The position numbers and the translations under genes were made by a program. A stretch of DNA of 64,000 nucleotides, taken from the NCBI RefSeq assembly GCF_001561995.1, contig NZ_LLWC01000009.1, positions 124,001 through 188,000 on the forward strand, given 5' to 3'. Under the pieces are notes generated by a model, which saw only the letters and a program-made list of their open reading frames with translations, had not been told where the DNA came from and ran no database searches. The first letter of the stretch is position 1. Each line of letters begins with the position of its first letter. This stretch comes from Polycladidibacter hongkongensis. Its GTDB lineage: Bacteria; Pseudomonadota; Alphaproteobacteria; Rhizobiales; Stappiaceae. Of this stretch, positions 1 through 64,000 are shown piece by piece.

Positions 1-159
1 CATACCAACGCCATTGCCAGGGTGCCATTTTGTGCCACGCTGACGTGCAATGATGTTGCCAGCTACAACAACTTCACCACCGAATTTTTTGATACCTAGA
101 CGACGGCCCGCGGTATCGCGACCGTTGCGGGATGAACCGCCAGCTTTTTTATGAGCCAT
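1..159 (-). CDS. rpmA: 50S ribosomal protein L27 (N-terminal part)
   Basis: Ribosomal protein L27, a component of the large subunit near the peptidyl-transferase centre. Only the first 53 codons lie in the window; the 3' end runs off the left edge. The translation begins [15 protein letters not shown] and continues through [12 protein letters not shown] and RGTKWHPG, the classic L27 N-terminus. The start is ATG at 159. It lies 41 bp downstream of rplU on the same strand, the usual rplU-rpmA operon order. The identification is near certain; completeness cannot be judged. Confidence 0.97.
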
Positions 160-200
160 AACGAAACCTCGTTTTTTCTCTTAAGCGTGTCCTGAACTGC

Positions 201-767
201 TTACTTAGCAGCCAGTTCCTTAGCTTGTTCAACCCAGTTGTCGCGTTCGAAGCGGCCTTTCAGGCCCTGTTCTTCTTCGATGCGGGCGATATCGTCAGCA
301 GAAAGAGCTGCAACTTGAGCGTAGGTGGTCAGGCCAGCTGCGTTCAGTTTTTTCTCGATTGCTGGGCCAAGGCCGTTCAACTTCTTCAGGTCGTCTGCAC
401 CTGCAGGAGCTGCTTCAGCTTTCTTGGCTGCTGCTTTTTTAGCCGGTTTTGCGCCACCAGTCAAAATCTCGGAGATACGAACGGTGGTGAAAGCCTGACG
501 GTGGCCGTTGCGACGACGGGAGTTCTGGCGACGACGCTTTTTGAAGATGATGATCTTGCGATCACGACCCTGCTCTACAACCTCTGCGGTTACAGATGCG
601 CCTTCCACGGTAGGGGCGCCGATGGTGGTATCACCTTCAGAACCAACAACCAGAACTTCGTCGAATACGACGGTTTCGCCAGCTTCGGCAGAAACTTTTT
701 CGATCTTCAGAAGATCGTTAGCAGCAACGGTGTACTGTTTGCCACCGGTTTTGATGACTGCGAACAT
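201..767 (-). CDS. rplU: 50S ribosomal protein L21 with C-terminal helix-hairpin-helix extension
   Basis: Ribosomal protein L21, a 23S rRNA-binding protein of the large subunit. Residues 1-103 are the standard L21 domain ([12 protein letters not shown] start, [16 protein letters not shown] basic stretch at about 77-91). The protein is 188 residues long, against about 103 for most bacterial L21. After an Ala/Lys-rich linker (about 105-123) comes a second domain, about 125-188, with a helix-hairpin-helix-like pattern ([17 protein letters not shown]). Such long L21 forms are known in alphaproteobacteria. An AAGGACG ribosome-binding site precedes the ATG. It is the first gene of the rplU-rpmA operon; the 610-bp region upstream should hold the promoter. 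Confidence 0.97.
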
Positions 768-1377
768 TGTTCACGTCCTTTTATTAATACGCGCGCTCTT
801 CGGCGCCGCGCTGTGGCGGTCTTTGGCCTTTCCCGCTGTAGTCGTCCCATCGGATTTCAGGAGTAATCGACAATCTGTCCAAAACTCTGGAATTTTGAGT
901 AATGAGAGCGTGCAACCAGAAAGTAGCCTCGAGCAGCGCAATGAAGCGGGCGAACCCGCTAAATTAAAGCTCGCGGAATATACCTTCTAAACAGCGGGAG
1001 TCAAGGGACTTTCCCTACAAATCAAACAGGCCTCATAAAGAGCAAAAGCATACGCCACCAAATATTGGTCTGTGGTGAGCAACGCGATCACATCTAAACA
1101 GGTTCAAACGCTCAATACCTGAAACTGTTTCATCAAAACGAGCCTTGAAGAAATCACGCTGCTCACAAGCGACTAATTTGCTTGTCGTTTAGAATTTTAT
1201 TTAAAAAATCGCAGAGTCTTAATAAAAATAAAATATTGCTTCTCCGCAAATGGAGGGAAATAATGGTGCAAATCCAAGACAAATAGATGAAATTCAACCC
1301 TCGATTGTTGAAAATTCTGTTATGAAAGCGTCGATGGTCTATATTTAGGAAGCGACAGACTTCTAGGGGTGGGGTGA
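768..1377. other. Intergenic region between rplU and the chemoreceptor gene
   Basis: This 610-bp stretch separates two divergently transcribed genes and must hold both promoters. No convincing protein gene is visible; the open frames over 768-990 merely extend shadows of rplU. A short GC-rich hairpin (gcggg-cgaa-cccgc, about 946-959) could form in the rplU leader RNA. The part next to the chemoreceptor (about 1180-1377) is AT-rich, as expected of a promoter. I could not assign -35/-10 elements with confidence. Confidence 0.5.
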
Positions 1378-3387
1378 ATGCGTGCACTAATAAAAAAGCT
1401 GGGTTCTTTGACTTGGCTCTATTCAGTCGTGACAAGAATTATGTTGTTGGGATTGCTACCAGTTGCGGTATTGTTAATCGCAATTGTATTGTTTAATGAC
1501 CTCCAGCAGCAAAACCAGCTTAGCCGTGAAAAGGCGAAGATTTATAGCGAAATCGCCAGAGATGCTATTGAAATTGGTTCTATCACCGAGCGACTTCGTC
1601 TCATCAATACTGAGTTTGAGGCCTCGCCGGATCTATATGCAAAGCAGCTAGCCCAGGTCGCGGTTGATAGTGCACACAAGAAAGTGGCTGAGGTTAAAGA
1701 GCTTAGCATGGGTAAGGGTGAGCGACGCTCGCTGGATCGAATCGAAGAGCGAATCGATGCCTACCTTGAAGCTTTTGCGTACTCAGTAGACACCGTCACT
1801 GAAATCGGCTTTAGTAATTCTGAGGGTGCTAAAGGCGCGGTCTATGCTGCCAGTGCGGCTTTGCAAAAGGAAGTGCAAGCGCAGCGTCGCAAAAACCCCA
1901 TGAACCCTTCATTATCCTCGCTGGCAATTGTGAGTCTGCAAATGGATAAGTTGAACTGGTCGGTTGTTGCCGAAGGCTTCGAAAAAGAGCGAGAACAGTT
2001 TGATGCGGCCTTGAAAAAAGGCGCAAGCAAAGTCGCTGGTATTGCCCTTACCAAGGAGGCCAAAAAGGCAATTACTGAAAAATGGGATGCCTATGTCGGA
2101 GCTGTTGAGAGTATTGATGGCCTTCGTAAAAAGGCAGCAGCTCTGCGTCAGCGCGCCAACAATCACATTTCTGCGGCAACGCCGGCTGTGCGCTCACTGG
2201 TCCGAAATGCGGAAAAAAGTGCAGCAAAGGCGCAGGCAGAGTTTGACGAAGCCTATTCTAGTTTCCGCCATGTATTTGTCATCGGTGCACTTGGTTCGTG
2301 TTTTGTGATTCTTGTTTTGGCACTGGTTGTCGGCTTCTTCATTACGCGACCTCTCCGTCGTCTGAGTTCGGAGATGATCAGTCTTGCTAATGGCTCCGTT
2401 GATCATGAGATCAAAGGCACTAAGGGTAAAGACGAGTTCGCCGCGATGGCGCGTACACTACTTGTTTTTCAGGAAAATGCGCGCGAGCGTGAGCGCCTTA
2501 ACATCGAACGTGATCAGCAAAACGAGCGCCGCGCTAAACGAGAAAAGCAGCTGCGCCAAACCGTCGCTGGCTTCGAAACTGGAGTGCAGCTGTCAATCGG
2601 TCAGTTTGACAAGTCTGTCGGCTCTCTGCGAGATGCCTCTGCAACACTACAAACATCTGTAGATGCGGTTTCCAGTCAGGCTTCCAATGCAGGTCAGGCT
2701 GTCTCTATGGCAACACAGAGTGTCGCAACCGTAGCCTCGGCAAGTGAAGAGATTTCGCTGTCCATTCGCGAGGTCGCAGGTGAGGCAAATCAGTCAAATC
2801 AAGTGGCTGCTCAGGTTCAGCAACAGGCCGAGGCGACATCTGCAACAGTGACGACGCTATCGGATGCCGCGCAACGTATTGGTGAAGTTGTGGAGATGAT
2901 TAAGGACATCGCCGATCAAACCAACTTGTTGGCACTAAATGCGACAATTGAAGCTGCACGTGCTGGCGAGATGGGTAAAGGCTTTGCTGTTGTTGCCTCT
3001 GAAGTAAAGAGTTTGGCAAACCAGACGGCTACTGCAACAGAGGAAATTTCGCAGCAGGTTACGTCGATCCAGACGGCGTCTGGTGAAGCAGTCGAATCCA
3101 TCATTGAGGTGACAAATATGATGGGCTCGCTTGCAACGTCATCATCAGCAGTGGCCGCTGCAGTTGAACAGCAATCGGCGACGGTTGCAGAGATTTCCCG
3201 CTCGGTCGCCGAGGCCTCGACTCAGTCGCAGACAGGTGAGCAAGAGATGTCCGGCGTGGTCGCGTCTATTGGGGACAGTGCCGAAGTTGCTACTAATGTT
3301 GGTTCGCAGGCGGATATTCTTTCCAAAAATGCCGAGGAACTTTCGCGCAAGATAGATGAATTCCTGCAGGAAGTTCAATCCGCTTGA
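1378..3387 (+). CDS. Methyl-accepting chemotaxis protein with HAMP domain
   Basis: Transmembrane chemoreceptor of 669 residues that passes a periplasmic signal to CheA/CheW. Membrane segment 1 is about residues 21-39; a long helical periplasmic sensor follows (about 40-296); membrane segment 2 is about 297-323; a HAMP linker follows (about 324-376); the cytoplasmic methylation and signalling coiled coil is about 400-660. The hairpin tip is clear at about 506-550 ([21 protein letters not shown]). There is no C-terminal pentapeptide tether for CheR. The ligand cannot be told from sequence. A purine-rich ribosome-binding site (aggggtgggg) precedes the ATG. The gene is alone, with no che genes nearby, and is followed by a hairpin. 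Confidence 0.95.
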
Positions 3388-3401
3388 GCTTGGAAAAGAG
3401 T

Positions 3402-3437
3402 GTGCGGGCGGGCGGTATAACTGCGCGCCCGCACTTT
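3402..3437 (+). terminator. Likely intrinsic terminator after the chemoreceptor gene
   Basis: Perfect 9-bp inverted repeat gtgcgggcg (3402-3410) / cgcccgcac (3426-3434) around a 15-nt loop, starting 15 bp after the chemoreceptor stop. Only a short T run follows, so efficiency is uncertain. Confidence 0.6.
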
Positions 3438-3546
3438 GGCTTGTCAAAACCACCGCGCTTGTGGGAAAAGCGTGTAAGTCTTTCTCACCCCTTGCGATTT
3501 TTGTAGCCGCTGGCTATTGTGCGGCCCACACGATCACACCATACGC

Positions 3547-3636
3547 GGAGAGTTGCCGGAGTGGTCGAACGGGGCGGTCTCGAAAACCGTTGAGCGCGCA
3601 AGCGTTCCGAGGGTTCGAATCCCTCACTCTCCGCCA
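3547..3636 (+). tRNA. tRNA-Ser (anticodon CGA)
   Basis: A 90-nt class II tRNA with a long variable arm. The acceptor stem GGAGAGT (3547-3553) pairs with ACTCTCC (3626-3632), followed by discriminator G and an encoded CCA (3634-3636). The anticodon stem GCGGT/ACCGT encloses the loop CTCGAAA, giving anticodon CGA, which reads UCG. The T arm contains GGTTCGAATCC. The long variable arm fits serine. An AT-rich orphan gene follows convergently 20 bp later. Confidence 0.96.
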
Positions 3637-3656
3637 TGCTTTTCATTCTCAATACA

Positions 3657-4193
3657 TTAATCGTGTATAGATAGGTTCAGTGCCACTGCTGCAATAGTGG
3701 AGCACGTGGCTATTATCGTGAGAATACCAATAACTACAAATCCGCTAGATAGAGGAGAGTATATACTTGGTATAGCAATGAATATATCTAGGGCGACACT
3801 ACCAACTGCGATTGCAATAAGGACGCGGACGCGGACGCTGCGCGGTTTTATCAGCAGAACTAGGTTAACATAAAGTAGGGCTAAACAAGCTACTCCTAGA
3901 GCAATTCTATTTTGAATTACGTTGTTTCCTGCATCACCGAACCAAGAAGTGTAGAGAGCGTGAGCTAGAGCAAGGCAGCATAATGCAAGCCCACCTATAG
4001 CAAGATTGTGAATGCTTCCTCCAAAATGAAAGATGCATGACAGGGCGACCAGGCTATAGAAAGCAGCAGCTGCGGTCGATAAAAGTATGTTTGGTACGAA
4101 TTGGCGATCGTTGGCAAACAAAAGTGTGAACACACCTATTAGGCCTGCAATGAGGATGATAAAAACAAAGGAAATCGAAAAAAAGTTCTTCAT
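3657..4193 (-). CDS. Hypothetical polytopic membrane protein
   Basis: I do not recognise a family. The 178-residue product is almost entirely hydrophobic and shows about six membrane segments (roughly residues 4-27, 35-56, 63-84, 95-115, 124-140 and 148-173), with short loops and one RSVRVRVR basic loop near 118-125. The start is ATG with a GAGG element about 9 bp upstream. The gene and its flanks are clearly more AT-rich than their neighbours, and it lies convergently just 3' of tRNA-Ser(CGA). That combination suggests acquired DNA, but no integrase or repeated tRNA end was seen. No function can be proposed. Confidence 0.7.
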   Translation of the reverse strand: MKNFFSISFVFIILIAGLIGVFTLLFANDRQFVPNILLSTAAAAFYSLVALSCIFHFGGSIHNLAIGGLALCCLALAHALYTSWFGDAGNNVIQNRIALGVACLALLYVNLVLLIKPRSVRVRVLIAIAVGSVALDIFIAIPSIYSPLSSGFVVIGILTIIATCSTIAAVALNLSIHD

Positions 4194-4300
4194 ATAAAAT
4201 AGCCTCGTATTGAGAGGGAGTATAGTAATAGTAAATTGTAAATCTAAATTATGTTGAATTAATATTCTAGTGCAGCTTCAAGATGTTTTGAAAAGTAATG

Positions 4301-4906
4301 TCACAGATTATTTTTGTTATAGGCCTGAACAATAGCCTTGGCGCGCCTGCGCACATCATCTGCGCTCATGCCGGGTTTGTAGATGCCAGTGCCCATGCCA
4401 AATCCGGTAACACCCACTGCAAACCAGTCAGCAAAATTCGCCGGGCCCACGCCGCCCACAGCATAGGTTTTGGTGCCCTTTGGCAGTACAGCTGAAACAG
4501 CGGCAAACCCACTTGGCCCGATAATCGAGGCGGGAAAAAACTTAAGCCCGTCCGCGCCGTATCGTAACGCTGTAAGACACTCTGTTGGCGTTAAGACACC
4601 GGGAATGGAACGCATTCCAACATTTTTGGTTTCCGTGATTACTTCGGCGTTGCAGTCAGGCGAAACGACAAAAGATCCACCTGCGCTGCGAACGTCCTCT
4701 ACATTCTGGCGCGTTAAAACGGTGCCAGCTCCGATCATGATTTTATCGCCAAACACCTCTGCCAAACGGGCAATGGAATTCAGCGGCTGAGGCGAGTTCA
4801 GCGGCACTTCTATCTGGTTAATTCCTTCTTCCACCAGAGCTGCTCCTACCTCTAGGGCTTCATGGGGCTGTACACCCCGTAGGATTGCAATTATCTCTCT
4901 TTTCAC
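4301..4906 (-). CDS. dgoA: 2-dehydro-3-deoxy-6-phosphogalactonate aldolase
   Basis: Class I aldolase that cleaves 2-keto-3-deoxy-6-phosphogalactonate to pyruvate and glyceraldehyde 3-phosphate, the last step of the De Ley-Doudoroff galactose/galactonate route. The 201-residue protein is a single KDPG/KDPGal aldolase barrel. It shows the N-terminal AILRGV, INQIEVPLNSP with the catalytic Glu, IGAGTVL, and the Schiff-base Lys in GADGLKFFPAS (about 126). The galactonate-type assignment over the KDPG type rests on overall resemblance and the kinase partner. The start is GTG overlapping the dgoK stop (GTGA), with GGAG 8 bp upstream. It is the second gene of the dgoK-dgoA pair. Confidence 0.9.
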   Translation of the reverse strand: MKREIIAILRGVQPHEALEVGAALVEEGINQIEVPLNSPQPLNSIARLAEVFGDKIMIGAGTVLTRQNVEDVRSAGGSFVVSPDCNAEVITETKNVGMRSIPGVLTPTECLTALRYGADGLKFFPASIIGPSGFAAVSAVLPKGTKTYAVGGVGPANFADWFAVGVTGFGMGTGIYKPGMSADDVRRRAKAIVQAYNKNNL

Positions 4907-5808
4907 GCTGTTAACTCCTTAAATGCAGAACGAAGGCCTGATAATACAAGGGCTTCACCTGAAACAATTCCGGCTTCCTTACCGACTTCTCTCAATGCGA
5001 CTTGGTAATTCTCGCATAGACTAGGGTCACCGATTAGATGTACGTTCTGGTCGCGCCAATAATGCTCTGCGCCATGTAGCTCTACCCCAAGCAGCAGTCC
5101 GGAAAGGCGAGAGCGAGCATGCGTTGGCGAAACACCGTGCAAAAGTGAGCTGGCCCGTATCGAGAACAGCGCTCGGGTTGTTGCGCCTGGTGCGGTAAAG
5201 CTATCTCCAACTGCTTCAACAAATGCGCGCCGGTCCCATGTGCCATCTTCTACAGCGTGACGTAGAACTGAATGCGAGCCGAGCAAAGCAAACATCTCTC
5301 CGCTCATAAACGTCGCAAAACTTACAATGCGGCCATTGGCAACTTCAACCCACTTGCTATGCGTTCCAGGTAAACAAAGGGAGCCGTGATACTCGGGCAT
5401 ATCTCGAAGAAAGCCAGCAATCTGCGTTTCTTCGCCGCGCATAACATCTGCAGGGCTGTTCTGTTTAACGCCCGGTAGAATTTTGACAGTTATGCGCTTG
5501 TCGGTGAGGTCGGGGTTTGCCGCACCTGTAAGGCTGCCGGGTTGGCAGGGGGCGGCGGTATAAGGCGCCTCGCACCATCCTTGCTTTGCCCCAACCATGC
5601 CACAAGCAAGCACGGGAGTGCATCGCTCGGGGCTCAGATAAGGCTCAATAAGCTCAAGAAGGGCGGGTTCAAATTCATCTCTGGTAAGAGCGGCCATGCC
5701 CTTTGCGGAGCTGTGGGCAGCGATCACGCTGCCTTGCTGATCGACTATCCAAACACGCAGATTGGAAGTCCCCCAGTCTGCCGCGATCCACTCTACGACC
5801 TGTTGCAT
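4903..5808 (-). CDS. dgoK: 2-dehydro-3-deoxygalactonokinase
   Basis: Phosphorylates 2-keto-3-deoxygalactonate at O6 with ATP, making the substrate of the downstream aldolase. The product of about 301 residues opens with the kinase signature IAADWGTSNLRVW and contains MAALTRDEFEP and LPGTHSKWV, typical of the DgoK family (ASKHA fold). I place the start at the ATG at 5808, which has GGAG 4 bp upstream, rather than the in-frame TTG at 5817. The gene overlaps dgoA by 4 bp, so the two are translationally coupled. No galactonate dehydratase, sugar dehydrogenase, transporter or regulator lies next to the pair, so the upstream steps must be encoded elsewhere. Confidence 0.9.
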   Translation of the reverse strand: MQQVVEWIAADWGTSNLRVWIVDQQGSVIAAHSSAKGMAALTRDEFEPALLELIEPYLSPERCTPVLACGMVGAKQGWCEAPYTAAPCQPGSLTGAANPDLTDKRITVKILPGVKQNSPADVMRGEETQIAGFLRDMPEYHGSLCLPGTHSKWVEVANGRIVSFATFMSGEMFALLGSHSVLRHAVEDGTWDRRAFVEAVGDSFTAPGATTRALFSIRASSLLHGVSPTHARSRLSGLLLGVELHGAEHYWRDQNVHLIGDPSLCENYQVALREVGKEAGIVSGEALVLSGLRSAFKELTA

Positions 5809-6027
5809 ATTCTCCAAGCATCCTTTTGAAAAAAATTCACATCAACAACAGTGATTATGTCTGTGATTGTAGGTTTTCGCAATGATTGTGTGGTTGAATA
5901 ACGACAAATAGTGAAAAATAATTACAAAAAATCTGGTAGGGTGATCACATTCAACTAGATGACTGTTCCCTAAAGCACAACAGGCACTGGCTTAGACGCG
6001 TAGAACCTTGGAAAAGAGGTAGGTAAA

Positions 6028-7002
6028 ATGTGTTCTGTTTGTGATAAAGACATCAAAAAGCTCCGCCATCCAAAGGAGCGTCCGCTGTTTTTTCTCTCTG
6101 TTATCCTGACAGTAGTGTTTTTCTTTGTGACACTGGGTTTTTCACTGGGGGGTGAAGAGCTTGTTGCAGAGTTGAAGCAAGAGCAAATTGTAGAGTATCG
6201 GCTTGATAATCCTGAAGCGGAAGAAATGACGGACCCGCAAATCTGGCAGGCGCTGGATCAGGAAGAGCGAGAGCTGGTCGAAACCCTTGAAGAGCTAGAC
6301 ACTGTGTATGTGTTGATAGCGCCGATTGGACTTATCCTGTTTATGTTCTGGAGCTTTGGGCAGGGCTATGGCCACGCGCGCTCAAACGCAATCCATGTGA
6401 CAGAGCGTCAATTTCCGCAGCTCTACAAGCATTGGAAAGAGCTTGCTGATGAGCTTGGCATGAAGGTCACGCCCGAGCTCTATATGATTAACGGGAATGG
6501 CCAAATCAACGCCTATGCAACCTGTGTCCCCGGCTACCGCAAATACGGCATGGTGTATTCGGATGTTGTAACCAAGGCGCTCAACGGGGCAGATCCAACA
6601 GCCCTGCGCTTTATCCTTGGTCATGAGCTGGGTCATATCCGCTTCGGCCATGTCACTTTGTTCTATGCATTTTTCCGCACGCTTTCGATGCTGCCCGGAA
6701 TTGCGTGGTTGATTGGTCTGCCAATGTCACGTGCTGCGGAATACGGCTGCGACAAAGTCGGTTACAAGCTTACAGGCGACCATGATTGCCGCGGGTTGTT
6801 TATGCTTGCCGCTGGAAAACACCATAACCTTGATGTGAATGCGCAGGAGTATCGTTGCGAACAAGTAAACAAAGGCAGCTTCTGGAGCTTGATCGCCAAC
6901 TTTGGTAGCTCCCATCCAAACGTCGCTTGGCGTATCACCGCTATTATGGAAAATCGTCACGGCCCTCTCATTTTTGGCCGCATTTTCAATAAGAAGCAGT
7001 GA
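6028..7002 (+). CDS. M48-family membrane metalloprotease
   Basis: Predicted zinc peptidase of the inner membrane, 324 residues. The zinc site is visible: H199-E-x-x-H203 in LGHELGHIRFGH, with the third ligand probably E238 in SRAAEYGCDKVGY, the M48 (HtpX/Ste24-like) layout. Membrane segments are at about 20-40 and 93-110, with a weaker hydrophobic stretch near 209-232. The N-terminus carries a CSVC pair (C2, C5) before the first membrane helix, which could bind metal or be oxidised. The ATG is preceded by AGAGGTAGGT. The gene is monocistronic and ends in a strong hairpin. The substrate is unknown; a role in membrane-protein quality control is only family-level inference. Confidence 0.87.
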   Translation: MCSVCDKDIKKLRHPKERPLFFLSVILTVVFFFVTLGFSLGGEELVAELKQEQIVEYRLDNPEAEEMTDPQIWQALDQEERELVETLEELDTVYVLIAPIGLILFMFWSFGQGYGHARSNAIHVTERQFPQLYKHWKELADELGMKVTPELYMINGNGQINAYATCVPGYRKYGMVYSDVVTKALNGADPTALRFILGHELGHIRFGHVTLFYAFFRTLSMLPGIAWLIGLPMSRAAEYGCDKVGYKLTGDHDCRGLFMLAAGKHHNLDVNAQEYRCEQVNKGSFWSLIANFGSSHPNVAWRITAIMENRHGPLIFGRIFNKKQ

Positions 7003-7006
7003 TTTC

Positions 7007-7047
7007 TAGTTGCCCGCTGATTACTATCGGCGGGCAACTATTCCTTT
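7007..7047. terminator. Intrinsic terminator between convergent genes
   Basis: Perfect 11-bp stem tagttgcccgc (7007-7017) / gcgggcaacta (7030-7040), 12-nt loop, followed by ttccttttt. It serves the M48 gene and may also act for the convergent rhodanese gene. Confidence 0.85.
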
Positions 7048-7069
7048 TTGGGCGTACTAAGCTAGAAAG

Positions 7070-7465
7070 CTAGATGCCATCCACCAGTTCAAATCCTTCT
7101 GACTGCCAACCGAGTACGCCCCCGAGCATCTTCTTGGTTTTTCTCCCTAACGCTGCCAGTTTAAGCGCCGCTTTGTCTGCTCCGTTACAGTGCGGCCCTG
7201 CACAATAAACGATCAATAAGGCAGAGGCACTAAATGGCTCTATTGCCTTGCTGCAAATCTGGGAGTGTGGAAGCGAGGCTGCGCCCTCAATGTGCCCGGT
7301 AGCAAAAGCATCTTCTCCGCGCACATCAAGCAAAATAAAGTCGCCTGCTCCGGTTTCTAGGTCTTGGTGTACATCACTGCAGTCGGTTTCAAATGCCAAC
7401 AACTTAGAAAAATGTGCTGCTGCGCTTAGCGAATCTGCTGCGGGGTACTCAGTTGCCTTGCCCAT
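7070..7465 (-). CDS. Rhodanese-like sulfurtransferase
   Basis: Single-domain rhodanese of about 131 residues. The core signatures are FILLDVRGEDAFATGHIEGA (CH2A-like) and the active-site loop beginning VYCAGPHCNGADKAA, where the first Cys is the expected persulfide carrier. The start at 7465 is chosen because GGAGAG lies 5 bp upstream; in-frame upstream ATGs lack a ribosome-binding site. It is divergent from the GlxA-type regulator at 7587. Rhodaneses paired with this regulator type occur widely in proteobacteria, so it is probably the regulator's target. The physiological sulfur donor and acceptor are unknown. Confidence 0.87.
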   Translation of the reverse strand: MGKATEYPAADSLSAAAHFSKLLAFETDCSDVHQDLETGAGDFILLDVRGEDAFATGHIEGAASLPHSQICSKAIEPFSASALLIVYCAGPHCNGADKAALKLAALGRKTKKMLGGVLGWQSEGFELVDGI

Positions 7466-7586
7466 TGGTCTCTCCATCTTTTGAGTTGATGAACAGAGCA
7501 TAAGCATGATGCCCATGTAAAATGAGTGGCGCAAAATGCATTATTCGATAGGATAGTGCCAATCTTGATGATGTTGGAGAACAGGT

Positions 7587-8555
7587 GTGGCAAAAACCTA
7601 CCGTGTTGTCGCTTTGGCTTATTCGGGGCTGTGCCTTTTCGAATACAGCATGGCCTATGAGGTTTTTGGCCTCCCGCGGCCAGAGTTTGCAGGTGACTGG
7701 TTCAGTTTTGAAACAGTCGCTGTCGATCCAGCGCCACTGATCGCTTCAAATGGAATGGAGTTCTTCGCCAAGCCCAATCGCGCTGCCTTGAAAGATGCGG
7801 ATGTTATAATCGTGCCCGGCTGGCGGGATCTTGCCGCAAAGCCCCCAGCGGATTTAATTGCGGTGCTGCAAGACGCTGCAGCCAAGGGTACCCGTGTCGC
7901 CTCCATCTGCTCAGGGGCGTTTCTCTTGGCGCAAGCAGGGTTGCTGAACGGAAAGTCCGCGACAACCCACTGGCGTTATGCCGATGAGTTTATCGCTTCC
8001 TTCCCAGAAATAAACTACAAGGCCAACACACTTTATGTCGAGTGTGGCTTTGTTTTAACATCTGCCGGCAGTGCGGCTGGGTTGGACTTGTGCTTGCACA
8101 TAACCCGCCTGTTTTATGGTCAAGCAAAAGCAAATGCAGTTGCCAAGCGACTAGTGGTTCCCTCTCTAAGAGAAGGCTTTCAAGTCCAAGTTCACTCGCA
8201 GCCGGTATTGCCCGAAAACCCTTCAAAACGGCTGCAGGAAACAATCGAGTATCAAAAAGCCAATTTGCAACAGGCCTACTCGATTGCGGAGTTGGCTGAG
8301 CATGCTGGCATGTCGCGCCGTACCTTTCTGCGCAAGTTTAAAGAGCACTTGGGCCAACCTCCTGGGGAGTGGATCCGCGGCCTCCGATTGCAAAAAGCGC
8401 AGGAATTGCTAGAAACGCACTACGATATGGGGCTGGATGCGGTCGCTTTTCATGCAGGCTTCAACAGCGCGATTACACTGCGTCATCACTTTAAACGGCA
8501 TCTGGGTATCAGTCCCTCGACTTATCGGCAGCAATACCGTTTGACACGGGCCTAG
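7587..8555 (+). CDS. GlxA/FtrA-type AraC-family transcriptional regulator
   Basis: A 322-residue regulator with two domains. Residues about 5-190 form a DJ-1/PfpI-like (class I amidotransferase) domain with the nucleophile-elbow Cys in RVASICSGAFLLAQAG. Residues about 225-318 form an AraC-type double helix-turn-helix (IAELAEHAGMSRRTFLRKFK, then FHAGFNSAITLRHHFKRHLG). The first domain is thought to sense small molecules in this family rather than to catalyse. The start codon is GTG or a nearby codon; the exact start is not certain. It is divergent from the rhodanese gene, sharing a 121-bp promoter region, and overlaps the next gene tail to tail by 4 bp. Confidence 0.92.
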   Translation: MAKTYRVVALAYSGLCLFEYSMAYEVFGLPRPEFAGDWFSFETVAVDPAPLIASNGMEFFAKPNRAALKDADVIIVPGWRDLAAKPPADLIAVLQDAAAKGTRVASICSGAFLLAQAGLLNGKSATTHWRYADEFIASFPEINYKANTLYVECGFVLTSAGSAAGLDLCLHITRLFYGQAKANAVAKRLVVPSLREGFQVQVHSQPVLPENPSKRLQETIEYQKANLQQAYSIAELAEHAGMSRRTFLRKFKEHLGQPPGEWIRGLRLQKAQELLETHYDMGLDAVAFHAGFNSAITLRHHFKRHLGISPSTYRQQYRLTRA

Positions 8556-9538
8556 GTTGCTTCTCTCGCTGTAGTGTCTTTTGAAGGGCGATAAAACAGC
8601 CGCTCGAAGGTGCTGTCAGGAATCAGAGCCAGCAGTCGGCTAAGCGCAATCATAACCACAATTGAGAACACAAATCGGCCAACGACAACACCACTCCAAT
8701 GCCCGCCAAATGCCATGATAAACAACGGGTCTTCAATCAATCCGTGGCAGATGCCCATAAAGGAGAGGGAAAGCACCACATCCCTCGCTCCGAGGTGGCC
8801 CTCTTTAGCTTCCTTGATGATCAGGCCTCCGCCGTAAGAAAGGCCCATCAACACCCCAATCATAGTGATGTTAGTTGCGGCTTTGCTGATGCCCATAATG
8901 CTAAGAAATGGCGAAAATATCTGCGCTAAAAACTCGGTCACTTTGAAATGATCCAGCACGCGCAGCAGTGCAACCAGCGCTAAAATCACCCAAAACAGCG
9001 AGAACAACAGGGATGCGTTGGAGAGGGCCCAGCTTGTCAGGGGGTCTTCACTGCCGGTGTTCACCGTCATCCATGAAAGGTCGAGCGGATGTTGTAGGGT
9101 CTGCGTGCTACTATAGATGAAGTGAAGCAATGCGCCGTAAGCAATAGCGGTAAGAAACCTGAGACCGGACGAAAATACAAAGCTAATGCCAGCCTTGCGG
9201 CTAATCCCTTGTTCCACTGGCAGCGCGTGGGCGAACATAACCATGGAAAGCAACACGGTTGCCTGAGCCACAGAGAGCGGTGTGAAGGGGAGGATTGCCA
9301 CCAGAGCAGCGCAGGCGGCATAGTTGTTAACCAGCAAGCCGGAAGCAAAGACGATACCCGCGGCTGCGGGAAGCCCCAGCGCCCCCATGACGGGCCCAAG
9401 AAGCTGCGCAAGATAGTCAAGCGCCCCGATCTCAACCGCAAACTTGACAAGAACAATTGTCGGCACCATGGCCTTTAGCAGAACTTTGTACAACTCAACG
9501 GTATCAAAAAAGATCTTCTTACAGGCTGGCGCAAACAT
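8552..9538 (-). CDS. Gate-domain (nucleoside recognition) membrane protein
   Basis: Integral membrane protein of about 328 residues with two related halves, resembling the nucleoside-recognition/Gate domain family that includes spore-maturation and YjiH-like proteins. Hydrophobic segments are spread along the whole length. The Gate-like motif LLGPVMGALGLPAAAGIVFASGLL (first 20: LLGPVMGALGLPAAAGIVFA) in the first half is echoed by IFSPFLSIMGISKAATNITM in the second. I chose the ATG at 9538; an upstream start at 9622 adds 28 non-hydrophobic residues without a better ribosome-binding site. The 3' end overlaps the GlxA-type gene by 4 bp on the opposite strand. The transported substrate is unknown. 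Confidence 0.8.
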   Translation of the reverse strand: MFAPACKKIFFDTVELYKVLLKAMVPTIVLVKFAVEIGALDYLAQLLGPVMGALGLPAAAGIVFASGLLVNNYAACAALVAILPFTPLSVAQATVLLSMVMFAHALPVEQGISRKAGISFVFSSGLRFLTAIAYGALLHFIYSSTQTLQHPLDLSWMTVNTGSEDPLTSWALSNASLLFSLFWVILALVALLRVLDHFKVTEFLAQIFSPFLSIMGISKAATNITMIGVLMGLSYGGGLIIKEAKEGHLGARDVVLSLSFMGICHGLIEDPLFIMAFGGHWSGVVVGRFVFSIVVMIALSRLLALIPDSTFERLFYRPSKDTTAREAT

Positions 9539-9703
9539 ACGGAGAGGCTCTTGTTGGTAAAGGTAGCGTTTCCTAGCCAGCTTTGTGCAATCTGTAAATC
9601 CCGCAGGGACAACACAGAGCATAGATGAAGAGAAATAACCTCAAGCGACGCATCGTAAAACTCTATTGAGAATACGCGCTCATTTGTCTTTTGGGAAAGG
9701 GTG

Positions 9704-9759
9704 GGCTCCGCTGCTTAAGGGGTAAAGAGGGTATCCTCTAGCGGCGGGGCAGCGGAGCC
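9704..9759. repeat. Nested inverted repeat (hairpin within a long stem)
   Basis: Perfect 11-bp arms ggctccgctgc (9704-9714) and gcagcggagcc (9749-9759) enclose 34 nt that contain a second hairpin, agagg-gtat-cctct (9726-9739). It lies in the 311-bp gap between the Gate-domain gene and arginase, both on the minus strand. It could terminate arginase transcription, although there is no T tract on that side, or be part of a structured leader or small RNA. Confidence 0.6.
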
Positions 9760-9776
9760 AGCAACATTATGAGGTT

Positions 9777-9848
9777 GCTTTACACTTATATACACCTAAT
9801 GGTTGTGTAAAGCTGACTATCCGACATCTTTGGCAGTGTCGCTTTACA
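9777..9848. repeat. Inverted repeat plus extra half-site downstream of arginase
   Basis: The 9-bp arms gctttacac (9777-9785) and gtgtaaagc (9805-9813) are separated by 19 nt, and a third copy, gctttaca, lies at 9841-9848, touching the arginase stop codon. It may be a weak terminator of arginase or a binding site; the sequence alone does not decide. Confidence 0.4.
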
Positions 9849-9849
9849 A

Positions 9850-10797
9850 TTATGACATAAACGGCCCATGTGCAGGGCGGGTTGGTCGATCCAGCACACG
9901 CTTGCCAAATAGGCTGGCGACGAAATCAACCATCAGGCTTGCTGTTTTACCGCGCTCATCTAGAAATGGATTAAGTTCCACCAAATCAAGTGAGCTAACC
10001 AATCCGCTGTCCGCCAGAATCTCCATGATCAGGTGAGCTTCGCGGAAAGTGGCGCCGCCGGGCACCGTCGTACCAACCGCAGGGGCGATGTCTGGCTCAA
10101 GAAAGTCAACGTCAAAACTAACATGCAAGAGCCCGTTGGTGTCTCTTACGTTTTCTAAGAAATCTTGCAGAGGCTTCGAAACTCCCTGCTCATCTATTGC
10201 CCGCATGTCATAGGCCAACACGCCGTCCTCCTGCAGGAAATCGTGTTCTGCATCGTCTACACTGCGCAGGCCCATCATACATATGTTTTTTGGAGAAACC
10301 GGCGCTGTAACCGGCGGGAAATAGCCCTCAAACCCTGCTCTGCCTGTGTAGTAAGCAACGGGAGTGCCATGCAAGTTGCCACTCCTCGTGGTTTCAAGCA
10401 TATGATAATCAGGATGTGCATCAAGCCAGAGTACATAAAATGGCCGATTCTGCTCTTTGGCCACTTGCGCCAACCCGCTTACACTACCCATAGCGAGAGA
10501 ATGATCTCCCCCCATGATAATCGGGAAGCTGCCGCCCCGGGCTGCCTCTGCTGTTTTCTTTTGTAGGGCCTTGGTCCACGCAACGATTTCGTCAAGATCG
10601 TGAATGGCCTTGTTGGGGTGTACGGGCCCTTTTTCAGGCACGACCCGTAAGTTGCCCCAGTCGCAAACCAGATTGCCAAGAGCCTCCAGAGTTTCGCCAA
10701 GCTTGGCACAGCGCAGTGCATCCGGTCCCATTCGGCAACCAGCCAGATGCGTGCCTGTCTCTATTGGCGCACCAATCAAAATAATATCTTTTGCCAT
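9850..10797 (-). CDS. rocF: Arginase
   Basis: Hydrolyses L-arginine to ornithine and urea with a binuclear manganese centre. The 315-residue protein has all the ureohydrolase metal motifs: GGDHS (H99), DAHPD (D126, H128, D130) and SFDVDFLEP (two Asp near 231-233). N-terminal GAPIETGTHLAGCRMGPDALR and the C-terminal ELNPFLDERGKTA fit arginase better than agmatinase. The ATG has GGAGGGA 6-7 bp upstream. A 7-bp inverted repeat lies in its promoter. It is the first gene after an own promoter, not coupled to the kinase gene upstream. It probably serves arginine catabolism for nitrogen. Confidence 0.93.
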   Translation of the reverse strand: MAKDIILIGAPIETGTHLAGCRMGPDALRCAKLGETLEALGNLVCDWGNLRVVPEKGPVHPNKAIHDLDEIVAWTKALQKKTAEAARGGSFPIIMGGDHSLAMGSVSGLAQVAKEQNRPFYVLWLDAHPDYHMLETTRSGNLHGTPVAYYTGRAGFEGYFPPVTAPVSPKNICMMGLRSVDDAEHDFLQEDGVLAYDMRAIDEQGVSKPLQDFLENVRDTNGLLHVSFDVDFLEPDIAPAVGTTVPGGATFREAHLIMEILADSGLVSSLDLVELNPFLDERGKTASLMVDFVASLFGKRVLDRPTRPAHGPFMS

Positions 10798-10828
10798 CGG
10801 GTCCCTCCGCGTTTTTAGCAGCGGGATC

Positions 10829-10853
10829 TTAACTTTGAAGAATTATAAGTTAA
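10829..10853. promoter_or_regulatory. Inverted repeat in the arginase promoter region
   Basis: Seven-bp arms ttaactt (10829-10835) and aagttaa (10847-10853) with an 11-nt spacer, about 32-56 bp upstream of the arginase start in an AT-rich stretch. The position and symmetry suit an operator for an arginine- or nitrogen-responsive regulator; the regulator is not known. Confidence 0.35.
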
Positions 10854-10926
10854 AACCTAGCAAAATTTACAAAAAAGTCGACTTTGGTGATGATTTTAAC
10901 AATGAGATTGTCGAAAGTGCAAGGCG

Positions 10927-12201
10927 CTATAACCTTTCAAGCACAAGTAGCGCTCGGAAATCATTGACATTGGTGTGAGTCGCTCCAGTGATCACTTGGT
11001 CGTTAAGCACCTCGAAAAAATGGTGCGCGTCGTTGTTGTCCAGAGCCGCTTGCGGCAACAGCCCACGTGAGAAAGCCCGGGCCAATGTGTCTGGCCCAAA
11101 CACGGCACCTGCAACCGCCTCTCTCCCGTCGATCCCGTCGGTATCTGCTGCTAGGCCGTAAACACCTTCCATTCCACCAAGAGCTTGCAGACAGGAGAGC
11201 AAAAACTCTACATTGCGTCCGCCGCGCCCTTTGCCGCTTACAGTTACTGTGGTTTCTCCTCCGCTCAAAATCAGGCATGGCGGTGCAAAGGGTTGCCCAT
11301 GTTTAGCAACTTGCCGGGCAATCGCGGCATGAACTTGTCCAACATCACGCGCCTCACCCTCCACAGCATCAGAAAGGATGTAGGTGGCCACCCCCTGCGA
11401 TTCTGCGTAGGCTGCGGCTGCCTCCAGCGCTTGCTGCGGTGTGGCAATAAGGTGGCTCGTAACACGGGCTAACCGGGGATCATTTGGCGAGACTGTTTCA
11501 AATTGCCCTTTTCGCAAAGCCTCTCGCCAAGGTGAGCCGATAGAAATGCCATAGCGATCAATAATTTGCAGTGCGTCTCTGCAAGTTGTCGGGTCGCCAA
11601 CAGTAGGCCCCGAAGCGATGTCACTCACGGCGTCGCCCGGCACATCGGAGATCATCAAATTCACCAGTCTTGCCGGGGCGCACGCGGCCGCCAACTGCCC
11701 ACCTTTAATGCGGGAGAGGTGTTTGCGTACGCAATTAATTTCGCCAATGCGTGCGCCGCTTTTTAGTAAGTCTTTGCTAATGCGTTGTTTTTCTTGCAAA
11801 GACAGTCCGTACTGCGGCAGCGGCAGCAAGGCAGAGCCACCGCCGGAGATCAGAGAAATAACCAAATCCTGATCACTCAGTCCTTGCACCAGCTCAAGCA
11901 TGCGCGTCGCAGCGCGTGCACCTGCCTCATCGGGAATAGGGTGCCCCGCTTCTTCCACCTGGATATGCTGGCAAGGGCTGCGGCTGCCATAGCTGGTGAC
12001 AACCAAACCGCTCAAAGGGCCGTTCCAGTGGGTCTCCAGCGTTTGGGCCATGGCTGCTGCTGCCTTGCCAGCGCCAAATACGAGAGTGCGGCCATTCTCA
12101 GGCGGCTCCGGTAAAAAAGCAGGGAGGCGCTTGCTTGGTTGCGCCGCTGCAATTGCATGGGCAAAGACATCCTCAAGAAAATGGCGGGGTTTGGTTATCA
12201 T
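10927..12201 (-). CDS. Glycerate 2-kinase (MOFRL family)
   Basis: ATP-dependent kinase that makes 2-phosphoglycerate from D-glycerate, a route from glyoxylate or hydroxypyruvate into central metabolism (GckA/TtuD type). The protein has the two expected parts: an N-terminal DUF4147-like domain (LVFGAGKAAAAMA, LISGGGSALLPLP, INCVRKHLSRIKGG) and a C-terminal MOFRL domain (LILSGGETTVTV, GRGGRNVEFLLS, AADTDGIDG). Starting at the ATG at 12201 gives 424 residues, the usual family length; an in-frame TTG at 12288 would add 29. It stands alone, 143 bp downstream of maiA on the same strand. Confidence 0.9.
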   Translation of the reverse strand: MITKPRHFLEDVFAHAIAAAQPSKRLPAFLPEPPENGRTLVFGAGKAAAAMAQTLETHWNGPLSGLVVTSYGSRSPCQHIQVEEAGHPIPDEAGARAATRMLELVQGLSDQDLVISLISGGGSALLPLPQYGLSLQEKQRISKDLLKSGARIGEINCVRKHLSRIKGGQLAAACAPARLVNLMISDVPGDAVSDIASGPTVGDPTTCRDALQIIDRYGISIGSPWREALRKGQFETVSPNDPRLARVTSHLIATPQQALEAAAAYAESQGVATYILSDAVEGEARDVGQVHAAIARQVAKHGQPFAPPCLILSGGETTVTVSGKGRGGRNVEFLLSCLQALGGMEGVYGLAADTDGIDGREAVAGAVFGPDTLARAFSRGLLPQAALDNNDAHHFFEVLNDQVITGATHTNVNDFRALLVLERL

Positions 12202-12343
12202 GGCAAGCTCAGGTGTCTGGAATTGGGTCCAGTGCACTTTAGGCCAGTGTTGTAGCGCCGCAAAACGCTGTTGCGCATTCAATCGCAAATTCCACCAGAT
12301 TAAATCGCTCGGCTATCCTCGCAAAACATCCATGCGTACTTAA

Positions 12344-12994
12344 TTAGTGCGTCGTGGTGCCCAACGGTTCACGTGGCGCCGCTGCTTGCAGGACCTCTTC
12401 CTGCTGTAATCGCTCGACGATCCCGCAAATAAGCGGTAGGTCACTGCGTTCTGCGCTCCATCGGTCTGCATTGTAGATCTGCGGCAACAGCACAATATCC
12501 GCTAAGCCAATCCTGTCTTTAAAACAAAAGCGCCCCGGCTTGCCGCGTTCGAGCAGCTTTTCAAAGGCGCAGAGGCCGCGGCGAATATGGCGCTGCATCC
12601 ATGCCTTCTTTGCTTCATCGCCTGCATCGCTTAGCAGAGCTATTTCCTTCACGATGCTTAAGTTACAAACCGGGTGGATATCAACGGCCAGGGCATGCGC
12701 AAGGGCGCGCACCTGTGCCCGTTCAAGAAAGTCTTCAGGCAAGAGGGCCGGCGTGGGAAACCGCTCCTCAAGATAATCAATAATCGCCAGAGATTGGGTG
12801 AGTTCCACCCCTTCAATCTCCATAACTGGCACAAAAGCTTGCGGATTGCGCTGTAGATGCGGCGCTGCTTTATGTGCGCCCACCAGCAGATTTACCGGAT
12901 GCGTCCTATACTCCAGCCCTTTAACGGCAAGCGCAAGCCGAACGCGGTAGCTGGCAGAGGAGCGCCAGTAATCGTAAAGTGTGATCCCGCTCAT
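12344..12994 (-). CDS. maiA: Maleylacetoacetate isomerase (zeta-class GST)
   Basis: Glutathione-dependent isomerase that converts maleylacetoacetate to fumarylacetoacetate, the step before FahA in tyrosine/homogentisate breakdown. The 216-residue protein has the zeta-class signature SSASYRVRLAL (about 12-22), with the catalytic Ser in the glutathione site, and NPQAFVPVMEIEG, TQSLAIIDYLEE. A strong GGGGGAGGA ribosome-binding site lies just before the ATG. It is 39 bp downstream of the marR gene and probably cotranscribed with it, divergent from the fahA operon. Confidence 0.93.
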   Translation of the reverse strand: MSGITLYDYWRSSASYRVRLALAVKGLEYRTHPVNLLVGAHKAAPHLQRNPQAFVPVMEIEGVELTQSLAIIDYLEERFPTPALLPEDFLERAQVRALAHALAVDIHPVCNLSIVKEIALLSDAGDEAKKAWMQRHIRRGLCAFEKLLERGKPGRFCFKDRIGLADIVLLPQIYNADRWSAERSDLPLICGIVERLQQEEVLQAAAPREPLGTTTH

Positions 12995-13033
12995 TATCCT
13001 CCCCCATGGGTTGCAGCAAGCGCCCGCACCTAA

Positions 13034-13516
13034 TTAGGTGTCCTGGGTCTCAGCCTCTTGACTGCGCAACTCTCCTTGCAAGGCAAAAGCTTGTGCCTGC
13101 ACCTTTTGCATTAGCTGTGCCAATTGTGCGCGTTCGCCCTTTTCAAGTGGCTCCAGCAGCTTTTTTTCCACTTCGCGAACCAGAGGGATGAGCGAAGCAA
13201 ACACAGCTTGCCCGTCTTCGGTTAATCGCAATACGGATTTGCGACGGTCATCCCCATCGATATCCCGTTTGAGATATCCGATCTTGCGAAGGCTCTGAAC
13301 AGCGCGGCTAACACTGACTTTGTCCATACTCGACCGGGCAACAATCTCGCTAGCAGACAAAGCCTGATGACTGCCCAAGATTGCCATGGTGCGCCACTCA
13401 CTCACGCTAAGTCCGTATTTCGCGCCATAAACCTGCGCGATGGTTTCACTGATGACAGTTGAAAACACCCGCACCTGATAGGGAAAAAAACCGGCAAGAT
13501 TGAAAGCTTCGCTCAT
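13034..13516 (-). CDS. MarR-family regulator of the aromatic locus
   Basis: Winged-helix repressor of about 160 residues. The recognition region is visible (LSASEIVARSSMDKVSVSRA, then a wing with RDIDGDDRRKSVLRLTEDG). The start is uncertain: ATG at 13516 or 13540, with only weak ribosome-binding sites; a TTG at 13564 seems too far upstream. It is transcribed with maiA and away from fahA. A nearly perfect palindrome (13593-13605) lies in the divergent promoter region and is a good candidate for its operator. The effector is probably an aromatic intermediate of the pathway, by analogy with other MarR regulators in such loci. Confidence 0.9.
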   Translation of the reverse strand: MSEAFNLAGFFPYQVRVFSTVISETIAQVYGAKYGLSVSEWRTMAILGSHQALSASEIVARSSMDKVSVSRAVQSLRKIGYLKRDIDGDDRRKSVLRLTEDGQAVFASLIPLVREVEKKLLEPLEKGERAQLAQLMQKVQAQAFALQGELRSQEAETQDT

Positions 13517-13592
13517 TCTTTTTCTGTCTGTTAGCGCCATTTGTGGCCCGTTGATACCGTGCAATGTACTTATGCATACTTATATTGTGCCA

Positions 13593-13605
13593 TTGATAGT
13601 ATCAA
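13593..13605. promoter_or_regulatory. Candidate MarR operator palindrome
   Basis: TTGATAGTATCAA has perfect 6-bp arms around a central G, 77 bp upstream of the marR start, between marR-maiA and fahA. A second partial copy, tagtatc, recurs at 13695-13701, nearer fahA. The spacing (3 nt between TTGAT and ATCAA) is one short of an FNR box, so I favour MarR. Confidence 0.5.
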
Positions 13606-13853
13606 GTGAAACTAAAAGTCAATTTATCATTTTCTCAAAATTCAATATGATAAACATAATATAAACAATGATTTAAGGATACGTTGAACTAAAGTAGTAT
13701 CGAAAAAACTGCAAAATGATCGCGCAAGTAATTGACAAAGTTACATATGAAACTAATTTTATGGCGTGAACGACAACGTGAATTTGCGCTCGCATATATT
13801 CATGAGTTCCACGCCACCAACACACGTCCTGACAACCTTATTTTAGGTGAGAT

Positions 13854-15143
13854 ATGCAAAGCTGGGTTCTCTCCGCCAACGAAGCGGATAGCCATTTCCC
13901 AATTCAGAACCTTCCCTATGGCGTTTTTGCGCGTAAAGGGGAGGAACCACGCTGCGGCGTCGCCCTTGGTTCGTGCATTATTGATCTGGCATTTCTGGAA
14001 GCTGAAGGTCTCGTGCAAGCCGCCGATGAGCCGGTATTCAATCAGCCGCAGCTCAATGCCTTCATGTCTCTAGGCGCAGCGGCATGGGATAATGTGCGCT
14101 CTAGCTTGCAAGAGCTGTTCCGTGAAAACGGCAACCCAGTGCTAAGAGAAAGTTCAACTCACTGCGAGCGTGCGCTTGTGCCGATGGCTGAGGCACAGCT
14201 TTTCCTACCCTTCCAAGTGGCTGAGTACACTGATTTCTACGCCGGAAAACAGCACGCCATGAATATTGGCAGCATTTTGCGCGGGCCGGAAAATGCACTG
14301 CCGCCCAACTGGCTGCATATCCCGATCGGCTATAACGGCCGCGCTTCTACGGTTGTCGCTTCTGGGCATGATGTGCGTCGGCCACTAGGTCAAGTCAAGG
14401 CACCAACGGCAGAAGTGCCATCGTTCAAGCCATGCGCCCGCCTTGATATGGAATTGGAGATGGGCGCTGTTGTTGCAACGCCAAGCCGCATGGGCGAGCC
14501 TATCAGCGTCCAGCAGGCGGATGACATGATCTTCGGGTATGTGCTGCTCAACGATTGGTCCGCCCGAGATATTCAGGGGTGGGAATACCAGCCGCTGGGG
14601 CCGTTTCAGGCAAAGGCGTTTGCTACCACTATCAGCCCTTGGGTAGTCACCAAAGCGGCCCTTGAAGAGTTTCGCTGCGCAACACCTCCGCGCGAAAAGG
14701 AGCTGCTGCCCTACCTCCACGAACCCGGCCCAATGCTCTACGATATCGAGCTGGAGGCCTATTTACAGCCCGAAGGCGCTGCATCACCCACCCGCATCAC
14801 CCGAACCAACTACAACCGCATGTATTATTCGGCCGCCCAGCAGTTGGCGCATCACGCCATTGGCGGCTGCAAGATGAACACAGGCGATCTGCTAGGCTCC
14901 GGCACAATCTCCGGCGCTGAAAAGAGCGAGTTCGGTTCGCTTATGGAGCTGACATGGGGTGGTAAGGAGCCTCTGCAATTAGCCGATGCTACGTCGCGCA
15001 TTTTCCTTGAGGATGGCGACACGGTCACTCTGACCGGCTGGGCACAGGGCAATGGCTACCGCATCGGCTTTGGTTCCTGCTCAGGCACAATCACACCAGC
15101 CCCGGCTCATGCGCCGGTTAGTAAATTAACGCAAGAGGCCTAA
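13854..15143 (+). CDS. fahA: Fumarylacetoacetase
   Basis: Hydrolyses fumarylacetoacetate to fumarate and acetoacetate, the final step of homogentisate-type aromatic catabolism. The 429-residue length fits the long, eukaryote-like FAH class and not the short fumarylpyruvate hydrolases. Recognisable stretches are YTDFYAGKQHAMNIG, RLDMELEMGAVV, the metal-site region NDWSARDIQGWEYQPLGPF, and GDLLGSGTISG. AGGTGAG lies upstream of the ATG. It leads a plus-strand operon in which the next gene starts 3 bp after its stop. With maiA across the promoter it supplies the two terminal steps. Confidence 0.95.
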   Translation: MQSWVLSANEADSHFPIQNLPYGVFARKGEEPRCGVALGSCIIDLAFLEAEGLVQAADEPVFNQPQLNAFMSLGAAAWDNVRSSLQELFRENGNPVLRESSTHCERALVPMAEAQLFLPFQVAEYTDFYAGKQHAMNIGSILRGPENALPPNWLHIPIGYNGRASTVVASGHDVRRPLGQVKAPTAEVPSFKPCARLDMELEMGAVVATPSRMGEPISVQQADDMIFGYVLLNDWSARDIQGWEYQPLGPFQAKAFATTISPWVVTKAALEEFRCATPPREKELLPYLHEPGPMLYDIELEAYLQPEGAASPTRITRTNYNRMYYSAAQQLAHHAIGGCKMNTGDLLGSGTISGAEKSEFGSLMELTWGGKEPLQLADATSRIFLEDGDTVTLTGWAQGNGYRIGFGSCSGTITPAPAHAPVSKLTQEA

Positions 15144-15146
15144 ACA

Positions 15147-16097
15147 ATGGCAAAAACTTTCGCATCCGCTGGCGATCTGACCGAGAAGAAAATCTCCTTC
15201 ACCGAAGTCGGCCGCGATCTCTACGCCTTCACAGCCGAAGGAGATCCTAATTCCGGTGTGATTATCGGCGATGACAGCGTCATGATCATCGAAGCGCAAG
15301 CCACCCCGAAGCTGGCGAACAAGGTGATTGAATGCGTCCGTTCCGTCACCGATAAGCCCATCAGCCATGTGGTGCTCACGCACTACCACGCGGTGCGTGT
15401 GTTAGGCGCCTCAGCATTTGGGTCGCCGCAAATCATTATGGGAGAAAAGGCCCGCTCTATGGTTGCCGAGCGCGGTAAGGAAGACTGGGCCAGCGAGTTC
15501 GAGCGCTTCCCGCGCTTGTTTGAGGGCCATGAGAGCATCCCGGGATTGACGTGGCCAACAACCACATTCAACGACAGGATGACAGTTTACCTTGGCAATC
15601 GTCGCGTTGATCTCATGCATCTTGGGCGCGCACATACCGCAGGAGACATTGTCGCCTACGTGCCAGATGAAAACGTGATGTACACTGGCGATATAGTCGA
15701 GTATCACTCGGCCTGTTACTGCGGTGATGGCCACTTCCATGATTGGCCAACAACGCTGGAGCGAATCCGCGGGTTTAATCTGGATGCCATAGCCCCAGGG
15801 CGCGGCGATGCGCTTGTTGGGCAGAGCATGGTCAATGCGGCCCTCGATTCTACCAAGGATTTTGTCACCTCAACCTACAAACCCGCCGCCCAAGTGGCTT
15901 TGCGTGGTGGTTCGCTTAAAGAGGCATGGGATGCTGTCCGTGCTGAGTGTGATCCCAAGTTTAAAGACTACGCGATCTACGAGCATTGCCTGCCATTCAA
16001 TGTGGCCAGAGCCTATGACGAGGCCTTGGATATCGATACGCCACGCATTTGGACAGCTGATCGTGATCGCGAGCTTTGGGAGGCCCTGCAGGGCTAG
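15147..16097 (+). CDS. MBL-fold metallo-hydrolase with altered metal motif
   Basis: Metallo-beta-lactamase-fold protein of 316 residues whose reaction is unknown. The fold is clear: SVMIIEAQATPKLANKVI, then LTHYHAVR (79-84), HLGRAHTAGDIVAYV, and MYTGDIVEYH. The canonical HxHxDH motif reads H79-Y-H81-A-V-R84, so the Asp and His of the second metal site are replaced. The gene sits between fahA (3-bp gap) and a FAD monooxygenase whose start lies 39 bp after its stop. That placement suggests hydrolysis of an ester, thioester or lactone intermediate of the same pathway, but this is inference. The C-terminal part (DWPTTLERIRGFNLDAIAPG) is typical of the family. Confidence 0.88.
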   Translation: MAKTFASAGDLTEKKISFTEVGRDLYAFTAEGDPNSGVIIGDDSVMIIEAQATPKLANKVIECVRSVTDKPISHVVLTHYHAVRVLGASAFGSPQIIMGEKARSMVAERGKEDWASEFERFPRLFEGHESIPGLTWPTTTFNDRMTVYLGNRRVDLMHLGRAHTAGDIVAYVPDENVMYTGDIVEYHSACYCGDGHFHDWPTTLERIRGFNLDAIAPGRGDALVGQSMVNAALDSTKDFVTSTYKPAAQVALRGGSLKEAWDAVRAECDPKFKDYAIYEHCLPFNVARAYDEALDIDTPRIWTADRDRELWEALQG

Positions 16098-16135
16098 CGG
16101 ACCTGCAGGAAGGTGGCTGTTGGGAGGCAGCGCAT

Positions 16136-17764
16136 ATGACGCATATATTTGAAATCCCTTTGTACCCCTATGAGCGATCAGTAGATCAGGATAGCGCCGA
16201 GCCAGCACATCATCAGGTGGTTGTTGTCGGAGCGGGGCCAATCGGTCTTGCTACTGCAATTGATCTTGCCCAGCAAGATGTGCCGGTGTTGGTGCTGGAT
16301 GAGAATGACCGCGTTAGCTGGGGCTCGCGCGCCGTGTGCTATGCCAAGCGCCCCTTGGAAATTCTCGATCGCCTTGGCTGCGGTGACAAATTCGTAGAAA
16401 AAGGCGTGCAATGGAATATGGGCAAGGTCTTCTTTGAAGATCGCCAGGTTTATTCCTTCGATCTTCTGCCGGAAGAAGGCCACAAGCGGCCCGCCTTTAT
16501 CAACTTGCAGCAATACTACCTTGAACAATATCTGGTGGAGCGGTTGCGCGATCTGCAGGCGGAAGGCAAACCTATCGAACTGCGCGGCAAAAGCAGGGTT
16601 ACCAAAGTTGCTCAGTCGGGCGAGCGGGTTGATTTAACAGTAGAAACACCGGAAGGTCCCTACACCTTGAGCGCCGATTGGCTCATCCCTTGTGATGGAG
16701 CTGCCTCGCCAATTCGCGCCCTGCTTGGCTTGGATTTCGTTGGCCGGGTGTTCGAGGATAACTTCCTTATTGCAGATGTGGTGATGCAGGCCGACTTCCC
16801 GACAGAACGTTGGTTCTGGTTTGATCCACCCTTTAACAAAGGGCAATCTGCACTGCTGCATAAACAACCCGACAATGTTTGGCGGATTGATCTGCAGCTT
16901 GGTTGGGATATCGACCGAGAGAAGGAAAAACAGCCGGAAAACGTCATTCCCCGGTTGAAGGCCATGCTGGGCGAAGATGTAGACTTCGAGCTCGAGTGGG
17001 TGTCAATCTATACCTTCCAATGTCGCCGCATGGAGAAGTTCCGCCATGGGCGTGTCTTGTTCGCAGGTGATGCCGCTCACCAGGTTTCCCCCTTCGGTGC
17101 CCGCGGCGCAAATTCCGGCCTGCAAGATACTGATAACCTGTGCTGGAAGCTTAAGCTGGTGATAGATGGCAAGGCACCGGCAGCCCTGCTGGATACCTAT
17201 GACGATGAGCGCATTTTGGCTGCGGATGAGAATATTCTCAATTCCTCCCGGGCAACAGACTTTATCACACCAAAATCTGCGATGAGCCGCACTTTCCGTG
17301 ACGCAGTGCTACAGCTTTCTGAGAAAGCTGCGTTTGCACGGCCCTTGGTAAATTCCGGCCGTCTTTCTGTACCAAGCACCTATGATGGCTCACAGCTCAA
17401 TGGTGCCGATTGTGAAAAAATGCCAAGGCGTAGCAGGCCGGGCAGCCCTGCCAGCGATGCTCCGCTAGGAGAGGCTTGGCTGCTTGATCAGTTGGGCAAT
17501 AACTTCCAGCTTCTTGGGATTAATGTTGATCTGCCCGCTTCTATCGAGATTGAGGGCATTTCTGTTGCGAGCCTGTGCCTGACCACCGCAGCTGGCGAGC
17601 AAAGTTTGCTGGCCGAGCGCTACTTGGGGGAGGCGGCGCAGGCAGTCTACCTCATCCGGCCAGATCAGCACATCGCAGCACGCTTTGAAAGCTATAGCGA
17701 GGCTGCAATCACACAGGCCTTGCGCACAGCCATAGGGCAGAGAGTCAAGGAGGTCGCTCAATGA
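16136..17764 (+). CDS. FAD-dependent aromatic monooxygenase
   Basis: Flavoprotein hydroxylase of about 542 residues, related to MhpA and the PheA/TfdB phenol hydroxylases. The N-terminal Rossmann motif is VVVVGAGPIGLATAIDLAQ; the FAD/NAD(P)H-linked DG stretch is WLIPCDGAASPIR; the second FAD motif is RVLFAGDAAHQVSPFGARG. The last 130 residues are the thioredoxin-like C-terminal domain of this family. The ATG at 16136 has GGGAGG 8 bp upstream; frames further upstream overlap the MBL gene. It overlaps the DUF2783 gene by 4 bp. It should add a hydroxyl group to a phenolic ring; the substrate is unknown. Confidence 0.9.
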   Translation: MTHIFEIPLYPYERSVDQDSAEPAHHQVVVVGAGPIGLATAIDLAQQDVPVLVLDENDRVSWGSRAVCYAKRPLEILDRLGCGDKFVEKGVQWNMGKVFFEDRQVYSFDLLPEEGHKRPAFINLQQYYLEQYLVERLRDLQAEGKPIELRGKSRVTKVAQSGERVDLTVETPEGPYTLSADWLIPCDGAASPIRALLGLDFVGRVFEDNFLIADVVMQADFPTERWFWFDPPFNKGQSALLHKQPDNVWRIDLQLGWDIDREKEKQPENVIPRLKAMLGEDVDFELEWVSIYTFQCRRMEKFRHGRVLFAGDAAHQVSPFGARGANSGLQDTDNLCWKLKLVIDGKAPAALLDTYDDERILAADENILNSSRATDFITPKSAMSRTFRDAVLQLSEKAAFARPLVNSGRLSVPSTYDGSQLNGADCEKMPRRSRPGSPASDAPLGEAWLLDQLGNNFQLLGINVDLPASIEIEGISVASLCLTTAAGEQSLLAERYLGEAAQAVYLIRPDQHIAARFESYSEAAITQALRTAIGQRVKEVAQ

Positions 17765-17976
17765 CGATTGCAAGCGCCAAGCTGGAAATCAAGCCAAACA
17801 TTATCGATCCGGATGGCTTCTACAACGAGCTGCTAAACGCACATGAGGGCCTGAGCGAAGCGCAAAGCACCGCTTTGAACGCGCGCCTTGTGCTTATTCT
17901 GGCAAATCATATTGGTGCCCGGGACGTGCTTAGCGAGGCATTTCGTCTAGCCAAAGCTGCTGGCACCCCATCGTGA
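17761..17976 (+). CDS. DUF2783-like small protein
   Basis: A 71-residue soluble protein, overlapping the monooxygenase gene by 4 bp (ATGA). It is predicted to be largely helical (FYNELLNAHEGLSEAQSTAL, then RLVLILANHIGARDVLSEAF). It resembles the DUF2783 family, recalled as a frequent neighbour of this type of monooxygenase. Tight coupling suggests that it works with the flavoprotein, perhaps as a small subunit, but no function is known. Confidence 0.8.
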   Translation: MTIASAKLEIKPNIIDPDGFYNELLNAHEGLSEAQSTALNARLVLILANHIGARDVLSEAFRLAKAAGTPS

Positions 17977-17989
17977 GGAGGACGATGAC

Positions 17990-18532
17990 ATGAAAGTGGA
18001 ACAAATTCACCATGTGGCCTATCGCTGCAAAGACGCAAAAGAAACCGTAGAGTGGTACACGAAGAACCTGAACATGGATTTCATCCTCGCCATCGCTGAG
18101 GACCGTGTACCCTCAACCCATGAACCAGATCCGTATATGCACCTCTTCTTGGATGCGGGACATGGCAATGTACTGGCTTTCTTTGAGCTGCCAACCAAAC
18201 CGGAGATGGGCAAGGACCCCAACACACCAGAATGGGTGCAGCATATCGCTTTTAAAGTGAAAGACCGGGAAACTTTAATAGGCTTTAAGGAAAAGCTGGA
18301 GGGCAATGGCATCGATGTGCTCGGTGTCACCGATCACTCTATTTTCCATAGCATTTATTTCTTCGATCCAAACGGCCATCGTGTCGAGCTTGCTTGCCCG
18401 GATCCGGCAGAAGAGGAAAAACTAAAGCGCCTTGATGCCGTTAAGTGGGAGATGCTGGAAGAATGGAGCCGCACCAAAAAAGCCCCAAAACACGCTGATT
18501 GGTTGCACGCCAAAGAGCTAGGCAAGGCCTGA
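17990..18532 (+). CDS. VOC-family metalloprotein (possible ring-cleavage dioxygenase)
   Basis: A 180-residue vicinal-oxygen-chelate protein with two beta-alpha-beta-beta-beta modules. The positions that bind metal in the fold are filled by acidic or histidine residues: H8 (QIHHVAY), E66 (AFFEL), H85 (WVQHIAF) and E133 (GHRVEL), which could form a 2-His-1-Glu site. The family includes glyoxalases and extradiol dioxygenases. In this operon a ring-opening dioxygenase is missing, so that role is tempting but unproven. GAGGAGG lies upstream of the ATG. The C-terminal 40 residues are a charged helical tail. It is the last gene of the operon and is followed by a 12-bp hairpin. Confidence 0.85.
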   Translation: MKVEQIHHVAYRCKDAKETVEWYTKNLNMDFILAIAEDRVPSTHEPDPYMHLFLDAGHGNVLAFFELPTKPEMGKDPNTPEWVQHIAFKVKDRETLIGFKEKLEGNGIDVLGVTDHSIFHSIYFFDPNGHRVELACPDPAEEEKLKRLDAVKWEMLEEWSRTKKAPKHADWLHAKELGKA

Positions 18533-18541
18533 TATGTAGAA

Positions 18542-18586
18542 CACTTGGTCCGCCCAAAAGGTACCGCGGACCAAGTGATCTTTCAT
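18542..18586 (+). terminator. Terminator of the fahA operon
   Basis: Perfect 12-bp stem cacttggtccgc (18542-18553) / gcggaccaagtg (18566-18577) with a 12-nt loop, 10 bp after the VOC stop, followed by atcttt. Confidence 0.75.
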
Positions 18587-18651
18587 GCATCGACGAAAGT
18601 CGTATAGGCTATCATTGGCGTGCGCGTAATATACCGCTTGCAGGAAATCTC

Positions 18652-18688
18652 CGGTTTTGTTTAGTTTTTATGCCTGAAAACAAAACCG
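18652..18688. repeat. AT-rich inverted repeat before the GntR gene
   Basis: Eleven-bp arms cggttttgttt (18652-18662) and aaacaaaaccg (18678-18688), 15-nt loop, about 90 bp upstream of the GntR gene. It could be a second terminator or an operator. Confidence 0.45.
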
Positions 18689-18774
18689 CTTGAGAAGGTT
18701 CTGCGGGATCCCGCCTCGACAGATGCACTTAGCAGGTGTAGGTTAAACGTATAACTAACCAGTGATATACGCCG

Positions 18775-19434
18775 ATGCATAATCAATCGTCAAATACGGC
18801 ACTCGCCTATAAGAAGCTAAAAGTCGCTATCCTCTCTAACGAGATTGCATCCGGCACTCAGATGCTTGAGCGCGAAGCGGCGGAACATTTGGGAATGAGC
18901 CGCACTCCGGTTCGAGAGGCCATGCTCCTGTTGCAGCGCGACGGGCTTGTCCAAGTGCGCGCCCGCCACGGCATGACGGTGTTGCCGATCTCCCAGCAAG
19001 ACTTGAAAGAGCTTTTTGAATTATTTTTCAATCTGGAAACCGTTGCTGTTCGTCAGGCAGCGCTAAACTGGCAAGAATCAGAGCAGCTGGAAGAGCTAAG
19101 CCAAGCAATCAAGCAGATGCAATCGGCCATCGAGCTGCATAATATGCTTTCTTGGACCTTGGCAGATCGCCACTTCCACGAGCATATACCGCAAATCGCG
19201 GGTAACTCTCGAATGCTGCGCATTCTGACAAGTTTGCGCGATCAGAGTCACCGCCTGCATTTGCAGTTTGCCACCGCAATGAGCCGGCCCTTGTACCAGC
19301 CAAAGCAGTTGGAGCAGATCTATTTGGCAATTCGCAACAGAGAAGCCGAACATGCCGCAGAGCTGCACTTGCGCCATCTGCAAGACCAGTTCGAGCTGTT
19401 ATCGCTTTACCTGCAACAGAGCGAGTTTGCTTAG
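18775..19434 (+). CDS. GntR/FadR-family transcriptional regulator
   Basis: A 219-residue regulator with an N-terminal winged helix-turn-helix (about 10-75; MLEREAAEHLGMSRTPVREA, VQVRARHGMTVLPIS) and a C-terminal all-helical FCD ligand domain (about 80-215). FCD ligands are usually carboxylic acids bound with a metal; conserved Asp/His positions are present (DRHFHEHI, AGNSRM). The start has no strong ribosome-binding site. It follows the terminator of the aromatic operon and ends at a hairpin before ubiV, so it is a single-gene unit. It may control the adjacent locus, itself or distant genes. Confidence 0.9.
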   Translation: MHNQSSNTALAYKKLKVAILSNEIASGTQMLEREAAEHLGMSRTPVREAMLLLQRDGLVQVRARHGMTVLPISQQDLKELFELFFNLETVAVRQAALNWQESEQLEELSQAIKQMQSAIELHNMLSWTLADRHFHEHIPQIAGNSRMLRILTSLRDQSHRLHLQFATAMSRPLYQPKQLEQIYLAIRNREAEHAAELHLRHLQDQFELLSLYLQQSEFA

Positions 19435-19458
19435 CAGCCTGCAGCTTAGTTTGTGAAA

Positions 19459-19479
19459 AGGGCGCGTACACCGCGCCCT
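19459..19479. terminator. Convergent hairpin between GntR gene and ubiV
   Basis: Stem agggcgcg (19459-19466) / cgcgccct (19472-19479), 5-nt loop, between two convergent stop codons. T tracts are weak, but the position fits a bidirectional terminator. Confidence 0.6.
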
Positions 19480-19485
19480 CAATCA

Positions 19486-20379
19486 TTAATCAGCCCACAA
19501 ATGGCCCGGCTTGCCGCCCACATAGCCATTCGCTAACGCCCCCGGTAGAGGCAAGCTGCGCAGGCGCGCCTCCAGCTCCTCGCTGTTGATGCGATCAGCC
19601 AGCATCGCCGCGTAATCCTCGCTGACTTTCACCATGTCAATGCTATGGGGTGACAGCCGTAGGCGCCCGACCCCATTGGCCCGAAGCTCATCGGCAGCCA
19701 TAGTCAGCGCTTGGACACTATGGGAAAGAGTTTGAATGCCATTGGCAGCCAGAAATTGCTGGTTGTCCAGCGTGTCCACATCCATGCCATCCAGATCACG
19801 ATCGCAGATAAACTGGCAGCTATCTTTGTGTAGCTTATGCGCCCGCGCATGGTAGCATCGCCCCGAGACCGCAAGCGGTAGACGGCCAAAGGCAAACAAT
19901 TCCGTCGTGATCTGCGGACATGCCTTGGCAATAGTGGCAAGAGAGCTTAGCGGCAACTCCACAGGCGGGCACAGGCTCTCCATGCCGCGGTCAATCAAAG
20001 TTTGCGCCGCGCCCTCGTTATAGACGTTAAAGAATGGCCCAACGGCAAATGGCTTGCCCGCACGCTTGGCAAGCGCGGCCACATCGTTCACCTCGACCAG
20101 CATGTCCATTTCGCACAAATCGGCGATAGAGTTGCGGTCACGCTTGGTCACAGGCAGCGCAATTGTCGAAAGCACCACCTGCTTTCCACCGCGCTCCAAA
20201 CGTTCGATCACTTGCGGCCATGCTTTGTCGTTAAACGGCATGCGCTTCCCGCAGATCACCTCACCGATATAGACACGGCTCACCGGCGCTTCATCAGCAA
20301 CTCGGGCATAAAAATCATGCAGATACTCGGCAGACCAGTTAAAAAAAGACGGGCCGAGGGCAAGTTCTATGGCGCTCAT
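19486..20379 (-). CDS. ubiV: O2-independent ubiquinone biosynthesis protein UbiV
   Basis: U32-family protein that, with UbiU, hydroxylates the ubiquinone ring without oxygen. The 297-residue protein carries four Cys expected to hold a [4Fe-4S] cluster: C43 (GEVICGKR), C175 (SGRCYHARAH), C188 and C192 (DSCQFICDRD). The pattern and spacing match the UbiV described in E. coli. GGAGAT precedes the ATG. It lies 2 bp downstream of ubiU and closes the ubiT-ubiU-ubiV unit, whose promoter region holds an FNR-type box. Earlier annotations call such proteins U32 peptidases; the partners and cysteines argue for UbiV. Confidence 0.93.
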   Translation of the reverse strand: MSAIELALGPSFFNWSAEYLHDFYARVADEAPVSRVYIGEVICGKRMPFNDKAWPQVIERLERGGKQVVLSTIALPVTKRDRNSIADLCEMDMLVEVNDVAALAKRAGKPFAVGPFFNVYNEGAAQTLIDRGMESLCPPVELPLSSLATIAKACPQITTELFAFGRLPLAVSGRCYHARAHKLHKDSCQFICDRDLDGMDVDTLDNQQFLAANGIQTLSHSVQALTMAADELRANGVGRLRLSPHSIDMVKVSEDYAAMLADRINSEELEARLRSLPLPGALANGYVGGKPGHLWAD

Positions 20380-20381
20380 GA

Positions 20382-21401
20382 TTATCTCCAGATCTTTTTA
20401 TAGGCACCGGTGGTCTCGCGCCCACCCTCTGTCATCGCACTCAGCATGGCAGAAACTTCGGCCTCTGCATTGCCGCCGGCATCCAGCACATCCACCGCTT
20501 GCCTGAAGGCTTTAACCACCTGCGATATGTAGGCCTTGCCTCTCTGGCGCCCTTCAATTTTGAGGGCGGTAATCCCGGCCTTCTTCAGCCTTGGTAGGAG
20601 GGCGGCAGCGTTCAGGCTCACTGGGTCTTCAAAGAGATAGGAAGTCTCGTCATTGGCGTTAAACCGCCCCTTGCAAAGGGTTGGGTAACCAGCGCTTTCA
20701 CCAGCGTTAAACCCATCAATAGTAAAGCCGCCCAGCCGGGCAAACAGCTTGTCACCCTCCTCATCGTAGGAAACATCTCCCGGAGGCGAGCAAACCCCAG
20801 TAAGATTAGGGGATTTCCCGGTCGCATAAGATGACAGCGAGCACCGCCCTTCTGTCATCACGCACAGTCCGCCAAACACGAAAACCTCTGTCTCCACGTC
20901 GATCTCGGCATTTAGCTTTTCGATCTCCTCGACCGACATAACCCGCGGCAACACCACACGTTGCACACCAAAGGTTTCAGCATAAAAGTTGATCGCCTCG
21001 GGCGTCGCTGCCGCTGCTTGCACGGATAGGTGCAGCCGGATTTGTGGATGGTGTTTGAGTGCGTAGTCAAGCACGGCCAGATCAGCGGCAATAATCGCAT
21101 CAGCCCCGCAAGCTGCGATATCATCGACAGCTTTTGTCCAGATGCCCACATCACCCGCCCGCGCAAAGGTGTTAACCGCTACCAGCACGTTGGTGCCGCG
21201 TTGATGCGCATAGCGCACCCCCTCTCGCAGTTCGCGCACCGAAAAATTCAAGCCGGGGAAGTTGCGTGCGTTGGTTTCATTGCGAAACCCGCAGTAAACG
21301 GTGTGGGCCCCAGCATCAACGGCAGCTTTTAAGGCAGCAGGCGTTCCTGCGGGGCACACCAGCTCCATTGTTTTCGGGGTATTGGTCATTTGCAAGGACA
21401 T
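20382..21401 (-). CDS. ubiU: O2-independent ubiquinone biosynthesis protein UbiU
   Basis: U32-family partner of UbiV in oxygen-independent hydroxylation of ubiquinone precursors; in E. coli the source of the oxygen atom is prephenate. The 339-residue protein starts with ELVCPAGTPAALKAAVDAGA and has four cluster cysteines at C180 (FGGLCVM), C187 (EGRCSLSS), C204 (TGVCSP) and C243 (PTLCKGRFN). An AGGAAG element precedes the ATG at 21401; a second ATG four codons later is possible. It lies 63 bp downstream of ubiT and is adjacent to ubiV. Confidence 0.94.
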   Translation of the reverse strand: MSLQMTNTPKTMELVCPAGTPAALKAAVDAGAHTVYCGFRNETNARNFPGLNFSVRELREGVRYAHQRGTNVLVAVNTFARAGDVGIWTKAVDDIAACGADAIIAADLAVLDYALKHHPQIRLHLSVQAAAATPEAINFYAETFGVQRVVLPRVMSVEEIEKLNAEIDVETEVFVFGGLCVMTEGRCSLSSYATGKSPNLTGVCSPPGDVSYDEEGDKLFARLGGFTIDGFNAGESAGYPTLCKGRFNANDETSYLFEDPVSLNAAALLPRLKKAGITALKIEGRQRGKAYISQVVKAFRQAVDVLDAGGNAEAEVSAMLSAMTEGGRETTGAYKKIWR

Positions 21402-21464
21402 GGGACTTCCTAGGATTAGGGCAAAACGAACAAGACAGCTGCGCGCCTGAAAGAGCGCAGCGCG

Positions 21465-21998
21465 TCAACCGGCCTGCGGCGCATTGAGCAAACGCCGCAG
21501 CGAACGCAGCGAGGCATTTGCCGCCTTATCGGCATAGGTTTGCAAGGCGCCGCTTAGGCCCATCAGCTCTGCAGGTGTTAAATCGGCTTCTTCCATGGTG
21601 TTCCGCAGCGCCAACACTGCATCCGTGTCACCCTCGATCACCAGATCACGCGAGAAGAACATCGCATCGCCATCATACGTGCCATCCACAAGACCAAGCA
21701 GCACAACCAACGGGCCTCGAATGCTGGCAGCGCCCTGTGGGGCTTTGGCACGTGGTAGCAACTCAACGCTCGCATGCACGCCATTGGGGACCAGTTTAAA
21801 CACATGCGGCAAATCAACCGGATCAATGACAAAATGCGCCCGCTTGTATTGGTCCAGCCGCTCAAACAGGTCTGGTCGACGTCGCGCCAGAAGCCGCACG
21901 GCTTTCGTCAGCACAAAGCCAAGCGGCGGGGCAGGCAAGAAGCCCAGTGCTTTTTGTAGGGTAAGGGGGAACTCCCCTCGGCGCGGCAGCTCGCTCAT
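21465..21998 (-). CDS. ubiT: UbiT, SCP2-domain ubiquinone accessory protein
   Basis: Small lipid-binding protein needed for ubiquinone synthesis without O2, thought to present the prenylated intermediates to UbiU/UbiV. The 177-residue protein has an SCP2-like fold (FVIDPVDLPHVFKL, ASIRGPLVVLLGLVDGTYDGDAMFFSRDLVIEGDT). The ATG has a strong AAGGAGG at a 6-bp spacing. It is the first gene of ubiT-ubiU-ubiV; the FNR-type box is centred about 68 bp upstream of the start. Confidence 0.92.
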   Translation of the reverse strand: MSELPRRGEFPLTLQKALGFLPAPPLGFVLTKAVRLLARRRPDLFERLDQYKRAHFVIDPVDLPHVFKLVPNGVHASVELLPRAKAPQGAASIRGPLVVLLGLVDGTYDGDAMFFSRDLVIEGDTDAVLALRNTMEEADLTPAELMGLSGALQTYADKAANASLRSLRRLLNAPQAG

Positions 21999-22059
21999 GC
22001 GCGGCCTCCTTGAGAATGCGGTACGCTCTTTGTGTTAGTAAGCCCCGCAGAGACGAACA

Positions 22060-22073
22060 TTGACGAAGGTCAA
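22060..22073. promoter_or_regulatory. FNR/FixK-type box between ubiT and ubiD
   Basis: TTGACGAAGGTCAA matches the FNR/CRP-family consensus TTGA-N6-TCAA with perfect 5-bp arms (TTGAC/GTCAA). It is centred about 68 bp upstream of ubiT and about 137 bp upstream of ubiD, in the only promoter region of both. It implies activation at low oxygen. Confidence 0.75.
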
Positions 22074-22203
22074 CGACGAAACAGCAAACTCCCTGCAAAC
22101 GAATAAAACAGCAAAATGCCAGCACGCGTCTGGCTCCTTTCTAAAAGTGTCTACGCAATACCCCTCAGCCTCTCGTGAGCATAAGTGGATAAAACAATTC
22201 GAT

Positions 22204-23757
22204 ATGTACCGCCGCAGTGAATCCCGTTTCCCCACGCTACAAGCCTTCACGAGCGCTATGGCAGCGCGCGGCGATCTTGTCGAGGTGGCGGCTCCGGTCA
22301 GCACGCATCTGGAGGCGACGGAAATCCACCGGCAGGTGATAGAGCGCCAAGGCCCCGCTTTGCTTTTTCAAAACCCACAGAACCGCGCAGGACACAAAGC
22401 GGTAATGCCGCTACTAACAAATGTTTTCGGCACGCAAAGTCGTGTCGCTGCCGGGCTAGGGTGCGCGCCGGAAGATTTTGGCAAACTGGGTGAGCTGATG
22501 GCCTTCTTGCGTGCGCCCAAACCGCCCCAAGGGCTGCGCGGCTTGCTTGAGGCCTTGCCGCTGGCAAAAGCCGCTCTGGCCTCTCGCCCCCGAAAGCGCG
22601 CCAGCAATACGCTGCATGATCTCCCGCTGGATTTATCGCAATTGCCCGTTCAGACCTGTTGGCCAGAAGACGCAGCACCTCTCATCACGTGGGGCATCGT
22701 CATTACCCGCCCGCCGGGGCCAGATGATCCACGCCTCTATAATCTGGGCATCTACCGCCTGCAGGTGACAGGCAAGGAAACGGCAATTCTGCGTTGGCTG
22801 GCCATGCGGGGCGGGGCCGCACACCATCGCCTATGGACGGCGCGGGGCGAGAAAATGCCCGTCGCTGTTGTCATTGGTGCTGATCCGGCCACCATCCTCT
22901 CCGCGGTTATTCCAACGCCCTCGGATGTAAGTGAGTTGATGATCTCCGGTCTACTTTCTGGCAGCAGGCCCAAGCTTATGCCTTGCAAAACGCTGCCGCT
23001 ACATGTGCCCGCATCAGCTGAAATTGTTCTGGAAGGCTATGCCGAACCAAAGGAAACCGCGCCGGAAGGCCCGTTCGGCGATCACACAGGCTATTACAAC
23101 GGCGTTGAGCCCTATCCCGTTTACCGCCTCACCCGCATCAGCGCGAAAAAGGACCCGCTTTACATGAGTACGTTTACCGGCCGCGCGCCAGACGAACCCG
23201 CCGTCCTCTCGCAAAGCATGAATGATGTCTTCCTACCCTTGCTGAAACAGCAAATCCCCGAAGTGCTAGACCTCTGGTTGCCTCCAGAGGCATGTTCCTA
23301 TCGCATTGCCGTCTTGCAGCTTAAAAAGAGTTATGCCGGTCAGGCTCGCCGCGCCATGATGGCCATGTGGTCTCTCTTGCCACAGTTTACCATGACAAAG
23401 CTGATCATAGCGGTAGATGAAGACATAAACTGCCGCAGCTGGTCGGATGTTATGTGGGCTGTTGCAACCCGCATGGACCCCTCGCGCGATCTTGTCATTC
23501 TGGATCGTACCAGCGTTGACACACTTGATTTTTCATCTCCTGTTGAGGGTTTGGGCGGTAAGCTTGGAATTGACGCCACGACGAAAATCGGCGTGGAAAC
23601 CACGCGAGAATGGCCACAGGTGCTACGCATGCCAGAAGAGTTGACCAAATCTGTCGAGGCGCGCTGGGATGAGTTGTTCCCGCAAGGGCTGGCCGCCTCG
23701 GTACCTAAAAGCGGGTCAAAACCACACCAGAGCCTTGATGAAGGGGAAAGCCAGTGA
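22204..23757 (+). CDS. ubiD: UbiD-family prenylated-FMN decarboxylase
   Basis: Decarboxylase that removes the ring carboxyl of 4-hydroxy-3-polyprenylbenzoate in ubiquinone synthesis, using prenylated FMN. The protein has about 517 residues; typical regions are VNPL-like TRPPGPDDPRLYNLGIYRLQ, GRFLFADH-like PEGPFGDHTGYYN, and DEDINCRSWSDVMWAVATR. I start at the ATG at 22204; the in-frame TTG at 22060 falls inside the FNR box and gives an unconserved 48-residue extension. It overlaps ubiX by 4 bp. Divergent from ubiTUV, it probably belongs to the same oxygen-independent pathway. Confidence 0.92.
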   Translation: MYRRSESRFPTLQAFTSAMAARGDLVEVAAPVSTHLEATEIHRQVIERQGPALLFQNPQNRAGHKAVMPLLTNVFGTQSRVAAGLGCAPEDFGKLGELMAFLRAPKPPQGLRGLLEALPLAKAALASRPRKRASNTLHDLPLDLSQLPVQTCWPEDAAPLITWGIVITRPPGPDDPRLYNLGIYRLQVTGKETAILRWLAMRGGAAHHRLWTARGEKMPVAVVIGADPATILSAVIPTPSDVSELMISGLLSGSRPKLMPCKTLPLHVPASAEIVLEGYAEPKETAPEGPFGDHTGYYNGVEPYPVYRLTRISAKKDPLYMSTFTGRAPDEPAVLSQSMNDVFLPLLKQQIPEVLDLWLPPEACSYRIAVLQLKKSYAGQARRAMMAMWSLLPQFTMTKLIIAVDEDINCRSWSDVMWAVATRMDPSRDLVILDRTSVDTLDFSSPVEGLGGKLGIDATTKIGVETTREWPQVLRMPEELTKSVEARWDELFPQGLAASVPKSGSKPHQSLDEGESQ

Positions 23758-24392
23758 GCCGTTCCGATGTTTCAGTGCCGCAAGCAGGCTTGCCAGCGCA
23801 AATCCGCGAGCAACCGGCCGCGGCACCTGTCGTTGTTGGCGTTACCGGGGCCTCTGGTGCATGCCTTGCCTTAAAAACGCTGGAAATATTGCGAGATCTC
23901 GGGGTGAAAACGCACCTAGTGTTCTCCGGCGGAGCCCATGCCAGCGTCACGCATGAGCTGGGCACACATGGCATTGCCATGCTGTCCGAACTGGCTGAGC
24001 ATACTTACGATGCGCAGGATATGCTCGCCCCCATTGCCTCGGGTTCATTCCAAACCAGCGGAATGATTGTGACACCTTGCTCTATGCGCTCGCTTTCGGC
24101 AATAGCCTATTCGCTGACCGATAATCTGCTGACCCGCGCAGCGGATGTTGCGCTGAAAGAGCGGCGCAAGCTGGTTATCGCACCGCGCGAAGCACCGCTC
24201 CATGAAGGCCACATCGAAGCCATGTTGAAGGTAACGCGCATGGGCGGAATTGTTTGCCCGCCCGTACCGCCGTTCTATGCTGGCCTAGCTTCGCTGGATC
24301 AATTGATCACCGAAGTGGCAGCCAGAGGCATCAACTCCCTCGGGATAGACCCCAAACACACGCTCACCCGCTGGCAGGGCGGTGCATTGTAA
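23754..24392 (+). CDS. ubiX: Flavin prenyltransferase UbiX
   Basis: Makes the prenylated FMN cofactor of UbiD from FMN and dimethylallyl phosphate. The 212-residue protein has the UbiX signatures VVVGVTGASGACLALKTLE, IVTPCSMRSLSAIAYSLTDN, RRKLVIAPREAPLHEGHIEA and the C-terminal GGIVCPPVPPFYA. A 26-residue leader precedes the core. The start is GTG, overlapping the ubiD stop by 4 bp, so the two are coupled. No regulator-specific site precedes it. Confidence 0.95.
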   Translation: MSRSDVSVPQAGLPAQIREQPAAAPVVVGVTGASGACLALKTLEILRDLGVKTHLVFSGGAHASVTHELGTHGIAMLSELAEHTYDAQDMLAPIASGSFQTSGMIVTPCSMRSLSAIAYSLTDNLLTRAADVALKERRKLVIAPREAPLHEGHIEAMLKVTRMGGIVCPPVPPFYAGLASLDQLITEVAARGINSLGIDPKHTLTRWQGGAL

Positions 24393-24424
24393 AACCGCCA
24401 AAAAACAGCTCCCGTAGCAACCCG

Positions 24425-25750
24425 CTATCCCCGTTGATGCACGCAATTCCCCGCCACGTAGGTGGCCGATATGGCGCGATCATCCCCAAGGATCATTTGA
24501 ATGAACAGCGCCTCCATCAGATCATTGGCATAGGCCATCCGATGCGCAATAAGGGGCGTCGAACGCGGATCAATTACCACAAGATCAGCCTCCATACCTG
24601 CCTGAAGGTTGCCGATCTTGTCTTCCAGATACAGCGTTTGCGCAGAGCCAACCGTCGCCAAGTAATAGGCTTGCGCCGGATGGAGAGAATAGCCGCGCAA
24701 CTGCGCCACTTCATAGGCGCTGCGCATGGTGGCAAGCATGGAGAAGGAGGAGCCTCCGCCCACATCGGTCGCCAAACCGGTGCGGAAAGGGTGCGCGCCG
24801 CGCTGCGAGCCATCAACGTCAAACAGCCCGGATCCAATAAACGTGTTAGACGTTGGGCAATGCGCCACTGCTGTGCCGCTTTCGCTAATCACCTGCTTTT
24901 CCCGCTCACTGAGGTAGATGCCATGGCCCAGTACGCAGCCCTTGCCAAGCAATCCAAAATCCTCATAAACCCCGACATAGTCCTGCGAATTCGGGTAAAG
25001 TTCTCGCACCCACTCAATTTCTTTTTTGTTCTCGCTGGTGTGCGTTTGTAAGCGCGCCTCGGGAAATTCGCGCCATAAGCTTCCCGCAGCTTCTAGTTGT
25101 TCAGGTGTCGAAGTGGGCGCAAAACGCGGTGTAATGGCATAGATCGCCCGTCCCCGCCCATGCCATTTTTGCAAAAGCGCCTTGCTGTCATCATAGCTGC
25201 TCTGAGCGGTGTCGCGCAGCGTGTCCGGTGCGTTGCGGTCCATCATGACCTTGCCAGCAACCATACGTGCGCCCACCACCTCGGCCCGCTCAAACAATGC
25301 GTCAACAGATTCAGGATGGATGGTGCAATAAACCGAAGAGCTGGTTATGCCATTGCGGAAGCTTTCAGCAAGAAAAACATCCGCAGCCTTAAGGGCATAC
25401 TCCTTGTCGCCAAACTTGCTTTCGGCAGGGAAGGTGTACTTGTTTAGCCACTCGATGAGCTGAGTGCCGTAGGAGGCAATGACTTCAACCTGCGGAAAAT
25501 GCACATGGCAATCGACAAAGCCAGCCATGACAAATTTGCCGGAGTGATCGTCGATCTGCGTACCCTCGGGCAGCTCGCTTCGCAGCGAGGCATAGTCTCC
25601 GACCTCTGCAATCTTGCCGTCACGAATAACCACCAGCCCGTCGCTGTAATCGCGCAGAACCGACATCGGGTCTTCGCAAAATGGAGAACCGACGAACTGC
25701 AGAATATGGCCTCGAACCGCTGTTACCACGGGCGTTGCAGAATGTTGCAT
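24425..25750 (-). CDS. guaD: Guanine deaminase
   Basis: Converts guanine to xanthine and ammonia in purine salvage and breakdown. The amidohydrolase fold has the metal motif FVDCHVHFPQVEVIAS, then HTSENKKEIEWV, GHGIYLSEREK, AHCPTSNTFIGSGLF and LATDVGGGSSFSML, the standard guanine deaminase sequence order. The start at the ATG at 25750 gives 441 residues, the family length; an in-frame GTG ten codons upstream is less likely. It is convergent with ubiX and stands alone. Confidence 0.95.
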   Translation of the reverse strand: MQHSATPVVTAVRGHILQFVGSPFCEDPMSVLRDYSDGLVVIRDGKIAEVGDYASLRSELPEGTQIDDHSGKFVMAGFVDCHVHFPQVEVIASYGTQLIEWLNKYTFPAESKFGDKEYALKAADVFLAESFRNGITSSSVYCTIHPESVDALFERAEVVGARMVAGKVMMDRNAPDTLRDTAQSSYDDSKALLQKWHGRGRAIYAITPRFAPTSTPEQLEAAGSLWREFPEARLQTHTSENKKEIEWVRELYPNSQDYVGVYEDFGLLGKGCVLGHGIYLSEREKQVISESGTAVAHCPTSNTFIGSGLFDVDGSQRGAHPFRTGLATDVGGGSSFSMLATMRSAYEVAQLRGYSLHPAQAYYLATVGSAQTLYLEDKIGNLQAGMEADLVVIDPRSTPLIAHRMAYANDLMEALFIQMILGDDRAISATYVAGNCVHQRG

Positions 25751-25858
25751 AGGGGGTGCCTCGTTTTGCACAAAAAACACCCCAGCCTACTAAAGCCGCA
25801 GCGTGAAATCCAGCGTGTTTTCACGTTGCTCTTTAAGATCGTTAAGGCGCAAGAGGCG

Positions 25859-26383
25859 TTAACCCTCTGTTACATCCTGCTCGATCTCGATCATGAGATC
25901 GCCGGCAATTTCCTCAAGAGCTTCGAGGAGTTTATCCATGTCGAGCGTTTCTGGCAGGATGATCTGTGCAGTGGCCTTAAACATCGGTTCACCGCTCATC
26001 GATCCCGGCTCCACCAGAGAGTCCAACCTGTCAATGCTGACGCCGTGCGCACCCAACACGGCGGAAACCTGCGAGATCATTCCCGGTTGGTCCTGTCCTA
26101 TGAGCGAAAGAGAGGCCACAGAGCCGATAAGCTGGCTCTCGTTTTCGTGGGCATGCAGGCCGATGCTGATGCCTTTTTTATCCAGCGCACTTAGTGCTAC
26201 TTCGAGCGCCGCGGCACTTTCCTGCGCAACGCCAACACGCACGACCCCCGCAAACTGGCCGCCAAGGCGCGTCATAGCGCTGTCAATCCAGTTGCCTCCA
26301 TGGGCAGCAACAACTGCGGAAATCTCGCCCACGAGCCCCGGCCGGTCTTCCGCCACCGCGGTAAGGACAATCTCGGTTTTCAT
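25859..26383 (-). CDS. ACT-domain protein, GcvR-like
   Basis: A 174-residue protein made of two ACT domains (about 1-80 and 92-170), as in the glycine-cleavage repressor GcvR. N-terminal LTAVAEDRPGLVGEISAVVA and the second-domain SLIGQDQPGMISQVSAVLG carry the Gly/Pro-containing ligand loop of amino-acid-binding ACT folds. The start at 26383 is set by AAGGAGG 7 bp upstream; upstream ATGs lack one. No helix-turn-helix is present, so it would act through a partner. The ligand is unknown; it lies between guaD and the cobalamin cluster without clear linkage to either. Confidence 0.85.
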   Translation of the reverse strand: MKTEIVLTAVAEDRPGLVGEISAVVAAHGGNWIDSAMTRLGGQFAGVVRVGVAQESAAALEVALSALDKKGISIGLHAHENESQLIGSVASLSLIGQDQPGMISQVSAVLGAHGVSIDRLDSLVEPGSMSGEPMFKATAQIILPETLDMDKLLEALEEIAGDLMIEIEQDVTEG

Positions 26384-26792
26384 CAGCTTCCTCCTTGTCT
26401 GGCAGGTCTGTGCGCCTTTGGCAGCACAGGCCACGCTACTTTTGACCGAAGCTTTGCTGGTTTTTCCCTTTAAATCAACTAGGTATTTGCGATTTTATGG
26501 CACGACAGACGGCACTAAACGCCTTAAACCAAAAAACAAGAAAACGCGGCTTGCCTTTGTCAGGCTCTGTCTATAGCGTGGCGGTGAAATTCGACGGCGT
26601 CCTGTGATGGACTGAAAGAGATTCTAAAAGCGGTTGACCCAAATCGGGGACTTAATTTGGAGCTGTCTAGCAATATGCGATTGCGCTTGATGCGCGTTGC
26701 CTTGCATTGGCCTTTCTTAAAATCACCAGACGTCTCTTATAGCCACGCCTTGTGGGGCAACTGTCCTTCTTTGGCTGCAAACGGAGATACTG
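26384..26792 (+). other. Long leader region of the cobalamin operon
   Basis: A 409-bp gap precedes the first gene of the cobalamin cluster. It should contain its promoter and a long leader. I searched for the cobalamin riboswitch (conserved B12 box and GCCACTG region) and did not find it; ggcggtgaaattc (about 26580-26592) is the nearest resemblance and is not followed by the expected box. A short IR, gtcc-tgtgat-ggac, lies at about 26600-26613. No small gene is convincing. Confidence 0.45.
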
Positions 26793-27044
26793 ATGAGCTT
26801 TTCTTCCCGTGCTTTTTTGAGCTGTGTGTTTACTACACTGCCAACGGTGGCATTCGCCCATGGCGGCCATATTGGCGAATTGGCAGGTCATGCCCACTGG
26901 GTCGGTGCCGCTGCGTTGGCAGGTGCGGCCATTCTTGCTGGCCTTGTTGCGCGTGAGCGCAAAAAAACCAAGCAACAAGAAGTAGAAGAAACCGCAGAAG
27001 ACACCGCAGCCACACCGGAAGCCGGTGAAGCCGAGGCCGTTTAA
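26793..27044 (+). CDS. Small secreted/membrane protein at head of the cob operon
   Basis: An 83-residue protein with an N-terminal signal or membrane segment (about 5-22, ending AFAHGGH), a His-containing stretch (HGGHIGELAGHAHW), a second membrane helix (about 37-53) and a charged Glu-rich tail. It resembles small proteins (tentatively DUF6732) that precede cobalamin genes in alphaproteobacteria; I am not certain of the family name. Its stop is directly followed by the cbiX ATG, so it is cotranscribed. His residues outside the membrane could bind cobalt, but that is speculation. Confidence 0.72.
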   Translation: MSFSSRAFLSCVFTTLPTVAFAHGGHIGELAGHAHWVGAAALAGAAILAGLVARERKKTKQQEVEETAEDTAATPEAGEAEAV

Positions 27045-28202
27045 ATGATCCCTGAATACACTGCGAATAACGAAAAAATCGGCATCATGGTTTGTGGCCA
27101 TGGCAGCCGAAACAAAGGTGCTGTGAGCGAATTTGCGCGCTTGTCAGAGGGCATGCGTGCCCGTTTCCCTCATGTGCCGGTAGACTACGGTTATCTGGAA
27201 TTTGCCAACCCTGTGATCCATTCCGGGCTGGATGAGCTACGCGCTCAGGGGTGCACGCGTATTTTGGCTGTGCCGGGCATGCTGTTCGCTGCTGGCCACG
27301 CGAAAAACGATATCCCGTCTGTGCTGAACACCTATCAGGCCAAGCATCCCGAAATCACTATCGACTACGGCCGAGAACTGGCTGTTGACACGCGCATGGT
27401 GCGTGCTGCCAGCGCCCGTATTCAAGAAGCCATAGATGCAGCGCCAACCGAAGTGGCCAATGAAGATACGCTTCTTATGGTGGTCGGGCGTGGTGCATCA
27501 GATCCCGATGCAAACTCCAATGTTGCGAAAATCACGCGGCTGATCTGGGAGGGCATGGGCTTTGGCTGGGCGGAAACCTGCTATTCTGGTGTGACTTTTC
27601 CGCTTGTTCAGCCGGGCTTGGAGCATGCGGCAAAGCTAGGCTACAAGCGCATCATCGTTTTCCCGTATTTCCTGTTTAACGGGGTATTGGTGCAGCGTAT
27701 CTACAATTTTGCAGATGAAGTGGCAGCGGCGCATCCACAAATCGAATTCATCAAGGCAAGCTATCTGAACGATCATCCCTTGGTGCTCGATACTATGGCA
27801 GAACGCCTTGCTGAGATTCTCGGCGGCGAAAACAACATGAATTGCCAGCTCTGCAAATATCGCGAACAGGTGTTGGGGTTTGAAGACGAAATCGGCTCGC
27901 CGCAAGAAAGCCACCACCACCATGTGGAAGGCCTCGGCGATGAAGCCGAATGCAAGCTGTGTGATACCACGTGCTCAGGAGCTTGCGATAAAGCAGCGCT
28001 TGGAGAGGATGTCTCGGGCCATCATCACCATGACCACGCGCACGAGCATACGCATAGTCACGACCATGCCCACGGGCATCACCACCACGATCGCGCCCAT
28101 GATCACGACCACGGCCATCACCATCATCCGTATCCACATGCAGATCACCCGCACGGGCCACGCTCGATGTTGAAAGAGCATCGGACAAAGAGGCCCTCGT
28201 GA
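27045..28202 (+). CDS. cbiX: Sirohydrochlorin cobaltochelatase CbiX with Cys and His-rich tail
   Basis: Inserts Co2+ into sirohydrochlorin, the committing step of the oxygen-independent cobalamin route. The chelatase core (residues about 10-250) has the catalytic His pair H19 (VCGHGSRNKG) and H85 (FAAGHAKND). Then come a CxxC (about 267-270, NCQLCKYRE) and a second Cys group (about 303-315, CKLCDTTCSGAC), the [2Fe-2S]-binding layout of long CbiX proteins. The tail, about residues 325-371, holds roughly 25 His in under 50 residues and likely stores or delivers cobalt. The ATG follows the previous stop; the 3' end overlaps cobH by 4 bp. Confidence 0.93.
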   Translation: MIPEYTANNEKIGIMVCGHGSRNKGAVSEFARLSEGMRARFPHVPVDYGYLEFANPVIHSGLDELRAQGCTRILAVPGMLFAAGHAKNDIPSVLNTYQAKHPEITIDYGRELAVDTRMVRAASARIQEAIDAAPTEVANEDTLLMVVGRGASDPDANSNVAKITRLIWEGMGFGWAETCYSGVTFPLVQPGLEHAAKLGYKRIIVFPYFLFNGVLVQRIYNFADEVAAAHPQIEFIKASYLNDHPLVLDTMAERLAEILGGENNMNCQLCKYREQVLGFEDEIGSPQESHHHHVEGLGDEAECKLCDTTCSGACDKAALGEDVSGHHHHDHAHEHTHSHDHAHGHHHHDRAHDHDHGHHHHPYPHADHPHGPRSMLKEHRTKRPS

Positions 28203-28873
28203 GCGATACCAGCGGCGAGAACTATCAATACATCCGTGATCCAAAAGCGATCTACGAGGCATCCTTTCAGATTGTCCGGCAGGAGGCCAACATGGATCAC
28301 CTGCCAGCGGATCTGCATCCGGTTGCCATTCGTCTGATCCATGCTTGTGGCATGACAGACCTGCCAGCGGATCTGCGCTTCAGCTCCGGCGTGGTTGCCA
28401 CTGCCCATGCTGCCTTACGTCAGGGCGCGCCTGTGTTGTGTGATGTGGAGATGGTTGCTCATGGCATCATCCGAAGGTATCTGCCAGCGCAAAACGAGGT
28501 GTTTTGCAGCTTGAATATGCCGGATGTACCGCACATTGCATCCCGCATCGGCAATACGCGCTCGGCGGCGGCTGTTGAGCTGTGGCACGAGCGGTTGGAA
28601 GGCGCTGTTGTGGCCATTGGGAATGCGCCAACGGCTCTGTTCTATCTAATGGAATTGGTCGCACGTGGCGGCCCGCGCCCCGCTGCCATTCTCGGGTTTC
28701 CTGTGGGCTTTGTCGGTGCGGCAGAATCAAAAGCTGCTTTGGCGGCAAACAGCTTGGGGCTGCCCTATCTCACGCTTTTAGGACGGCGCGGTGGCTCTGC
28801 CATAGCCGCAGCTGCGGTAAATGCCATGGCCGCGGGTCTGCCAGAAGAGCAACCGAGAAAGGAACAGGGCTAA
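28199..28873 (+). CDS. cobH: Precorrin-8X methylmutase (CobH/CbiC)
   Basis: Moves the C11 methyl group to C12, forming (cobalt-)hydrogenobyrinate/cobyrinate. The 224-residue protein shows EASFQIVRQEA, the catalytic-His region RLIHACGMTD, GAPVLCDVEMVAHGI and AILGFPVGFVGAAESK of the CobH/CbiC family. The start is GTG overlapping cbiX; the stop overlaps cobL. Two exact 18-nt copies of acctgccagcggatctgc, 60 bp apart (28299 and 28359), encode LPADL twice. Given its neighbours it acts on the cobalt form (CbiC role). Confidence 0.95.
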   Translation: MSDTSGENYQYIRDPKAIYEASFQIVRQEANMDHLPADLHPVAIRLIHACGMTDLPADLRFSSGVVATAHAALRQGAPVLCDVEMVAHGIIRRYLPAQNEVFCSLNMPDVPHIASRIGNTRSAAAVELWHERLEGAVVAIGNAPTALFYLMELVARGGPRPAAILGFPVGFVGAAESKAALAANSLGLPYLTLLGRRGGSAIAAAAVNAMAAGLPEEQPRKEQG

Positions 28874-30102
28874 TGGCCAACCTGCCTGCACCCAACCTGC
28901 CTACACCATGGCTAACCATCGTAGGCATTGGCGAGGATGGTCCCGCTGGCCTCTCCAATGTTGCCCGTGCTGCGTTAGAAAATGCACAGCATATCTACGG
29001 TGCAGCCCGTCACTTCCAGTTGATTGGCAACACCAAGGCGGCACAACATCCTTGGCCCTCGCCCTTTAAAGCAGGCATAGAGGCGCTTGGAAAACGGCGC
29101 GGCTCTCCGGTGGTGGTTCTGGCAACAGGTGACCCGCAGTGGTTTGGTATTGGTGCGACATTATCCCGGCATATTCCGGCTGAAGAAATGCTGTGCCTGC
29201 CGCATTCCTCCGCGTTTTCGCTAGCATCAGCCAAGCTGGGCTGGGGCCTGCAAGAGGTTGACTGTCTTTCCGTGCATGGCCGCCCCTTAGATGCTTTACG
29301 GGCCGCGCTTTACCCCGGCGGCAAGCTCTTGCTGCTGACAGCAAATGGCGAAAGCCCCGCGCAAATCGCAGATCTGCTGGTTGATGAAGGGTATGGCCGC
29401 TCACGCTTGACAGTGTTGGAGCATCTGGGCGGGCCAAAGGAAAATCTACATTCAGATCTGGCTGAGCATTTTACAGCAAATGTGGCAGATCTGAACATTG
29501 TCGCAGTGGAGCTGGAGGCAGGCGCCTTTACGCCTTGCTATGGTCGTACGCCGGGCCTGCCGGATACCGCCTTCAATCATGATGGCAAGTTGACCAAGCA
29601 AGAAACCCGCGCGGTTACCTTGGCAAAACTGCGCCCATTGCCCGGGCAAACCCTTTGGGATGTGGGGGCAGGGTGCGGCTCAATCGCCATTGAGTGGTTG
29701 CGCGCCGCGCCGCGCACCATCGCTTATGCGCTGGAGCCGGATACAACCCGCCGGGCCCGGGCGTTGGCTAACGCTGCGGCGCTGGGCGTGCCGCAACTAC
29801 ACTTGCTTGAGGCCCGCGCACCAGAGGGCCTTGACGCCTTGCCAGAGCCGGACGCAATCTTCATTGGTGGTGGCCTTACAGCACCGCAGATGATCGAGAC
29901 GTGTAGCGCACGGCTGAAGCCATCGGGCCGTCTCGTCGCCAATGCGGTAACTCTTGAGGGGGAGGCCATCTTGCTAAGCGCCTATCAAAAATATGGCGGC
30001 GAGTTGAGCCGCCTTGCAGTCTCGCGGGCAAGCCCAGTTGGAACACTCACCGGCTGGCGCCCGCTGATGACAGTGACACAATGGAATTGGACCAAACAAT
30101 GA
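28873..30102 (+). CDS. cobL: Precorrin-6Y C5,15-methyltransferase/decarboxylase (CbiET fusion)
   Basis: Bifunctional enzyme that methylates C5 and C15 and decarboxylates the C12 acetate. Residues about 1-205 are a CbiE-like tetrapyrrole methylase (IVGIGEDGPAGLSN, VVVLATGDPQWFGIGATL); residues about 235-409 are CbiT-like with the SAM motif DVGAGCGSIAIEW (about 262-274). The 409-residue length fits CobL. The ATG overlaps the cobH stop (TAATG) and the stop overlaps cobI. In-frame sequence upstream is a shadow inside cobH. Confidence 0.95.
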   Translation: MANLPAPNLPTPWLTIVGIGEDGPAGLSNVARAALENAQHIYGAARHFQLIGNTKAAQHPWPSPFKAGIEALGKRRGSPVVVLATGDPQWFGIGATLSRHIPAEEMLCLPHSSAFSLASAKLGWGLQEVDCLSVHGRPLDALRAALYPGGKLLLLTANGESPAQIADLLVDEGYGRSRLTVLEHLGGPKENLHSDLAEHFTANVADLNIVAVELEAGAFTPCYGRTPGLPDTAFNHDGKLTKQETRAVTLAKLRPLPGQTLWDVGAGCGSIAIEWLRAAPRTIAYALEPDTTRRARALANAAALGVPQLHLLEARAPEGLDALPEPDAIFIGGGLTAPQMIETCSARLKPSGRLVANAVTLEGEAILLSAYQKYGGELSRLAVSRASPVGTLTGWRPLMTVTQWNWTKQ

Positions 30103-30818
30103 TAGGGACCTTGTATGGCGTTGGCCTTGGCCCGGGTGATCCGGAGCTGATGACGCTCAAAGCCCACCGCCTTATCGCCGCAGCTCCGGTGATTGCCTAT
30201 CCAGCCGCTACTGGTGTGCCCAGCTTTGCCCGCGAAATTGCGGCGCAGGCCATTGGCGCTGGCACTGAAGAAATTCCCATGGAAATGCCCATGCGGACAG
30301 ACCGTTTTCCAGCCATAGAGGTTTACGATAGAGCCGCAAAAATCATCGCATCTCATCTGGTCGAAGGCAAAGATGTTGTGGTGCTGTGCGAGGGAGACCC
30401 ATTCCTGTTCGGCTCCTTTATGTATCTTTATGAGCGTTTGGCCGCCGACTTCCCCTGCGAAGTTGTGCCCGGCGTCTCTTCTGTGCCAGCTTGTGCAGCC
30501 GCGCTTGGCCGTCCGCTGGCTGCGCGCAATGATGTTCTTACCATTGTGCCCGGGCCACTGGAAAACGCGCGAATCCGTCCGTTGATCGAGGCCGCAGAAG
30601 CGGTCGCCATTATGAAAGTTGGCCGCCACCTGCCACGTTTAAAAGCGCTGCTGGCTGAAATGGATCTTCTGCACACAGCAGGTTATGTCGAGCGGGCAAG
30701 CCTGCCAAATATGCGGGTAATGCCGTTAGCAGACCTAAAGGCGGAAAAAGCGCCTTATTTCTCAGTTATTCTTATCTACAAGGGAGAAGAGCCATGGCAA
30801 CTGCCCCGGCAATCCTAG
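30099..30818 (+). CDS. cobI: Precorrin-2 C20-methyltransferase (CobI/CbiL)
   Basis: Adds the C20 methyl to (cobalt-)precorrin-2 using SAM. The 239-residue tetrapyrrole methylase has the N-terminal GVGLGPGDPELMTLKAHRLI, VVVLCEGDPFLFGSFMYLYERL and VVPGVSSVPACAAALG. I start at the ATG at 30099, which overlaps the cobL stop (ATGA); a start 6 codons upstream is possible. Its 3' end overlaps the next gene by 25 bp. In the early-cobalt setting it would act as CbiL. Confidence 0.95.
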   Translation: MIGTLYGVGLGPGDPELMTLKAHRLIAAAPVIAYPAATGVPSFAREIAAQAIGAGTEEIPMEMPMRTDRFPAIEVYDRAAKIIASHLVEGKDVVVLCEGDPFLFGSFMYLYERLAADFPCEVVPGVSSVPACAAALGRPLAARNDVLTIVPGPLENARIRPLIEAAEAVAIMKVGRHLPRLKALLAEMDLLHTAGYVERASLPNMRVMPLADLKAEKAPYFSVILIYKGEEPWQLPRQS

Positions 30819-32647
30819 TTGTCTCGCCCGTCGCCCTCCAAACCGCGCGCAAAATAGCGCAGGAGCTGGACGCCGCACTTATTCACGGATTCTTGCGCGA
30901 AGGCGAGAGTGGGGCAGAGTATGATCTGACCTTTTCCAACACAGCAGAGCATATGCGCGGCTTGTTTGAGGCCGGCCGGCCTATTATCGGGGTTTGTGCA
31001 GCGGGGATTATCATCCGCGCGCTTGCGCCGCTGCTAAGTGACAAACAGAGCGAGCCCCCCGTTTTGGCTGTTTCCGAGGATGGCTCTGCCGTTGTGCCAC
31101 TGCTGGGTGGTCACCATGGTGCCAATCGTCTAGCAAAACAACTTGCGGAAGCATTGGACGGTACAGCGGCAATTACCACCGCAGGAGATACAGCCTTTTC
31201 TGCGGCGCTGGATGAAGTGCCAGAGGGCTACAGCATAGGCAATCCGCAAGCTGCAAAGCCTGTGATGGCGGCGCTGCTTGCTGGAGAGCAGTTGAAAATC
31301 AATGGGGAAGCTGGCTGGCTTGTTGGCAGCGATCTACCAATCAGCGACAGTGGGTCGCAGCAGCTCACAGTGACACCACAAGCGAAAACCGCGGCGGACG
31401 GTGAGCTGATTATTCACCCCAAAACCCATATTGTTGGTCTTGGTTGTGCGCGCGGCTGCCCTTTGGAGGAAGTGGAAGCCCTGCTGCTTAGCGCACTTGA
31501 GCGAGCAAACATAGCCATCGGCGCTGTGGCAGCCTTTACGTCGATTGATCTGAAAGCTGATGAAACGGCCTTTAACGGGCTCTCGCAGAAATATGGCATT
31601 CCCCTGCGTGTGTTTTCAGCGGTAGAACTGGAAAAGCAAGCCTCGCGCTTACAAAACCCATCCGATGTGGTTTTCGCTGAGGTTGGTTGCCACGGCGTGA
31701 GTGAAGGCGCTGCGCTTGCCGCTGTCGGTACAAATGGGCATTTGGTTTTGCCAAAGCAAAAAACCGCAAATGCGACAATTGCGATTGCCTCCTGTCAAAC
31801 GCCGATCAGCAGCAACAGTATTGGTCGCGCCCGTGGCCGCTTGCATGTTGTGGGCATTGGTCCGGGGCGTGATGATTGGCGTACGCCAGAGGCCTCACAG
31901 TGGCTCAGCGCGGCCGATGAAGTCGTTGGCTACGGCCTTTATCTGGATTTGGTAGCGCCGCTCATCAAAGGAAAACAACGCCATGCATTCCCTTTAGGTG
32001 CTGAGGAGGAGCGGGTCCGCTTTGCTCTGGAACGTGCAGCAACGGGGCGCAATGTGGCTCTGGTCTGCTCGGGCGACAGCGGTATCTACGCAATGGGAGC
32101 GCTTGTTTACGAGCTGTTGGACCGCGATGAGAACAATGGCGGTGTGAGCGATGCGGCTCGCCGTATCGAGGTAGCTTCTTCGCCAGGTGTGTCAGCTATG
32201 GTGGCACTTTCAAACCGCATCGGCGCGCCACTGGGACACGATTTCTGCGCGATCTCGCTTTCAGACCTGCTAACCCCGTGGGAGACAATTCAGCAGCGTG
32301 TGACAGGCGCTGCCCAAGGTGATTTCACCATCGGTTTTTACAACCCAGTCTCCATGCGCCGGCGCACGCAATTGGCATGGGCTAGAGATAAGTTGCTGGA
32401 GTATCGCCCCGCTGAAACGCCTGTTGTCCTTGGCAGTAATATCGGTCGGCCACAGGAAAAGCTCACTATTACCTGCCTAGGCGCTTTAGAGGTTGATCAA
32501 GTGGATATGCTGACCACTGTGCTCGTTGGCAGCTCACAATCAAAAACTGGCGGTAACGGCTGTTTTGTCTACACCCCGCGGGGTTACGCAAAAAAAATAG
32601 ATGCCCAACTGGAGCAGGAACAGACAAAGGAAGAAGCCAAATTATGA
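30794..32647 (+). CDS. CbiG-CobJ fusion (cobalt-precorrin-5A hydrolase / precorrin-3B C17-methyltransferase)
   Basis: A 617-residue protein joining two steps. Residues about 1-335 are CbiG: an N-terminal domain (IIGVCAAGIIIRALAPLL, VPLLGGHHGANRLA), a middle segment, and a CobE-like domain (HIVGLGCARGCPLEEV, SIDLKADE, VFAEVGCHGVSEGAAL). Residues about 348-600 are CobJ/CbiH (LHVVGIGPGRDDW, VALVCSGDSGIYAMGAL, FYNPVSMRRRTQLAWAR). CbiG opens the C20-containing lactone ring without O2; CbiH contracts the ring. The fusion supports an oxygen-free pathway. GGGAGAAGAG precedes the ATG; it overlaps cobM by 4 bp. Confidence 0.93.
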   Translation: MATAPAILVVSPVALQTARKIAQELDAALIHGFLREGESGAEYDLTFSNTAEHMRGLFEAGRPIIGVCAAGIIIRALAPLLSDKQSEPPVLAVSEDGSAVVPLLGGHHGANRLAKQLAEALDGTAAITTAGDTAFSAALDEVPEGYSIGNPQAAKPVMAALLAGEQLKINGEAGWLVGSDLPISDSGSQQLTVTPQAKTAADGELIIHPKTHIVGLGCARGCPLEEVEALLLSALERANIAIGAVAAFTSIDLKADETAFNGLSQKYGIPLRVFSAVELEKQASRLQNPSDVVFAEVGCHGVSEGAALAAVGTNGHLVLPKQKTANATIAIASCQTPISSNSIGRARGRLHVVGIGPGRDDWRTPEASQWLSAADEVVGYGLYLDLVAPLIKGKQRHAFPLGAEEERVRFALERAATGRNVALVCSGDSGIYAMGALVYELLDRDENNGGVSDAARRIEVASSPGVSAMVALSNRIGAPLGHDFCAISLSDLLTPWETIQQRVTGAAQGDFTIGFYNPVSMRRRTQLAWARDKLLEYRPAETPVVLGSNIGRPQEKLTITCLGALEVDQVDMLTTVLVGSSQSKTGGNGCFVYTPRGYAKKIDAQLEQEQTKEEAKL

Positions 32648-33417
32648 CCGTACACTTCATTGGGGCTGGACCTGGAGATCCAGATCTGATCACCGTTCGT
32701 GGCCTAAACCTGATCAAATCCTGTCCTGTATGCCTTTATGCTGGCTCGCTCGTGCCTGAGGCGATAGTTGCAGCAGCGCCGGAAGGTGCCCGTGTTGTCG
32801 ACACCGCGCCGATGACGCTGGATGAGATTATTGATGAAATTGTCGCAGCCCATGAAAAAGGCGAGGATGTCGCACGGGTTCACTCTGGCGACCCGTCAAT
32901 CTATGGTGCCACAGCTGAGCAAATGCGCCGACTGGATGCTTTGGGAATACCCTATGATGTCACGCCGGGTGTACCAGCGTTTGCTGCTGCAGCCGCCGCG
33001 TTAAAGACCGAGCTTACCATACCGGAAGTCGCGCAGACAATTATTGTGACGCGTACAGCGATGCAATCCTCAAAAATGCCGGAGGGGGAAGATCTTACTA
33101 CACTGGGTAAATCCGGCGCCACGCTGGCCATTCACCTTTCTGTGCGCAATCTGGGCGAAATTCACCGGCAACTTGCGCCGCTATACGGCGAGCAGTGCCC
33201 CGTGATTGTTGCCTACCGTGTGGGCTGGCCCGATGAACAGTTCATTCATGGCACATTGGCAACCATAAAAGACAAGGTCAAAGCGAAGAAGATTACACGG
33301 ACAGCGTTGATCTTCGTCGGTCCTGCCTTAAAGGCTGGGCAAGAATTTCGCGACAGCGCGCTTTATGATGCGCAGCATGTGCATGTGCTGCGCCCGAAGA
33401 AAAAAGCTACAGCCTAA
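32644..33417 (+). CDS. cobM: Precorrin-4 C11-methyltransferase (CobM/CbiF)
   Basis: Methylates C11 of (cobalt-)precorrin-4 with SAM. The 257-residue protein has the family's VHFIGAGPGDPDLITVRG, VARVHSGDPSIYGATAEQMR, and the GCPVIVAYRVGWPDE-like EQCPVIVAYRVGWPDE stretch. The ATG overlaps the fusion-gene stop (ATGA). It is the last gene of the plus-strand cob operon and ends just before a strong terminator. Confidence 0.96.
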   Translation: MTVHFIGAGPGDPDLITVRGLNLIKSCPVCLYAGSLVPEAIVAAAPEGARVVDTAPMTLDEIIDEIVAAHEKGEDVARVHSGDPSIYGATAEQMRRLDALGIPYDVTPGVPAFAAAAAALKTELTIPEVAQTIIVTRTAMQSSKMPEGEDLTTLGKSGATLAIHLSVRNLGEIHRQLAPLYGEQCPVIVAYRVGWPDEQFIHGTLATIKDKVKAKKITRTALIFVGPALKAGQEFRDSALYDAQHVHVLRPKKKATA

Positions 33418-33447
33418 GCCAGCGCTGTAAAGGGGAAAGTAAGCGGC

Positions 33448-33475
33448 GAGGGGCGTTCCGCCCCTCACATTTTTC
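33448..33475. terminator. Terminator between cobM and cobB
   Basis: Stem gaggggcg (33448-33455) / cgcccctc (33459-33466), 3-nt loop, then acattttt. It sits between convergent cobM and cobB and overlaps the cobB stop region. Confidence 0.85.
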
Positions 33476-34790
33476 GCGTCTTTTCGCATATTACATGCGC
33501 AAAAGAGCCGGCAACGCGACCGCGTTGCAAGCCCATGTCTGCAAGGTGTGCGCCAGTGGCATCTTGTGCAGTGAATAGAGCTGGGGCATTGCCAGTGCCC
33601 ACAGTGCTGGCATAATGAAACTCGTGGGCCATAAGCGCCCTCTTCCATGGCAGGAAGTTATTGGCGCAGAGGTGTAATTGCCGATAGCCTAAATGCAGTT
33701 TGCGCTGCTGGAAACTGGTTTGCAGGGGCAATAACCCCAGCATCGCATGGGCGTGGCCATCCTTGTCAACAAGCGTATCGCCAAGACACATATACCCGCC
33801 GCATTCACCATAGACCACCACTCCTTGCTCGGCAGCCCGCTTCATACCCTGCCGAAAAACATGGGCACCGGCCAGTTGACCGGCATGCAGCTCAGGATAG
33901 CCGCCGGGTAAAAAGACAGCATCGGCAGCTATATTGGGGGCTTCATTCGCAAGAGGGGAGAAGAAAGAGAGCTCCGCCCCCTGTTGCTGCCAGCTCCGCA
34001 GCACATGCGGATAACAAAAGGCAAAGGCAACATCACGCGCAATTGCAATCCGTTGTCCCAATGGGCGCAATATCCCGTTAGCCCCGGCCGGGACTGGTGC
34101 TTGCGCCAGCGGGCGGCTGGTGCCAAAAAGCCCCTGTAAATCAACTTGCTGGGTTATCTTCTTGGCAGCATTTTCTAAAAAAGCCTCAAGGTTGGCGTGC
34201 TCTCCCGCTTGCACCAGCCCCAAATGGCGCTTAGGCAGGCCGAGCTCTGAATCACGGTAAATTACTCCAACAATAGGTATGGCGAGGGGCGCAAGGGCCA
34301 TGCGCAGCATGGCTTCGTGTTTTGGCGAGGCAACGCGGTTGAGTAGGACGCCGGCTATCCGCACATCCGCGCGATAGCTTGCAAACCCATGCACAAGGGC
34401 AGCGACGGACTGAGCTTGCTTCTGGCAATCGATAACGAGCAGAACTGGCAGGCCTAGCAATGCAGCAAGATCGGCGCTGGAGCCGCCGCCATTGGCAGCC
34501 CCGTCAAACAGCCCCATTGCCGCCTCTAGCAGGAAAACATCCGCACCCTTGCAGTGTTGGCGAGAAAGGGACTGGATTTGTGCGCCGTCCATCGCATAGG
34601 CATCCAGATTAATGCATGCCGCACCGCTGGCCGCTGAGTGAAATGCAGGGTCTATGTAATCTGGGCCCGATTTTGCCGAGCGGACGCAGTAACCCTCATT
34701 ACGTAAGGCGCGCAACAAGGCGAGTGTTACAGTTGTTTTTCCGGCGCCAGATGAAGGCGCGGCGATCATCAGCCCTTTTGCAGGCATCAT
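33465..34790 (-). CDS. cobB: Cobyrinate a,c-diamide synthase (CobB/CbiA)
   Basis: Amidates the a and c side chains of cobyrinate with glutamine and ATP. The 441-residue protein has an ATP-binding N-terminal domain (GLMIAAPSSGAGKTTVTLALLRAL, SGPDYIDPAFH) and a C-terminal glutamine amidotransferase domain with the active-site Cys in VVYGECGGYMCLGD. The ATG overlaps the cobA stop (ATGA), so the two are coupled. It is on the opposite strand to the main operon. Confidence 0.96.
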   Translation of the reverse strand: MMPAKGLMIAAPSSGAGKTTVTLALLRALRNEGYCVRSAKSGPDYIDPAFHSAASGAACINLDAYAMDGAQIQSLSRQHCKGADVFLLEAAMGLFDGAANGGGSSADLAALLGLPVLLVIDCQKQAQSVAALVHGFASYRADVRIAGVLLNRVASPKHEAMLRMALAPLAIPIVGVIYRDSELGLPKRHLGLVQAGEHANLEAFLENAAKKITQQVDLQGLFGTSRPLAQAPVPAGANGILRPLGQRIAIARDVAFAFCYPHVLRSWQQQGAELSFFSPLANEAPNIAADAVFLPGGYPELHAGQLAGAHVFRQGMKRAAEQGVVVYGECGGYMCLGDTLVDKDGHAHAMLGLLPLQTSFQQRKLHLGYRQLHLCANNFLPWKRALMAHEFHYASTVGTGNAPALFTAQDATGAHLADMGLQRGRVAGSFAHVICEKTRKM

Positions 34791-35656
34791 TGTGCCGCCT
34801 CAGCTGGCGCATCTGCAGGAGGTTGCGCAAGAGGATTGGCCTCAAGCTTGCGCCCGTGGAGGGCTCCCAGCCAGTCAAGGCCATTGCGCAAACGCACCAC
34901 TTCGCCGACAACCACAATCGCTGGCGGGCAAATACCTGCTGCTTTGGTGTCTTCCACGCACCGGCCCAATGTTGTTTCCAGCACCGTTTGTGATGGCAAA
35001 GAAGCATTACAAACAAAGGCCATTGCTTCTTTTGGGCGCCGCCCGCCTGCCAACAGTTTATCCCGTATGGTGGCAAGATGCTTCATCGCCATATACATCA
35101 CCAAAACGGGGGAGCCCTGCGCCAGCGCTTCCCAATTTAGCGCATCGGGCGTGAGGCCGTTTTGATCGTGTCCGGTCAAGAACGTAACAGCCTGATTGAT
35201 ACCGCGATGCGTGGAGGGAATACCGGCATAACTAAGGCCGCCGATACCAGCGGTAATGCCCGGGATAATGCGAAAAGGCACCTCTGCCTCCACAAGGGCC
35301 AGCGCTTCCTCCCCGCCACGGCCAAAGACAAATGGATCTCCGCCTTTGAGCCGCAAGACCTTTTTGCCCTGCTTGGCCAGCTCCACCAGCCGCAGAGAAA
35401 TGGAGCGCTGCTTGGGCGAAGGTTTGCCGCCGCGCTTTCCAGCATATTCAAGCGTGGCAGCGCTTGAAGCCCAGCCTAAAATGCGCTCATCTACCAGTGC
35501 GTCGTAAATAATAACCTCGGCTTGTCGCAGGCCATTTAACGCATGCACAGACATTAAGCCCGGATCGCCGGGGCCAGCACCAGCCAGCCACACCCACCCA
35601 GCGTCTAGCGTAGGTAAGCTGTAATCGGAAAGGGGAAAAGCATCTTCAAATTCCAT
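34787..35656 (-). CDS. cobA: Uroporphyrinogen-III C-methyltransferase (SUMT)
   Basis: Makes precorrin-2 by methylating C2 and C7 of uroporphyrinogen III, the branch point to cobalamin and siroheme. The 289-residue stand-alone enzyme has VWLAGAGPGDPGLMSVHALN, RLKGGDPFVFGRGGEEALAL, the IPSTHRGINQAVTFLTGHD stretch and VLVMYMAMKHLATI. No Met8-like dehydrogenase domain is fused, so the oxidation to sirohydrochlorin needed by CbiX must come from elsewhere. It is the first gene of cobA-cobB, divergent from cbiD. Confidence 0.96.
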   Translation of the reverse strand: MEFEDAFPLSDYSLPTLDAGWVWLAGAGPGDPGLMSVHALNGLRQAEVIIYDALVDERILGWASSAATLEYAGKRGGKPSPKQRSISLRLVELAKQGKKVLRLKGGDPFVFGRGGEEALALVEAEVPFRIIPGITAGIGGLSYAGIPSTHRGINQAVTFLTGHDQNGLTPDALNWEALAQGSPVLVMYMAMKHLATIRDKLLAGGRRPKEAMAFVCNASLPSQTVLETTLGRCVEDTKAAGICPPAIVVVGEVVRLRNGLDWLGALHGRKLEANPLAQPPADAPAEAAQ

Positions 35657-35778
35657 AGAGAGACTTTACCGGTTCCAAGCAGCATCGCCAAGTCATCACA
35701 TCCGATAAACCTAAGGAATTCCAATCTTTCCTATGGTTTGCATCTAGGTTTTTTACCTGCCTGCGCTATAACAAATTC

Positions 35779-36924
35779 ATGAGTTCAAACAGGCAAAAGC
35801 AAATGGAAGAGCGCGGCAATGCGTCCTCAGCTCTGCGCAGTGGCTGGACAACGGGCGCCTGTGCCGCCGCCGCAGCCAAATCTGCCTTCACTCGGCTGCG
35901 GCATGGCGAATTTTCTGATCCTGTTTCCATATGTTTGCCGCGCGGTGATGAACCGTTTTTCCCGTTATGCAGCGAGCTGGCCGGGGAGGGGGAGAGCCCG
36001 CTATGGGCTGAGGCAACCATAGTGAAAGATGCAGGCGATGATCCTGACGTGACCCACGGCGCTCATGTGTCTGCGCGGGTGGATCTTTTGCCAGCGGGCA
36101 GTGGCTTGCAGTTTTGCGCAGGCGAAGGGGTAGGGAGGGTCACACGGCCCGGGTTGCCTATCCCTGTTGGAGAACCCGCGATCAATCCGATGCCGCGAAA
36201 GATCATCGAACAAGCACTGCGAGATGTGATTGGCCCCGATGCCCCATTAGATGTGAAGGTTACAATCAGCATCGCAGGCGGTGCGGCGCTTGCACTCAAA
36301 ACCATGAACCCGCGGCTGGGTATCGTCGGCGGGCTATCCGTTTTGGGCACAACAGGTGTTGTGAGGCCATTCTCCTGCGCGTCATGGATTGCCTCTATTC
36401 ATCGCGGGGTTGATGTCGCGCGGGCAAGTGGCATACAACACGTGCTTGCGGCCACTGGAGCAACATCCGAAGACGCCTTGCGGCAAGTCTATCCGGATAT
36501 GGCAGAACACGCCTATCTGGATATGGGTGACTTCGCAGGTGGACTACTCAAATACCTGCGGGCGCACCCTGTTCCCCGTCTGACCTTGGCAGGTGGTCCT
36601 GCCAAACTCCTCAAGCTGGCCCAAGGGGCGATGGATCTGCATTCCGCCCGCTCACAAGTGGATTTCAAAGCGCTCTCGAATTTTTTAACGCAGCGCAGTG
36701 CCCCAGCTGAGCTTGCCGCACAGGCCGCACAGGCTAACACGGTGAAGCAAATTAGCGACCAAGCGGTAGAGCTTGGCTATAATCTGGGGGATGAAATCGC
36801 CGAGAGTGCAAAGGAAGCCAGCCAAAAAATTCTTAGAGGTGCACCTGTACAGGTAGAAGTCTTCGTATTTGACAGACAAGGGAAACAGCTTGGTTCAGCC
36901 CCTTGCCGTAAGGAGGGAGTGTGA
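35779..36924 (+). CDS. cbiD: Cobalt-precorrin-5B C1-methyltransferase CbiD
   Basis: Methylates C1 in the oxygen-independent pathway, replacing CobF. The 381-residue protein shows LRSGWTTGACAAAAAKSAF at the start, GVGRVTRPGLPIPVGEPAIN, TGVVRPFSCASWIASI and MGDFAGGLLKYL of CbiD. The ATG is at 35779, divergent from cobA with 122 bp between them. Its stop overlaps the cobK GTG. Its presence, with CbiG and CbiX, is strong evidence for the early-cobalt route. Confidence 0.95.
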   Translation: MSSNRQKQMEERGNASSALRSGWTTGACAAAAAKSAFTRLRHGEFSDPVSICLPRGDEPFFPLCSELAGEGESPLWAEATIVKDAGDDPDVTHGAHVSARVDLLPAGSGLQFCAGEGVGRVTRPGLPIPVGEPAINPMPRKIIEQALRDVIGPDAPLDVKVTISIAGGAALALKTMNPRLGIVGGLSVLGTTGVVRPFSCASWIASIHRGVDVARASGIQHVLAATGATSEDALRQVYPDMAEHAYLDMGDFAGGLLKYLRAHPVPRLTLAGGPAKLLKLAQGAMDLHSARSQVDFKALSNFLTQRSAPAELAAQAAQANTVKQISDQAVELGYNLGDEIAESAKEASQKILRGAPVQVEVFVFDRQGKQLGSAPCRKEGV

Positions 36925-37658
36925 GCAAAAAACTCCTAGTCCTTGGAGGTACAAAGGAAGCGAGAGAGCTAATCGACCGCCTCGCACTATGTGACAATGT
37001 CGAAACAACCGCCTCGCTAGCAGGGGCTACAAAAGCTCCACTCCCGCTGGCTGTAACAGCGCGCAGCGGCGGTTTTGGTGGCGTTGTGGGGTTAAAGAAA
37101 TATCTGCAAGAGCATCAGATAACCACGCTGATCGATGCAACGCACCCCTTTGCCACGCAAATAACCGCCAATGCACGTCATGCCTGTGAAGCCAGCGATG
37201 TTGAGTACCTAAGGCTAACCCGTCCACCTTGGCAGCCAAGCAACGCAGATACTTGGTACCAGTTCGCTGATCTATCGCAAGCCATCGCAGCTTTACCGGC
37301 AGGCGCGCGTGTCTTTTCTGCCATTGGCAGCAAGGAAGCTGCGCGCCTCTCATCAAGACCAGACGTTTTCTGGGTCGTTCGGGCACTTGATGCCGAGTTG
37401 GAAGCCAAGGTATCCGACACATGCCAAGTGATAATCGAGAAGCCGCGCACGCGTGTCGAAGATGAGATCCACTTGCTGAGATCCTTGCGGGTCGATGCTG
37501 TTCTGGCAAAAAACAGTGGTGGTAGCGCAGGTTACAACAAGATTGCCGCAGCACGCCACCTCTCTCTACCTCTCTACCTTGTCGATCAACCCAAGAATAC
37601 CGCGCCAACTGAGCGCGTGTTTCATTCGCTCGACCAGCTGCTTGAGATGATCAGATAA
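36921..37658 (+). CDS. cobK: Precorrin-6A reductase (CobK/CbiJ)
   Basis: NADPH-dependent reductase of (cobalt-)precorrin-6A. The 245-residue protein has the N-terminal LLVLGGTKEARELIDRLA, TLIDATHPFATQITANA and the C-terminal [20 protein letters not shown] of the family. GTG start overlapping the cbiD stop, with AGGAGGG just upstream. It is convergent with the potassium-channel gene, with 9 bp between stops. Confidence 0.95.
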   Translation: MSKKLLVLGGTKEARELIDRLALCDNVETTASLAGATKAPLPLAVTARSGGFGGVVGLKKYLQEHQITTLIDATHPFATQITANARHACEASDVEYLRLTRPPWQPSNADTWYQFADLSQAIAALPAGARVFSAIGSKEAARLSSRPDVFWVVRALDAELEAKVSDTCQVIIEKPRTRVEDEIHLLRSLRVDAVLAKNSGGSAGYNKIAAARHLSLPLYLVDQPKNTAPTERVFHSLDQLLEMIR

Positions 37659-37667
37659 CTTGATTCA

Positions 37668-38453
37668 TTAAAGTGTATCCCCCTCATTGGGAATATGGAT
37701 TGTTGCCCCGCAATGCTTGCAATGCACCGCATCCGGATCGTGGCGTTTTAACCCGCACGTCTTACAGGTAACCTTGATCTTTTGTGGGCGGAAAATCGTC
37801 TGCACCAAGCGCAAGAACAAAGCTACCCCAAACACCATGATCAAGATTGTCAGCAGTCGGCCGACGCTATCGGTCATCGTGATATCGCCATAACCGGTCG
37901 TTGTCAGTGTGGTCACAGTGAAATACAGCGCATCAAAGAAGTTGTTAATGCTCGGATTTACATGGACTTCCAAGACAAAGACAACCGCACTTACCACGAA
38001 GATAAACACAAGCAGGTTCATTGAAGACGAGATAATGTCCTCGTGTCGCTTGAACCACTTGAAATGCTCCCGCAGCTCTTTGAGAACATGGTAAGAGCGC
38101 AGCAGGCGCAGCATCCTTACAACGCGCAAAAAGCCAAGGTTCTCTATGTAAAGCGCTGCGAATAAAGAGATAATTACCAGAACATCAATTAGTATGTGGA
38201 AGCTAAGCAATGCCCGCAATGGGCGAATGCTTATGATTAGTCTTGCCAGCAAGTCACAAAGCAATATCGCGCCGATAACATAATCCACGACGATGAAAGA
38301 TCGAGGCAGGTCGATGAGAGAGCTGACAAGGAAATAGCAAACCGTAACAAGGTCAAATAATAGCAATGCTATGCGCCAGTGCTGGCCCGGCTCATCCGCG
38401 CCAAAATACAGCCGTCGAAGTGATGTGCGCCACCCTTGTTCTTCCAATTGCAT
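37668..38453 (-). CDS. Voltage-gated K+ channel with C-terminal zinc ribbon
   Basis: Six-transmembrane ion channel, 261 residues. The voltage-sensor S4 shows regularly spaced Arg (R110, R113, R116, R119). The pore filter is TTTGYGDI (about 185-191), specific for K+, between S5 (about 146-163) and S6 (about 199-221). The cytoplasmic tail has two CxxC pairs, C230/C233 and C245/C248, forming a zinc ribbon instead of the usual ligand-binding domain. The start is at the ATG at 38453. It is alone, divergent from the RND operon. The ribbon may mediate assembly or redox/zinc sensing. Confidence 0.9.
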   Translation of the reverse strand: MQLEEQGWRTSLRRLYFGADEPGQHWRIALLLFDLVTVCYFLVSSLIDLPRSFIVVDYVIGAILLCDLLARLIISIRPLRALLSFHILIDVLVIISLFAALYIENLGFLRVVRMLRLLRSYHVLKELREHFKWFKRHEDIISSSMNLLVFIFVVSAVVFVLEVHVNPSINNFFDALYFTVTTLTTTGYGDITMTDSVGRLLTILIMVFGVALFLRLVQTIFRPQKIKVTCKTCGLKRHDPDAVHCKHCGATIHIPNEGDTL

Positions 38454-38689
38454 GCTACGTTCCCAATTCCAGTTTTTTCAAATCACCGCTCTTTGGCAAG
38501 GTAAGCCACGCCAAGGCAAGCGCAAATTGATTTGCATTCCAATCTAGCAAATCGCATCGACAGATAACAAAGCCGCACCGAAATAGCCAATAAACCCCCT
38601 AGAATTCATAGATCACCATTACACAATTAGTTACCTCCGGCTTCTAGGATCGAATGCAAAACCGGTGCTCTAGCGCGGAGAAGCAACGA

Positions 38690-39802
38690 ATGATAACGAT
38701 ATGCCAGCGCATTACCCCATTTGTATTGGCGTTGTTTTTGGGCTCGGGTGCGGTTGCACAGGAGAAAGATGCCGCTGCCAAGGTGCCCCCGCCAGCTGTA
38801 ATTGTTGAAGCAGCTTCAATGCAAACCATCGACTCTGCAAAAAAGTTCGCTGGGCGCACTGAAGCGCTGAACAGGGTCGAGCTGATTGCACGCGTTGGGG
38901 GGTTTCTCGACAAGGTAAGCTTTAAGGAAGGGCAGCTCGTTAAAGAGGGGGATCTGCTCTATACGATCCAGAAAGCACCCTATAAATTTGCCGTTGATCG
39001 CGCCAAGGCCAGTGTGGATGCGGCCCAAGCACAAGTAGATCTCGCTAAGGTTGATTTTTCACGGAAAGAAACGCTGGTAAAAAAAGACACCATCTCGGTG
39101 TCTGAGCTGGATACGGCCCGCGCAACATTACAAGAAGCCGAGGCAACACTTGAGCTACGCAAAGCCGATTTGGACCTTGCTCAACTAGATCTCAGCTACG
39201 CGGAAATATCTGCTCCGGTCACAGGGCGCATCAGCAAAAGCAACTACCAGCTTGGGGCCTACGTCACAGCGCAAAGCGGCACACTGGCAACAGTCACCTC
39301 CATGGATCCGATCCGTGTGGCATTTCCCGTGCCGCAAGCCGTTTTGCTCGCGGGAAAGAAACAAGGTCTCGATTCTTCGGACAAACTCAAGGTAAACATC
39401 ATTCTCACAGATGGAACCACCTACGAGCACTCCGGCAAAATTGACTATCTCGACGCTGCTGCTGATGCGAGCACCGATAGCGTTACCGCTCGAGCCCTGT
39501 TCGCTAATCCTGATGGCCTGCTTTTTGATAACCAGTTGATCGACATTAGCGTAAGTCAGAAAGATCCCCAGCCGGTGCTTACAGTTCCGCAGGCGGCGCT
39601 GCTTATCGATCAGAAGGGGCCGTTCGTCATTATGGTCGACAAAGACAACGTCGCGCAGCAGCAGCGCATCACAATACGCGAGCAGATTAACGGCCTCGTG
39701 GTGGTCTCTGAGGGGCTGAAAAAAGGAGACCTTGTGATCACCAACGGCATTCAAAAGGTGAGACCTGGTCAACCTGTAAACCCCAAGCTCGCGGGGCAAT
39801 AA
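38690..39802 (+). CDS. RND efflux periplasmic adaptor subunit
   Basis: Membrane-fusion protein of about 370 residues that links an RND pump to the outer-membrane channel. The N-terminus is a Sec signal (about 1-24, ending GAVAQ) without a lipobox Cys. Then come the lipoyl/barrel half (RVELIARVGGFLDKVSFKEG), the alpha-hairpin (about 100-160), and the second lipoyl half (YAEISAPVTGRISKSNYQLG). The ATG at 38690 has GGAGAAG upstream; the in-frame ATG at 38654 has none. It is 3 bp upstream of the pump gene. No outer-membrane factor or local regulator follows. Confidence 0.93.
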   Translation: MITICQRITPFVLALFLGSGAVAQEKDAAAKVPPPAVIVEAASMQTIDSAKKFAGRTEALNRVELIARVGGFLDKVSFKEGQLVKEGDLLYTIQKAPYKFAVDRAKASVDAAQAQVDLAKVDFSRKETLVKKDTISVSELDTARATLQEAEATLELRKADLDLAQLDLSYAEISAPVTGRISKSNYQLGAYVTAQSGTLATVTSMDPIRVAFPVPQAVLLAGKKQGLDSSDKLKVNIILTDGTTYEHSGKIDYLDAAADASTDSVTARALFANPDGLLFDNQLIDISVSQKDPQPVLTVPQAALLIDQKGPFVIMVDKDNVAQQQRITIREQINGLVVVSEGLKKGDLVITNGIQKVRPGQPVNPKLAGQ

Positions 39803-39805
39803 GCG

Positions 39806-42800
39806 ATGATTTATGATGTCTTTATTCGTCGCCCGCGGTTGGCGTTGGTGATCTCGATCCTGATTGTCTTGATCGGGTTCATTTCGATTACCGTTATCCC
39901 AGTTTCGCAGTATCCCACCATCGCTCCGCCCACAGTGCAGGTTGCCGCGACTTACATCGGCGCCGATGCAAAGACAGTAGAAGAAAGTGTCGCTCAGCCG
40001 ATAGAGGGGGCGGTGAATGGCGTAGATGGTATGCGCTATATGAAGTCATCAAGCGCAAGTGACGGCACCTACTCGCTTACCGTCTATTTTGATCTCACTA
40101 CCGACCCTGACATTGCCTCGGTAACCGTGCAAAACCGCATTAGTGCAATTGAATCTAAGCTGCCTCAAGAGGTGCGGGATCTCGGGATAACAGTGCAAAA
40201 AAAGGCAGGCGACATGCTCATGGCCTTCGCCTTTATATCTCCCGAAGAAACCCATAATGGCCTATTTATTTCAAATTTTGTGACGATCAATATTATCGAT
40301 GAATTAAAACGCCTTAACGGTGTTGGCGATGCGCTAGTTATGGGTGCGCAAGACTACTCGATGCGTATCTGGATCGATCCAGACAAGTTACGGTCCTATT
40401 CGCTGGTTGCTGAAGACGTAATCAACGCCGTGCAAAGGCAAAACAAGCAAGCCGCCGTTGGCCGTGTCGGTTCTGCGCCTGTCTCGAAGGACCAGCAGCT
40501 ACAATTCACCGTGACAGCGAAAGGCCGCCTTAATTCCGCAGAGGAATTTAGCAATATTGTCCTGCGCGCCAATACAGATGGATCTTTCGTGCGCCTTAGA
40601 GATGTTGCGCGGATAGATTTGGATTCAGCATCCTATGATGCGGTTGCGCTCTTTAATCAGCAGGATTCAGCGATGATCGGGATATTCCTCTCCCCCGGTG
40701 CTAATGCTGTGGCCGTTGCCGAGCGCGTCAACAAGCGTCTGGAGGAGCTTTCACAGCGCTTCCCGGAGGACCTCAGCTACATATCCGTTTTCGATACTTC
40801 GCTGTTTGTGAATGAAATGATCTCGAAGGTCTTACATACGCTGATCGAGGCGTTTGTTCTGGTGACCATTGTTGTCTATGTTTTCTTGGGCAGCATGCGC
40901 GCAACAGTTATTCCGCTTATCGCGGTTCCTGTGGCCATTATCGGCGCAGTCGCCGTGTCATACATGCTTGGTTTTACAGCAAATACGATTTCTCTTCTGG
41001 CGCTTGTCTTGGCCATCGGCATTGTCGTTGATGATGCGATTATCGTGGTAGAGAATGTCGAGCGCATTATGCACGAAGAGCCTGATTTGTTGCCGTCCCA
41101 AGCGACAAGTAAGGCAGTCTCTGAAATTGCAGGGCCGGTGCTGGCGATCACCTTTGTCTTGCTCTCTGTGTTTGTTCCTGTCGCCTTTCTCCCCGGTTCG
41201 ACTGGGGTTTTGTTCCGGGAATTTGCGGTTACGATTTCCGCGGCGATGGTATTGTCAGCCATCAACGCTTTAACCTTGTCTCCGGCTCTTTGCGCGATTT
41301 TCATGCGTCCGGGTGAGTTGACGGGTCTTATGGCTAAAATAACCGCGGCCATTGACAATCTCAGCCACACATATGCCGGCCTCATCAAGCGGACAGTGCA
41401 TCTGTCGGCCTTCTCGGTGGTCGCTGTTGTCGCATTTGCGGGCCTTGCAGTGTTGGTGCTTAAGTTCACCCCGGATGGCTTTGTTCCTGCCGAGGACAAA
41501 GGCTATGCGATGGTCTTGGTGAACCTACCTCCCGGGGCATCTTTAAACCGCACGGAAGAGGCCATGATTAAGGCCGACAACATCATCCGTAAAGATCCCG
41601 CCGTGTTCGCAACCACGATGGTACCGGGCTACAACTTGCTTGGCGGTGGTGGCACCACATCTAATGCGGGTGTCATTTTTGTGAAGCTGAAAGATTATGA
41701 AGAGCGGAGCACAAGGGCACTCTCGTCCTTTGCCTTTATCTACAGGATGTACCCGCAACTTTCCTCCCTACCAGATGCAACCTATTTCCCTGTAAACCCT
41801 CCGGCAATTGATGGCCTCGGTTCTGTCGGTGGTTTTGAATACATAATGGAAGCCCTTCAAGGGCAGGATCCGACAGAATTAGAGGCCATTGGTAAGGCTC
41901 TCACCGTCGCGGCAAACCAAACAGCTAATATCGCAAGCTTTTTCACAACGTTTGATGCCGCGACCCCGCAAATCCATATCGAGCTGGATCGTGACAAAGC
42001 CCAGATTTTGGGTCTTGAGATCTCCAGTATCTTCACAGCGCTGCAAGCGACACTTGGTGGCTATTACATCAATGATTTTAATCTCTACGGCCGGACATGG
42101 ACCGTTCGCATGCAAGCGGAACAAGGCTTTCGCTCGCAAATAGGCGATATTGGAAAAATTAATGTCCGCACCAACACCGGCGAGATGGTTGAACTGTCCT
42201 CGGTGCTGCAAACTGTGTTAACACGCGGCGCGAACGCTATCACCCGCTACAACAACTACCGCGCTGTCAGCTTCAACGGCAACGCCCCGGCGGGCGCAGG
42301 GTTGGGTGAAGCGATGACGACAATGGCGGCAGTAAGTAAGGATACCCTTCCTGAGGGTTACGCTTTTGAATGGACCGGTTTGGCCCTTGAACAACAAGAG
42401 GCGGCTGGCCAAACAACCATCGTCCTTTCATTGGCGTTCCTATTTGCCTATCTGTTTCTTGTCGCTTTGTACGAAAGCTGGAACACACCCATACCGGTGT
42501 TGCTCTCTGTTGCACCTGCAATAGCTGGCGCGTTGGCTGCAATCTGGTTGCTTGGTTTGGCTTTTGATGTTTATGCGCAGATTGCGCTGGTTATCCTCAT
42601 TGCGCTTGCGGGTAAGAACGCAATTTTAATGAACGAGTTTTCACTGGAGAAGCGCACGCATGGGCTAAGCCTGTTTGACTCTGCCATCGAGGGCGCGCGT
42701 CTGCGCTTTCGCCCTGTGATGATGACGTCCTTGGCGTTTTCGGCAGGTCTTGTGCCACTGGTATTATCGACGGGGCCCGGTGCCGGTGCGATGATCGCCG

Positions 42801-42958
42801 TTGGTGTGCCGGTGTTGGCGGGGATGGTAACGTCGTTCACGCTCGGGATTTTCCTGATTCCCACGCTCTATACGGCGTTTCAGTGGCTGCGGGAGCGCGC
42901 CGGCTGGACACCAGAAAAGGAAAAAGCTGCGCGCGATGCGGGCCTCGGCGATATCTAG
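39806..42958 (+). CDS. RND multidrug efflux permease (HAE1 family)
   Basis: Proton-driven inner-membrane pump of 1050 residues, AcrB/MexB-like. It has the start MIYDVFIRRPRLALVIS, the twelve membrane helices with two large periplasmic loops, and the proton-relay Asp pair in GIVVDDAIIVVENVERI (about 409-411). The family duplication is visible in the C-terminal GKNAILMNEF stretch. It forms an operon with the adaptor 3 bp upstream. Substrates cannot be read from the sequence. There is no outer-membrane channel gene, so it likely borrows a TolC homologue. Confidence 0.95.
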   Translation: MIYDVFIRRPRLALVISILIVLIGFISITVIPVSQYPTIAPPTVQVAATYIGADAKTVEESVAQPIEGAVNGVDGMRYMKSSSASDGTYSLTVYFDLTTDPDIASVTVQNRISAIESKLPQEVRDLGITVQKKAGDMLMAFAFISPEETHNGLFISNFVTINIIDELKRLNGVGDALVMGAQDYSMRIWIDPDKLRSYSLVAEDVINAVQRQNKQAAVGRVGSAPVSKDQQLQFTVTAKGRLNSAEEFSNIVLRANTDGSFVRLRDVARIDLDSASYDAVALFNQQDSAMIGIFLSPGANAVAVAERVNKRLEELSQRFPEDLSYISVFDTSLFVNEMISKVLHTLIEAFVLVTIVVYVFLGSMRATVIPLIAVPVAIIGAVAVSYMLGFTANTISLLALVLAIGIVVDDAIIVVENVERIMHEEPDLLPSQATSKAVSEIAGPVLAITFVLLSVFVPVAFLPGSTGVLFREFAVTISAAMVLSAINALTLSPALCAIFMRPGELTGLMAKITAAIDNLSHTYAGLIKRTVHLSAFSVVAVVAFAGLAVLVLKFTPDGFVPAEDKGYAMVLVNLPPGASLNRTEEAMIKADNIIRKDPAVFATTMVPGYNLLGGGGTTSNAGVIFVKLKDYEERSTRALSSFAFIYRMYPQLSSLPDATYFPVNPPAIDGLGSVGGFEYIMEALQGQDPTELEAIGKALTVAANQTANIASFFTTFDAATPQIHIELDRDKAQILGLEISSIFTALQATLGGYYINDFNLYGRTWTVRMQAEQGFRSQIGDIGKINVRTNTGEMVELSSVLQTVLTRGANAITRYNNYRAVSFNGNAPAGAGLGEAMTTMAAVSKDTLPEGYAFEWTGLALEQQEAAGQTTIVLSLAFLFAYLFLVALYESWNTPIPVLLSVAPAIAGALAAIWLLGLAFDVYAQIALVILIALAGKNAILMNEFSLEKRTHGLSLFDSAIEGARLRFRPVMMTSLAFSAGLVPLVLSTGPGAGAMIAVGVPVLAGMVTSFTLGIFLIPTLYTAFQWLRERAGWTPEKEKAARDAGLGDI

Positions 42959-43068
42959 GGCTACGTAGCGCCTCATCCCGTCGCTTTTCTGCACAGATAA
43001 CTAAGATATTGTCGATAAAACAGATAAGTGCTTTGCTTGACGCAAGGTTATTGCGTTAAGGCATCGTT

Positions 43069-44121
43069 GTGGTAAAAAGTACATACATACTATCGCTCAT
43101 GAAGAAGGCGGCCTATCAACTCTCGATTGGAGACAGCCACAAACGTGATTGCTTGTATGCAACCATTGATGGCATTTCCCGTAGTTGCGACATTTTAATT
43201 GAGACGGCTGGTGATTTGCGCGCGTTAGAAAAGCAGATGCAACACCATGGCAATGGTCCTCAAGCGCTGCATCTGCCCAGTAGCCTAATTGGAAGCTTTG
43301 CGGAAACGGTGCTCCCTAAACTCAAAACCCCGACAGTGCTTGTAACCAGTTGCGAAGAGGAGCTGGTGACACCCGAGAAGATAGGGGCAGGAGCTTTTGA
43401 GGCATTAGCTAACAACGAGCACCTGTGTAAGTGGTATGGGCAAAATCTAGCGATCGAACATCCAAAAATGCACCCATTGCCAACAGGTCCTTACTACTCT
43501 GCTTTGCTCGGGAACGTCCGTTGTGATCAGGGCGATTTCGCCTCTCCGGTAGCGTGTGAGCTAAAAACACTATACCTGCGAAGAGAACTCACAGCTCAAG
43601 AGCAACGCCCACCCTCAATAAGCCTTGTTTCTAAAACCAGTTTGCAAATGAGACAAAACACTACGGTTATTGATGCCGCGAAATCCACCGAAGCATACTA
43701 CCGCCAGCGCATTCCTGCTGGAACAGTGCTGCGTACGTCGCGAGAGACAACCTACGAAAAGTTTATGGTCTCAATGGCTGATAGCTTCTTTGTCCTACCC
43801 GAAGAGGCAGGGCACGATGGTGCTGCAATTTGGCAGGCCGTTTTGCTTGGGTCAGTGCCAATCGTCAAGCGGTCTAGCTTGAGCAGGCTCTACGACGGCC
43901 TACCGATTTTACAGGTGGAGAACTGGGCGCAGCTTACCCCAAATTCTCTCAGAGAAACAAAGGCGAAAATGCTGCGTGAAAGCTACTGCTTTGCACCGCT
44001 GTATCTAGAGTACTGGCGAGACAGAATTTCAGAGGTGGTGCCCCGCAATTTTCCGTCGCAAAGCTTCCAAGAGTTTCTGGCGACAGACCTGAAAAATATG
44101 TTCAGCATGGATGCGCCTTAG
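43069..44121 (+). CDS. Exostosin-like (GT47-type) glycosyltransferase, putative
   Basis: A 350-residue protein with no signal peptide. The C-terminal half (about 220-310) carries the exostosin-like donor-site pattern: SMADSFFVLPEEAGHDGAAI, then WQAVLLGSVPIVKRSSLSRL and LPILQVENWAQLT. This resembles the GT47/exostosin C-terminal domain. The N-terminal half (about 1-190) is less familiar. The start is a GTG at 43069 or an ATG ten codons later. No polysaccharide genes flank it, and the substrate is unknown. Confidence 0.68.
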   Translation: MVKSTYILSLMKKAAYQLSIGDSHKRDCLYATIDGISRSCDILIETAGDLRALEKQMQHHGNGPQALHLPSSLIGSFAETVLPKLKTPTVLVTSCEEELVTPEKIGAGAFEALANNEHLCKWYGQNLAIEHPKMHPLPTGPYYSALLGNVRCDQGDFASPVACELKTLYLRRELTAQEQRPPSISLVSKTSLQMRQNTTVIDAAKSTEAYYRQRIPAGTVLRTSRETTYEKFMVSMADSFFVLPEEAGHDGAAIWQAVLLGSVPIVKRSSLSRLYDGLPILQVENWAQLTPNSLRETKAKMLRESYCFAPLYLEYWRDRISEVVPRNFPSQSFQEFLATDLKNMFSMDAP

Positions 44122-44133
44122 TAAGCAAGCGGA

Positions 44134-44160
44134 ACCGGCAGCTGCGCTTGCCGGTCCATT
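44134..44160 (+). terminator. Terminator after the glycosyltransferase gene
   Basis: Stem accggca (44134-44140) / tgccggt (44149-44155) with an 8-nt loop, followed by ccattttt. It lies 13 bp after the stop. Confidence 0.7.
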
Positions 44161-44216
44161 TTTACCGCCGTAGCTGGCAGAGCCAGCATGTGGCGCAGTT
44201 AAGTCCGCTTCACACT

Positions 44217-45560
44217 TTATGCCTCATGCGCAAGTTTGGTAAGGAGGGCTGTGGTTTCTTTGCGCAAGCTTTCGCTCTGCGCCTTAAGTCCTTCTGCGGA
44301 ATGCAGAACACCAGTCGCCGTTGAGCCAGTAGAGCTTGCAGCTTTGCTAACCTCTTGGATACTTGCTGATACAGCTTCGGTGCCTTTTGCAGCTTCATCT
44401 ATGTTTCGCGTGATCGCAGAAGTGGCGGCGCCTTGCTCTTCGACAGCTCCGGATATGGCTTGAGCAATCCCGCTAATGCGTTCGATTATGCTTGCAATAC
44501 TCTCGATGGAGTTGCGCGCTTCCGTCGTTGCGTCTTGAATAGCGCCAATCTCGCTTGAAATTTGCACCGTTGCATTGGCTGTCTGTTCGGCAAGGGATTT
44601 CACCTCGTGTGCAACCACTGCAAAGCCCTTGCCTGCCTCACCAGCACGAGCTGCTTCAATGGTTGCATTAAGCGCTAAGAGATTGGTCTGAGAGGAGATT
44701 TGATTGATAAGCTCGACTATGTTGCCGATTTCATCGGCCATCTTGTCCAGCTCGCTGACCTGTGCAATTGACGCACTGGATAATCCGACAGCTTCATCGA
44801 CGGTTTCCGCTGCCTTTGACACCTGCTCCGCAATTTCTCGGATTGAGAGTGTTAGCTCATTAGCCGCCGCGCCAACCATAGAGACATTGCTGCTAGCTTC
44901 TCCGGAAGCGTATGCGACGTTCTTTGACGATTGTGATGTCTGTTCCGCAGCTGACGACAGGCTCTGCGAAACGCTGTATAGATCTTGCGCCGAGGCATTG
45001 ATCTTTTCGGAAACTTGCCCAACTGAAGCTTCCAGCTTACCTGCCACAGAAGCAATGAGGGATTGTCTATCCCGTTGAGCTGCTTGCTCATATACCTCGA
45101 TTGCAAGATCCATATCCAGAATAACAACCTGAGTTAGAACGCGGCTGAGACGATTTGCCGATCTGCTAATTCCGCCAGTGATCGTGGTTTTGAATTGGCG
45201 TTCTAAGCCACGAAGCATCTCTGCAAGCAAGAAGCTATAAGCGCCGATATACCATCTTGGTGTGAGCCCCAACCTATTGTGCGTCTCTCCAATTTTGAGT
45301 ACAGACTCCGCGTAGTCTTGATCAAGTTTACCCGTACAGATGAGCTCCCAATGTAAAAGCTGTTTGCTCTTGGCCTTATCACGATGGCTACCAGAGTTGA
45401 AAAGCCTGTCTGTTTCCTCAAAGTTTTGTACGTGTTGGTAGAATACATCAAGAGCCTGCGGCACGACCCTACGCAATCCAGCTGCATGGTCCGCGAGGTA
45501 ACTTAGATCCTCTGGTGTAATACCATGAAATTTGAGTCTTTCTGAGATATCTGTTTTCAT
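44217..45560 (-). CDS. Globin-coupled sensor chemoreceptor (HemAT-like)
   Basis: Soluble chemoreceptor of 447 residues with an N-terminal globin and no membrane segment. The globin (about 1-160) has the sensor-globin pattern [20 protein letters not shown] and [20 protein letters not shown], where H94 is the likely proximal heme ligand. The signalling domain (about 200-440) has the tip [20 protein letters not shown]. It should sense O2 or NO and signal through CheA/CheW. The start at the ATG at 45560 is preferred over a GTG 16 codons upstream. An FNR box lies in its promoter region, shared with an Rrf2 regulator. Confidence 0.93.
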
Positions 45561-45706
45561 AAAATTATACTGGAGATAGACAGTCAAAGAGCAACGAATA
45601 ACAACCAAACAACTAAGAGGAATGACTGTAAATATATCACTTCAACTATTTGGGGTTAATAATAGTTTGTTCAGTCAAGTTTATTACATTTCTAGAAAAA
45701 GTATCC

Positions 45707-45720
45707 TTGATTTGAATCAA
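45707..45720. promoter_or_regulatory. FNR/FixK-type box between the globin sensor and rrf2 genes
   Basis: TTGATTTGAATCAA is a perfect TTGAT-N4-ATCAA consensus site for FNR/FixK/Dnr regulators. It is centred about 154 bp from the globin sensor start and about 116 bp from the Rrf2 start. Confidence 0.8.
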
Positions 45721-45829
45721 TGAATATTTGGAATGAAGATTTCACTATAATTTGCAAACTGTCGTCCTAATAAAATACTTAGAATATTTATAAATTTGAA
45801 GTAGAAATTACACAATCAAGAGGTGCGGG

Positions 45830-46309
45830 ATGAAACTCACTGGCATGGCTGACGTCGCTCTGCGGATCTTGATGTTTATGGCTGTACAACGTAGCGACAA
45901 GTGGACAATTGATAAGCTGACAATTGCCTGCAGCACGCCTCGACCCCAAGTTGCAAAAGTCGTTCAGATACTAAGTAAGGCGGGCTACATTAAGTCGCGA
46001 AGAGGTCGCTTGGGTGGTTTGATGCTGGCTCTTTCTCCATCTTCCATAAATGTTGGCAAGCTTGTGCATCATGTTGAAGAAAATTTTTTACTGACGCCCT
46101 GCTTCGGGTGTAACGAAAATGTAGGCCTCTCAAGAGACATTTGCCCCCTGCAAGAGGTTTGCCAGTTTCGTCTTGTGCTAAAGAATGCGCTCGACCTCTT
46201 TATGAGTGAGTTGGGAAGCGTGTCACTGGCCAACTTGATAGAGGACAGTGAGAGCATTCGTAATTGTCTCAATCAGCAATTTTCAGGGAAGCAGTCTGTG
46301 CCCGGCTAA
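45830..46309 (+). CDS. Rrf2-family regulator, NsrR-like
   Basis: A 159-residue regulator with an N-terminal winged helix (about 1-70) and a cysteine region, C91, C94, C105 and C111 (TPCFGCNENV, RDICPLQEVCQFR), close to the iron-sulfur motif of NsrR (CF...CxxxxxC). NsrR proteins lose their cluster with NO and derepress NO-detoxification genes. The extra C94 is unusual. A GGTGCGGG element precedes the ATG. It is divergent from a heme-globin chemoreceptor, so an NO- or redox-linked role is plausible. No Hmp or NorB gene is in the window. Confidence 0.87.
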   Translation: MKLTGMADVALRILMFMAVQRSDKWTIDKLTIACSTPRPQVAKVVQILSKAGYIKSRRGRLGGLMLALSPSSINVGKLVHHVEENFLLTPCFGCNENVGLSRDICPLQEVCQFRLVLKNALDLFMSELGSVSLANLIEDSESIRNCLNQQFSGKQSVPG

Positions 46310-46405
46310 GAGAAGTTTTAAGCTTTTCTTACAATTCTAACCCTACGGTAATTCCTTGGTGCAACTATACCGCAAAAAGCGGAAAACGCGCTTGGAGACT
46401 GCGCT

Positions 46406-49279
46406 TTGCCTGCCTACCGCCCTACAATCACAATCAAGATTGCAAGCTCTGCGATCCTGCTGATCTTGATAACCTTTACAGGGCTGTCAATTCTTGTTCC
46501 CTATCAATTGGAGAATGCCTTCAAGGAGCACTCTTTGAATTTGGAGGAACTCGCGCGGCAGCAGTTCTCTAGGCTTCAGCAAAGTAACATCTCGTTCTTG
46601 AGTTCAAAATTTAATCTAGAAATGTCCCGTGCGGCGCGCGAAGTCAGCGCCTTGGCGCGGGAGCCCGATTTTTTGTCTGCGTTGGACTCTGGTTCTTACC
46701 TCAGCACTTCATTGGTGCTGCGCGATCACAAGTTACGCTCCACTATCGATGCAATGATTGTGTTTGATAGTGAAGGGCAGATACTTGGAACGTCAAAAGA
46801 GTTTATCTCGCCTGCGGAGGTGGCGACACAGCTAGGGGCCTTCGGGTTTTTCGAGGAGCTGGCCCAAATAATCCGCAGAAACAGCACAAATGAATTTCTG
46901 GAGTATTTTGGCCTAGTGGCCAATGACAGGGTGGGCTCACTGCTGCCGGGCATACCGGAGGGGGCGCTCTCAGAGATGATTATTGCGCCAATTCTTGATG
47001 CCGACAAAAACCTACTGGCAATCATTGTCGCTCAGCGATGGTTCCGTTTTCACCAAGAACTCCTCATGGATTTAAAAGATGTTGCCAATGTCGACGCCGT
47101 TTTAATCCATAATGGAAAAATCGTTGCGGATACACGCGGTGGAAGCCTAAACAACGAAGCCCTTCAATATCCCGAACAGGCAACGGGTAAGTTGACGCGG
47201 ATTGGCGATTACTTTGTTCTTTGTGAAAAGCGCAGCTTTGACCTAAATTTTTGTACGATGAAAACCTTTGCAGAGCTGCAAAGGTTTCAAGAAAGGCTGC
47301 GCGCAATTGCAGATGCGTCAGCTGCAAAAACCACCAAGCGGGTGCTTGGACTTGGCGTCATCGTCATTGTGTTTACAATATTCGCTGCAGTAACATTTGC
47401 TCGGAACATCGCAAAGCCTCTCAAAGATGTAACACGCGTTATTGCGGCCGTTGCAGAGGGGGATTATGGACGGGATATCAAAGCGACGCAGCGCTCGGAT
47501 GAAGTGGGGGACATCGCCAGAGCGGCCGCAAAAATGCAACGTGCGGTGGAAGAGCGTGACAGCCTCCGCCTTAGCTTACATACTAAGAATGTGCAGCTTA
47601 GTACGCAGGAGCGGCAACTGGCTCAGCAGAATGTGCTATTTGAAACAGCGCTCGATAATATGCTTCAAGGTCTTTGTATCTTTGACAGTCAAAGACGGCT
47701 CTTACGTGCGAACAAGAGCTTCGCGTGCATGTTTGCGGCACAAAACGCAGAACCTTACCTTGGTTTAGAGTGGGAAGCTGTTGCCAGTCAACTTGCAATT
47801 AACACCACCAAAACTCATCAGGGGCAAAAGATCAGCCTCAGTCAGCTTTGGCGCACTGCACAAGAAACTCAGGCAGTCTTAACACTGGCAAACGGCAGAA
47901 CCATTGAAATGTCGGTTGTACCAATGGAAAGTGGCATGTGGTTGTCTACGTTCGAAGATACGACAGAAAGAAAGCGAGCCAGCGATCATCTGGCTTACCT
48001 CGCCACGCACGACAACCTGACACGTTTGCCAAACCGGCTGCTGATGCATCGCCATCTCACCACTCAAATGCAAAAGCTGAAAGAAACGAACGACGCATTC
48101 GGCATTGTCTGGTTGGATTTGGACGAGTTTAAGACCATCAACGACTCTCTCGGACATGCGTTTGGTGATCGTTTGCTTTGTCATGTTGCAGATACGTTGC
48201 GCGCGAATATCGGTGAGGGTGAATTGGTTGCGCGGCTGGGCGGCGATGAATTTGCAATTGTTACCTCTGCGCCGATCTCCCGCGAGTTTTTAGAGGCAAA
48301 AGCGAAGCGCATTCTTAATGCGATCAATTCCCCTTGTGTACTGCAAGGGCACGAGGTCATTGTTTCCGCTTCAATCGGCGTTGTCTTGGTTGATAAACCG
48401 CAGGATAGAGTAGGGCGCCTGCTGCGCTTCGCAGATCTTGCGCTTTACAAAGCAAAGGAAAGCGGGCGCAACACATTGCGCTTCTTTGAGGAGAGCATGG
48501 AAGCAAACATCCGGTCACGGCAAGAACTTTCTACCGATTTGCATCATGCAATTGCGAAAGGAGAGATGTGGGTTGCTTATCAACCGCAAATCGATTTGAA
48601 GACCGCGCAGATTGTCGGTTTTGAGGCGCTTCTCAGGTGGGATAGTCCAAAGCATGGCCGCGTTTCTCCAGCAGATTTTATCCCTCTTGCAGAGGATACC
48701 GGGGCAATTGTCGATATAGGTTTATGGGTGCTAACGCAGGCCTGCGAACAGGCCGCTAAGTGGCCAGCCAACCTAACGATTGCGGTAAACCTCTCAGCGA
48801 AGCAAATCCAATCGCCGGAACTCATAGGAAATGTTGATAGGATATTGGCGCAAACCGGATTACCCACCAACCGGCTTGAGCTCGAAATTACAGAAACATC
48901 TCTTTTGCAAGATAATGAAAACAACTGCAGGACAATAAAGAAACTTAGGAAGCGCGGGATTCTTGTTGCGCTCGATGATTTTGGTACCGGCTACTCTTCT
49001 TTGAGTATCCTCACACGGTTTCGTGTCGACAAGATCAAAATTGACCGCTCCTTTGTTGGCGCCATGCTTACTGATGATGACTCGCGCTTTATTGTTGAGG
49101 CAATCATTAAACTGGCGTTGACAATGAGTATCCGCGTCATTGCCGAGGGTGTTGAAAATGAACAAACCAAACAGGCCTTGTGGACCGCTGGTTGCGTAGA
49201 GGCACAAGGCTACTATTTTTCAAAGCCGGTTTCCGCCGATAAAGCCCTTGAATTGCTTAAGGATCCTTATGCGAGATAG
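46406..49279 (+). CDS. Membrane GGDEF-EAL cyclic-di-GMP protein with HAMP and PAS
   Basis: A 957-residue protein that can both make and break cyclic di-GMP. Membrane segments at about 11-30 and 313-332 bracket a periplasmic sensor; HAMP is about 333-385; a PAS-like region starts near 415 (DNMLQGLCIFDSQRR); GGDEF (ARLGGDEFAIV) is near 611; EAL (GFEALLRW) is near 740, with later DDFGTGYSS and EGVENEQ intact. Both active sites appear complete; no RxxD inhibitory site is seen before GGDEF. It starts at TTG (46406) with GGAG 8 bp upstream. Its stop abuts the ferredoxin-reductase gene on the other strand. Confidence 0.93.
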   Translation: MPAYRPTITIKIASSAILLILITFTGLSILVPYQLENAFKEHSLNLEELARQQFSRLQQSNISFLSSKFNLEMSRAAREVSALAREPDFLSALDSGSYLSTSLVLRDHKLRSTIDAMIVFDSEGQILGTSKEFISPAEVATQLGAFGFFEELAQIIRRNSTNEFLEYFGLVANDRVGSLLPGIPEGALSEMIIAPILDADKNLLAIIVAQRWFRFHQELLMDLKDVANVDAVLIHNGKIVADTRGGSLNNEALQYPEQATGKLTRIGDYFVLCEKRSFDLNFCTMKTFAELQRFQERLRAIADASAAKTTKRVLGLGVIVIVFTIFAAVTFARNIAKPLKDVTRVIAAVAEGDYGRDIKATQRSDEVGDIARAAAKMQRAVEERDSLRLSLHTKNVQLSTQERQLAQQNVLFETALDNMLQGLCIFDSQRRLLRANKSFACMFAAQNAEPYLGLEWEAVASQLAINTTKTHQGQKISLSQLWRTAQETQAVLTLANGRTIEMSVVPMESGMWLSTFEDTTERKRASDHLAYLATHDNLTRLPNRLLMHRHLTTQMQKLKETNDAFGIVWLDLDEFKTINDSLGHAFGDRLLCHVADTLRANIGEGELVARLGGDEFAIVTSAPISREFLEAKAKRILNAINSPCVLQGHEVIVSASIGVVLVDKPQDRVGRLLRFADLALYKAKESGRNTLRFFEESMEANIRSRQELSTDLHHAIAKGEMWVAYQPQIDLKTAQIVGFEALLRWDSPKHGRVSPADFIPLAEDTGAIVDIGLWVLTQACEQAAKWPANLTIAVNLSAKQIQSPELIGNVDRILAQTGLPTNRLELEITETSLLQDNENNCRTIKKLRKRGILVALDDFGTGYSSLSILTRFRVDKIKIDRSFVGAMLTDDDSRFIVEAIIKLALTMSIRVIAEGVENEQTKQALWTAGCVEAQGYYFSKPVSADKALELLKDPYAR

Positions 49280-50254
49280 TCAAACACTCTCCATATTGGA
49301 TAGTTGTTCCGCCTCTGCCAGCGCTTGATCTGAAGGTATAAGATATAGAACGGGTTTGATTGTTGCCAAAGCAGAGCGCAATTTCTCAAAAAAATCAAAG
49401 GAACCAGTTGCATGTACACAATCAAACTCATTTAGATCACCTTCCGCAGCAAGGAGGTTTTGCGCGAAACTCGCACTGCATCGGCTTGATAAATTAGCAA
49501 AGCGGTACGCAACATCATGCTCGGCGAGCCAAGAAAAGGCGCGCGCAAAACTTGGCGCTTGGTACAATTGGTCGAAAATAAAAGTTTTCGGGCGTTCTCT
49601 TAGTCCGTATGCACTGTTTACAGCGATCGCCCAAGCAGCAGAAAAACCTCCGCGCCCGCAAATTGTCACCAATCGCTCTTCTTCTCGGCGCAAAAAGGAT
49701 GTGCCAAATGGTCCTTCCAATCGCATTGGTTTTCCCTCTGCAAAACGCCCGCGTTCCAAGGCCGTCTCGAAAGAAGGATTATTCCCCCGTTCCAATAAAA
49801 AAATTAGGCTACTGAACTCCGTTCCTCCATCCAGCGTAAAGCTGGGGTAGAGACGTAGCGGAGCGAGCCCGCGCGGCAATAGCTTAAAATATTGACCAGG
49901 GATCCAAGCCAAAGGTCTTTCAAAAACCAGTTGTATCTGGGAAAGCTCACTATGCAGGGAAATGGCGGAGTCCACATGTCCTCGGATCGAACCAACCTTA
50001 GGCGCAGGTTCAATATAAATTTCGCTATCACATTCAAGCGTAGCAGCGCAAGCAAGCACTCTTCCGCGATGAATTGGTGCCTGTGAATTCACACGGCCAT
50101 GCACTAACTGTACGCGGCATCCTTCGCAAAACGCTCCCAGGCAATCAGGCTCAAAAGGTGCCTTCGATCGTTGGATTACGTTTGCAATAAGTTCATCAGC
50201 TTCTGCGGTAATGCTTGTTCCATTTACAATGAGTTTTAGGTCATCGGTAACCAT
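49280..50254 (-). CDS. Divergent [2Fe-2S] ferredoxin/oxidoreductase-like protein
   Basis: A 324-residue protein built like a BenC-type reductase. The N-terminal plant-type ferredoxin domain has all four cluster Cys: C38-x4-C43-x2-C46 and C69. A flavin-domain-like region follows, but its RxYS motif reads RLYPSFTL, with Pro in place of Ser. The NAD-binding region (ICGRGGFSAAWAIA) is atypical and the C-terminal CGP motif is missing. Flavin or NAD binding is therefore doubtful. Its stop is base-adjacent to that of the GGDEF-EAL gene. No oxygenase partner lies nearby; the electron acceptor is unknown. Confidence 0.7.
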   Translation of the reverse strand: MVTDDLKLIVNGTSITAEADELIANVIQRSKAPFEPDCLGAFCEGCRVQLVHGRVNSQAPIHRGRVLACAATLECDSEIYIEPAPKVGSIRGHVDSAISLHSELSQIQLVFERPLAWIPGQYFKLLPRGLAPLRLYPSFTLDGGTEFSSLIFLLERGNNPSFETALERGRFAEGKPMRLEGPFGTSFLRREEERLVTICGRGGFSAAWAIAVNSAYGLRERPKTFIFDQLYQAPSFARAFSWLAEHDVAYRFANLSSRCSASFAQNLLAAEGDLNEFDCVHATGSFDFFEKLRSALATIKPVLYLIPSDQALAEAEQLSNMESV

Positions 50255-50409
50255 CTGAAATCACCCTCGCAAAAAGTGGAGGTAGACTACAGCCCTTACA
50301 AGGAATGCAAAAGACAAAACTGCGCTTATTACTTTATGTTTTTACTAATCGCTTCGATTGATTAAGTTGTTTCATCGGTTTGCCGTAATGATTAAGGCAA
50401 AATATCGGC

Positions 50410-51228
50410 CTATGGCTTTTTCTGGTAAATAAACATATGTCCGGGTACAGGCTGCCCCTGCTCATAGCGAACAGTGATTGGTTCGCAGTAAAGAGTTTCG
50501 AGCCTTAGTTTACTTAGAAGAGAAGTAATGTAAGGAGTTGAATGTGCAAAACGGTGATACTGACCAACAGAGTAGTCGGGGCTCTGGTGGTGCACGTCAA
50601 AAAGTGTTTCGGACGAAAAACAAAAGTGCCCGCCAGGTTTCAAACTAGTCTCTGCTAGAGAAAAGAATTCTTCCAATTCACCCATGTAAGGTAAAACGTC
50701 TGTGGCGGTAATCAAATCCCAGCCCTCAGCCTTTTTGTGTTTCAAAAAGTTCACGACTTCGCTGACATAGAGCTCGTCAAATAACTCTTTGTCGTCACAC
50801 ACTTCGATCATTGTATCTGACAGGTCAACGCCACATCGAAATTCTGTCGCGTCTTCAAATGCCTCTGCCGTAAGCCCGGTCCCGCAACCCAGATCCAGCA
50901 TTCTGCTAAAAGTCGAAAGCCCGAGTTTATTAATCGCATCTCGAAGCATTAGAGGAACAGCGTAGCCAAGCTGCTCGACTAGAACAAGATCGAATACCTC
51001 TGCGTGTTGATTAAATAGTGTTTTAACATAGGCATCTGGAGCTTTAGCTGGTGCGCCAATTGCGCCAAGGCTGGCCAATCTAACGGACGCGCCAGCATGA
51101 TCCGCCGGATCGAGCTCTAGCACTTTCTGATAGAGGGAAACAGCTGCATCAGTTTTTCCATTTTTTTCCTGATCAAGCGCCGCATTGTATGCCTGCTCAA
51201 GCTCTTCAAATCGCGCTAGATCTTCCAT
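50410..51228 (-). CDS. TPR-containing SAM-dependent methyltransferase
   Basis: A 272-residue class I methyltransferase. An N-terminal TPR-like segment (about 10-55, ending LELDPADHAGA) precedes the methyltransferase domain, whose SAM motif is MLDLGCGTGLTAEAF (about 110-124), followed by CGVDLSDTMIEV and LITATDVLPYMGELEEF. The C-terminal VRYEQGQPVPGHMFIYQ is typical of a TPR-methyltransferase subfamily. The substrate is not known. It stands alone, 58 bp from the next small gene. Confidence 0.85.
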   Translation of the reverse strand: MEDLARFEELEQAYNAALDQEKNGKTDAAVSLYQKVLELDPADHAGASVRLASLGAIGAPAKAPDAYVKTLFNQHAEVFDLVLVEQLGYAVPLMLRDAINKLGLSTFSRMLDLGCGTGLTAEAFEDATEFRCGVDLSDTMIEVCDDKELFDELYVSEVVNFLKHKKAEGWDLITATDVLPYMGELEEFFSLAETSLKPGGHFCFSSETLFDVHHQSPDYSVGQYHRFAHSTPYITSLLSKLRLETLYCEPITVRYEQGQPVPGHMFIYQKKP

Positions 51229-51286
51229 TCTTTTCCCTGCGTCTTTGTCACTTGAGATGGCTGATTAACACGCCAAGTTCTATTTG

Positions 51287-51754
51287 TCATTCGCTTCTAT
51301 GCCGTATCAGTATTAGCCTCTCAACTACCGCATATCCTCCAGATTCAACTCTGGTCAACTCCATTAGATGGTCATTGATTAAGCGACCCGATAGAATTCC
51401 CCGGTTTGGGTGTTGCACGAAGCTAATCTGTTCGTTGTTCCATCCAATGAGGCCTATCAGCTGATCATGGCCGGAGCGGGCTTGTGTTGCTCCATTGTGG
51501 TCTTGCCCGGCATGAGCTGCATGTGCCCAATGGTAGATGGCTTCCAATGTAGGGCCTTCTTGCTTTTTAATTTCTAGTTTTGCGCTAGAGTTATTTTCAT
51601 TGGTACGGTCTCGATGCCACAGGATCGCGTCTTTCTTTTTGACAAGCCACACACCCTCAAGGTTCGGTACCTCAGGTTGTTGTGCTGCACTAGGCCCACT
51701 CCAAAGCAAAAGACAGAAGGCTATAAAGCAAGCGATTCGACTGGCAATAAACAT
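51287..51754 (-). CDS. Secreted hypothetical protein
   Basis: I do not recognise a family. The 155-residue precursor has a clear Sec signal (about residues 1-22, MFIASRIACFIAFCLLLWSG, cleavage near SAAQQ). The mature part is about 130 residues, with no membrane helix and no Cys pair, and ends RLILIRHRSE. The start at 51754 is supported by GGAG about 8 bp upstream. It is probably periplasmic. Neither neighbour gives a functional hint. Confidence 0.72.
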   Translation of the reverse strand: MFIASRIACFIAFCLLLWSGPSAAQQPEVPNLEGVWLVKKKDAILWHRDRTNENNSSAKLEIKKQEGPTLEAIYHWAHAAHAGQDHNGATQARSGHDQLIGLIGWNNEQISFVQHPNRGILSGRLINDHLMELTRVESGGYAVVERLILIRHRSE

Positions 51755-51900
51755 GCCTGTTCTCCATTTGCACCGTGTTTGTGCCAAAGATTAATGCGCT
51801 TACCTGCTTTTCCCAATTCCCGAATTTTCGGCTAGGCGATACGAGTGGCAACATCGTGGGGGCAAGAAAACAGAGTTTATAGGTTTTCACTTTTGATATA

Positions 51901-51931
51901 AACAAAAAGGGAACGCGTATTGCGTCCCCTT
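51901..51931 (-). terminator. Terminator of the pyrC-pyrE operon
   Basis: Ten-bp stem with one mismatch, aagggaacgc (51907-51916) / gcgtcccctt (51922-51931). Read on the minus strand it is followed by a TTTTTGTT tract. It lies 24 bp after the pyrE stop. Confidence 0.8.
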
Positions 51932-51954
51932 TATCAAACTTGCTAATACAGTGT

Positions 51955-52650
51955 TTAGACAGAGAGAGTTGTTACGCCGCCATGTCTTCCCGACCATTCC
52001 AATGGGTTTTGCAAGAATGCCTCTACCTCATTCAGTGTTTCTGGGGTGAAGTACTCATTCTTTCGACAGACTTTAAGGATATCGTGCCATGTCGCAAGAT
52101 AATGGAGGTTCACTCCATGCTTCGCGAGGCCTTCTTTTGTATCAGGAAATATATCATAATAGAAGACAACAAGCGTATGTTCTACTTTCGCTCCGGCTTT
52201 CCGTAGAGCTTCACAAAACTTGACCTTCGAGCCGCCATCTGTTGTTAAGTCTTCCACTAATAGCACCCGGCTTCCCTCTTCAAGGTCGCCCTCGATTTGT
52301 GCATCACGGCCAAAGCCCTTTGGCTTCTTACGGACATATTGCATGGGAAGCGCGGTTTTATCTGCAATCCACGCGGCAAACGGAATTCCGGCCGTTTCTC
52401 CACCGGCAATCGCATCAAATTGTTCAAAGCCAACATCGCGGTATAAAGTGGCAACAGCAAAGTCCATTAATGCACTACGTATACGCGGATAGGAAATGAG
52501 CTTTCGACAGTCGATGTAAACAGGGCTCGCTAGCCCTGAGGTAAGTTTGTAAGGCTCTTCCGGACGGAAGTGAACAGCGCCAATCTCCATAAGCATTTTT
52601 GCTGTTAATTCGGCGATCAGCTCTCTTTCTGGAAAGGAGTTTGCAAACAT
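51955..52650 (-). CDS. pyrE: Orotate phosphoribosyltransferase
   Basis: Joins orotate to PRPP to give orotidine 5'-phosphate in pyrimidine synthesis. The 231-residue protein has the PRPP-binding motif [14 protein letters not shown] and [30 protein letters not shown], typical of PyrE. GGAG lies about 9 bp before the ATG. It is 15 bp downstream of pyrC, and the two form an operon. Confidence 0.96.
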
Positions 52651-52665
52651 GGTGTGTTTCTCCGT

Positions 52666-53730
52666 CTAATTGTTACGGCAGTCGGCAGTAAGGGTGGCAT
52701 CCCAGTGTGATTTAAAGCCTGGATCAAACACGGTTACATTGCCCGCGCCAGTAATGATCTGTTTGGGGAATATAGTCGGTTTATCGCGCTTGATCAGCGT
52801 CATGCGCTCCGAGTTTGCTGGCAAGTTGTAAAACTTCGGGCCGTTTAGTGAAGTAAAGGCCTCCAGCTTATCCAGCGCGGCTTCCTCTTCAAAGACGTGG
52901 GCAAGGCAACTCATTGTATTGATCGCAGTGAAGATGCCTGCACAACCGCAGGCACATAGTTTGTTATCATCGTTATGAGGGGCGGAATCTGTCCCAAGGA
53001 AGAAACGATCACTTCCGCTGACAGCGGCTGCCCTTAGTGCCAGTCGGTGCTCTTCACGTTTCGCTACAGGGAGGCAGTAGAAGTGTGGTTTGATGCCACC
53101 TGCAAGAATGTCGTTGCGGTTGATAATCAGGTGGTGGGTGGTGATCGTCGCCGCGAGATTTTCACCACCTTGTTTCGCATAGTCCACACCGTCCTTCGTT
53201 GTGATATGCTCCATTATCACGCGCAGGTCTTTGTGGTGATTGCGAAGTGGTTCTAAAACCCTGTCGATGAACACGGCTTCCCTATCGAATATATCGACGT
53301 CGCTATCCGTTACTTCTCCATGCACGCATAGTGGTAAGCCAATCTCGGCCATGCGTTCCAGTACGGGCGCAATTTTGGAAAAGTTACGCACACCACTTTG
53401 TGAGTTGGTGGTTGCGCCAGCTGGGTAGAGCTTGACCGCCTTGATCAACCCGCTATCAGCCGCAGCTTGCAGATCATCGGGGTTTGTGTCCTCCGTGAGA
53501 TAGAGGGTCATAAGCGGCTCAAAAGTATGATCTGCGGGTATCGCAGCACGAATTCGATCGTGATAAGCCTCTGCATCGGCTTTCGTCACAACAGGTGGCA
53601 CAAGGTTTGGCATGATGATTGCCCGGCCAAAATGCGCAGACGTGCTCGGAAGTATTCCCTTGAGCATTTCACCGTCTCGCAGGTGAAGGTGCCAGTCGTC
53701 AGGGCGACGGATGGTTAGCTGCGTCGTCAT
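52666..53730 (-). CDS. pyrC: Dihydroorotase (class II)
   Basis: Zinc enzyme that cyclises carbamoyl aspartate to dihydroorotate. The start [20 protein letters not shown] with the HLHLRDG metal motif, then [13 protein letters not shown] with the carboxylated Lys region (AVKLYPAG), [10 protein letters not shown] and CGCAGIFTA fit the short E. coli-type PyrC. About 354 residues from the ATG at 53730; in-frame codons further upstream lie outside the conserved domain. It precedes pyrE. Confidence 0.96.
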
Positions 53731-53952
53731 AGATGAACTCGTCGTGTTTTTTGATTGTGGATAGACCTTTAAAGCCGAAAATCTAAGAAACTCAAGCGCA
53801 AAAAGCACAAAAAGGATGAAAGGGCATGGGAATGGGGGCGAGAACACGCATTTACCGCAGGTGCAGCGTAATATACTACAAGTGCCGAAAAACTATGCTG
53901 TTTGTATCGCCTCCAAGCGCTTAATAATCATAAGGTTGCCTTTTAGATATAA

Positions 53953-53968
53953 GTCCAGTATACTGGAC
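53953..53968. promoter_or_regulatory. ArsR operator palindrome
   Basis: GTCCAGTATACTGGAC is a perfect 16-bp palindrome ending 2 bp before the arsR start codon. It must overlap the transcription start or ribosome-binding region and is the evident site of autorepression. Confidence 0.75.
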
Positions 53969-53970
53969 AA

Positions 53971-54348
53971 ATGGACATAAATTCAGCGCTAACAATCTTC
54001 TCGGCATTTGCGCAAGAAACGCGCCTTGTTGTGTTTCGAAAGCTTGTTAAAGCCGGGCCACAGGGCATGCCAGCGGGCGAGATCAGCTCTGCCCTTGCAA
54101 TCCCCCACAATACCCTCTCGTTCCATCTTGGTCATTTAAAGCGAGCTGGCATTATCAAAGCGACCAAGCGAGGGCGTTCTATAATTTATAGTGCTGACTT
54201 TGAGCAGGTGAACGCTCTTATTTTGTTCCTACTCCAAGATTGCTGCTCGCCGCAGGTGAATGGCGACGAAGCATTGCAGAATTGCGTTGTTGGCGCGTTA
54301 CCCGAGCTGCTCGCTGCTCTGTCAGCTACACAAAACTCAGGAGCTTAA
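53971..54348 (+). CDS. arsR: ArsR-family arsenic-responsive repressor
   Basis: A 125-residue winged-helix repressor (about 10-85; [17 protein letters not shown] recognition helix). C91-C92 and C105 ([17 protein letters not shown]) lie near the C-terminus, as in ArsR types with a C-terminal As(III) site. A perfect palindrome abuts the ATG and no clear ribosome-binding site fits between them. It is 2 bp upstream of the efflux gene. Confidence 0.92.
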
Positions 54349-54350
54349 TC

Positions 54351-55403
54351 ATGGCTGCCGAAAGCAAATCGCCTATGGGGCTATTTGAAAACTATCTATC
54401 AATCTGGGTGGCTCTGGCCATTGTCATTGGCGTTTCTGCTGGGGCGTTCTTGCCGGGGGTGTTTGAGACTATCGCAGCGCTTGAATATGCATCGGTAAAC
54501 TTCGTTGTTGCTCTTCTGATCTGGGTCATGATTTACCCAATGATGATCGGGGTAGACTTTGCAAGTATCAAAGATGTAGGGCGACGGCCTAAGGGCCTGT
54601 GCGTCACGTTGGTGGTAAACTGGCTGGTTAAGCCATTCACAATGGCGCTCCTTGCAATCCTGTTTTTTGAAGTGTTCTTTGCCTCGCTTGTTAGCCCTAG
54701 TGATGCGAAAGAATACATCGCAGGCATGATTTTGCTAGGCGTTGCCCCTTGTACAGCGATGGTGTTTGTCTGGAGCCAGCTGGTAAAGGGCGATGCAAAT
54801 TATACGCTTGTGCAAGTGTCAATTAACGACATCATCATGGTGTTTGCCTTTGCGCCTATCGCGGCTTTTTTGTTGGGCGTAACTGAGATCGTGGTGCCAT
54901 GGCAAACACTTCTGCTCTCCGTCGTGCTTTATGTGATCATTCCCTTGGTAGCAGGGTACCTGACAAGGCAAGCGCTGCTGCGGGGCGCAAAAGAGGATGC
55001 AGAGGCGCGCCTTGCGGAGTTCACACACAAAATCAAACCTTGGTCCATCATGGGGCTACTGGGAACGGTTGTTTTGCTGTTTGGGTTGCAGGCCAATACA
55101 ATTCTGGGGGATCCGCTGGTTATTGCGCTGATAGCTATCCCGCTGATATTGCAAAGCTATGGCATCTTTATCGTCGCCTATGGCTGGTCTTACTTGTGGC
55201 GCTTGCCATTCAATGTTGCAGCCCCCGCAGCGCTCATCGGCACGTCGAATTTCTTCGAGCTTGCAGTTGCAGTGGCCATCAGCCTGTTTGGCCTGCATTC
55301 TGGTGCTGCACTGGCAACCGTTGTTGGCGTGCTGGTTGAGGTACCTGTGATGTTGTCACTCGTTGCAATTGCCAACCGCACAAGAAAGTACTTCCCAGCC
55401 TAA
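54351..55403 (+). CDS. Arsenite efflux transporter ACR3
   Basis: Inner-membrane arsenite exporter of the ACR3 (BASS-like) family, about 350 residues with ten membrane helices. [20 protein letters not shown] holds the conserved Cys of ACR3, and SFFELAVA-like [15 protein letters not shown] follows. The ATG at 54351 has GGAG about 8 bp upstream, 2 bp after the arsR stop. It is repressed by ArsR with arsR. No arsC or arsH is in the window. Confidence 0.93.
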
Positions 55404-55412
55404 GCTCGTGGT

Positions 55413-55457
55413 GCCTGCCTTTGAGCAACTTCAAAGGCAGGCCTCTCCTAGTTCTTT
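55413..55457. terminator. Bidirectional terminator between acr3 and phnA
   Basis: Perfect 12-bp stem gcctgcctttga (55413-55424) / tcaaaggcaggc (55431-55442), 6-nt loop, between two convergent stops, with a T-rich tail (tctttttg) after it on the plus strand. Confidence 0.85.
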
Positions 55458-56029
55458 TTGACAAACTCCGTCAGAATAACAATGCGCTGGTCGTTCACTC
55501 GGCCTTCAATATGCAAGGCATTGTCGGGCACAAGCGCAATATTGCGAACTGCTGTGCCGCGTTTTGCAGTAAAGCCAGCACCTTTTACCTTGAGATCCTT
55601 GATTAGCGTCACGGTGTCCCCCGCACTCAAGACCGCGCCATGGGTGTCTTTATGCACTACCAGAGCTTCATCCCCACCCGCATTAGCAAGGCCAGCCTGC
55701 GCCCACGCAGCTGTCTCTTCATCCAAGTATAGCATATCGAGCAGATCACGTGCCCACGCCTCTGCGCTCAGCCGATTGAGCAGCCGCCATGCCACCACTT
55801 GCACGGCTGGCTCACTGCTCCATGCAGCCTCGTTTAGGCAGCGCCAATGATTAGTATCAAGATCTTGCCGACCGTCAATCTGTGCCTCACATACCTGACA
55901 TGACAGCACAGTCTGAGCCGCCGTACCATCGGCATCTGGCCCCACTGCCATTGCGGCCAGATCGTTGGTTGATCCGCAAAACTCGCAGGCACTGCCCGCA
56001 CGGGCGTTCAAATCTGCTTCCAGTGACAT
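55448..56029 (-). CDS. phnA: PhnA-like zinc-ribbon protein
   Basis: A 193-residue protein with an N-terminal zinc ribbon (C15/C18, ACEFCGS, and C44/C47, LSCQVCEA), a middle segment and a C-terminal PhnA domain (VVHKDTHGAVLSAGDTVTLI, KGAGFTAKRGTAVRNIALV, HIEGRVNDQRIVILTEFVKK). The family was named from E. coli phnA but is not shown to use phosphonate; its role is unsettled. It is convergent with acr3 and 87 bp downstream of lepA. Confidence 0.9.
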   Translation of the reverse strand: MSLEADLNARAGSACEFCGSTNDLAAMAVGPDADGTAAQTVLSCQVCEAQIDGRQDLDTNHWRCLNEAAWSSEPAVQVVAWRLLNRLSAEAWARDLLDMLYLDEETAAWAQAGLANAGGDEALVVHKDTHGAVLSAGDTVTLIKDLKVKGAGFTAKRGTAVRNIALVPDNALHIEGRVNDQRIVILTEFVKKN

Positions 56030-56060
56030 AAGCTGCCGCCTCCTTGATTACATTCCTCGC

Positions 56061-56086
56061 AGAAAAGGCGACCAACGGCCGCCTTT
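56061..56086 (-). terminator. Likely lepA terminator
   Basis: Stem aaaggcg (56064-56070) / cgccttt (56080-56086), 9-nt loop, about 30 bp after the lepA stop; on the minus strand a TTTTCT run follows. Confidence 0.55.
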
Positions 56087-56116
56087 CATAAACTCACTCT
56101 TGCAAAGATGCAGGGT

Positions 56117-57922
56117 TTAGTCGTCCATCTTCAGGGCTTGAATAAAGGCTTCCTGCGGGATTTCCACCTTGCCAAACTGACGCATCTTCTTTTTACCGGC
56201 TTTCTGCTTCTCCAGAAGCTTACGCTTACGGGTCGCATCACCGCCATAACACTTGGCCGTTACGTCCTTACGCAGCGCGGCAATTGTCTCACGCGCAATC
56301 ACACGCCCGCCAATCGCGGCCTGAATTGGGATCTTAAACATATGCCGCGGGATCAGGTCCTTCAGCTTTTCACACATGGCGCGGCCGCGGCGTTCAGCTT
56401 GCGAGCGGTGCACCAGAACGGAAAGCGCATCCACGGGCTCCTCGTTAACAAGGATCGACATTTTCACAAGATCGCCGGCCCGGTAATCGCTAATCGCATA
56501 GTCAAAGGAAGCGTAGCCTTTGGAGATCGATTTCAAGCGGTCATAAAAGTCGAAAACCACTTCGTTGAGAGGCAGGTCATAGGTGACCATGGCACGGCTG
56601 CCAACGTAAGACAGGTCAATCTGCAAGCCGCGACGCTCCTGACAAAGCTTCAGGATTGGGCCGAGATACTCATCTGGCGTCATGATATTCGCGCGGATCC
56701 ATGGCTCGCGGATTTCGTTGATCTTGACCACATCAGGCATGTCCGCCGGGTTGTGCATCTCGATCTGGCTGCCATCTGTCATGCCCATTTCATAGACAAC
56801 AGAAGGCGCGGTCGCGATCAGATCAAGATCAAACTCGCGAGACAGGCGTTCCTGAATAATTTCAAGGTGCAAGAGCCCAAGGAACCCACAGCGGAAGCCA
56901 AAGCCAAGTGCTGCCGATGTCTCCATTTCAAACGAGAAGGAAGCATCGTTGAGGCGCAACTTGCCCATGGCGGAGCGCAAGTCTTCAAAGTCATTTGCAT
57001 CAACAGGGAAGAGGCCACAAAAAACCACCGGCTGCGCCGGCTTAAAGCCCGGCAAAACTTCTGCGCACGGTTTTTTATCGTGGGTGATGGTATCACCAAC
57101 CCGAGTATCAGCCACTTCCTTGATAGAAGCAGTAAACACGCCAATTTCGCCCGGTCCCAAGCGATCCACATTAAGGAATTTGGGTGTCATCACGCCAACC
57201 CGATCAAGATCGTAGGTTGCGCCGGTCCCCATCATTTTGATGCGATCACCCTTCTTGATCTCGCCATCAATCACGCGAATGAGCACCATCACCCCAAGAT
57301 AAGTGTCGTACCAGCTATCCACCAGCATCGCCTTCAGCGGAGCATCAATATCTCCCTCAGGCGCAGGCAGGCGCTTAACAATCGCTTCCAAAACATCGGG
57401 AATGCCAAGGCCGGTCTTTGCAGAGATCATCACCGCTTCAGAGGCATCAAGGCCAATGACGTCCTCAATCTGCTCTTGGATGCGCTCCGGCTCGGCCGCT
57501 GGCAGGTCCACCTTGTTTAATACGGAGACGATTTCGTGATTGTTGTCGATGGCTTGGTAAACGTTTGCCAGCGTTTGCGCCTCAACCCCCTGGGACGCAT
57601 CAACAACCAGCAAAGAGCCTTCAACAGCCGCCAGCGAACGGGAGACCTCATAGGCAAAATCCACGTGGCCCGGCGTATCAATCAGGTTCAGGATGTATTC
57701 CTGACCGTCCTCGGCTTTGTAGATCAGGCGCACTGTTTGCGCCTTAATTGTAATGCCGCGCTCGCGCTCGATATCCATGGAATCAAGCACCTGATCCGAC
57801 ATCTCCCGGTCGGTCATGGTGCCTGTTGACTGGATCAGGCGATCAGCAAGCGTCGACTTGCCGTGGTCAATGTGGGCAACAATGGAGAAGTTGCGGATAT
57901 TTGAAAGGGTCTTGGTCGTCAT
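56117..57922 (-). CDS. lepA: Elongation factor 4 (LepA)
   Basis: Ribosome-associated GTPase involved in back-translocation and initiation. The 601-residue protein has the G1 motif [32 protein letters not shown], elongation-factor domains II and V, and the LepA-specific C-terminus with [18 protein letters not shown]. The start is the ATG at 57922 and no strong ribosome-binding site is seen. The 470-residue open frame on the plus strand across it is a shadow. It is monocistronic. Confidence 0.98.
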
Positions 57923-57956
57923 GATGGCTCAAATAGCATTGCTTTGAGCCAAGGCA

Positions 57957-57976
57957 AAGCCCCTTTTGCGGGGCTT
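57957..57976 (-). terminator. Hairpin downstream of the outer-membrane protein gene
   Basis: Stem aagcccc (57957-57963) / ggggctt (57970-57976), 6-nt loop, 52 bp after the barrel-protein stop on the minus strand, followed by TTTG. Likely an intrinsic terminator. Confidence 0.6.
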
Positions 57977-58027
57977 CAAGCAGTTTTTCCAGCAAGGACC
58001 CTTTTGAAACCCTGTTTGCCTCCTCCT

Positions 58028-58720
58028 TTAAAAACTATAGCGCATGCCAGCAGTGAAAATGTGGTCTTCAAGATTGGTTTTGGTAAAGCGTTCACCTAGG
58101 CCCTCAACTGTCACTCTGATGTGGTAATCACTGGAATATAAATAAGCGTACTCAAGAGAAACATCGATTTTTTCAGAGAGCTTGGCGCTAACTCCGGCAA
58201 CTGCTTTGGCACCCATCACAGCGATATCCTGCGTCGAAAGCTTTGTGCTTGTGGCAGTATCGTCAAGAGTACCGTTTGTAATCGGGGTCAAGACGCCAAC
58301 CCCAACCCCAAGGAAAGGAGTAATGGTCGCCTCGGGCATAAAGTCGTAATAGGCAGTGACGGCGGTAAAAAAATTATGTGTTGTGCCGCTGGCTTTCCAA
58401 GCATTGTCACTCAGTTTGGACTGGAAATAGGTTAGGTCCAATTGCATACGGAAATTAGAATGCGCGAACTTCCGCCCGTAGCCAATTTGGACAACAGCAC
58501 CACTGTCGAAGTGCATGGCATTTCGTAGGCGAAAGCCGGTCTCTGGGTTTTGCGCTTTTGCATCTTGCCCAAGGTGATAGCCCGCAGCGCCAACAAGATA
58601 TGTCCCCGAGCCACTTGCTCCAAAGCCGAAATTCGGATCTTCCAGCCGGTCCTGCGCTTTTGCTGGGTTGAAAAATAATGTTGTAAACATTGTCGCAAGT
58701 ATTATTCGTGTAATATGCAC
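58028..58720 (-). CDS. Outer-membrane beta-barrel protein
   Basis: Small porin-like protein of about 230 residues, likely eight-stranded. A signal peptide (about 1-23, ending FNPAKAQ) precedes alternating beta strands and the terminal aromatic MRYSF typical of barrels. The GTG start at 58720 has GGGGATTT upstream; the open frame upstream has no signal sequence. It resembles alphaproteobacterial OMP25/LOMR-type barrels in size. Function unknown. Confidence 0.82.
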   Translation of the reverse strand: MHITRIILATMFTTLFFNPAKAQDRLEDPNFGFGASGSGTYLVGAAGYHLGQDAKAQNPETGFRLRNAMHFDSGAVVQIGYGRKFAHSNFRMQLDLTYFQSKLSDNAWKASGTTHNFFTAVTAYYDFMPEATITPFLGVGVGVLTPITNGTLDDTATSTKLSTQDIAVMGAKAVAGVSAKLSEKIDVSLEYAYLYSSDYHIRVTVEGLGERFTKTNLEDHIFTAGMRYSF

Positions 58721-58941
58721 GTTAAATCCCCATGGGAAGCTTTGAAATACAAGTAAATATTCAGTAGTTATAATTAACAATTAATAAACATAATGATGAG
58801 GAGTTGTATTGCATTCTTCTAGTTCGTTCGCATGAGTTGATGGCAATCGACTAGAGCAATTTTCTCAAGAGATGCCGTAGGTTGTTTGCTTTCTTTGAGG
58901 TGGTCTTGGCGGTATTCTTGCTGAGACATAAGGGGAATTAG

Positions 58942-59460
58942 ATGAATTTTCGCCAAGCAATTGCCGCCGACCTGCCCAGCATTCTAGAAATCCATAATGA
59001 CGCCGTTAGAAATCTAAGTGCAATCTGGACAACTAAACTCGATACGCTTGAGGATCGGCTGGCATGGCTGGAGGAGCGAACCGTAAAAGGCTTTCCCATT
59101 CTCATCGCTGATGATGATGAGGGAAACATCCTTGGTTTTGGTAGTTACGGCACGTTTCGCGGGAAATCCGGCTATGATTTAACAGTCGAGCATTCCGTAT
59201 ATCTCAAAGAAACCGCACAGGGCAAAGGTATTGGCCGTGCTCTTATGCAGCAACTCATCCAGCATGCACAGTCCGCAGGCTTTCATGTGATGATCGGTGC
59301 TATAGAGAGCGGTAACACGCATTCAATTGCCCTACATGAGAAGCTGGGCTTTGAGATTGTGGGCACGCTGCCGGAAGTCGGTCATAAGTATGGGCGGTGG
59401 CTGTCTTTGTGTTTGATGACACTAAAGCTCAGCGACGCAAAAGCGCCGCCACATCCTTAG
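58942..59460 (+). CDS. GNAT N-acetyltransferase (phosphinothricin-like)
   Basis: A 172-residue acetyltransferase close to the Pat/Bar and MnaT class, which acetylate amino acids such as methionine sulfone or phosphinothricin. MNFRQAIAADLPSILEIHND starts the fold; AQGKGIGRALMQQLIQHA is the acetyl-CoA pyrophosphate loop; HSIALHEKLGFEIVGTLPEVGHKYGRW is the C-terminal signature. AGGGGAATTAG precedes the ATG. It is convergent with pabBC. The natural substrate is unknown. Confidence 0.92.
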   Translation: MNFRQAIAADLPSILEIHNDAVRNLSAIWTTKLDTLEDRLAWLEERTVKGFPILIADDDEGNILGFGSYGTFRGKSGYDLTVEHSVYLKETAQGKGIGRALMQQLIQHAQSAGFHVMIGAIESGNTHSIALHEKLGFEIVGTLPEVGHKYGRWLSLCLMTLKLSDAKAPPHP

Positions 59461-59491
59461 TGCTCCATCCATAATAAAGACCTCACTATTG

Positions 59492-61306
59492 CTAGTCAGA
59501 TGTGCTGCCGAGTAGCTCCGCCTTGATGATACCCCGCAAGGAGTTCATTACAAATATCGCCTCCGCATTTTGCAGGTCGCTAAGCGATACATCTGCCTCC
59601 CTTATCATGCGCAGCTCCAGCAACCCTGCGCGAAGAGTGCCGGGTAACAGGCCGTGATGCCAGGCGGGTGTAACAAGCCCGTCGCCGGTCTTTATCATAA
59701 TATTGGTAATGGTGCCCTCTGTCAGATAGCCGTTTTCATTAAAGAAAATAGCTTCATCCGCCCCGCGCGCCAAAGCCTCAGCACGCGCATTGTCATAGAG
59801 GTCCCGCTGCGACGTTTTATGGTAAAGCATCGGGTCAGCTGGATCGACCCGTTGGTCAGCTATGTGCAAGAGCCAGTTTGCCTGAGGAGTCGCTTGCTTA
59901 GGCAGTGCCGTTTTAGTGACAGCAATAGTGCCATCCTCTGCCAAATCTATGCGTACACGATAATCGTCGCCGCAATTAGAGACAGCGCCAAATAGTGCGC
60001 GTTCGATATCATTCGGATTAAACGACCAGCCAAAGTACGCCGCAGATTCCTTCAGGCGCTCCAAGTGCCTATAAAGCAGTAAATAGCCATCATCTTCGGT
60101 GTATTTCAGTGTTTCAAAAAGGGTAAATGGCTTGGCATCACCTTTTAGAAAGCGCAGTTTTAGCTTGCACTCGTCATACTCAGCAGTAGTTCCGCTATCA
60201 AACACAACCCCCGAACCGGTGCCAACCACTCCGCGGTAGGTGCCCGGTAAGTCGGTTTGATCCAGTTCCAATGTACGAATTGCCACATTGAATCCGAAAT
60301 CGCCATTTGGCTCAATAAACCCGATCGAGCCGGTGTAAACGCCGCGAGGGCAGGCCTCAAGGCGATCAATTGTTTGCATAGCGCTTAGTTTTGGCGCACC
60401 TGTAATCGAGCCACAGGGAAACAGTTCCTCGATAATTCGCGGAAACTCAATGTTATCCTCAAGCTCCCCAACAACAGTAGATGTCATCTGGTGCAAGCTC
60501 CGAAACGCTTCAGTTTGGCAAACATCCTGCGCTTGCACGCTGCCAGCTTTGCACACGCGCGAGAGGTCATTGCGCATGAGATCTAGGATCATCGTGTTCT
60601 CAGCGCGGGATTTCGGGTCCTTTGCGAGCCATTCAGCCTGTTGCAGATCCTCAACATAGGTGCGACCACGAGCCACTGTTCCCTTCATTGGCTTCGAGCA
60701 GATCTGCTGCCCTTTGCGCTCTAAAAAAAGCTCAGGTGAAAGTGAGATGATTGCCTTGCCCCCAACAAAGAGCAGTGCGGCGTAGTCTACAGGCTGGGCT
60801 GCGAGCAGCCTCCTAAATAAAGCTACGGGGCTGCGCGCGCGCTTTATCGCAGCGCGCATGGTCAGGTTTATCTGATAGAAGTCACCTTCGGCCAGATGTC
60901 GCTGAGTGCGAGTGAAAGCGTCGCCATACGCATCAGCCTCCAAATCGAACGCGCCTAGGGCCAAATCTGCTGGGTTTGCTTCACCGCGTTCGGCCTTAGC
61001 AAGAAGCGCCGCAAGGTCCGTTGAATTCAAGTTCAAGTAGTCAGTGTAAACTCCGAACCAAGCAAGGGGAGCCACAGAACGAGGTTTTTGCAGCGGAGCG
61101 AGTTTAGGTTCGAATGCATAGCCGAGTTCGTAGCTCAGATATCCGGCAAGATGAGCACCAGCTTTGCGCTTTGTCTCGAGTTCTTGCAAAAACGATGGCA
61201 CGTCCGCAACTGTCTGTGGCGTTAAAACATGCTGTGGTGCCTTGTAAAGCCGCCCACCATTTTTGTGTTTTGCAGAAACAAGAAGGATTGTGCCATCTTC
61301 AAACAC
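59492..61306 (-). CDS. Aminodeoxychorismate synthase I / ADC lyase fusion
   Basis: A 604-residue fusion for p-aminobenzoate synthesis. Residues about 1-345 are PabB (FYQINLTMRAAIKRARSPVA, RAENTMILDLMRNDLSRVC, PCGSITGAPKLSAMQTI), forming aminodeoxychorismate from chorismate and ammonia. Residues about 360-604 are a PabC-like PLP enzyme (HLERLKESAAYFGWSF, NENGYLTEGTITNIMIK), releasing p-aminobenzoate. The glutaminase PabA is not nearby and may be TrpG elsewhere. The start is taken at 61306. Confidence 0.93.
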   Translation of the reverse strand: MFEDGTILLVSAKHKNGGRLYKAPQHVLTPQTVADVPSFLQELETKRKAGAHLAGYLSYELGYAFEPKLAPLQKPRSVAPLAWFGVYTDYLNLNSTDLAALLAKAERGEANPADLALGAFDLEADAYGDAFTRTQRHLAEGDFYQINLTMRAAIKRARSPVALFRRLLAAQPVDYAALLFVGGKAIISLSPELFLERKGQQICSKPMKGTVARGRTYVEDLQQAEWLAKDPKSRAENTMILDLMRNDLSRVCKAGSVQAQDVCQTEAFRSLHQMTSTVVGELEDNIEFPRIIEELFPCGSITGAPKLSAMQTIDRLEACPRGVYTGSIGFIEPNGDFGFNVAIRTLELDQTDLPGTYRGVVGTGSGVVFDSGTTAEYDECKLKLRFLKGDAKPFTLFETLKYTEDDGYLLLYRHLERLKESAAYFGWSFNPNDIERALFGAVSNCGDDYRVRIDLAEDGTIAVTKTALPKQATPQANWLLHIADQRVDPADPMLYHKTSQRDLYDNARAEALARGADEAIFFNENGYLTEGTITNIMIKTGDGLVTPAWHHGLLPGTLRAGLLELRMIREADVSLSDLQNAEAIFVMNSLRGIIKAELLGSTSD

Positions 61307-61451
61307 GAAGTCGCCCCTAGGCTAACGAAGTACCGATTGCTGTGCATATCAGGAAATCGCAGACAGGGTACAGGCCAAAGGAGAAAATCCCCAATGACCT
61401 GCAATGAAAGTTGGCAAGGAGGGCCCTCAGCCCTGAGAGCACTGATGCCGC

Positions 61452-61946
61452 TTAGGCTGGCTCTAACTGTTCACTAACAGATGGGTTCATTGGATCGCCC
61501 TTACAAAAGCGGCCACACCCAGGTGTCTGTGCGAGCAAAAGTACACGAGCCATCAATGCGGAAAGCTGCTGCATGCCATCTTCATCCAACCCGGCAAGCA
61601 TGCTTGCCGCCGCATTGTTGCGCGCTTCCGCGAGTTCCTCCGCCTTTCTCTGGCCGCGAACTGTAAGCTCAACCATAACCTCACGACCGCGTCGGCGCAG
61701 GCGTCGCACAAGCCAATCCTTTTCAAGGCGGTCAATAAGGCGCACAGTGGCGGAGTGACTGAGCTGCACTTCCTTGGCGACAGTGCCAATGGAAATGCCG
61801 GGGGTTTTACGCATAGCAAGCATGGCAGCAACAGCACTGGAGGAAAGATCTCCATAAGAGTTAATGCTGGCGTCTTCAAGTGCCGTCGAAATAGCAGAAA
61901 GTTGATCTGCAATAAAATCTGTTTTCATCAAAATAACACCGCTCAT
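61452..61946 (-). CDS. MarR-family regulator with C-terminal cysteines
   Basis: A winged-helix regulator of 158-164 residues. DNA-binding region: GISIGTVAKEVQLSHSATVR then RRLRRRGREVMVELTVRGQR. The C-terminus has CGRFC (TPGCGRFCKGDP), a Cys pair that could sense oxidants. The start is ATG at 61946 or 61928; neither has a clear ribosome-binding site. It stands alone, 145 bp from pabBC. Targets are unknown. Confidence 0.85.
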   Translation of the reverse strand: MSGVILMKTDFIADQLSAISTALEDASINSYGDLSSSAVAAMLAMRKTPGISIGTVAKEVQLSHSATVRLIDRLEKDWLVRRLRRRGREVMVELTVRGQRKAEELAEARNNAAASMLAGLDEDGMQQLSALMARVLLLAQTPGCGRFCKGDPMNPSVSEQLEPA

Positions 61947-62364
61947 TTAAAGGAATTAGAGAGCTGGTCTCCCAAGTACATAATAGAGAAAATGCAGGAC
62001 TTATAAAATTAATAGTTTTCAGTCGTAACATTTCGGGGTTTTAACCTGAATCAGCATTAGCATTCGGCGTGCATATTAGATCAACTGAAACGCAATTCAA
62101 TACTTCTTGGCATAAATGCATCAATATACAAAAAAGAATGAAGATTTTTCAGTACTATATGTGCTTTGCGCATTTGAAAAGATCATATATCCGCGCAACT
62201 ACGATATGATAACTGTTTGTCGTGCTATAAAATTCGAAATTTCAAATTCATTTAAATAAAAGTTGCTATACTTCTATCCAGAAGATTGAATTAAAAAATA
62301 TAAACCATCTAGGGTTGTGGAAATGTGCAGGCGACTCTTTTCTTTTGGATTTAGGCGGAAATAT
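61947..62364. other. AT-rich intergenic region, no gene seen
   Basis: This 418-bp stretch is strongly AT-rich and has no coding frame of interest. It would hold the promoter of the MarR gene and lies downstream of the 62365 gene. A short palindrome, gaaatttc, and repeats of aaattc occur near 62229-62251. I found no RNA gene. Confidence 0.5.
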
Positions 62365-62682
62365 CTAGAGCAGCCGACCAGTTCTGTAGCGGTTACGATC
62401 ACCAAGCCATAAAAGCAGCAGCCCGATCGGGCCAAGGGTTGCCCAGGGTGGTAATTGTAGAAATTGCTGCATCACCGGATCCCAAAGAAAAGGTGAGACG
62501 TTTCTTTGTGTGGCAGCTTGAAGAGCATTGAGGCTTTGAGGAGCAAATTTATACCACATCTCGCCAGCTGAGCTGGTCGTCCAGTTCGAGGCCGCGAGCG
62601 AACGTGTGCAGTCAATGATAAGGGCGACAAGAGCACTGGCGCTTAACCAAAGCCCGAAGAAGCGACAGATGAAACCGAGCAT
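62365..62682 (-). CDS. Conserved small membrane protein
   Basis: A 105-residue protein with an N-terminal membrane helix (about 4-23, LGFICRFFGLWLSASALVAL), a middle soluble part (WTTSSAGEMWYKFAPQSLNA, NVSPFLWDPVMQQFLQLP) and a second membrane helix (about 80-94, LGPIGLLLLWLG). The overall pattern resembles small hypothetical proteins seen in Hyphomicrobiales; no function is known. It starts at the ATG at 62682 with a weak ribosome-binding site. Confidence 0.7.
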   Translation of the reverse strand: MLGFICRFFGLWLSASALVALIIDCTRSLAASNWTTSSAGEMWYKFAPQSLNALQAATQRNVSPFLWDPVMQQFLQLPPWATLGPIGLLLLWLGDRNRYRTGRLL

Positions 62683-62937
62683 CTCTGGAAATCCGTTTTT
62701 ATAGTTGTTTCCCGCAAATTCTTCCGAGCAACAGCTTATGTCAATTGCATTTCCTCGGCAATCCGCAGATGCTTAGGGAGCGAGAGCCCGATTAACAGCC
62801 CAATAAGGCGGGAATAATCGCCGCAGCCATCACAGATTGGGGATATGCACAAAAATAATGAAATTAAGCACTTGCGCCATGCCCCCTGATTTGTATATAC
62901 CCCCTCTCACGCACCGAGCAGCACAGCTTGGGCAAGC

Positions 62938-63027
62938 GGAGAGGTGGCCGAGTGGTCGAAGGCGCACGCCTGGAACGCGTGTAGGCGGGCAACCGTCTCC
63001 AGGGTTCGAATCCCTGTCTCTCCGCCA
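62938..63027 (+). tRNA. tRNA-Ser (anticodon GGA)
   Basis: A 90-nt class II tRNA with a long variable arm and encoded CCA. The acceptor stem GGAGAGG (62938-62944) pairs with the 3' strand (63017-63023), discriminator G at 63024. The anticodon loop CTGGAAC gives anticodon GGA, reading UCC and UCU. The T arm has GGTTCGAATCCC. An orphan gene lies convergently downstream. Confidence 0.96.
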
Positions 63028-63119
63028 TAATTTTTGGTTTGCTTGCAGGGATTAAGTTATAAACTTTTCGCTGTAGGGATTTTCCCCATTCAGTTCTCGT
63101 TTTTTGCGAATCTAGCTAC

Positions 63120-63497
63120 TTATTGCGCGATTTCTTTACATGTTCCAAAGCTCACGTATGTGGTTAACCCAAGCGAGGCTATTTCAGAGAATTGCTTTGA
63201 GCGCATATCAATCCTAGCAACTACGCTCTTTCCCTGAATTACTATATTTTCAAAAATACCGGACTTAAAAGATGTGTAGTCATAGTGATCGCACCCATAA
63301 CGGTCACACCGCGCATACTTCTGATTGTCCCAATCAACAACATTGTATACAGAGGCAGAGATTGATTTGCAGCCTTTATCTGGAAGGCATGCATTCTTAT
63401 CGTTAATCGAGCATTCGAGCACGCTAGCATTTCCAGAATTTAAGCAGGCAAGGCCTGAAAGTAAGCTGATAACAATCATTTTGTTTTGTGATTGCAT
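63120..63497 (-). CDS. Secreted hypothetical protein
   Basis: I do not recognise a family. The 125-residue precursor has a signal peptide (about 7-25, MIVISLLSGLACLNSGNAS). The mature part is Cys-rich (VLECSINDKNACLPDKGCKS, ARCDRYGCDHYDYTSF, FGTCKEIAQ), suggesting disulfides in the periplasm. The ATG at 63497 with GGGGG upstream is preferred over a TTG two codons earlier. It follows tRNA-Ser(GGA) convergently after 92 bp. Confidence 0.68.
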   Translation of the reverse strand: MQSQNKMIVISLLSGLACLNSGNASVLECSINDKNACLPDKGCKSISASVYNVVDWDNQKYARCDRYGCDHYDYTSFKSGIFENIVIQGKSVVARIDMRSKQFSEIASLGLTTYVSFGTCKEIAQ

Positions 63498-63636
63498 TTG
63501 CAAGCCCCCGCACCGACTATTCTCTAATTAGTTGCGAAAACCAATTAGCCTATGCGTAACCTAGGCAATAATGTCAAAGAGGACAATCTCAATCTAAATG
63601 GCGCTTTCTTGTAAAGATATCCATTTATTTTACATG

Positions 63637-64000
63637 CTACGGTGCCTTGTTGGTAGAATGTGGTAAAACCCACCCCGGCCTAGGGAAATGGCAAGTGTAC
63701 CCATTCGGAATCCGCTGCAGATAGTTCTGATGCTCCGGTTCTGCTTCCCAGAAGTCTCCTGCAGGCTCTAGCTGCGTGACAATTTCACCTGGCCACAACC
63801 CACTTGCTTCAACATCCGCAATAGTCTCTTTGGCGGTTTGTGCTTGCGCAAGTGAGCAGTAGTAGATTGCGGAGCGGTAAGAGGCGCCAAGATCATTTCC
63901 CTGACGGTCAACTGTTGTCGGATCATGGATTTGAAAAAAGAACTCAAGCAATTGGCGATAGCTAAGCGTTGTGTTGTCAAACACCACCTCTAACGCTTCT
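63637..64000 (-). CDS. msrA: Peptide-methionine (S)-S-oxide reductase MsrA (C-terminal part)
   Basis: Repairs methionine-S-sulfoxide in proteins. The translation to the window edge ([60 protein letters not shown]) is the C-terminal two-thirds of MsrA. The reading frame stays open past the right edge, so the catalytic GCFWG N-terminus is not in the window. It ends with the conserved [20 protein letters not shown]. Confidence 0.93.

Follow-up and report, generated by a model that had tools for sequence, protein, structure and literature searches.

A homogentisate-pathway operon of Polycladidibacter hongkongensis with a VOC-family protein as the likely ring-cleaving dioxygenase

The window analysed here is a stretch of 64,000 nucleotides of the P. 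hongkongensis genome (contig NZ_LLWC01000009.1, positions 124,001 to 188,000), in which two divergent gene arms lie between positions 12344 and 18532. The minus-strand arm comprises maiA (12344-12994), encoding maleylacetoacetate isomerase (TIGR01262 equivalog, 235.4 bits for a cut-off of 171), and a gene for a MarR-family regulator (13034-13564; PF12802 and PF01047 above cut-off), the top NCBIfam match of which, BilQ, scored 58 bits, under the BilQ cut-off of 125. The plus-strand arm starts with fahA (13854-15143), encoding fumarylacetoacetase (TIGR01266 equivalog, 551.7 bits for a cut-off of 375; PF09298 and PF01557), and continues with genes for an MBL-fold hydrolase (15147-16097; PF00753), a MhaA-like FAD aromatic hydroxylase (16136-17764; NF006002/PRK08132, 805 bits for a cut-off of 416; PF01494), a small DUF2783 protein that is MhaB-like by position and size (17761-17976; PF10932, 96.5 bits) and a single-domain VOC protein, a probable homogentisate 1,2-dioxygenase (17990-18532; PF00903, 58 bits). 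Both MaiA and FahA exceed their equivalog cut-offs, which places them in the homogentisate pathway. The five plus-strand genes follow one another at intervals of 3, 38, -4 and 13 bases, the DUF2783 gene overlapping the monooxygenase stop codon, a spacing that fits the expectation for an operon; a GntR gene (18775-19434) follows the VOC gene. All seven genes reported in the first-pass annotation, including their tight spacing on the plus strand, were recovered at or very near the positions it assigned; however, the maiA-marR pair and fahA, which it described as facing each other, are arranged differently, marR and fahA being back to back and divergent. The intergenic region between them (13565-13853, no strand assigned) is likely the operator/promoter region, with an imperfect palindrome at 13562-13587; conservation with Pseudovibrio japonicus was poor, too little to define a MarR operator.

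The nearest solved structure to the window VOC protein is PDB 9u42, with 71% identity in the Foldseek alignment; by sequence, the match has an E-value of 1.2e-82 over VOC residues 3-178. The molecule is named 'Glyoxalase' in the PDB entry, and the depositors' title reads 'Crystal Structure of Homogentisate 1,2-Dioxygenase from Acinetobacter in Complex with Zn ion'. A full-text search of the open-licence PubMed Central literature returned no paper on a VOC homogentisate dioxygenase or on 9u42 among the matches listed. An enzyme of this kind has thus already been deposited, and the first-pass statement that the operon has no known ring-cleavage enzyme was too strong. The AlphaFold model (pLDDT 80.5) matched 9u42 with a Foldseek E-value of 1.3e-23, but the overall superposition was poor, with a TM-score of 0.46-0.49 and an rmsd of 17 A. 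Residues His116, Tyr123 and Glu133 align with positions 246, 255 and 265 of catechol 2,3-dioxygenase (1mpy). The extradiol His/Tyr/Glu signature, scored with a PROSITE-like pattern that includes the second-shell His and Tyr, is present in 141/141 distinct VOC proteins of at least 55% identity and in 11 of the 14 below 55%. When 6449 mechanically listed open reading frames of at least 100 amino acids were scanned, 172 of the 174 matches were VOC copies; the other two were copies of a single HPPD-VOC fusion, the one such fusion detected. The candidate metal ligands H8, H85 and E133, already proposed together with E66 in the first-pass annotation, are kept across the VOC rows (H8 and H85 in 154/154, E133 in 153/154, the remaining row having a gap) and would form a 2-His-1-Glu site, with H116 and Tyr123 as the putative second-shell residues of the extradiol signature; these roles are read from sequence.

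The first-pass annotation had noted that no HmgA-like cupin is encoded in the window. This holds, and extends to the whole assembly (3.74 Mb, a draft of 38 contigs with a completeness rating of 100%), in which neither PF04209 nor TIGR01015 gave a match at E<=0.001, the Caulobacter control being positive. The VOC protein itself matches neither of these HmgA families. Of the two genes that the first-pass annotation proposed to seek genome-wide, hmgA was thus not found, whereas HPPD is encoded elsewhere in the same genome (395.6 bits), and homogentisate is therefore probably made in this bacterium. The alternative raised at that stage, that HmgA lies elsewhere and is fed by the operon, was rejected on the basis of the profile search and of a comparison within the genus. 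That HmgA is present but was missed, through an assembly gap or unrecognised divergence, appears very unlikely: although the assembly is a draft in 38 contigs and HmgA was found in 9/16 genomes of the same genus and in 9/9 other genomes of the family, the absence is not confined to this genome, since 7 of the 16 genomes of the genus are without a match, the completeness rating is full, and the HmgA model is sensitive enough to pick up remote HmgA-like proteins of 65-100 bits in other genomes while remaining silent here. In a synteny search for the site of hmgA loss, no common gene order was seen between the hmgA region of P. japonicus and the window extended on both sides by 140 kb of its own contig; the sole match was one protein at 34% identity.

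Gene neighbourhoods of the VOC protein were compared across 80 related loci, as the first-pass annotation had suggested for the VOC and DUF2783 genes, and gave a divided answer. In favour of a role in the homogentisate pathway, the VOC gene adjoins the HPPD gene in many genomes: the Acinetobacter baumannii orthologue lies in a fahA-maiA-VOC cluster adjoining hppD and that of Ideonella in an hppD/fahA cluster, the DNA retrieved around them containing no hmgA in either case, and 13 of the 80 loci contain hppD but no hmgA. Among plasmid-collection loci with hppD and fah, hmgA was found in 0/10 and maiA was lacking in 6/10 within the fetched DNA. The monooxygenase and DUF2783 genes occur together in 50/80 loci, and in all 50 loci having these two and VOC the three are on the same strand; the MBL hydrolase gene occurs in 46/80. 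The monooxygenase-DUF2783-VOC core recurred in 15 of another 18 loci from the genus Rhodoferax, and in locus L169 it sits among paa genes. On the other side, hmgA lies inside 28/80 VOC loci, and HmgA was above cut-off in 26 of 30 genomes hand-picked from the 80 close-VOC loci, often in one operon with VOC. In HPPD-positive genomes of the combined samples, VOC was present in 22/29 without any HmgA match versus 4/110 with one; within the window's class, this contrast hinges on treating a divergent HmgA-like family as HmgA, the corresponding figures when only HmgA above 280 bits is counted being 16/67 versus 3/30 (p 0.17). Seven of the 29 HPPD-positive genomes without HmgA are also without VOC. 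A strict one-for-one replacement of HmgA by VOC is weakened by this co-occurrence in many relatives; in these, VOC would not be the sole ring cleaver and could use another substrate.

It could accordingly be asked whether the VOC protein is a dioxygenase for a related hydroquinone or catechol supplied by the monooxygenase, HmgA taking homogentisate where present. The joint occurrence of hmgA and VOC and the conservation of the monooxygenase-DUF2783-VOC core, in one case among paa genes, speak for it. So does the tree, in which the window's 62-row alphaproteobacterial subgroup (SH-aLRT 87) has no copy with HPPD context. We nevertheless consider this reading unlikely, as 9u42 was deposited as a homogentisate dioxygenase, HPPD, the source of homogentisate, is a frequent neighbour, equivalog-grade MaiA and FahA adjoin the window VOC, and copies from HPPD and other contexts fall inside one 98-row clade (SH-aLRT 100) together with the window VOC and the Acinetobacter copies; this was a quick tree without bootstrap, with long-branch warnings for its outer rows.

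A function of the isomerase or glyoxalase type, for example as a glutathione-free maleylacetoacetate isomerase acting after an unrecognised dioxygenase encoded elsewhere, seems extremely doubtful. It would suit the glyoxalase-like Pfam domain, the extra conserved acidic residue E66, which sits at the position of the fourth ligand of glyoxalase I, and the hppD-fah loci lacking hmgA in which no maiA was seen in the fetched DNA. However, in the window and in the Acinetobacter cluster VOC stands alongside MaiA with no HmgA found, and both the extradiol signature and the title of 9u42 argue against it. Glyoxalase or Fos-type activity was rejected as the main reading because no glyoxalase or Fos model of NCBIfam reached its cut-off (best, FosF, 35.7 of 280 bits; YaeR-type, 35.3 of 140; glyox_I, 19.5 of 120). 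The curated extradiol models, too, were under cut-off (TIGR03211 catechol_2_3, 34.8 of 320 bits; TIGR02295 HpaD, 25.4 of 321), which counts against the dioxygenase reading.

As to the enzymes upstream of ring cleavage, MhaAB is a 3-hydroxyphenylacetate 6-hydroxylase that makes homogentisate from 3-hydroxyphenylacetate, and mhaA, mhaB and hmgA of Burkholderia xenovorans LB400 have consecutive locus numbers, according to PMC3053370. The window has the same tandem arrangement of a FAD hydroxylase gene and a small partner gene. By analogy, the monooxygenase is probably a MhaA-like hydroxyphenylacetate hydroxylase yielding homogentisate, and DUF2783 resembles, in position and size, the MhaB coupling protein; structure searches with DUF2783 matched only proteins with design-like names. 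A Rhodoferax ferrireducens locus has the order monooxygenase-DUF2783-hmgA; the window VOC occupies the position that hmgA has there and in LB400. The closest solved chain to the MBL hydrolase, 8d2z (E 7.5e-113), has no function named; as a guess, the hydrolase might act on an ester or lactone and so liberate the aromatic acid.

Taken together, these data make it likely that the operon is a homogentisate-pathway unit in which the VOC protein, and not a cupin HmgA, provides the ring-cleaving step. For the VOC protein itself, the 9u42 relative, the extradiol signature and the context point to homogentisate as the likely substrate. The FAD monooxygenase and its DUF2783 partner would convert 3- or 2-hydroxyphenylacetate to homogentisate, and the VOC protein, as a single-domain extradiol-type metalloenzyme, would convert homogentisate and O2 to maleylacetoacetate. 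MaiA and FahA convert maleylacetoacetate onward to fumarate and acetoacetate. The VOC protein would also remove tyrosine-derived homogentisate arising from the HPPD encoded elsewhere, and MarR probably controls both divergent arms. The first-pass proposal of a monooxygenase followed by VOC-mediated ring opening and by MaiA and FahA is thus the best-supported reading, given 9u42, the signature and the hppD/fahA neighbours without hmgA.

In textbook accounts of tyrosine breakdown, the cleavage of homogentisate is usually assigned to the single enzyme HmgA. It is possible, although we put this forward tentatively, that VOC homogentisate dioxygenases form a second widespread class, of a fold unrelated to that of HmgA, that has repeatedly replaced HmgA, the genome of the window being one instance, moves on conjugative plasmids as well, is fused to HPPD in one lineage and, where an hppD-VOC-fah locus has no maiA nearby, may yield a product that suits fumarylacetoacetase directly. 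If VOC proteins cleave homogentisate in many bacteria, (i) genomes judged broken in the tyrosine or hydroxyphenylacetate pathway are actually complete, (ii) a gene annotated merely as 'VOC family protein' in the plasmid records examined gains a precise function, and (iii) two unrelated folds serve one reaction, at times side by side in one operon, raising the question of why one cell retains both.

Compared with known systems, the window VOC is closest to the VOC-fold protein of Acinetobacter (9u42), with which it shares, besides the identity given above, its length and, in the aligned sequence, the conserved His/Glu/Tyr set. In Acinetobacter relatives the gene either belongs to a fahA-maiA-VOC cluster next to hppD or lies in the vicinity of a different FAD monooxygenase (35% identity), whereas in the window it follows the MBL-monooxygenase-DUF2783 genes and HPPD is encoded elsewhere. 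The cupin HmgA (TIGR01015/PF04209), for which this genome gave no match, would be the counterpart of VOC in the pathway, acting on the same step, but belongs to a separate sequence family and has a different fold. In the LB400 locus (PMC3053370), MhaAB adjoins hmgABC, and a FAD protein and a protein of ~60-70 amino acids directly precede the ring-cleavage gene as in the window; the two loci are likened by gene order and size, the next gene being hmgA in one and VOC in the other. With the type I extradiol dioxygenases (1mpy, BphC 1kmy, LapB 3hpy) the window protein has the VOC fold in common, the fold matches having E-values of 3.5e-7 for LapB and 4.7e-7 for BphC. Type I extradiol dioxygenases are two-domain enzymes of ~300 amino acids that act on catechols; the window VOC, in contrast, is one domain of 180 amino acids and carries the additional conserved acidic residue E66.

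The first-pass annotation had named seven genes here, and the existence and placement of all seven were confirmed. Two lie on the minus strand, maiA (12344-12994) and a MarR regulator gene (13034-13564). Divergent from them, on the plus strand, fahA (13854-15143) is followed by genes encoding an MBL-fold hydrolase (15147-16097), a FAD aromatic hydroxylase (16136-17764), a DUF2783 protein of 71 aa (17761-17976) and a VOC protein of 180 aa (17990-18532), with successive gaps of 3, 38, -4 and 13 bases. As MaiA and FahA reach the equivalog cut-offs for maleylacetoacetate isomerase and fumarylacetoacetase respectively, maleylacetoacetate, the homogentisate cleavage product, should enter the final steps. 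The chemistry proposed earlier, in which the VOC protein opens the ring of the monooxygenase product and hands it to MaiA and FahA, is probably right. A short palindrome noticed by eye in the marR-fahA gap (TTGATA G TATCAA, 13593-13605), which partly recurs in P. japonicus, is a possible MarR operator. The region 18775-21401 opens with a GntR regulator gene scoring under the phnR_burk cut-off, followed by two minus-strand genes that by eye resemble a U32-peptidase-type UbiU/UbiV pair.

We asked whether the genome encodes the cupin homogentisate 1,2-dioxygenase, HmgA. The alternative that hmgA lies elsewhere was not borne out: neither PF04209 nor TIGR01015 gave a match in this genome at E≤0.001, and a Caulobacter control was positive with both. 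HPPD is present (395.6 bits for a cut-off of 277), and homogentisate is therefore probably formed from tyrosine as well. HmgA was found in all 9 remaining genomes of the family and in 9 of the 16 of the genus, but not in the other 7, this one included; although the assembly is a draft, the absence therefore looks like a trait of the lineage rather than a private assembly gap.

The closest solved protein to the VOC protein is 9u42 (E 1.2e-82, 71% identity), released on 2025-07-23 and titled by its depositors 'Crystal Structure of Homogentisate 1,2-Dioxygenase from Acinetobacter in Complex with Zn ion'; our search of open-licence PubMed Central papers found none on this enzyme. The kind of enzyme is already known, being deposited in the PDB; interest is added by the wide spread of the VOC protein, its complementary distribution and the operons holding both enzymes. 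A structure model of fair quality (pLDDT 80.5) matched 9u42 strongly at the local level but superposed poorly overall (TM 0.46-0.49, rmsd 17 Å), perhaps because VOC subunits swap halves, which is a guess. Across 154 aligned VOC rows, H8 and H85 are kept in all, E133, Y123 and H116 each in 153 (the remaining row being a gap), and position 66 is Glu in 142 rows and Asp in the other 12. In an alignment with the catechol 2,3-dioxygenase 1mpy, His116, Tyr123 and Glu133 fall on residues 246, 255 and 265, the second-shell His, Tyr and ligand Glu of that enzyme. The extradiol signature pattern was present in all 141 distinct VOCs with ≥55% identity and missing in 3 of the 14 below 55%. A mechanical listing of the ORFs of ≥100 aa in the fetched loci gave 6449, of which 174 matched the pattern: 172 were VOC copies and the other two were duplicates of a single HPPD-VOC fusion. 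No NCBIfam curated extradiol or glyoxalase model reached its cut-off for the VOC protein.

To compare distributions, we used 289 genomes of the Alphaproteobacteria and 276 from the class to which Colwellia chukchiensis belongs. VOC scores were bimodal, with an upper group at ≥233 bits and a lower one at ≤183 bits; presence was called at ≥230 bits. When every match at E≤0.001 was counted as HmgA, VOC occurred among the Alphaproteobacteria in 15/18 HPPD-positive genomes without HmgA versus 4/79 with it (Fisher p 1.8e-11), and in the Colwellia class in 7/11 versus 0/31 (p 1.2e-5). HPPD-negative genomes rarely carried it (2/192 and 1/234, respectively). With a strict HmgA call (>280 bits only) the figures were 16/67 versus 3/30 (p 0.17) and 7/20 versus 0/22 (p 0.003). 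All these p values are too optimistic because the genomes are related. The gap between the two calls is due to divergent HmgA-like proteins of ~385 aa (65-100 bits to TIGR01015), seen in both classes and often beside HPPD; they may therefore be homogentisate dioxygenases themselves, perhaps of another class. HPPD-positive genomes lacking both HmgA and VOC were G092 (HPPD under the curated cut-off), G198 and G207 among the Alphaproteobacteria and G372 and G406 in the other class. Two further HPPD-positive genomes without HmgA, G409 and G515, hold only diverged VOCs (161 and 152 bits). These copies, L136 and L137, are 40-42% identical with the signature kept, and may form an additional branch that serves the same function.

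A genome scan confirmed 590 stretches, and gene neighbourhoods were collected from the best 80, many of them incomplete. In these 80 loci we found fah in 43, mai in 37, the monooxygenase with DUF2783 in 50, MBL in 46, hmgA in 28 and hppD in 18, 13 of the last without hmgA in the locus. HPPD lies within 300 bases of the VOC gene in seven genomes from the whole-genome searches of the Alphaproteobacteria (G029, G105, G125, G153, G191, G220, G288) and in three of the Colwellia class (G333, G466, G552). In a Rhodoferax MAG (L079:8855-10540) a single 561-aa frame joins HPPD (residues 7-356) and VOC (383-560); as the sole fusion in 89 Rhodoferax genomes, it may reflect either a single event or a mistake in assembly. 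In plasmid-collection records, A. baumannii has fahA-maiA-VOC close to hppD, Ideonella has hppD-VOC-fahA and Sphaerotilus has MBL-mono-DUF2783-VOC-fahA; a conjugative Enterobacter plasmid carries VOC, maiA and a FAA hydrolase of a second type, and an Acinetobacter plasmid the monooxygenase, fahA, maiA and VOC together. Among 10 such plasmid-collection loci, hmgA was found in none.

A simple swap of HmgA for VOC is nevertheless countered by joint hmgA-VOC operons and by 30 genomes picked from these best 80 of 590 loci, in which HmgA was over the cut-off in 26, weakly matched in 1 and not found in 3. The full order hmgA-fah-MBL-mono-DUF2783-VOC-mai was present in 12 of the 80, mostly Roseobacters. 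In cells with both proteins, VOC either provides a second ring-cleaving enzyme or has a different substrate. In a VOC tree built by a quick method (67/151 inner branches weak, context labels crude), copies from the monooxygenase context, the HPPD context and Acinetobacter share one clade (SH-aLRT 100), which argues for, without proving, one common reaction; the 62-row alphaproteobacterial subgroup containing the copy studied here (SH-aLRT 87) includes no HPPD-context copy.

The upstream step resembles MhaAB of Burkholderia xenovorans LB400, a flavoprotein with a coupling protein of 60 aa, which together convert 3-hydroxyphenylacetate to homogentisate; mhaA, mhaB and hmgA have consecutive locus numbers there (PMC3053370). 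At L169:4172-16191, a locus of the Rhodoferax genus, an MBL-mono-DUF2783-VOC-FAA hydrolase module directly precedes paaN, G, H, I and K, which fits hydroxyphenylacetate as substrate; the module also adjoins an ORF joining Hemerythrin and ABC ATPase domains. In Rhodoferax ferrireducens (L089), the monooxygenase and DUF2783 genes are followed by hmgA, and VOC lies by hppD and fah instead; among further loci of this genus, 15/18 have a second VOC after the monooxygenase and DUF2783. hmgA stands directly 3' of VOC in L016, L018 and L054, and with L089 these positions give the impression of two ring cleavers that can stand in for each other. Compared with LB400 and R. ferrireducens, the VOC gene of P. 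hongkongensis occupies the slot where hmgA would be.
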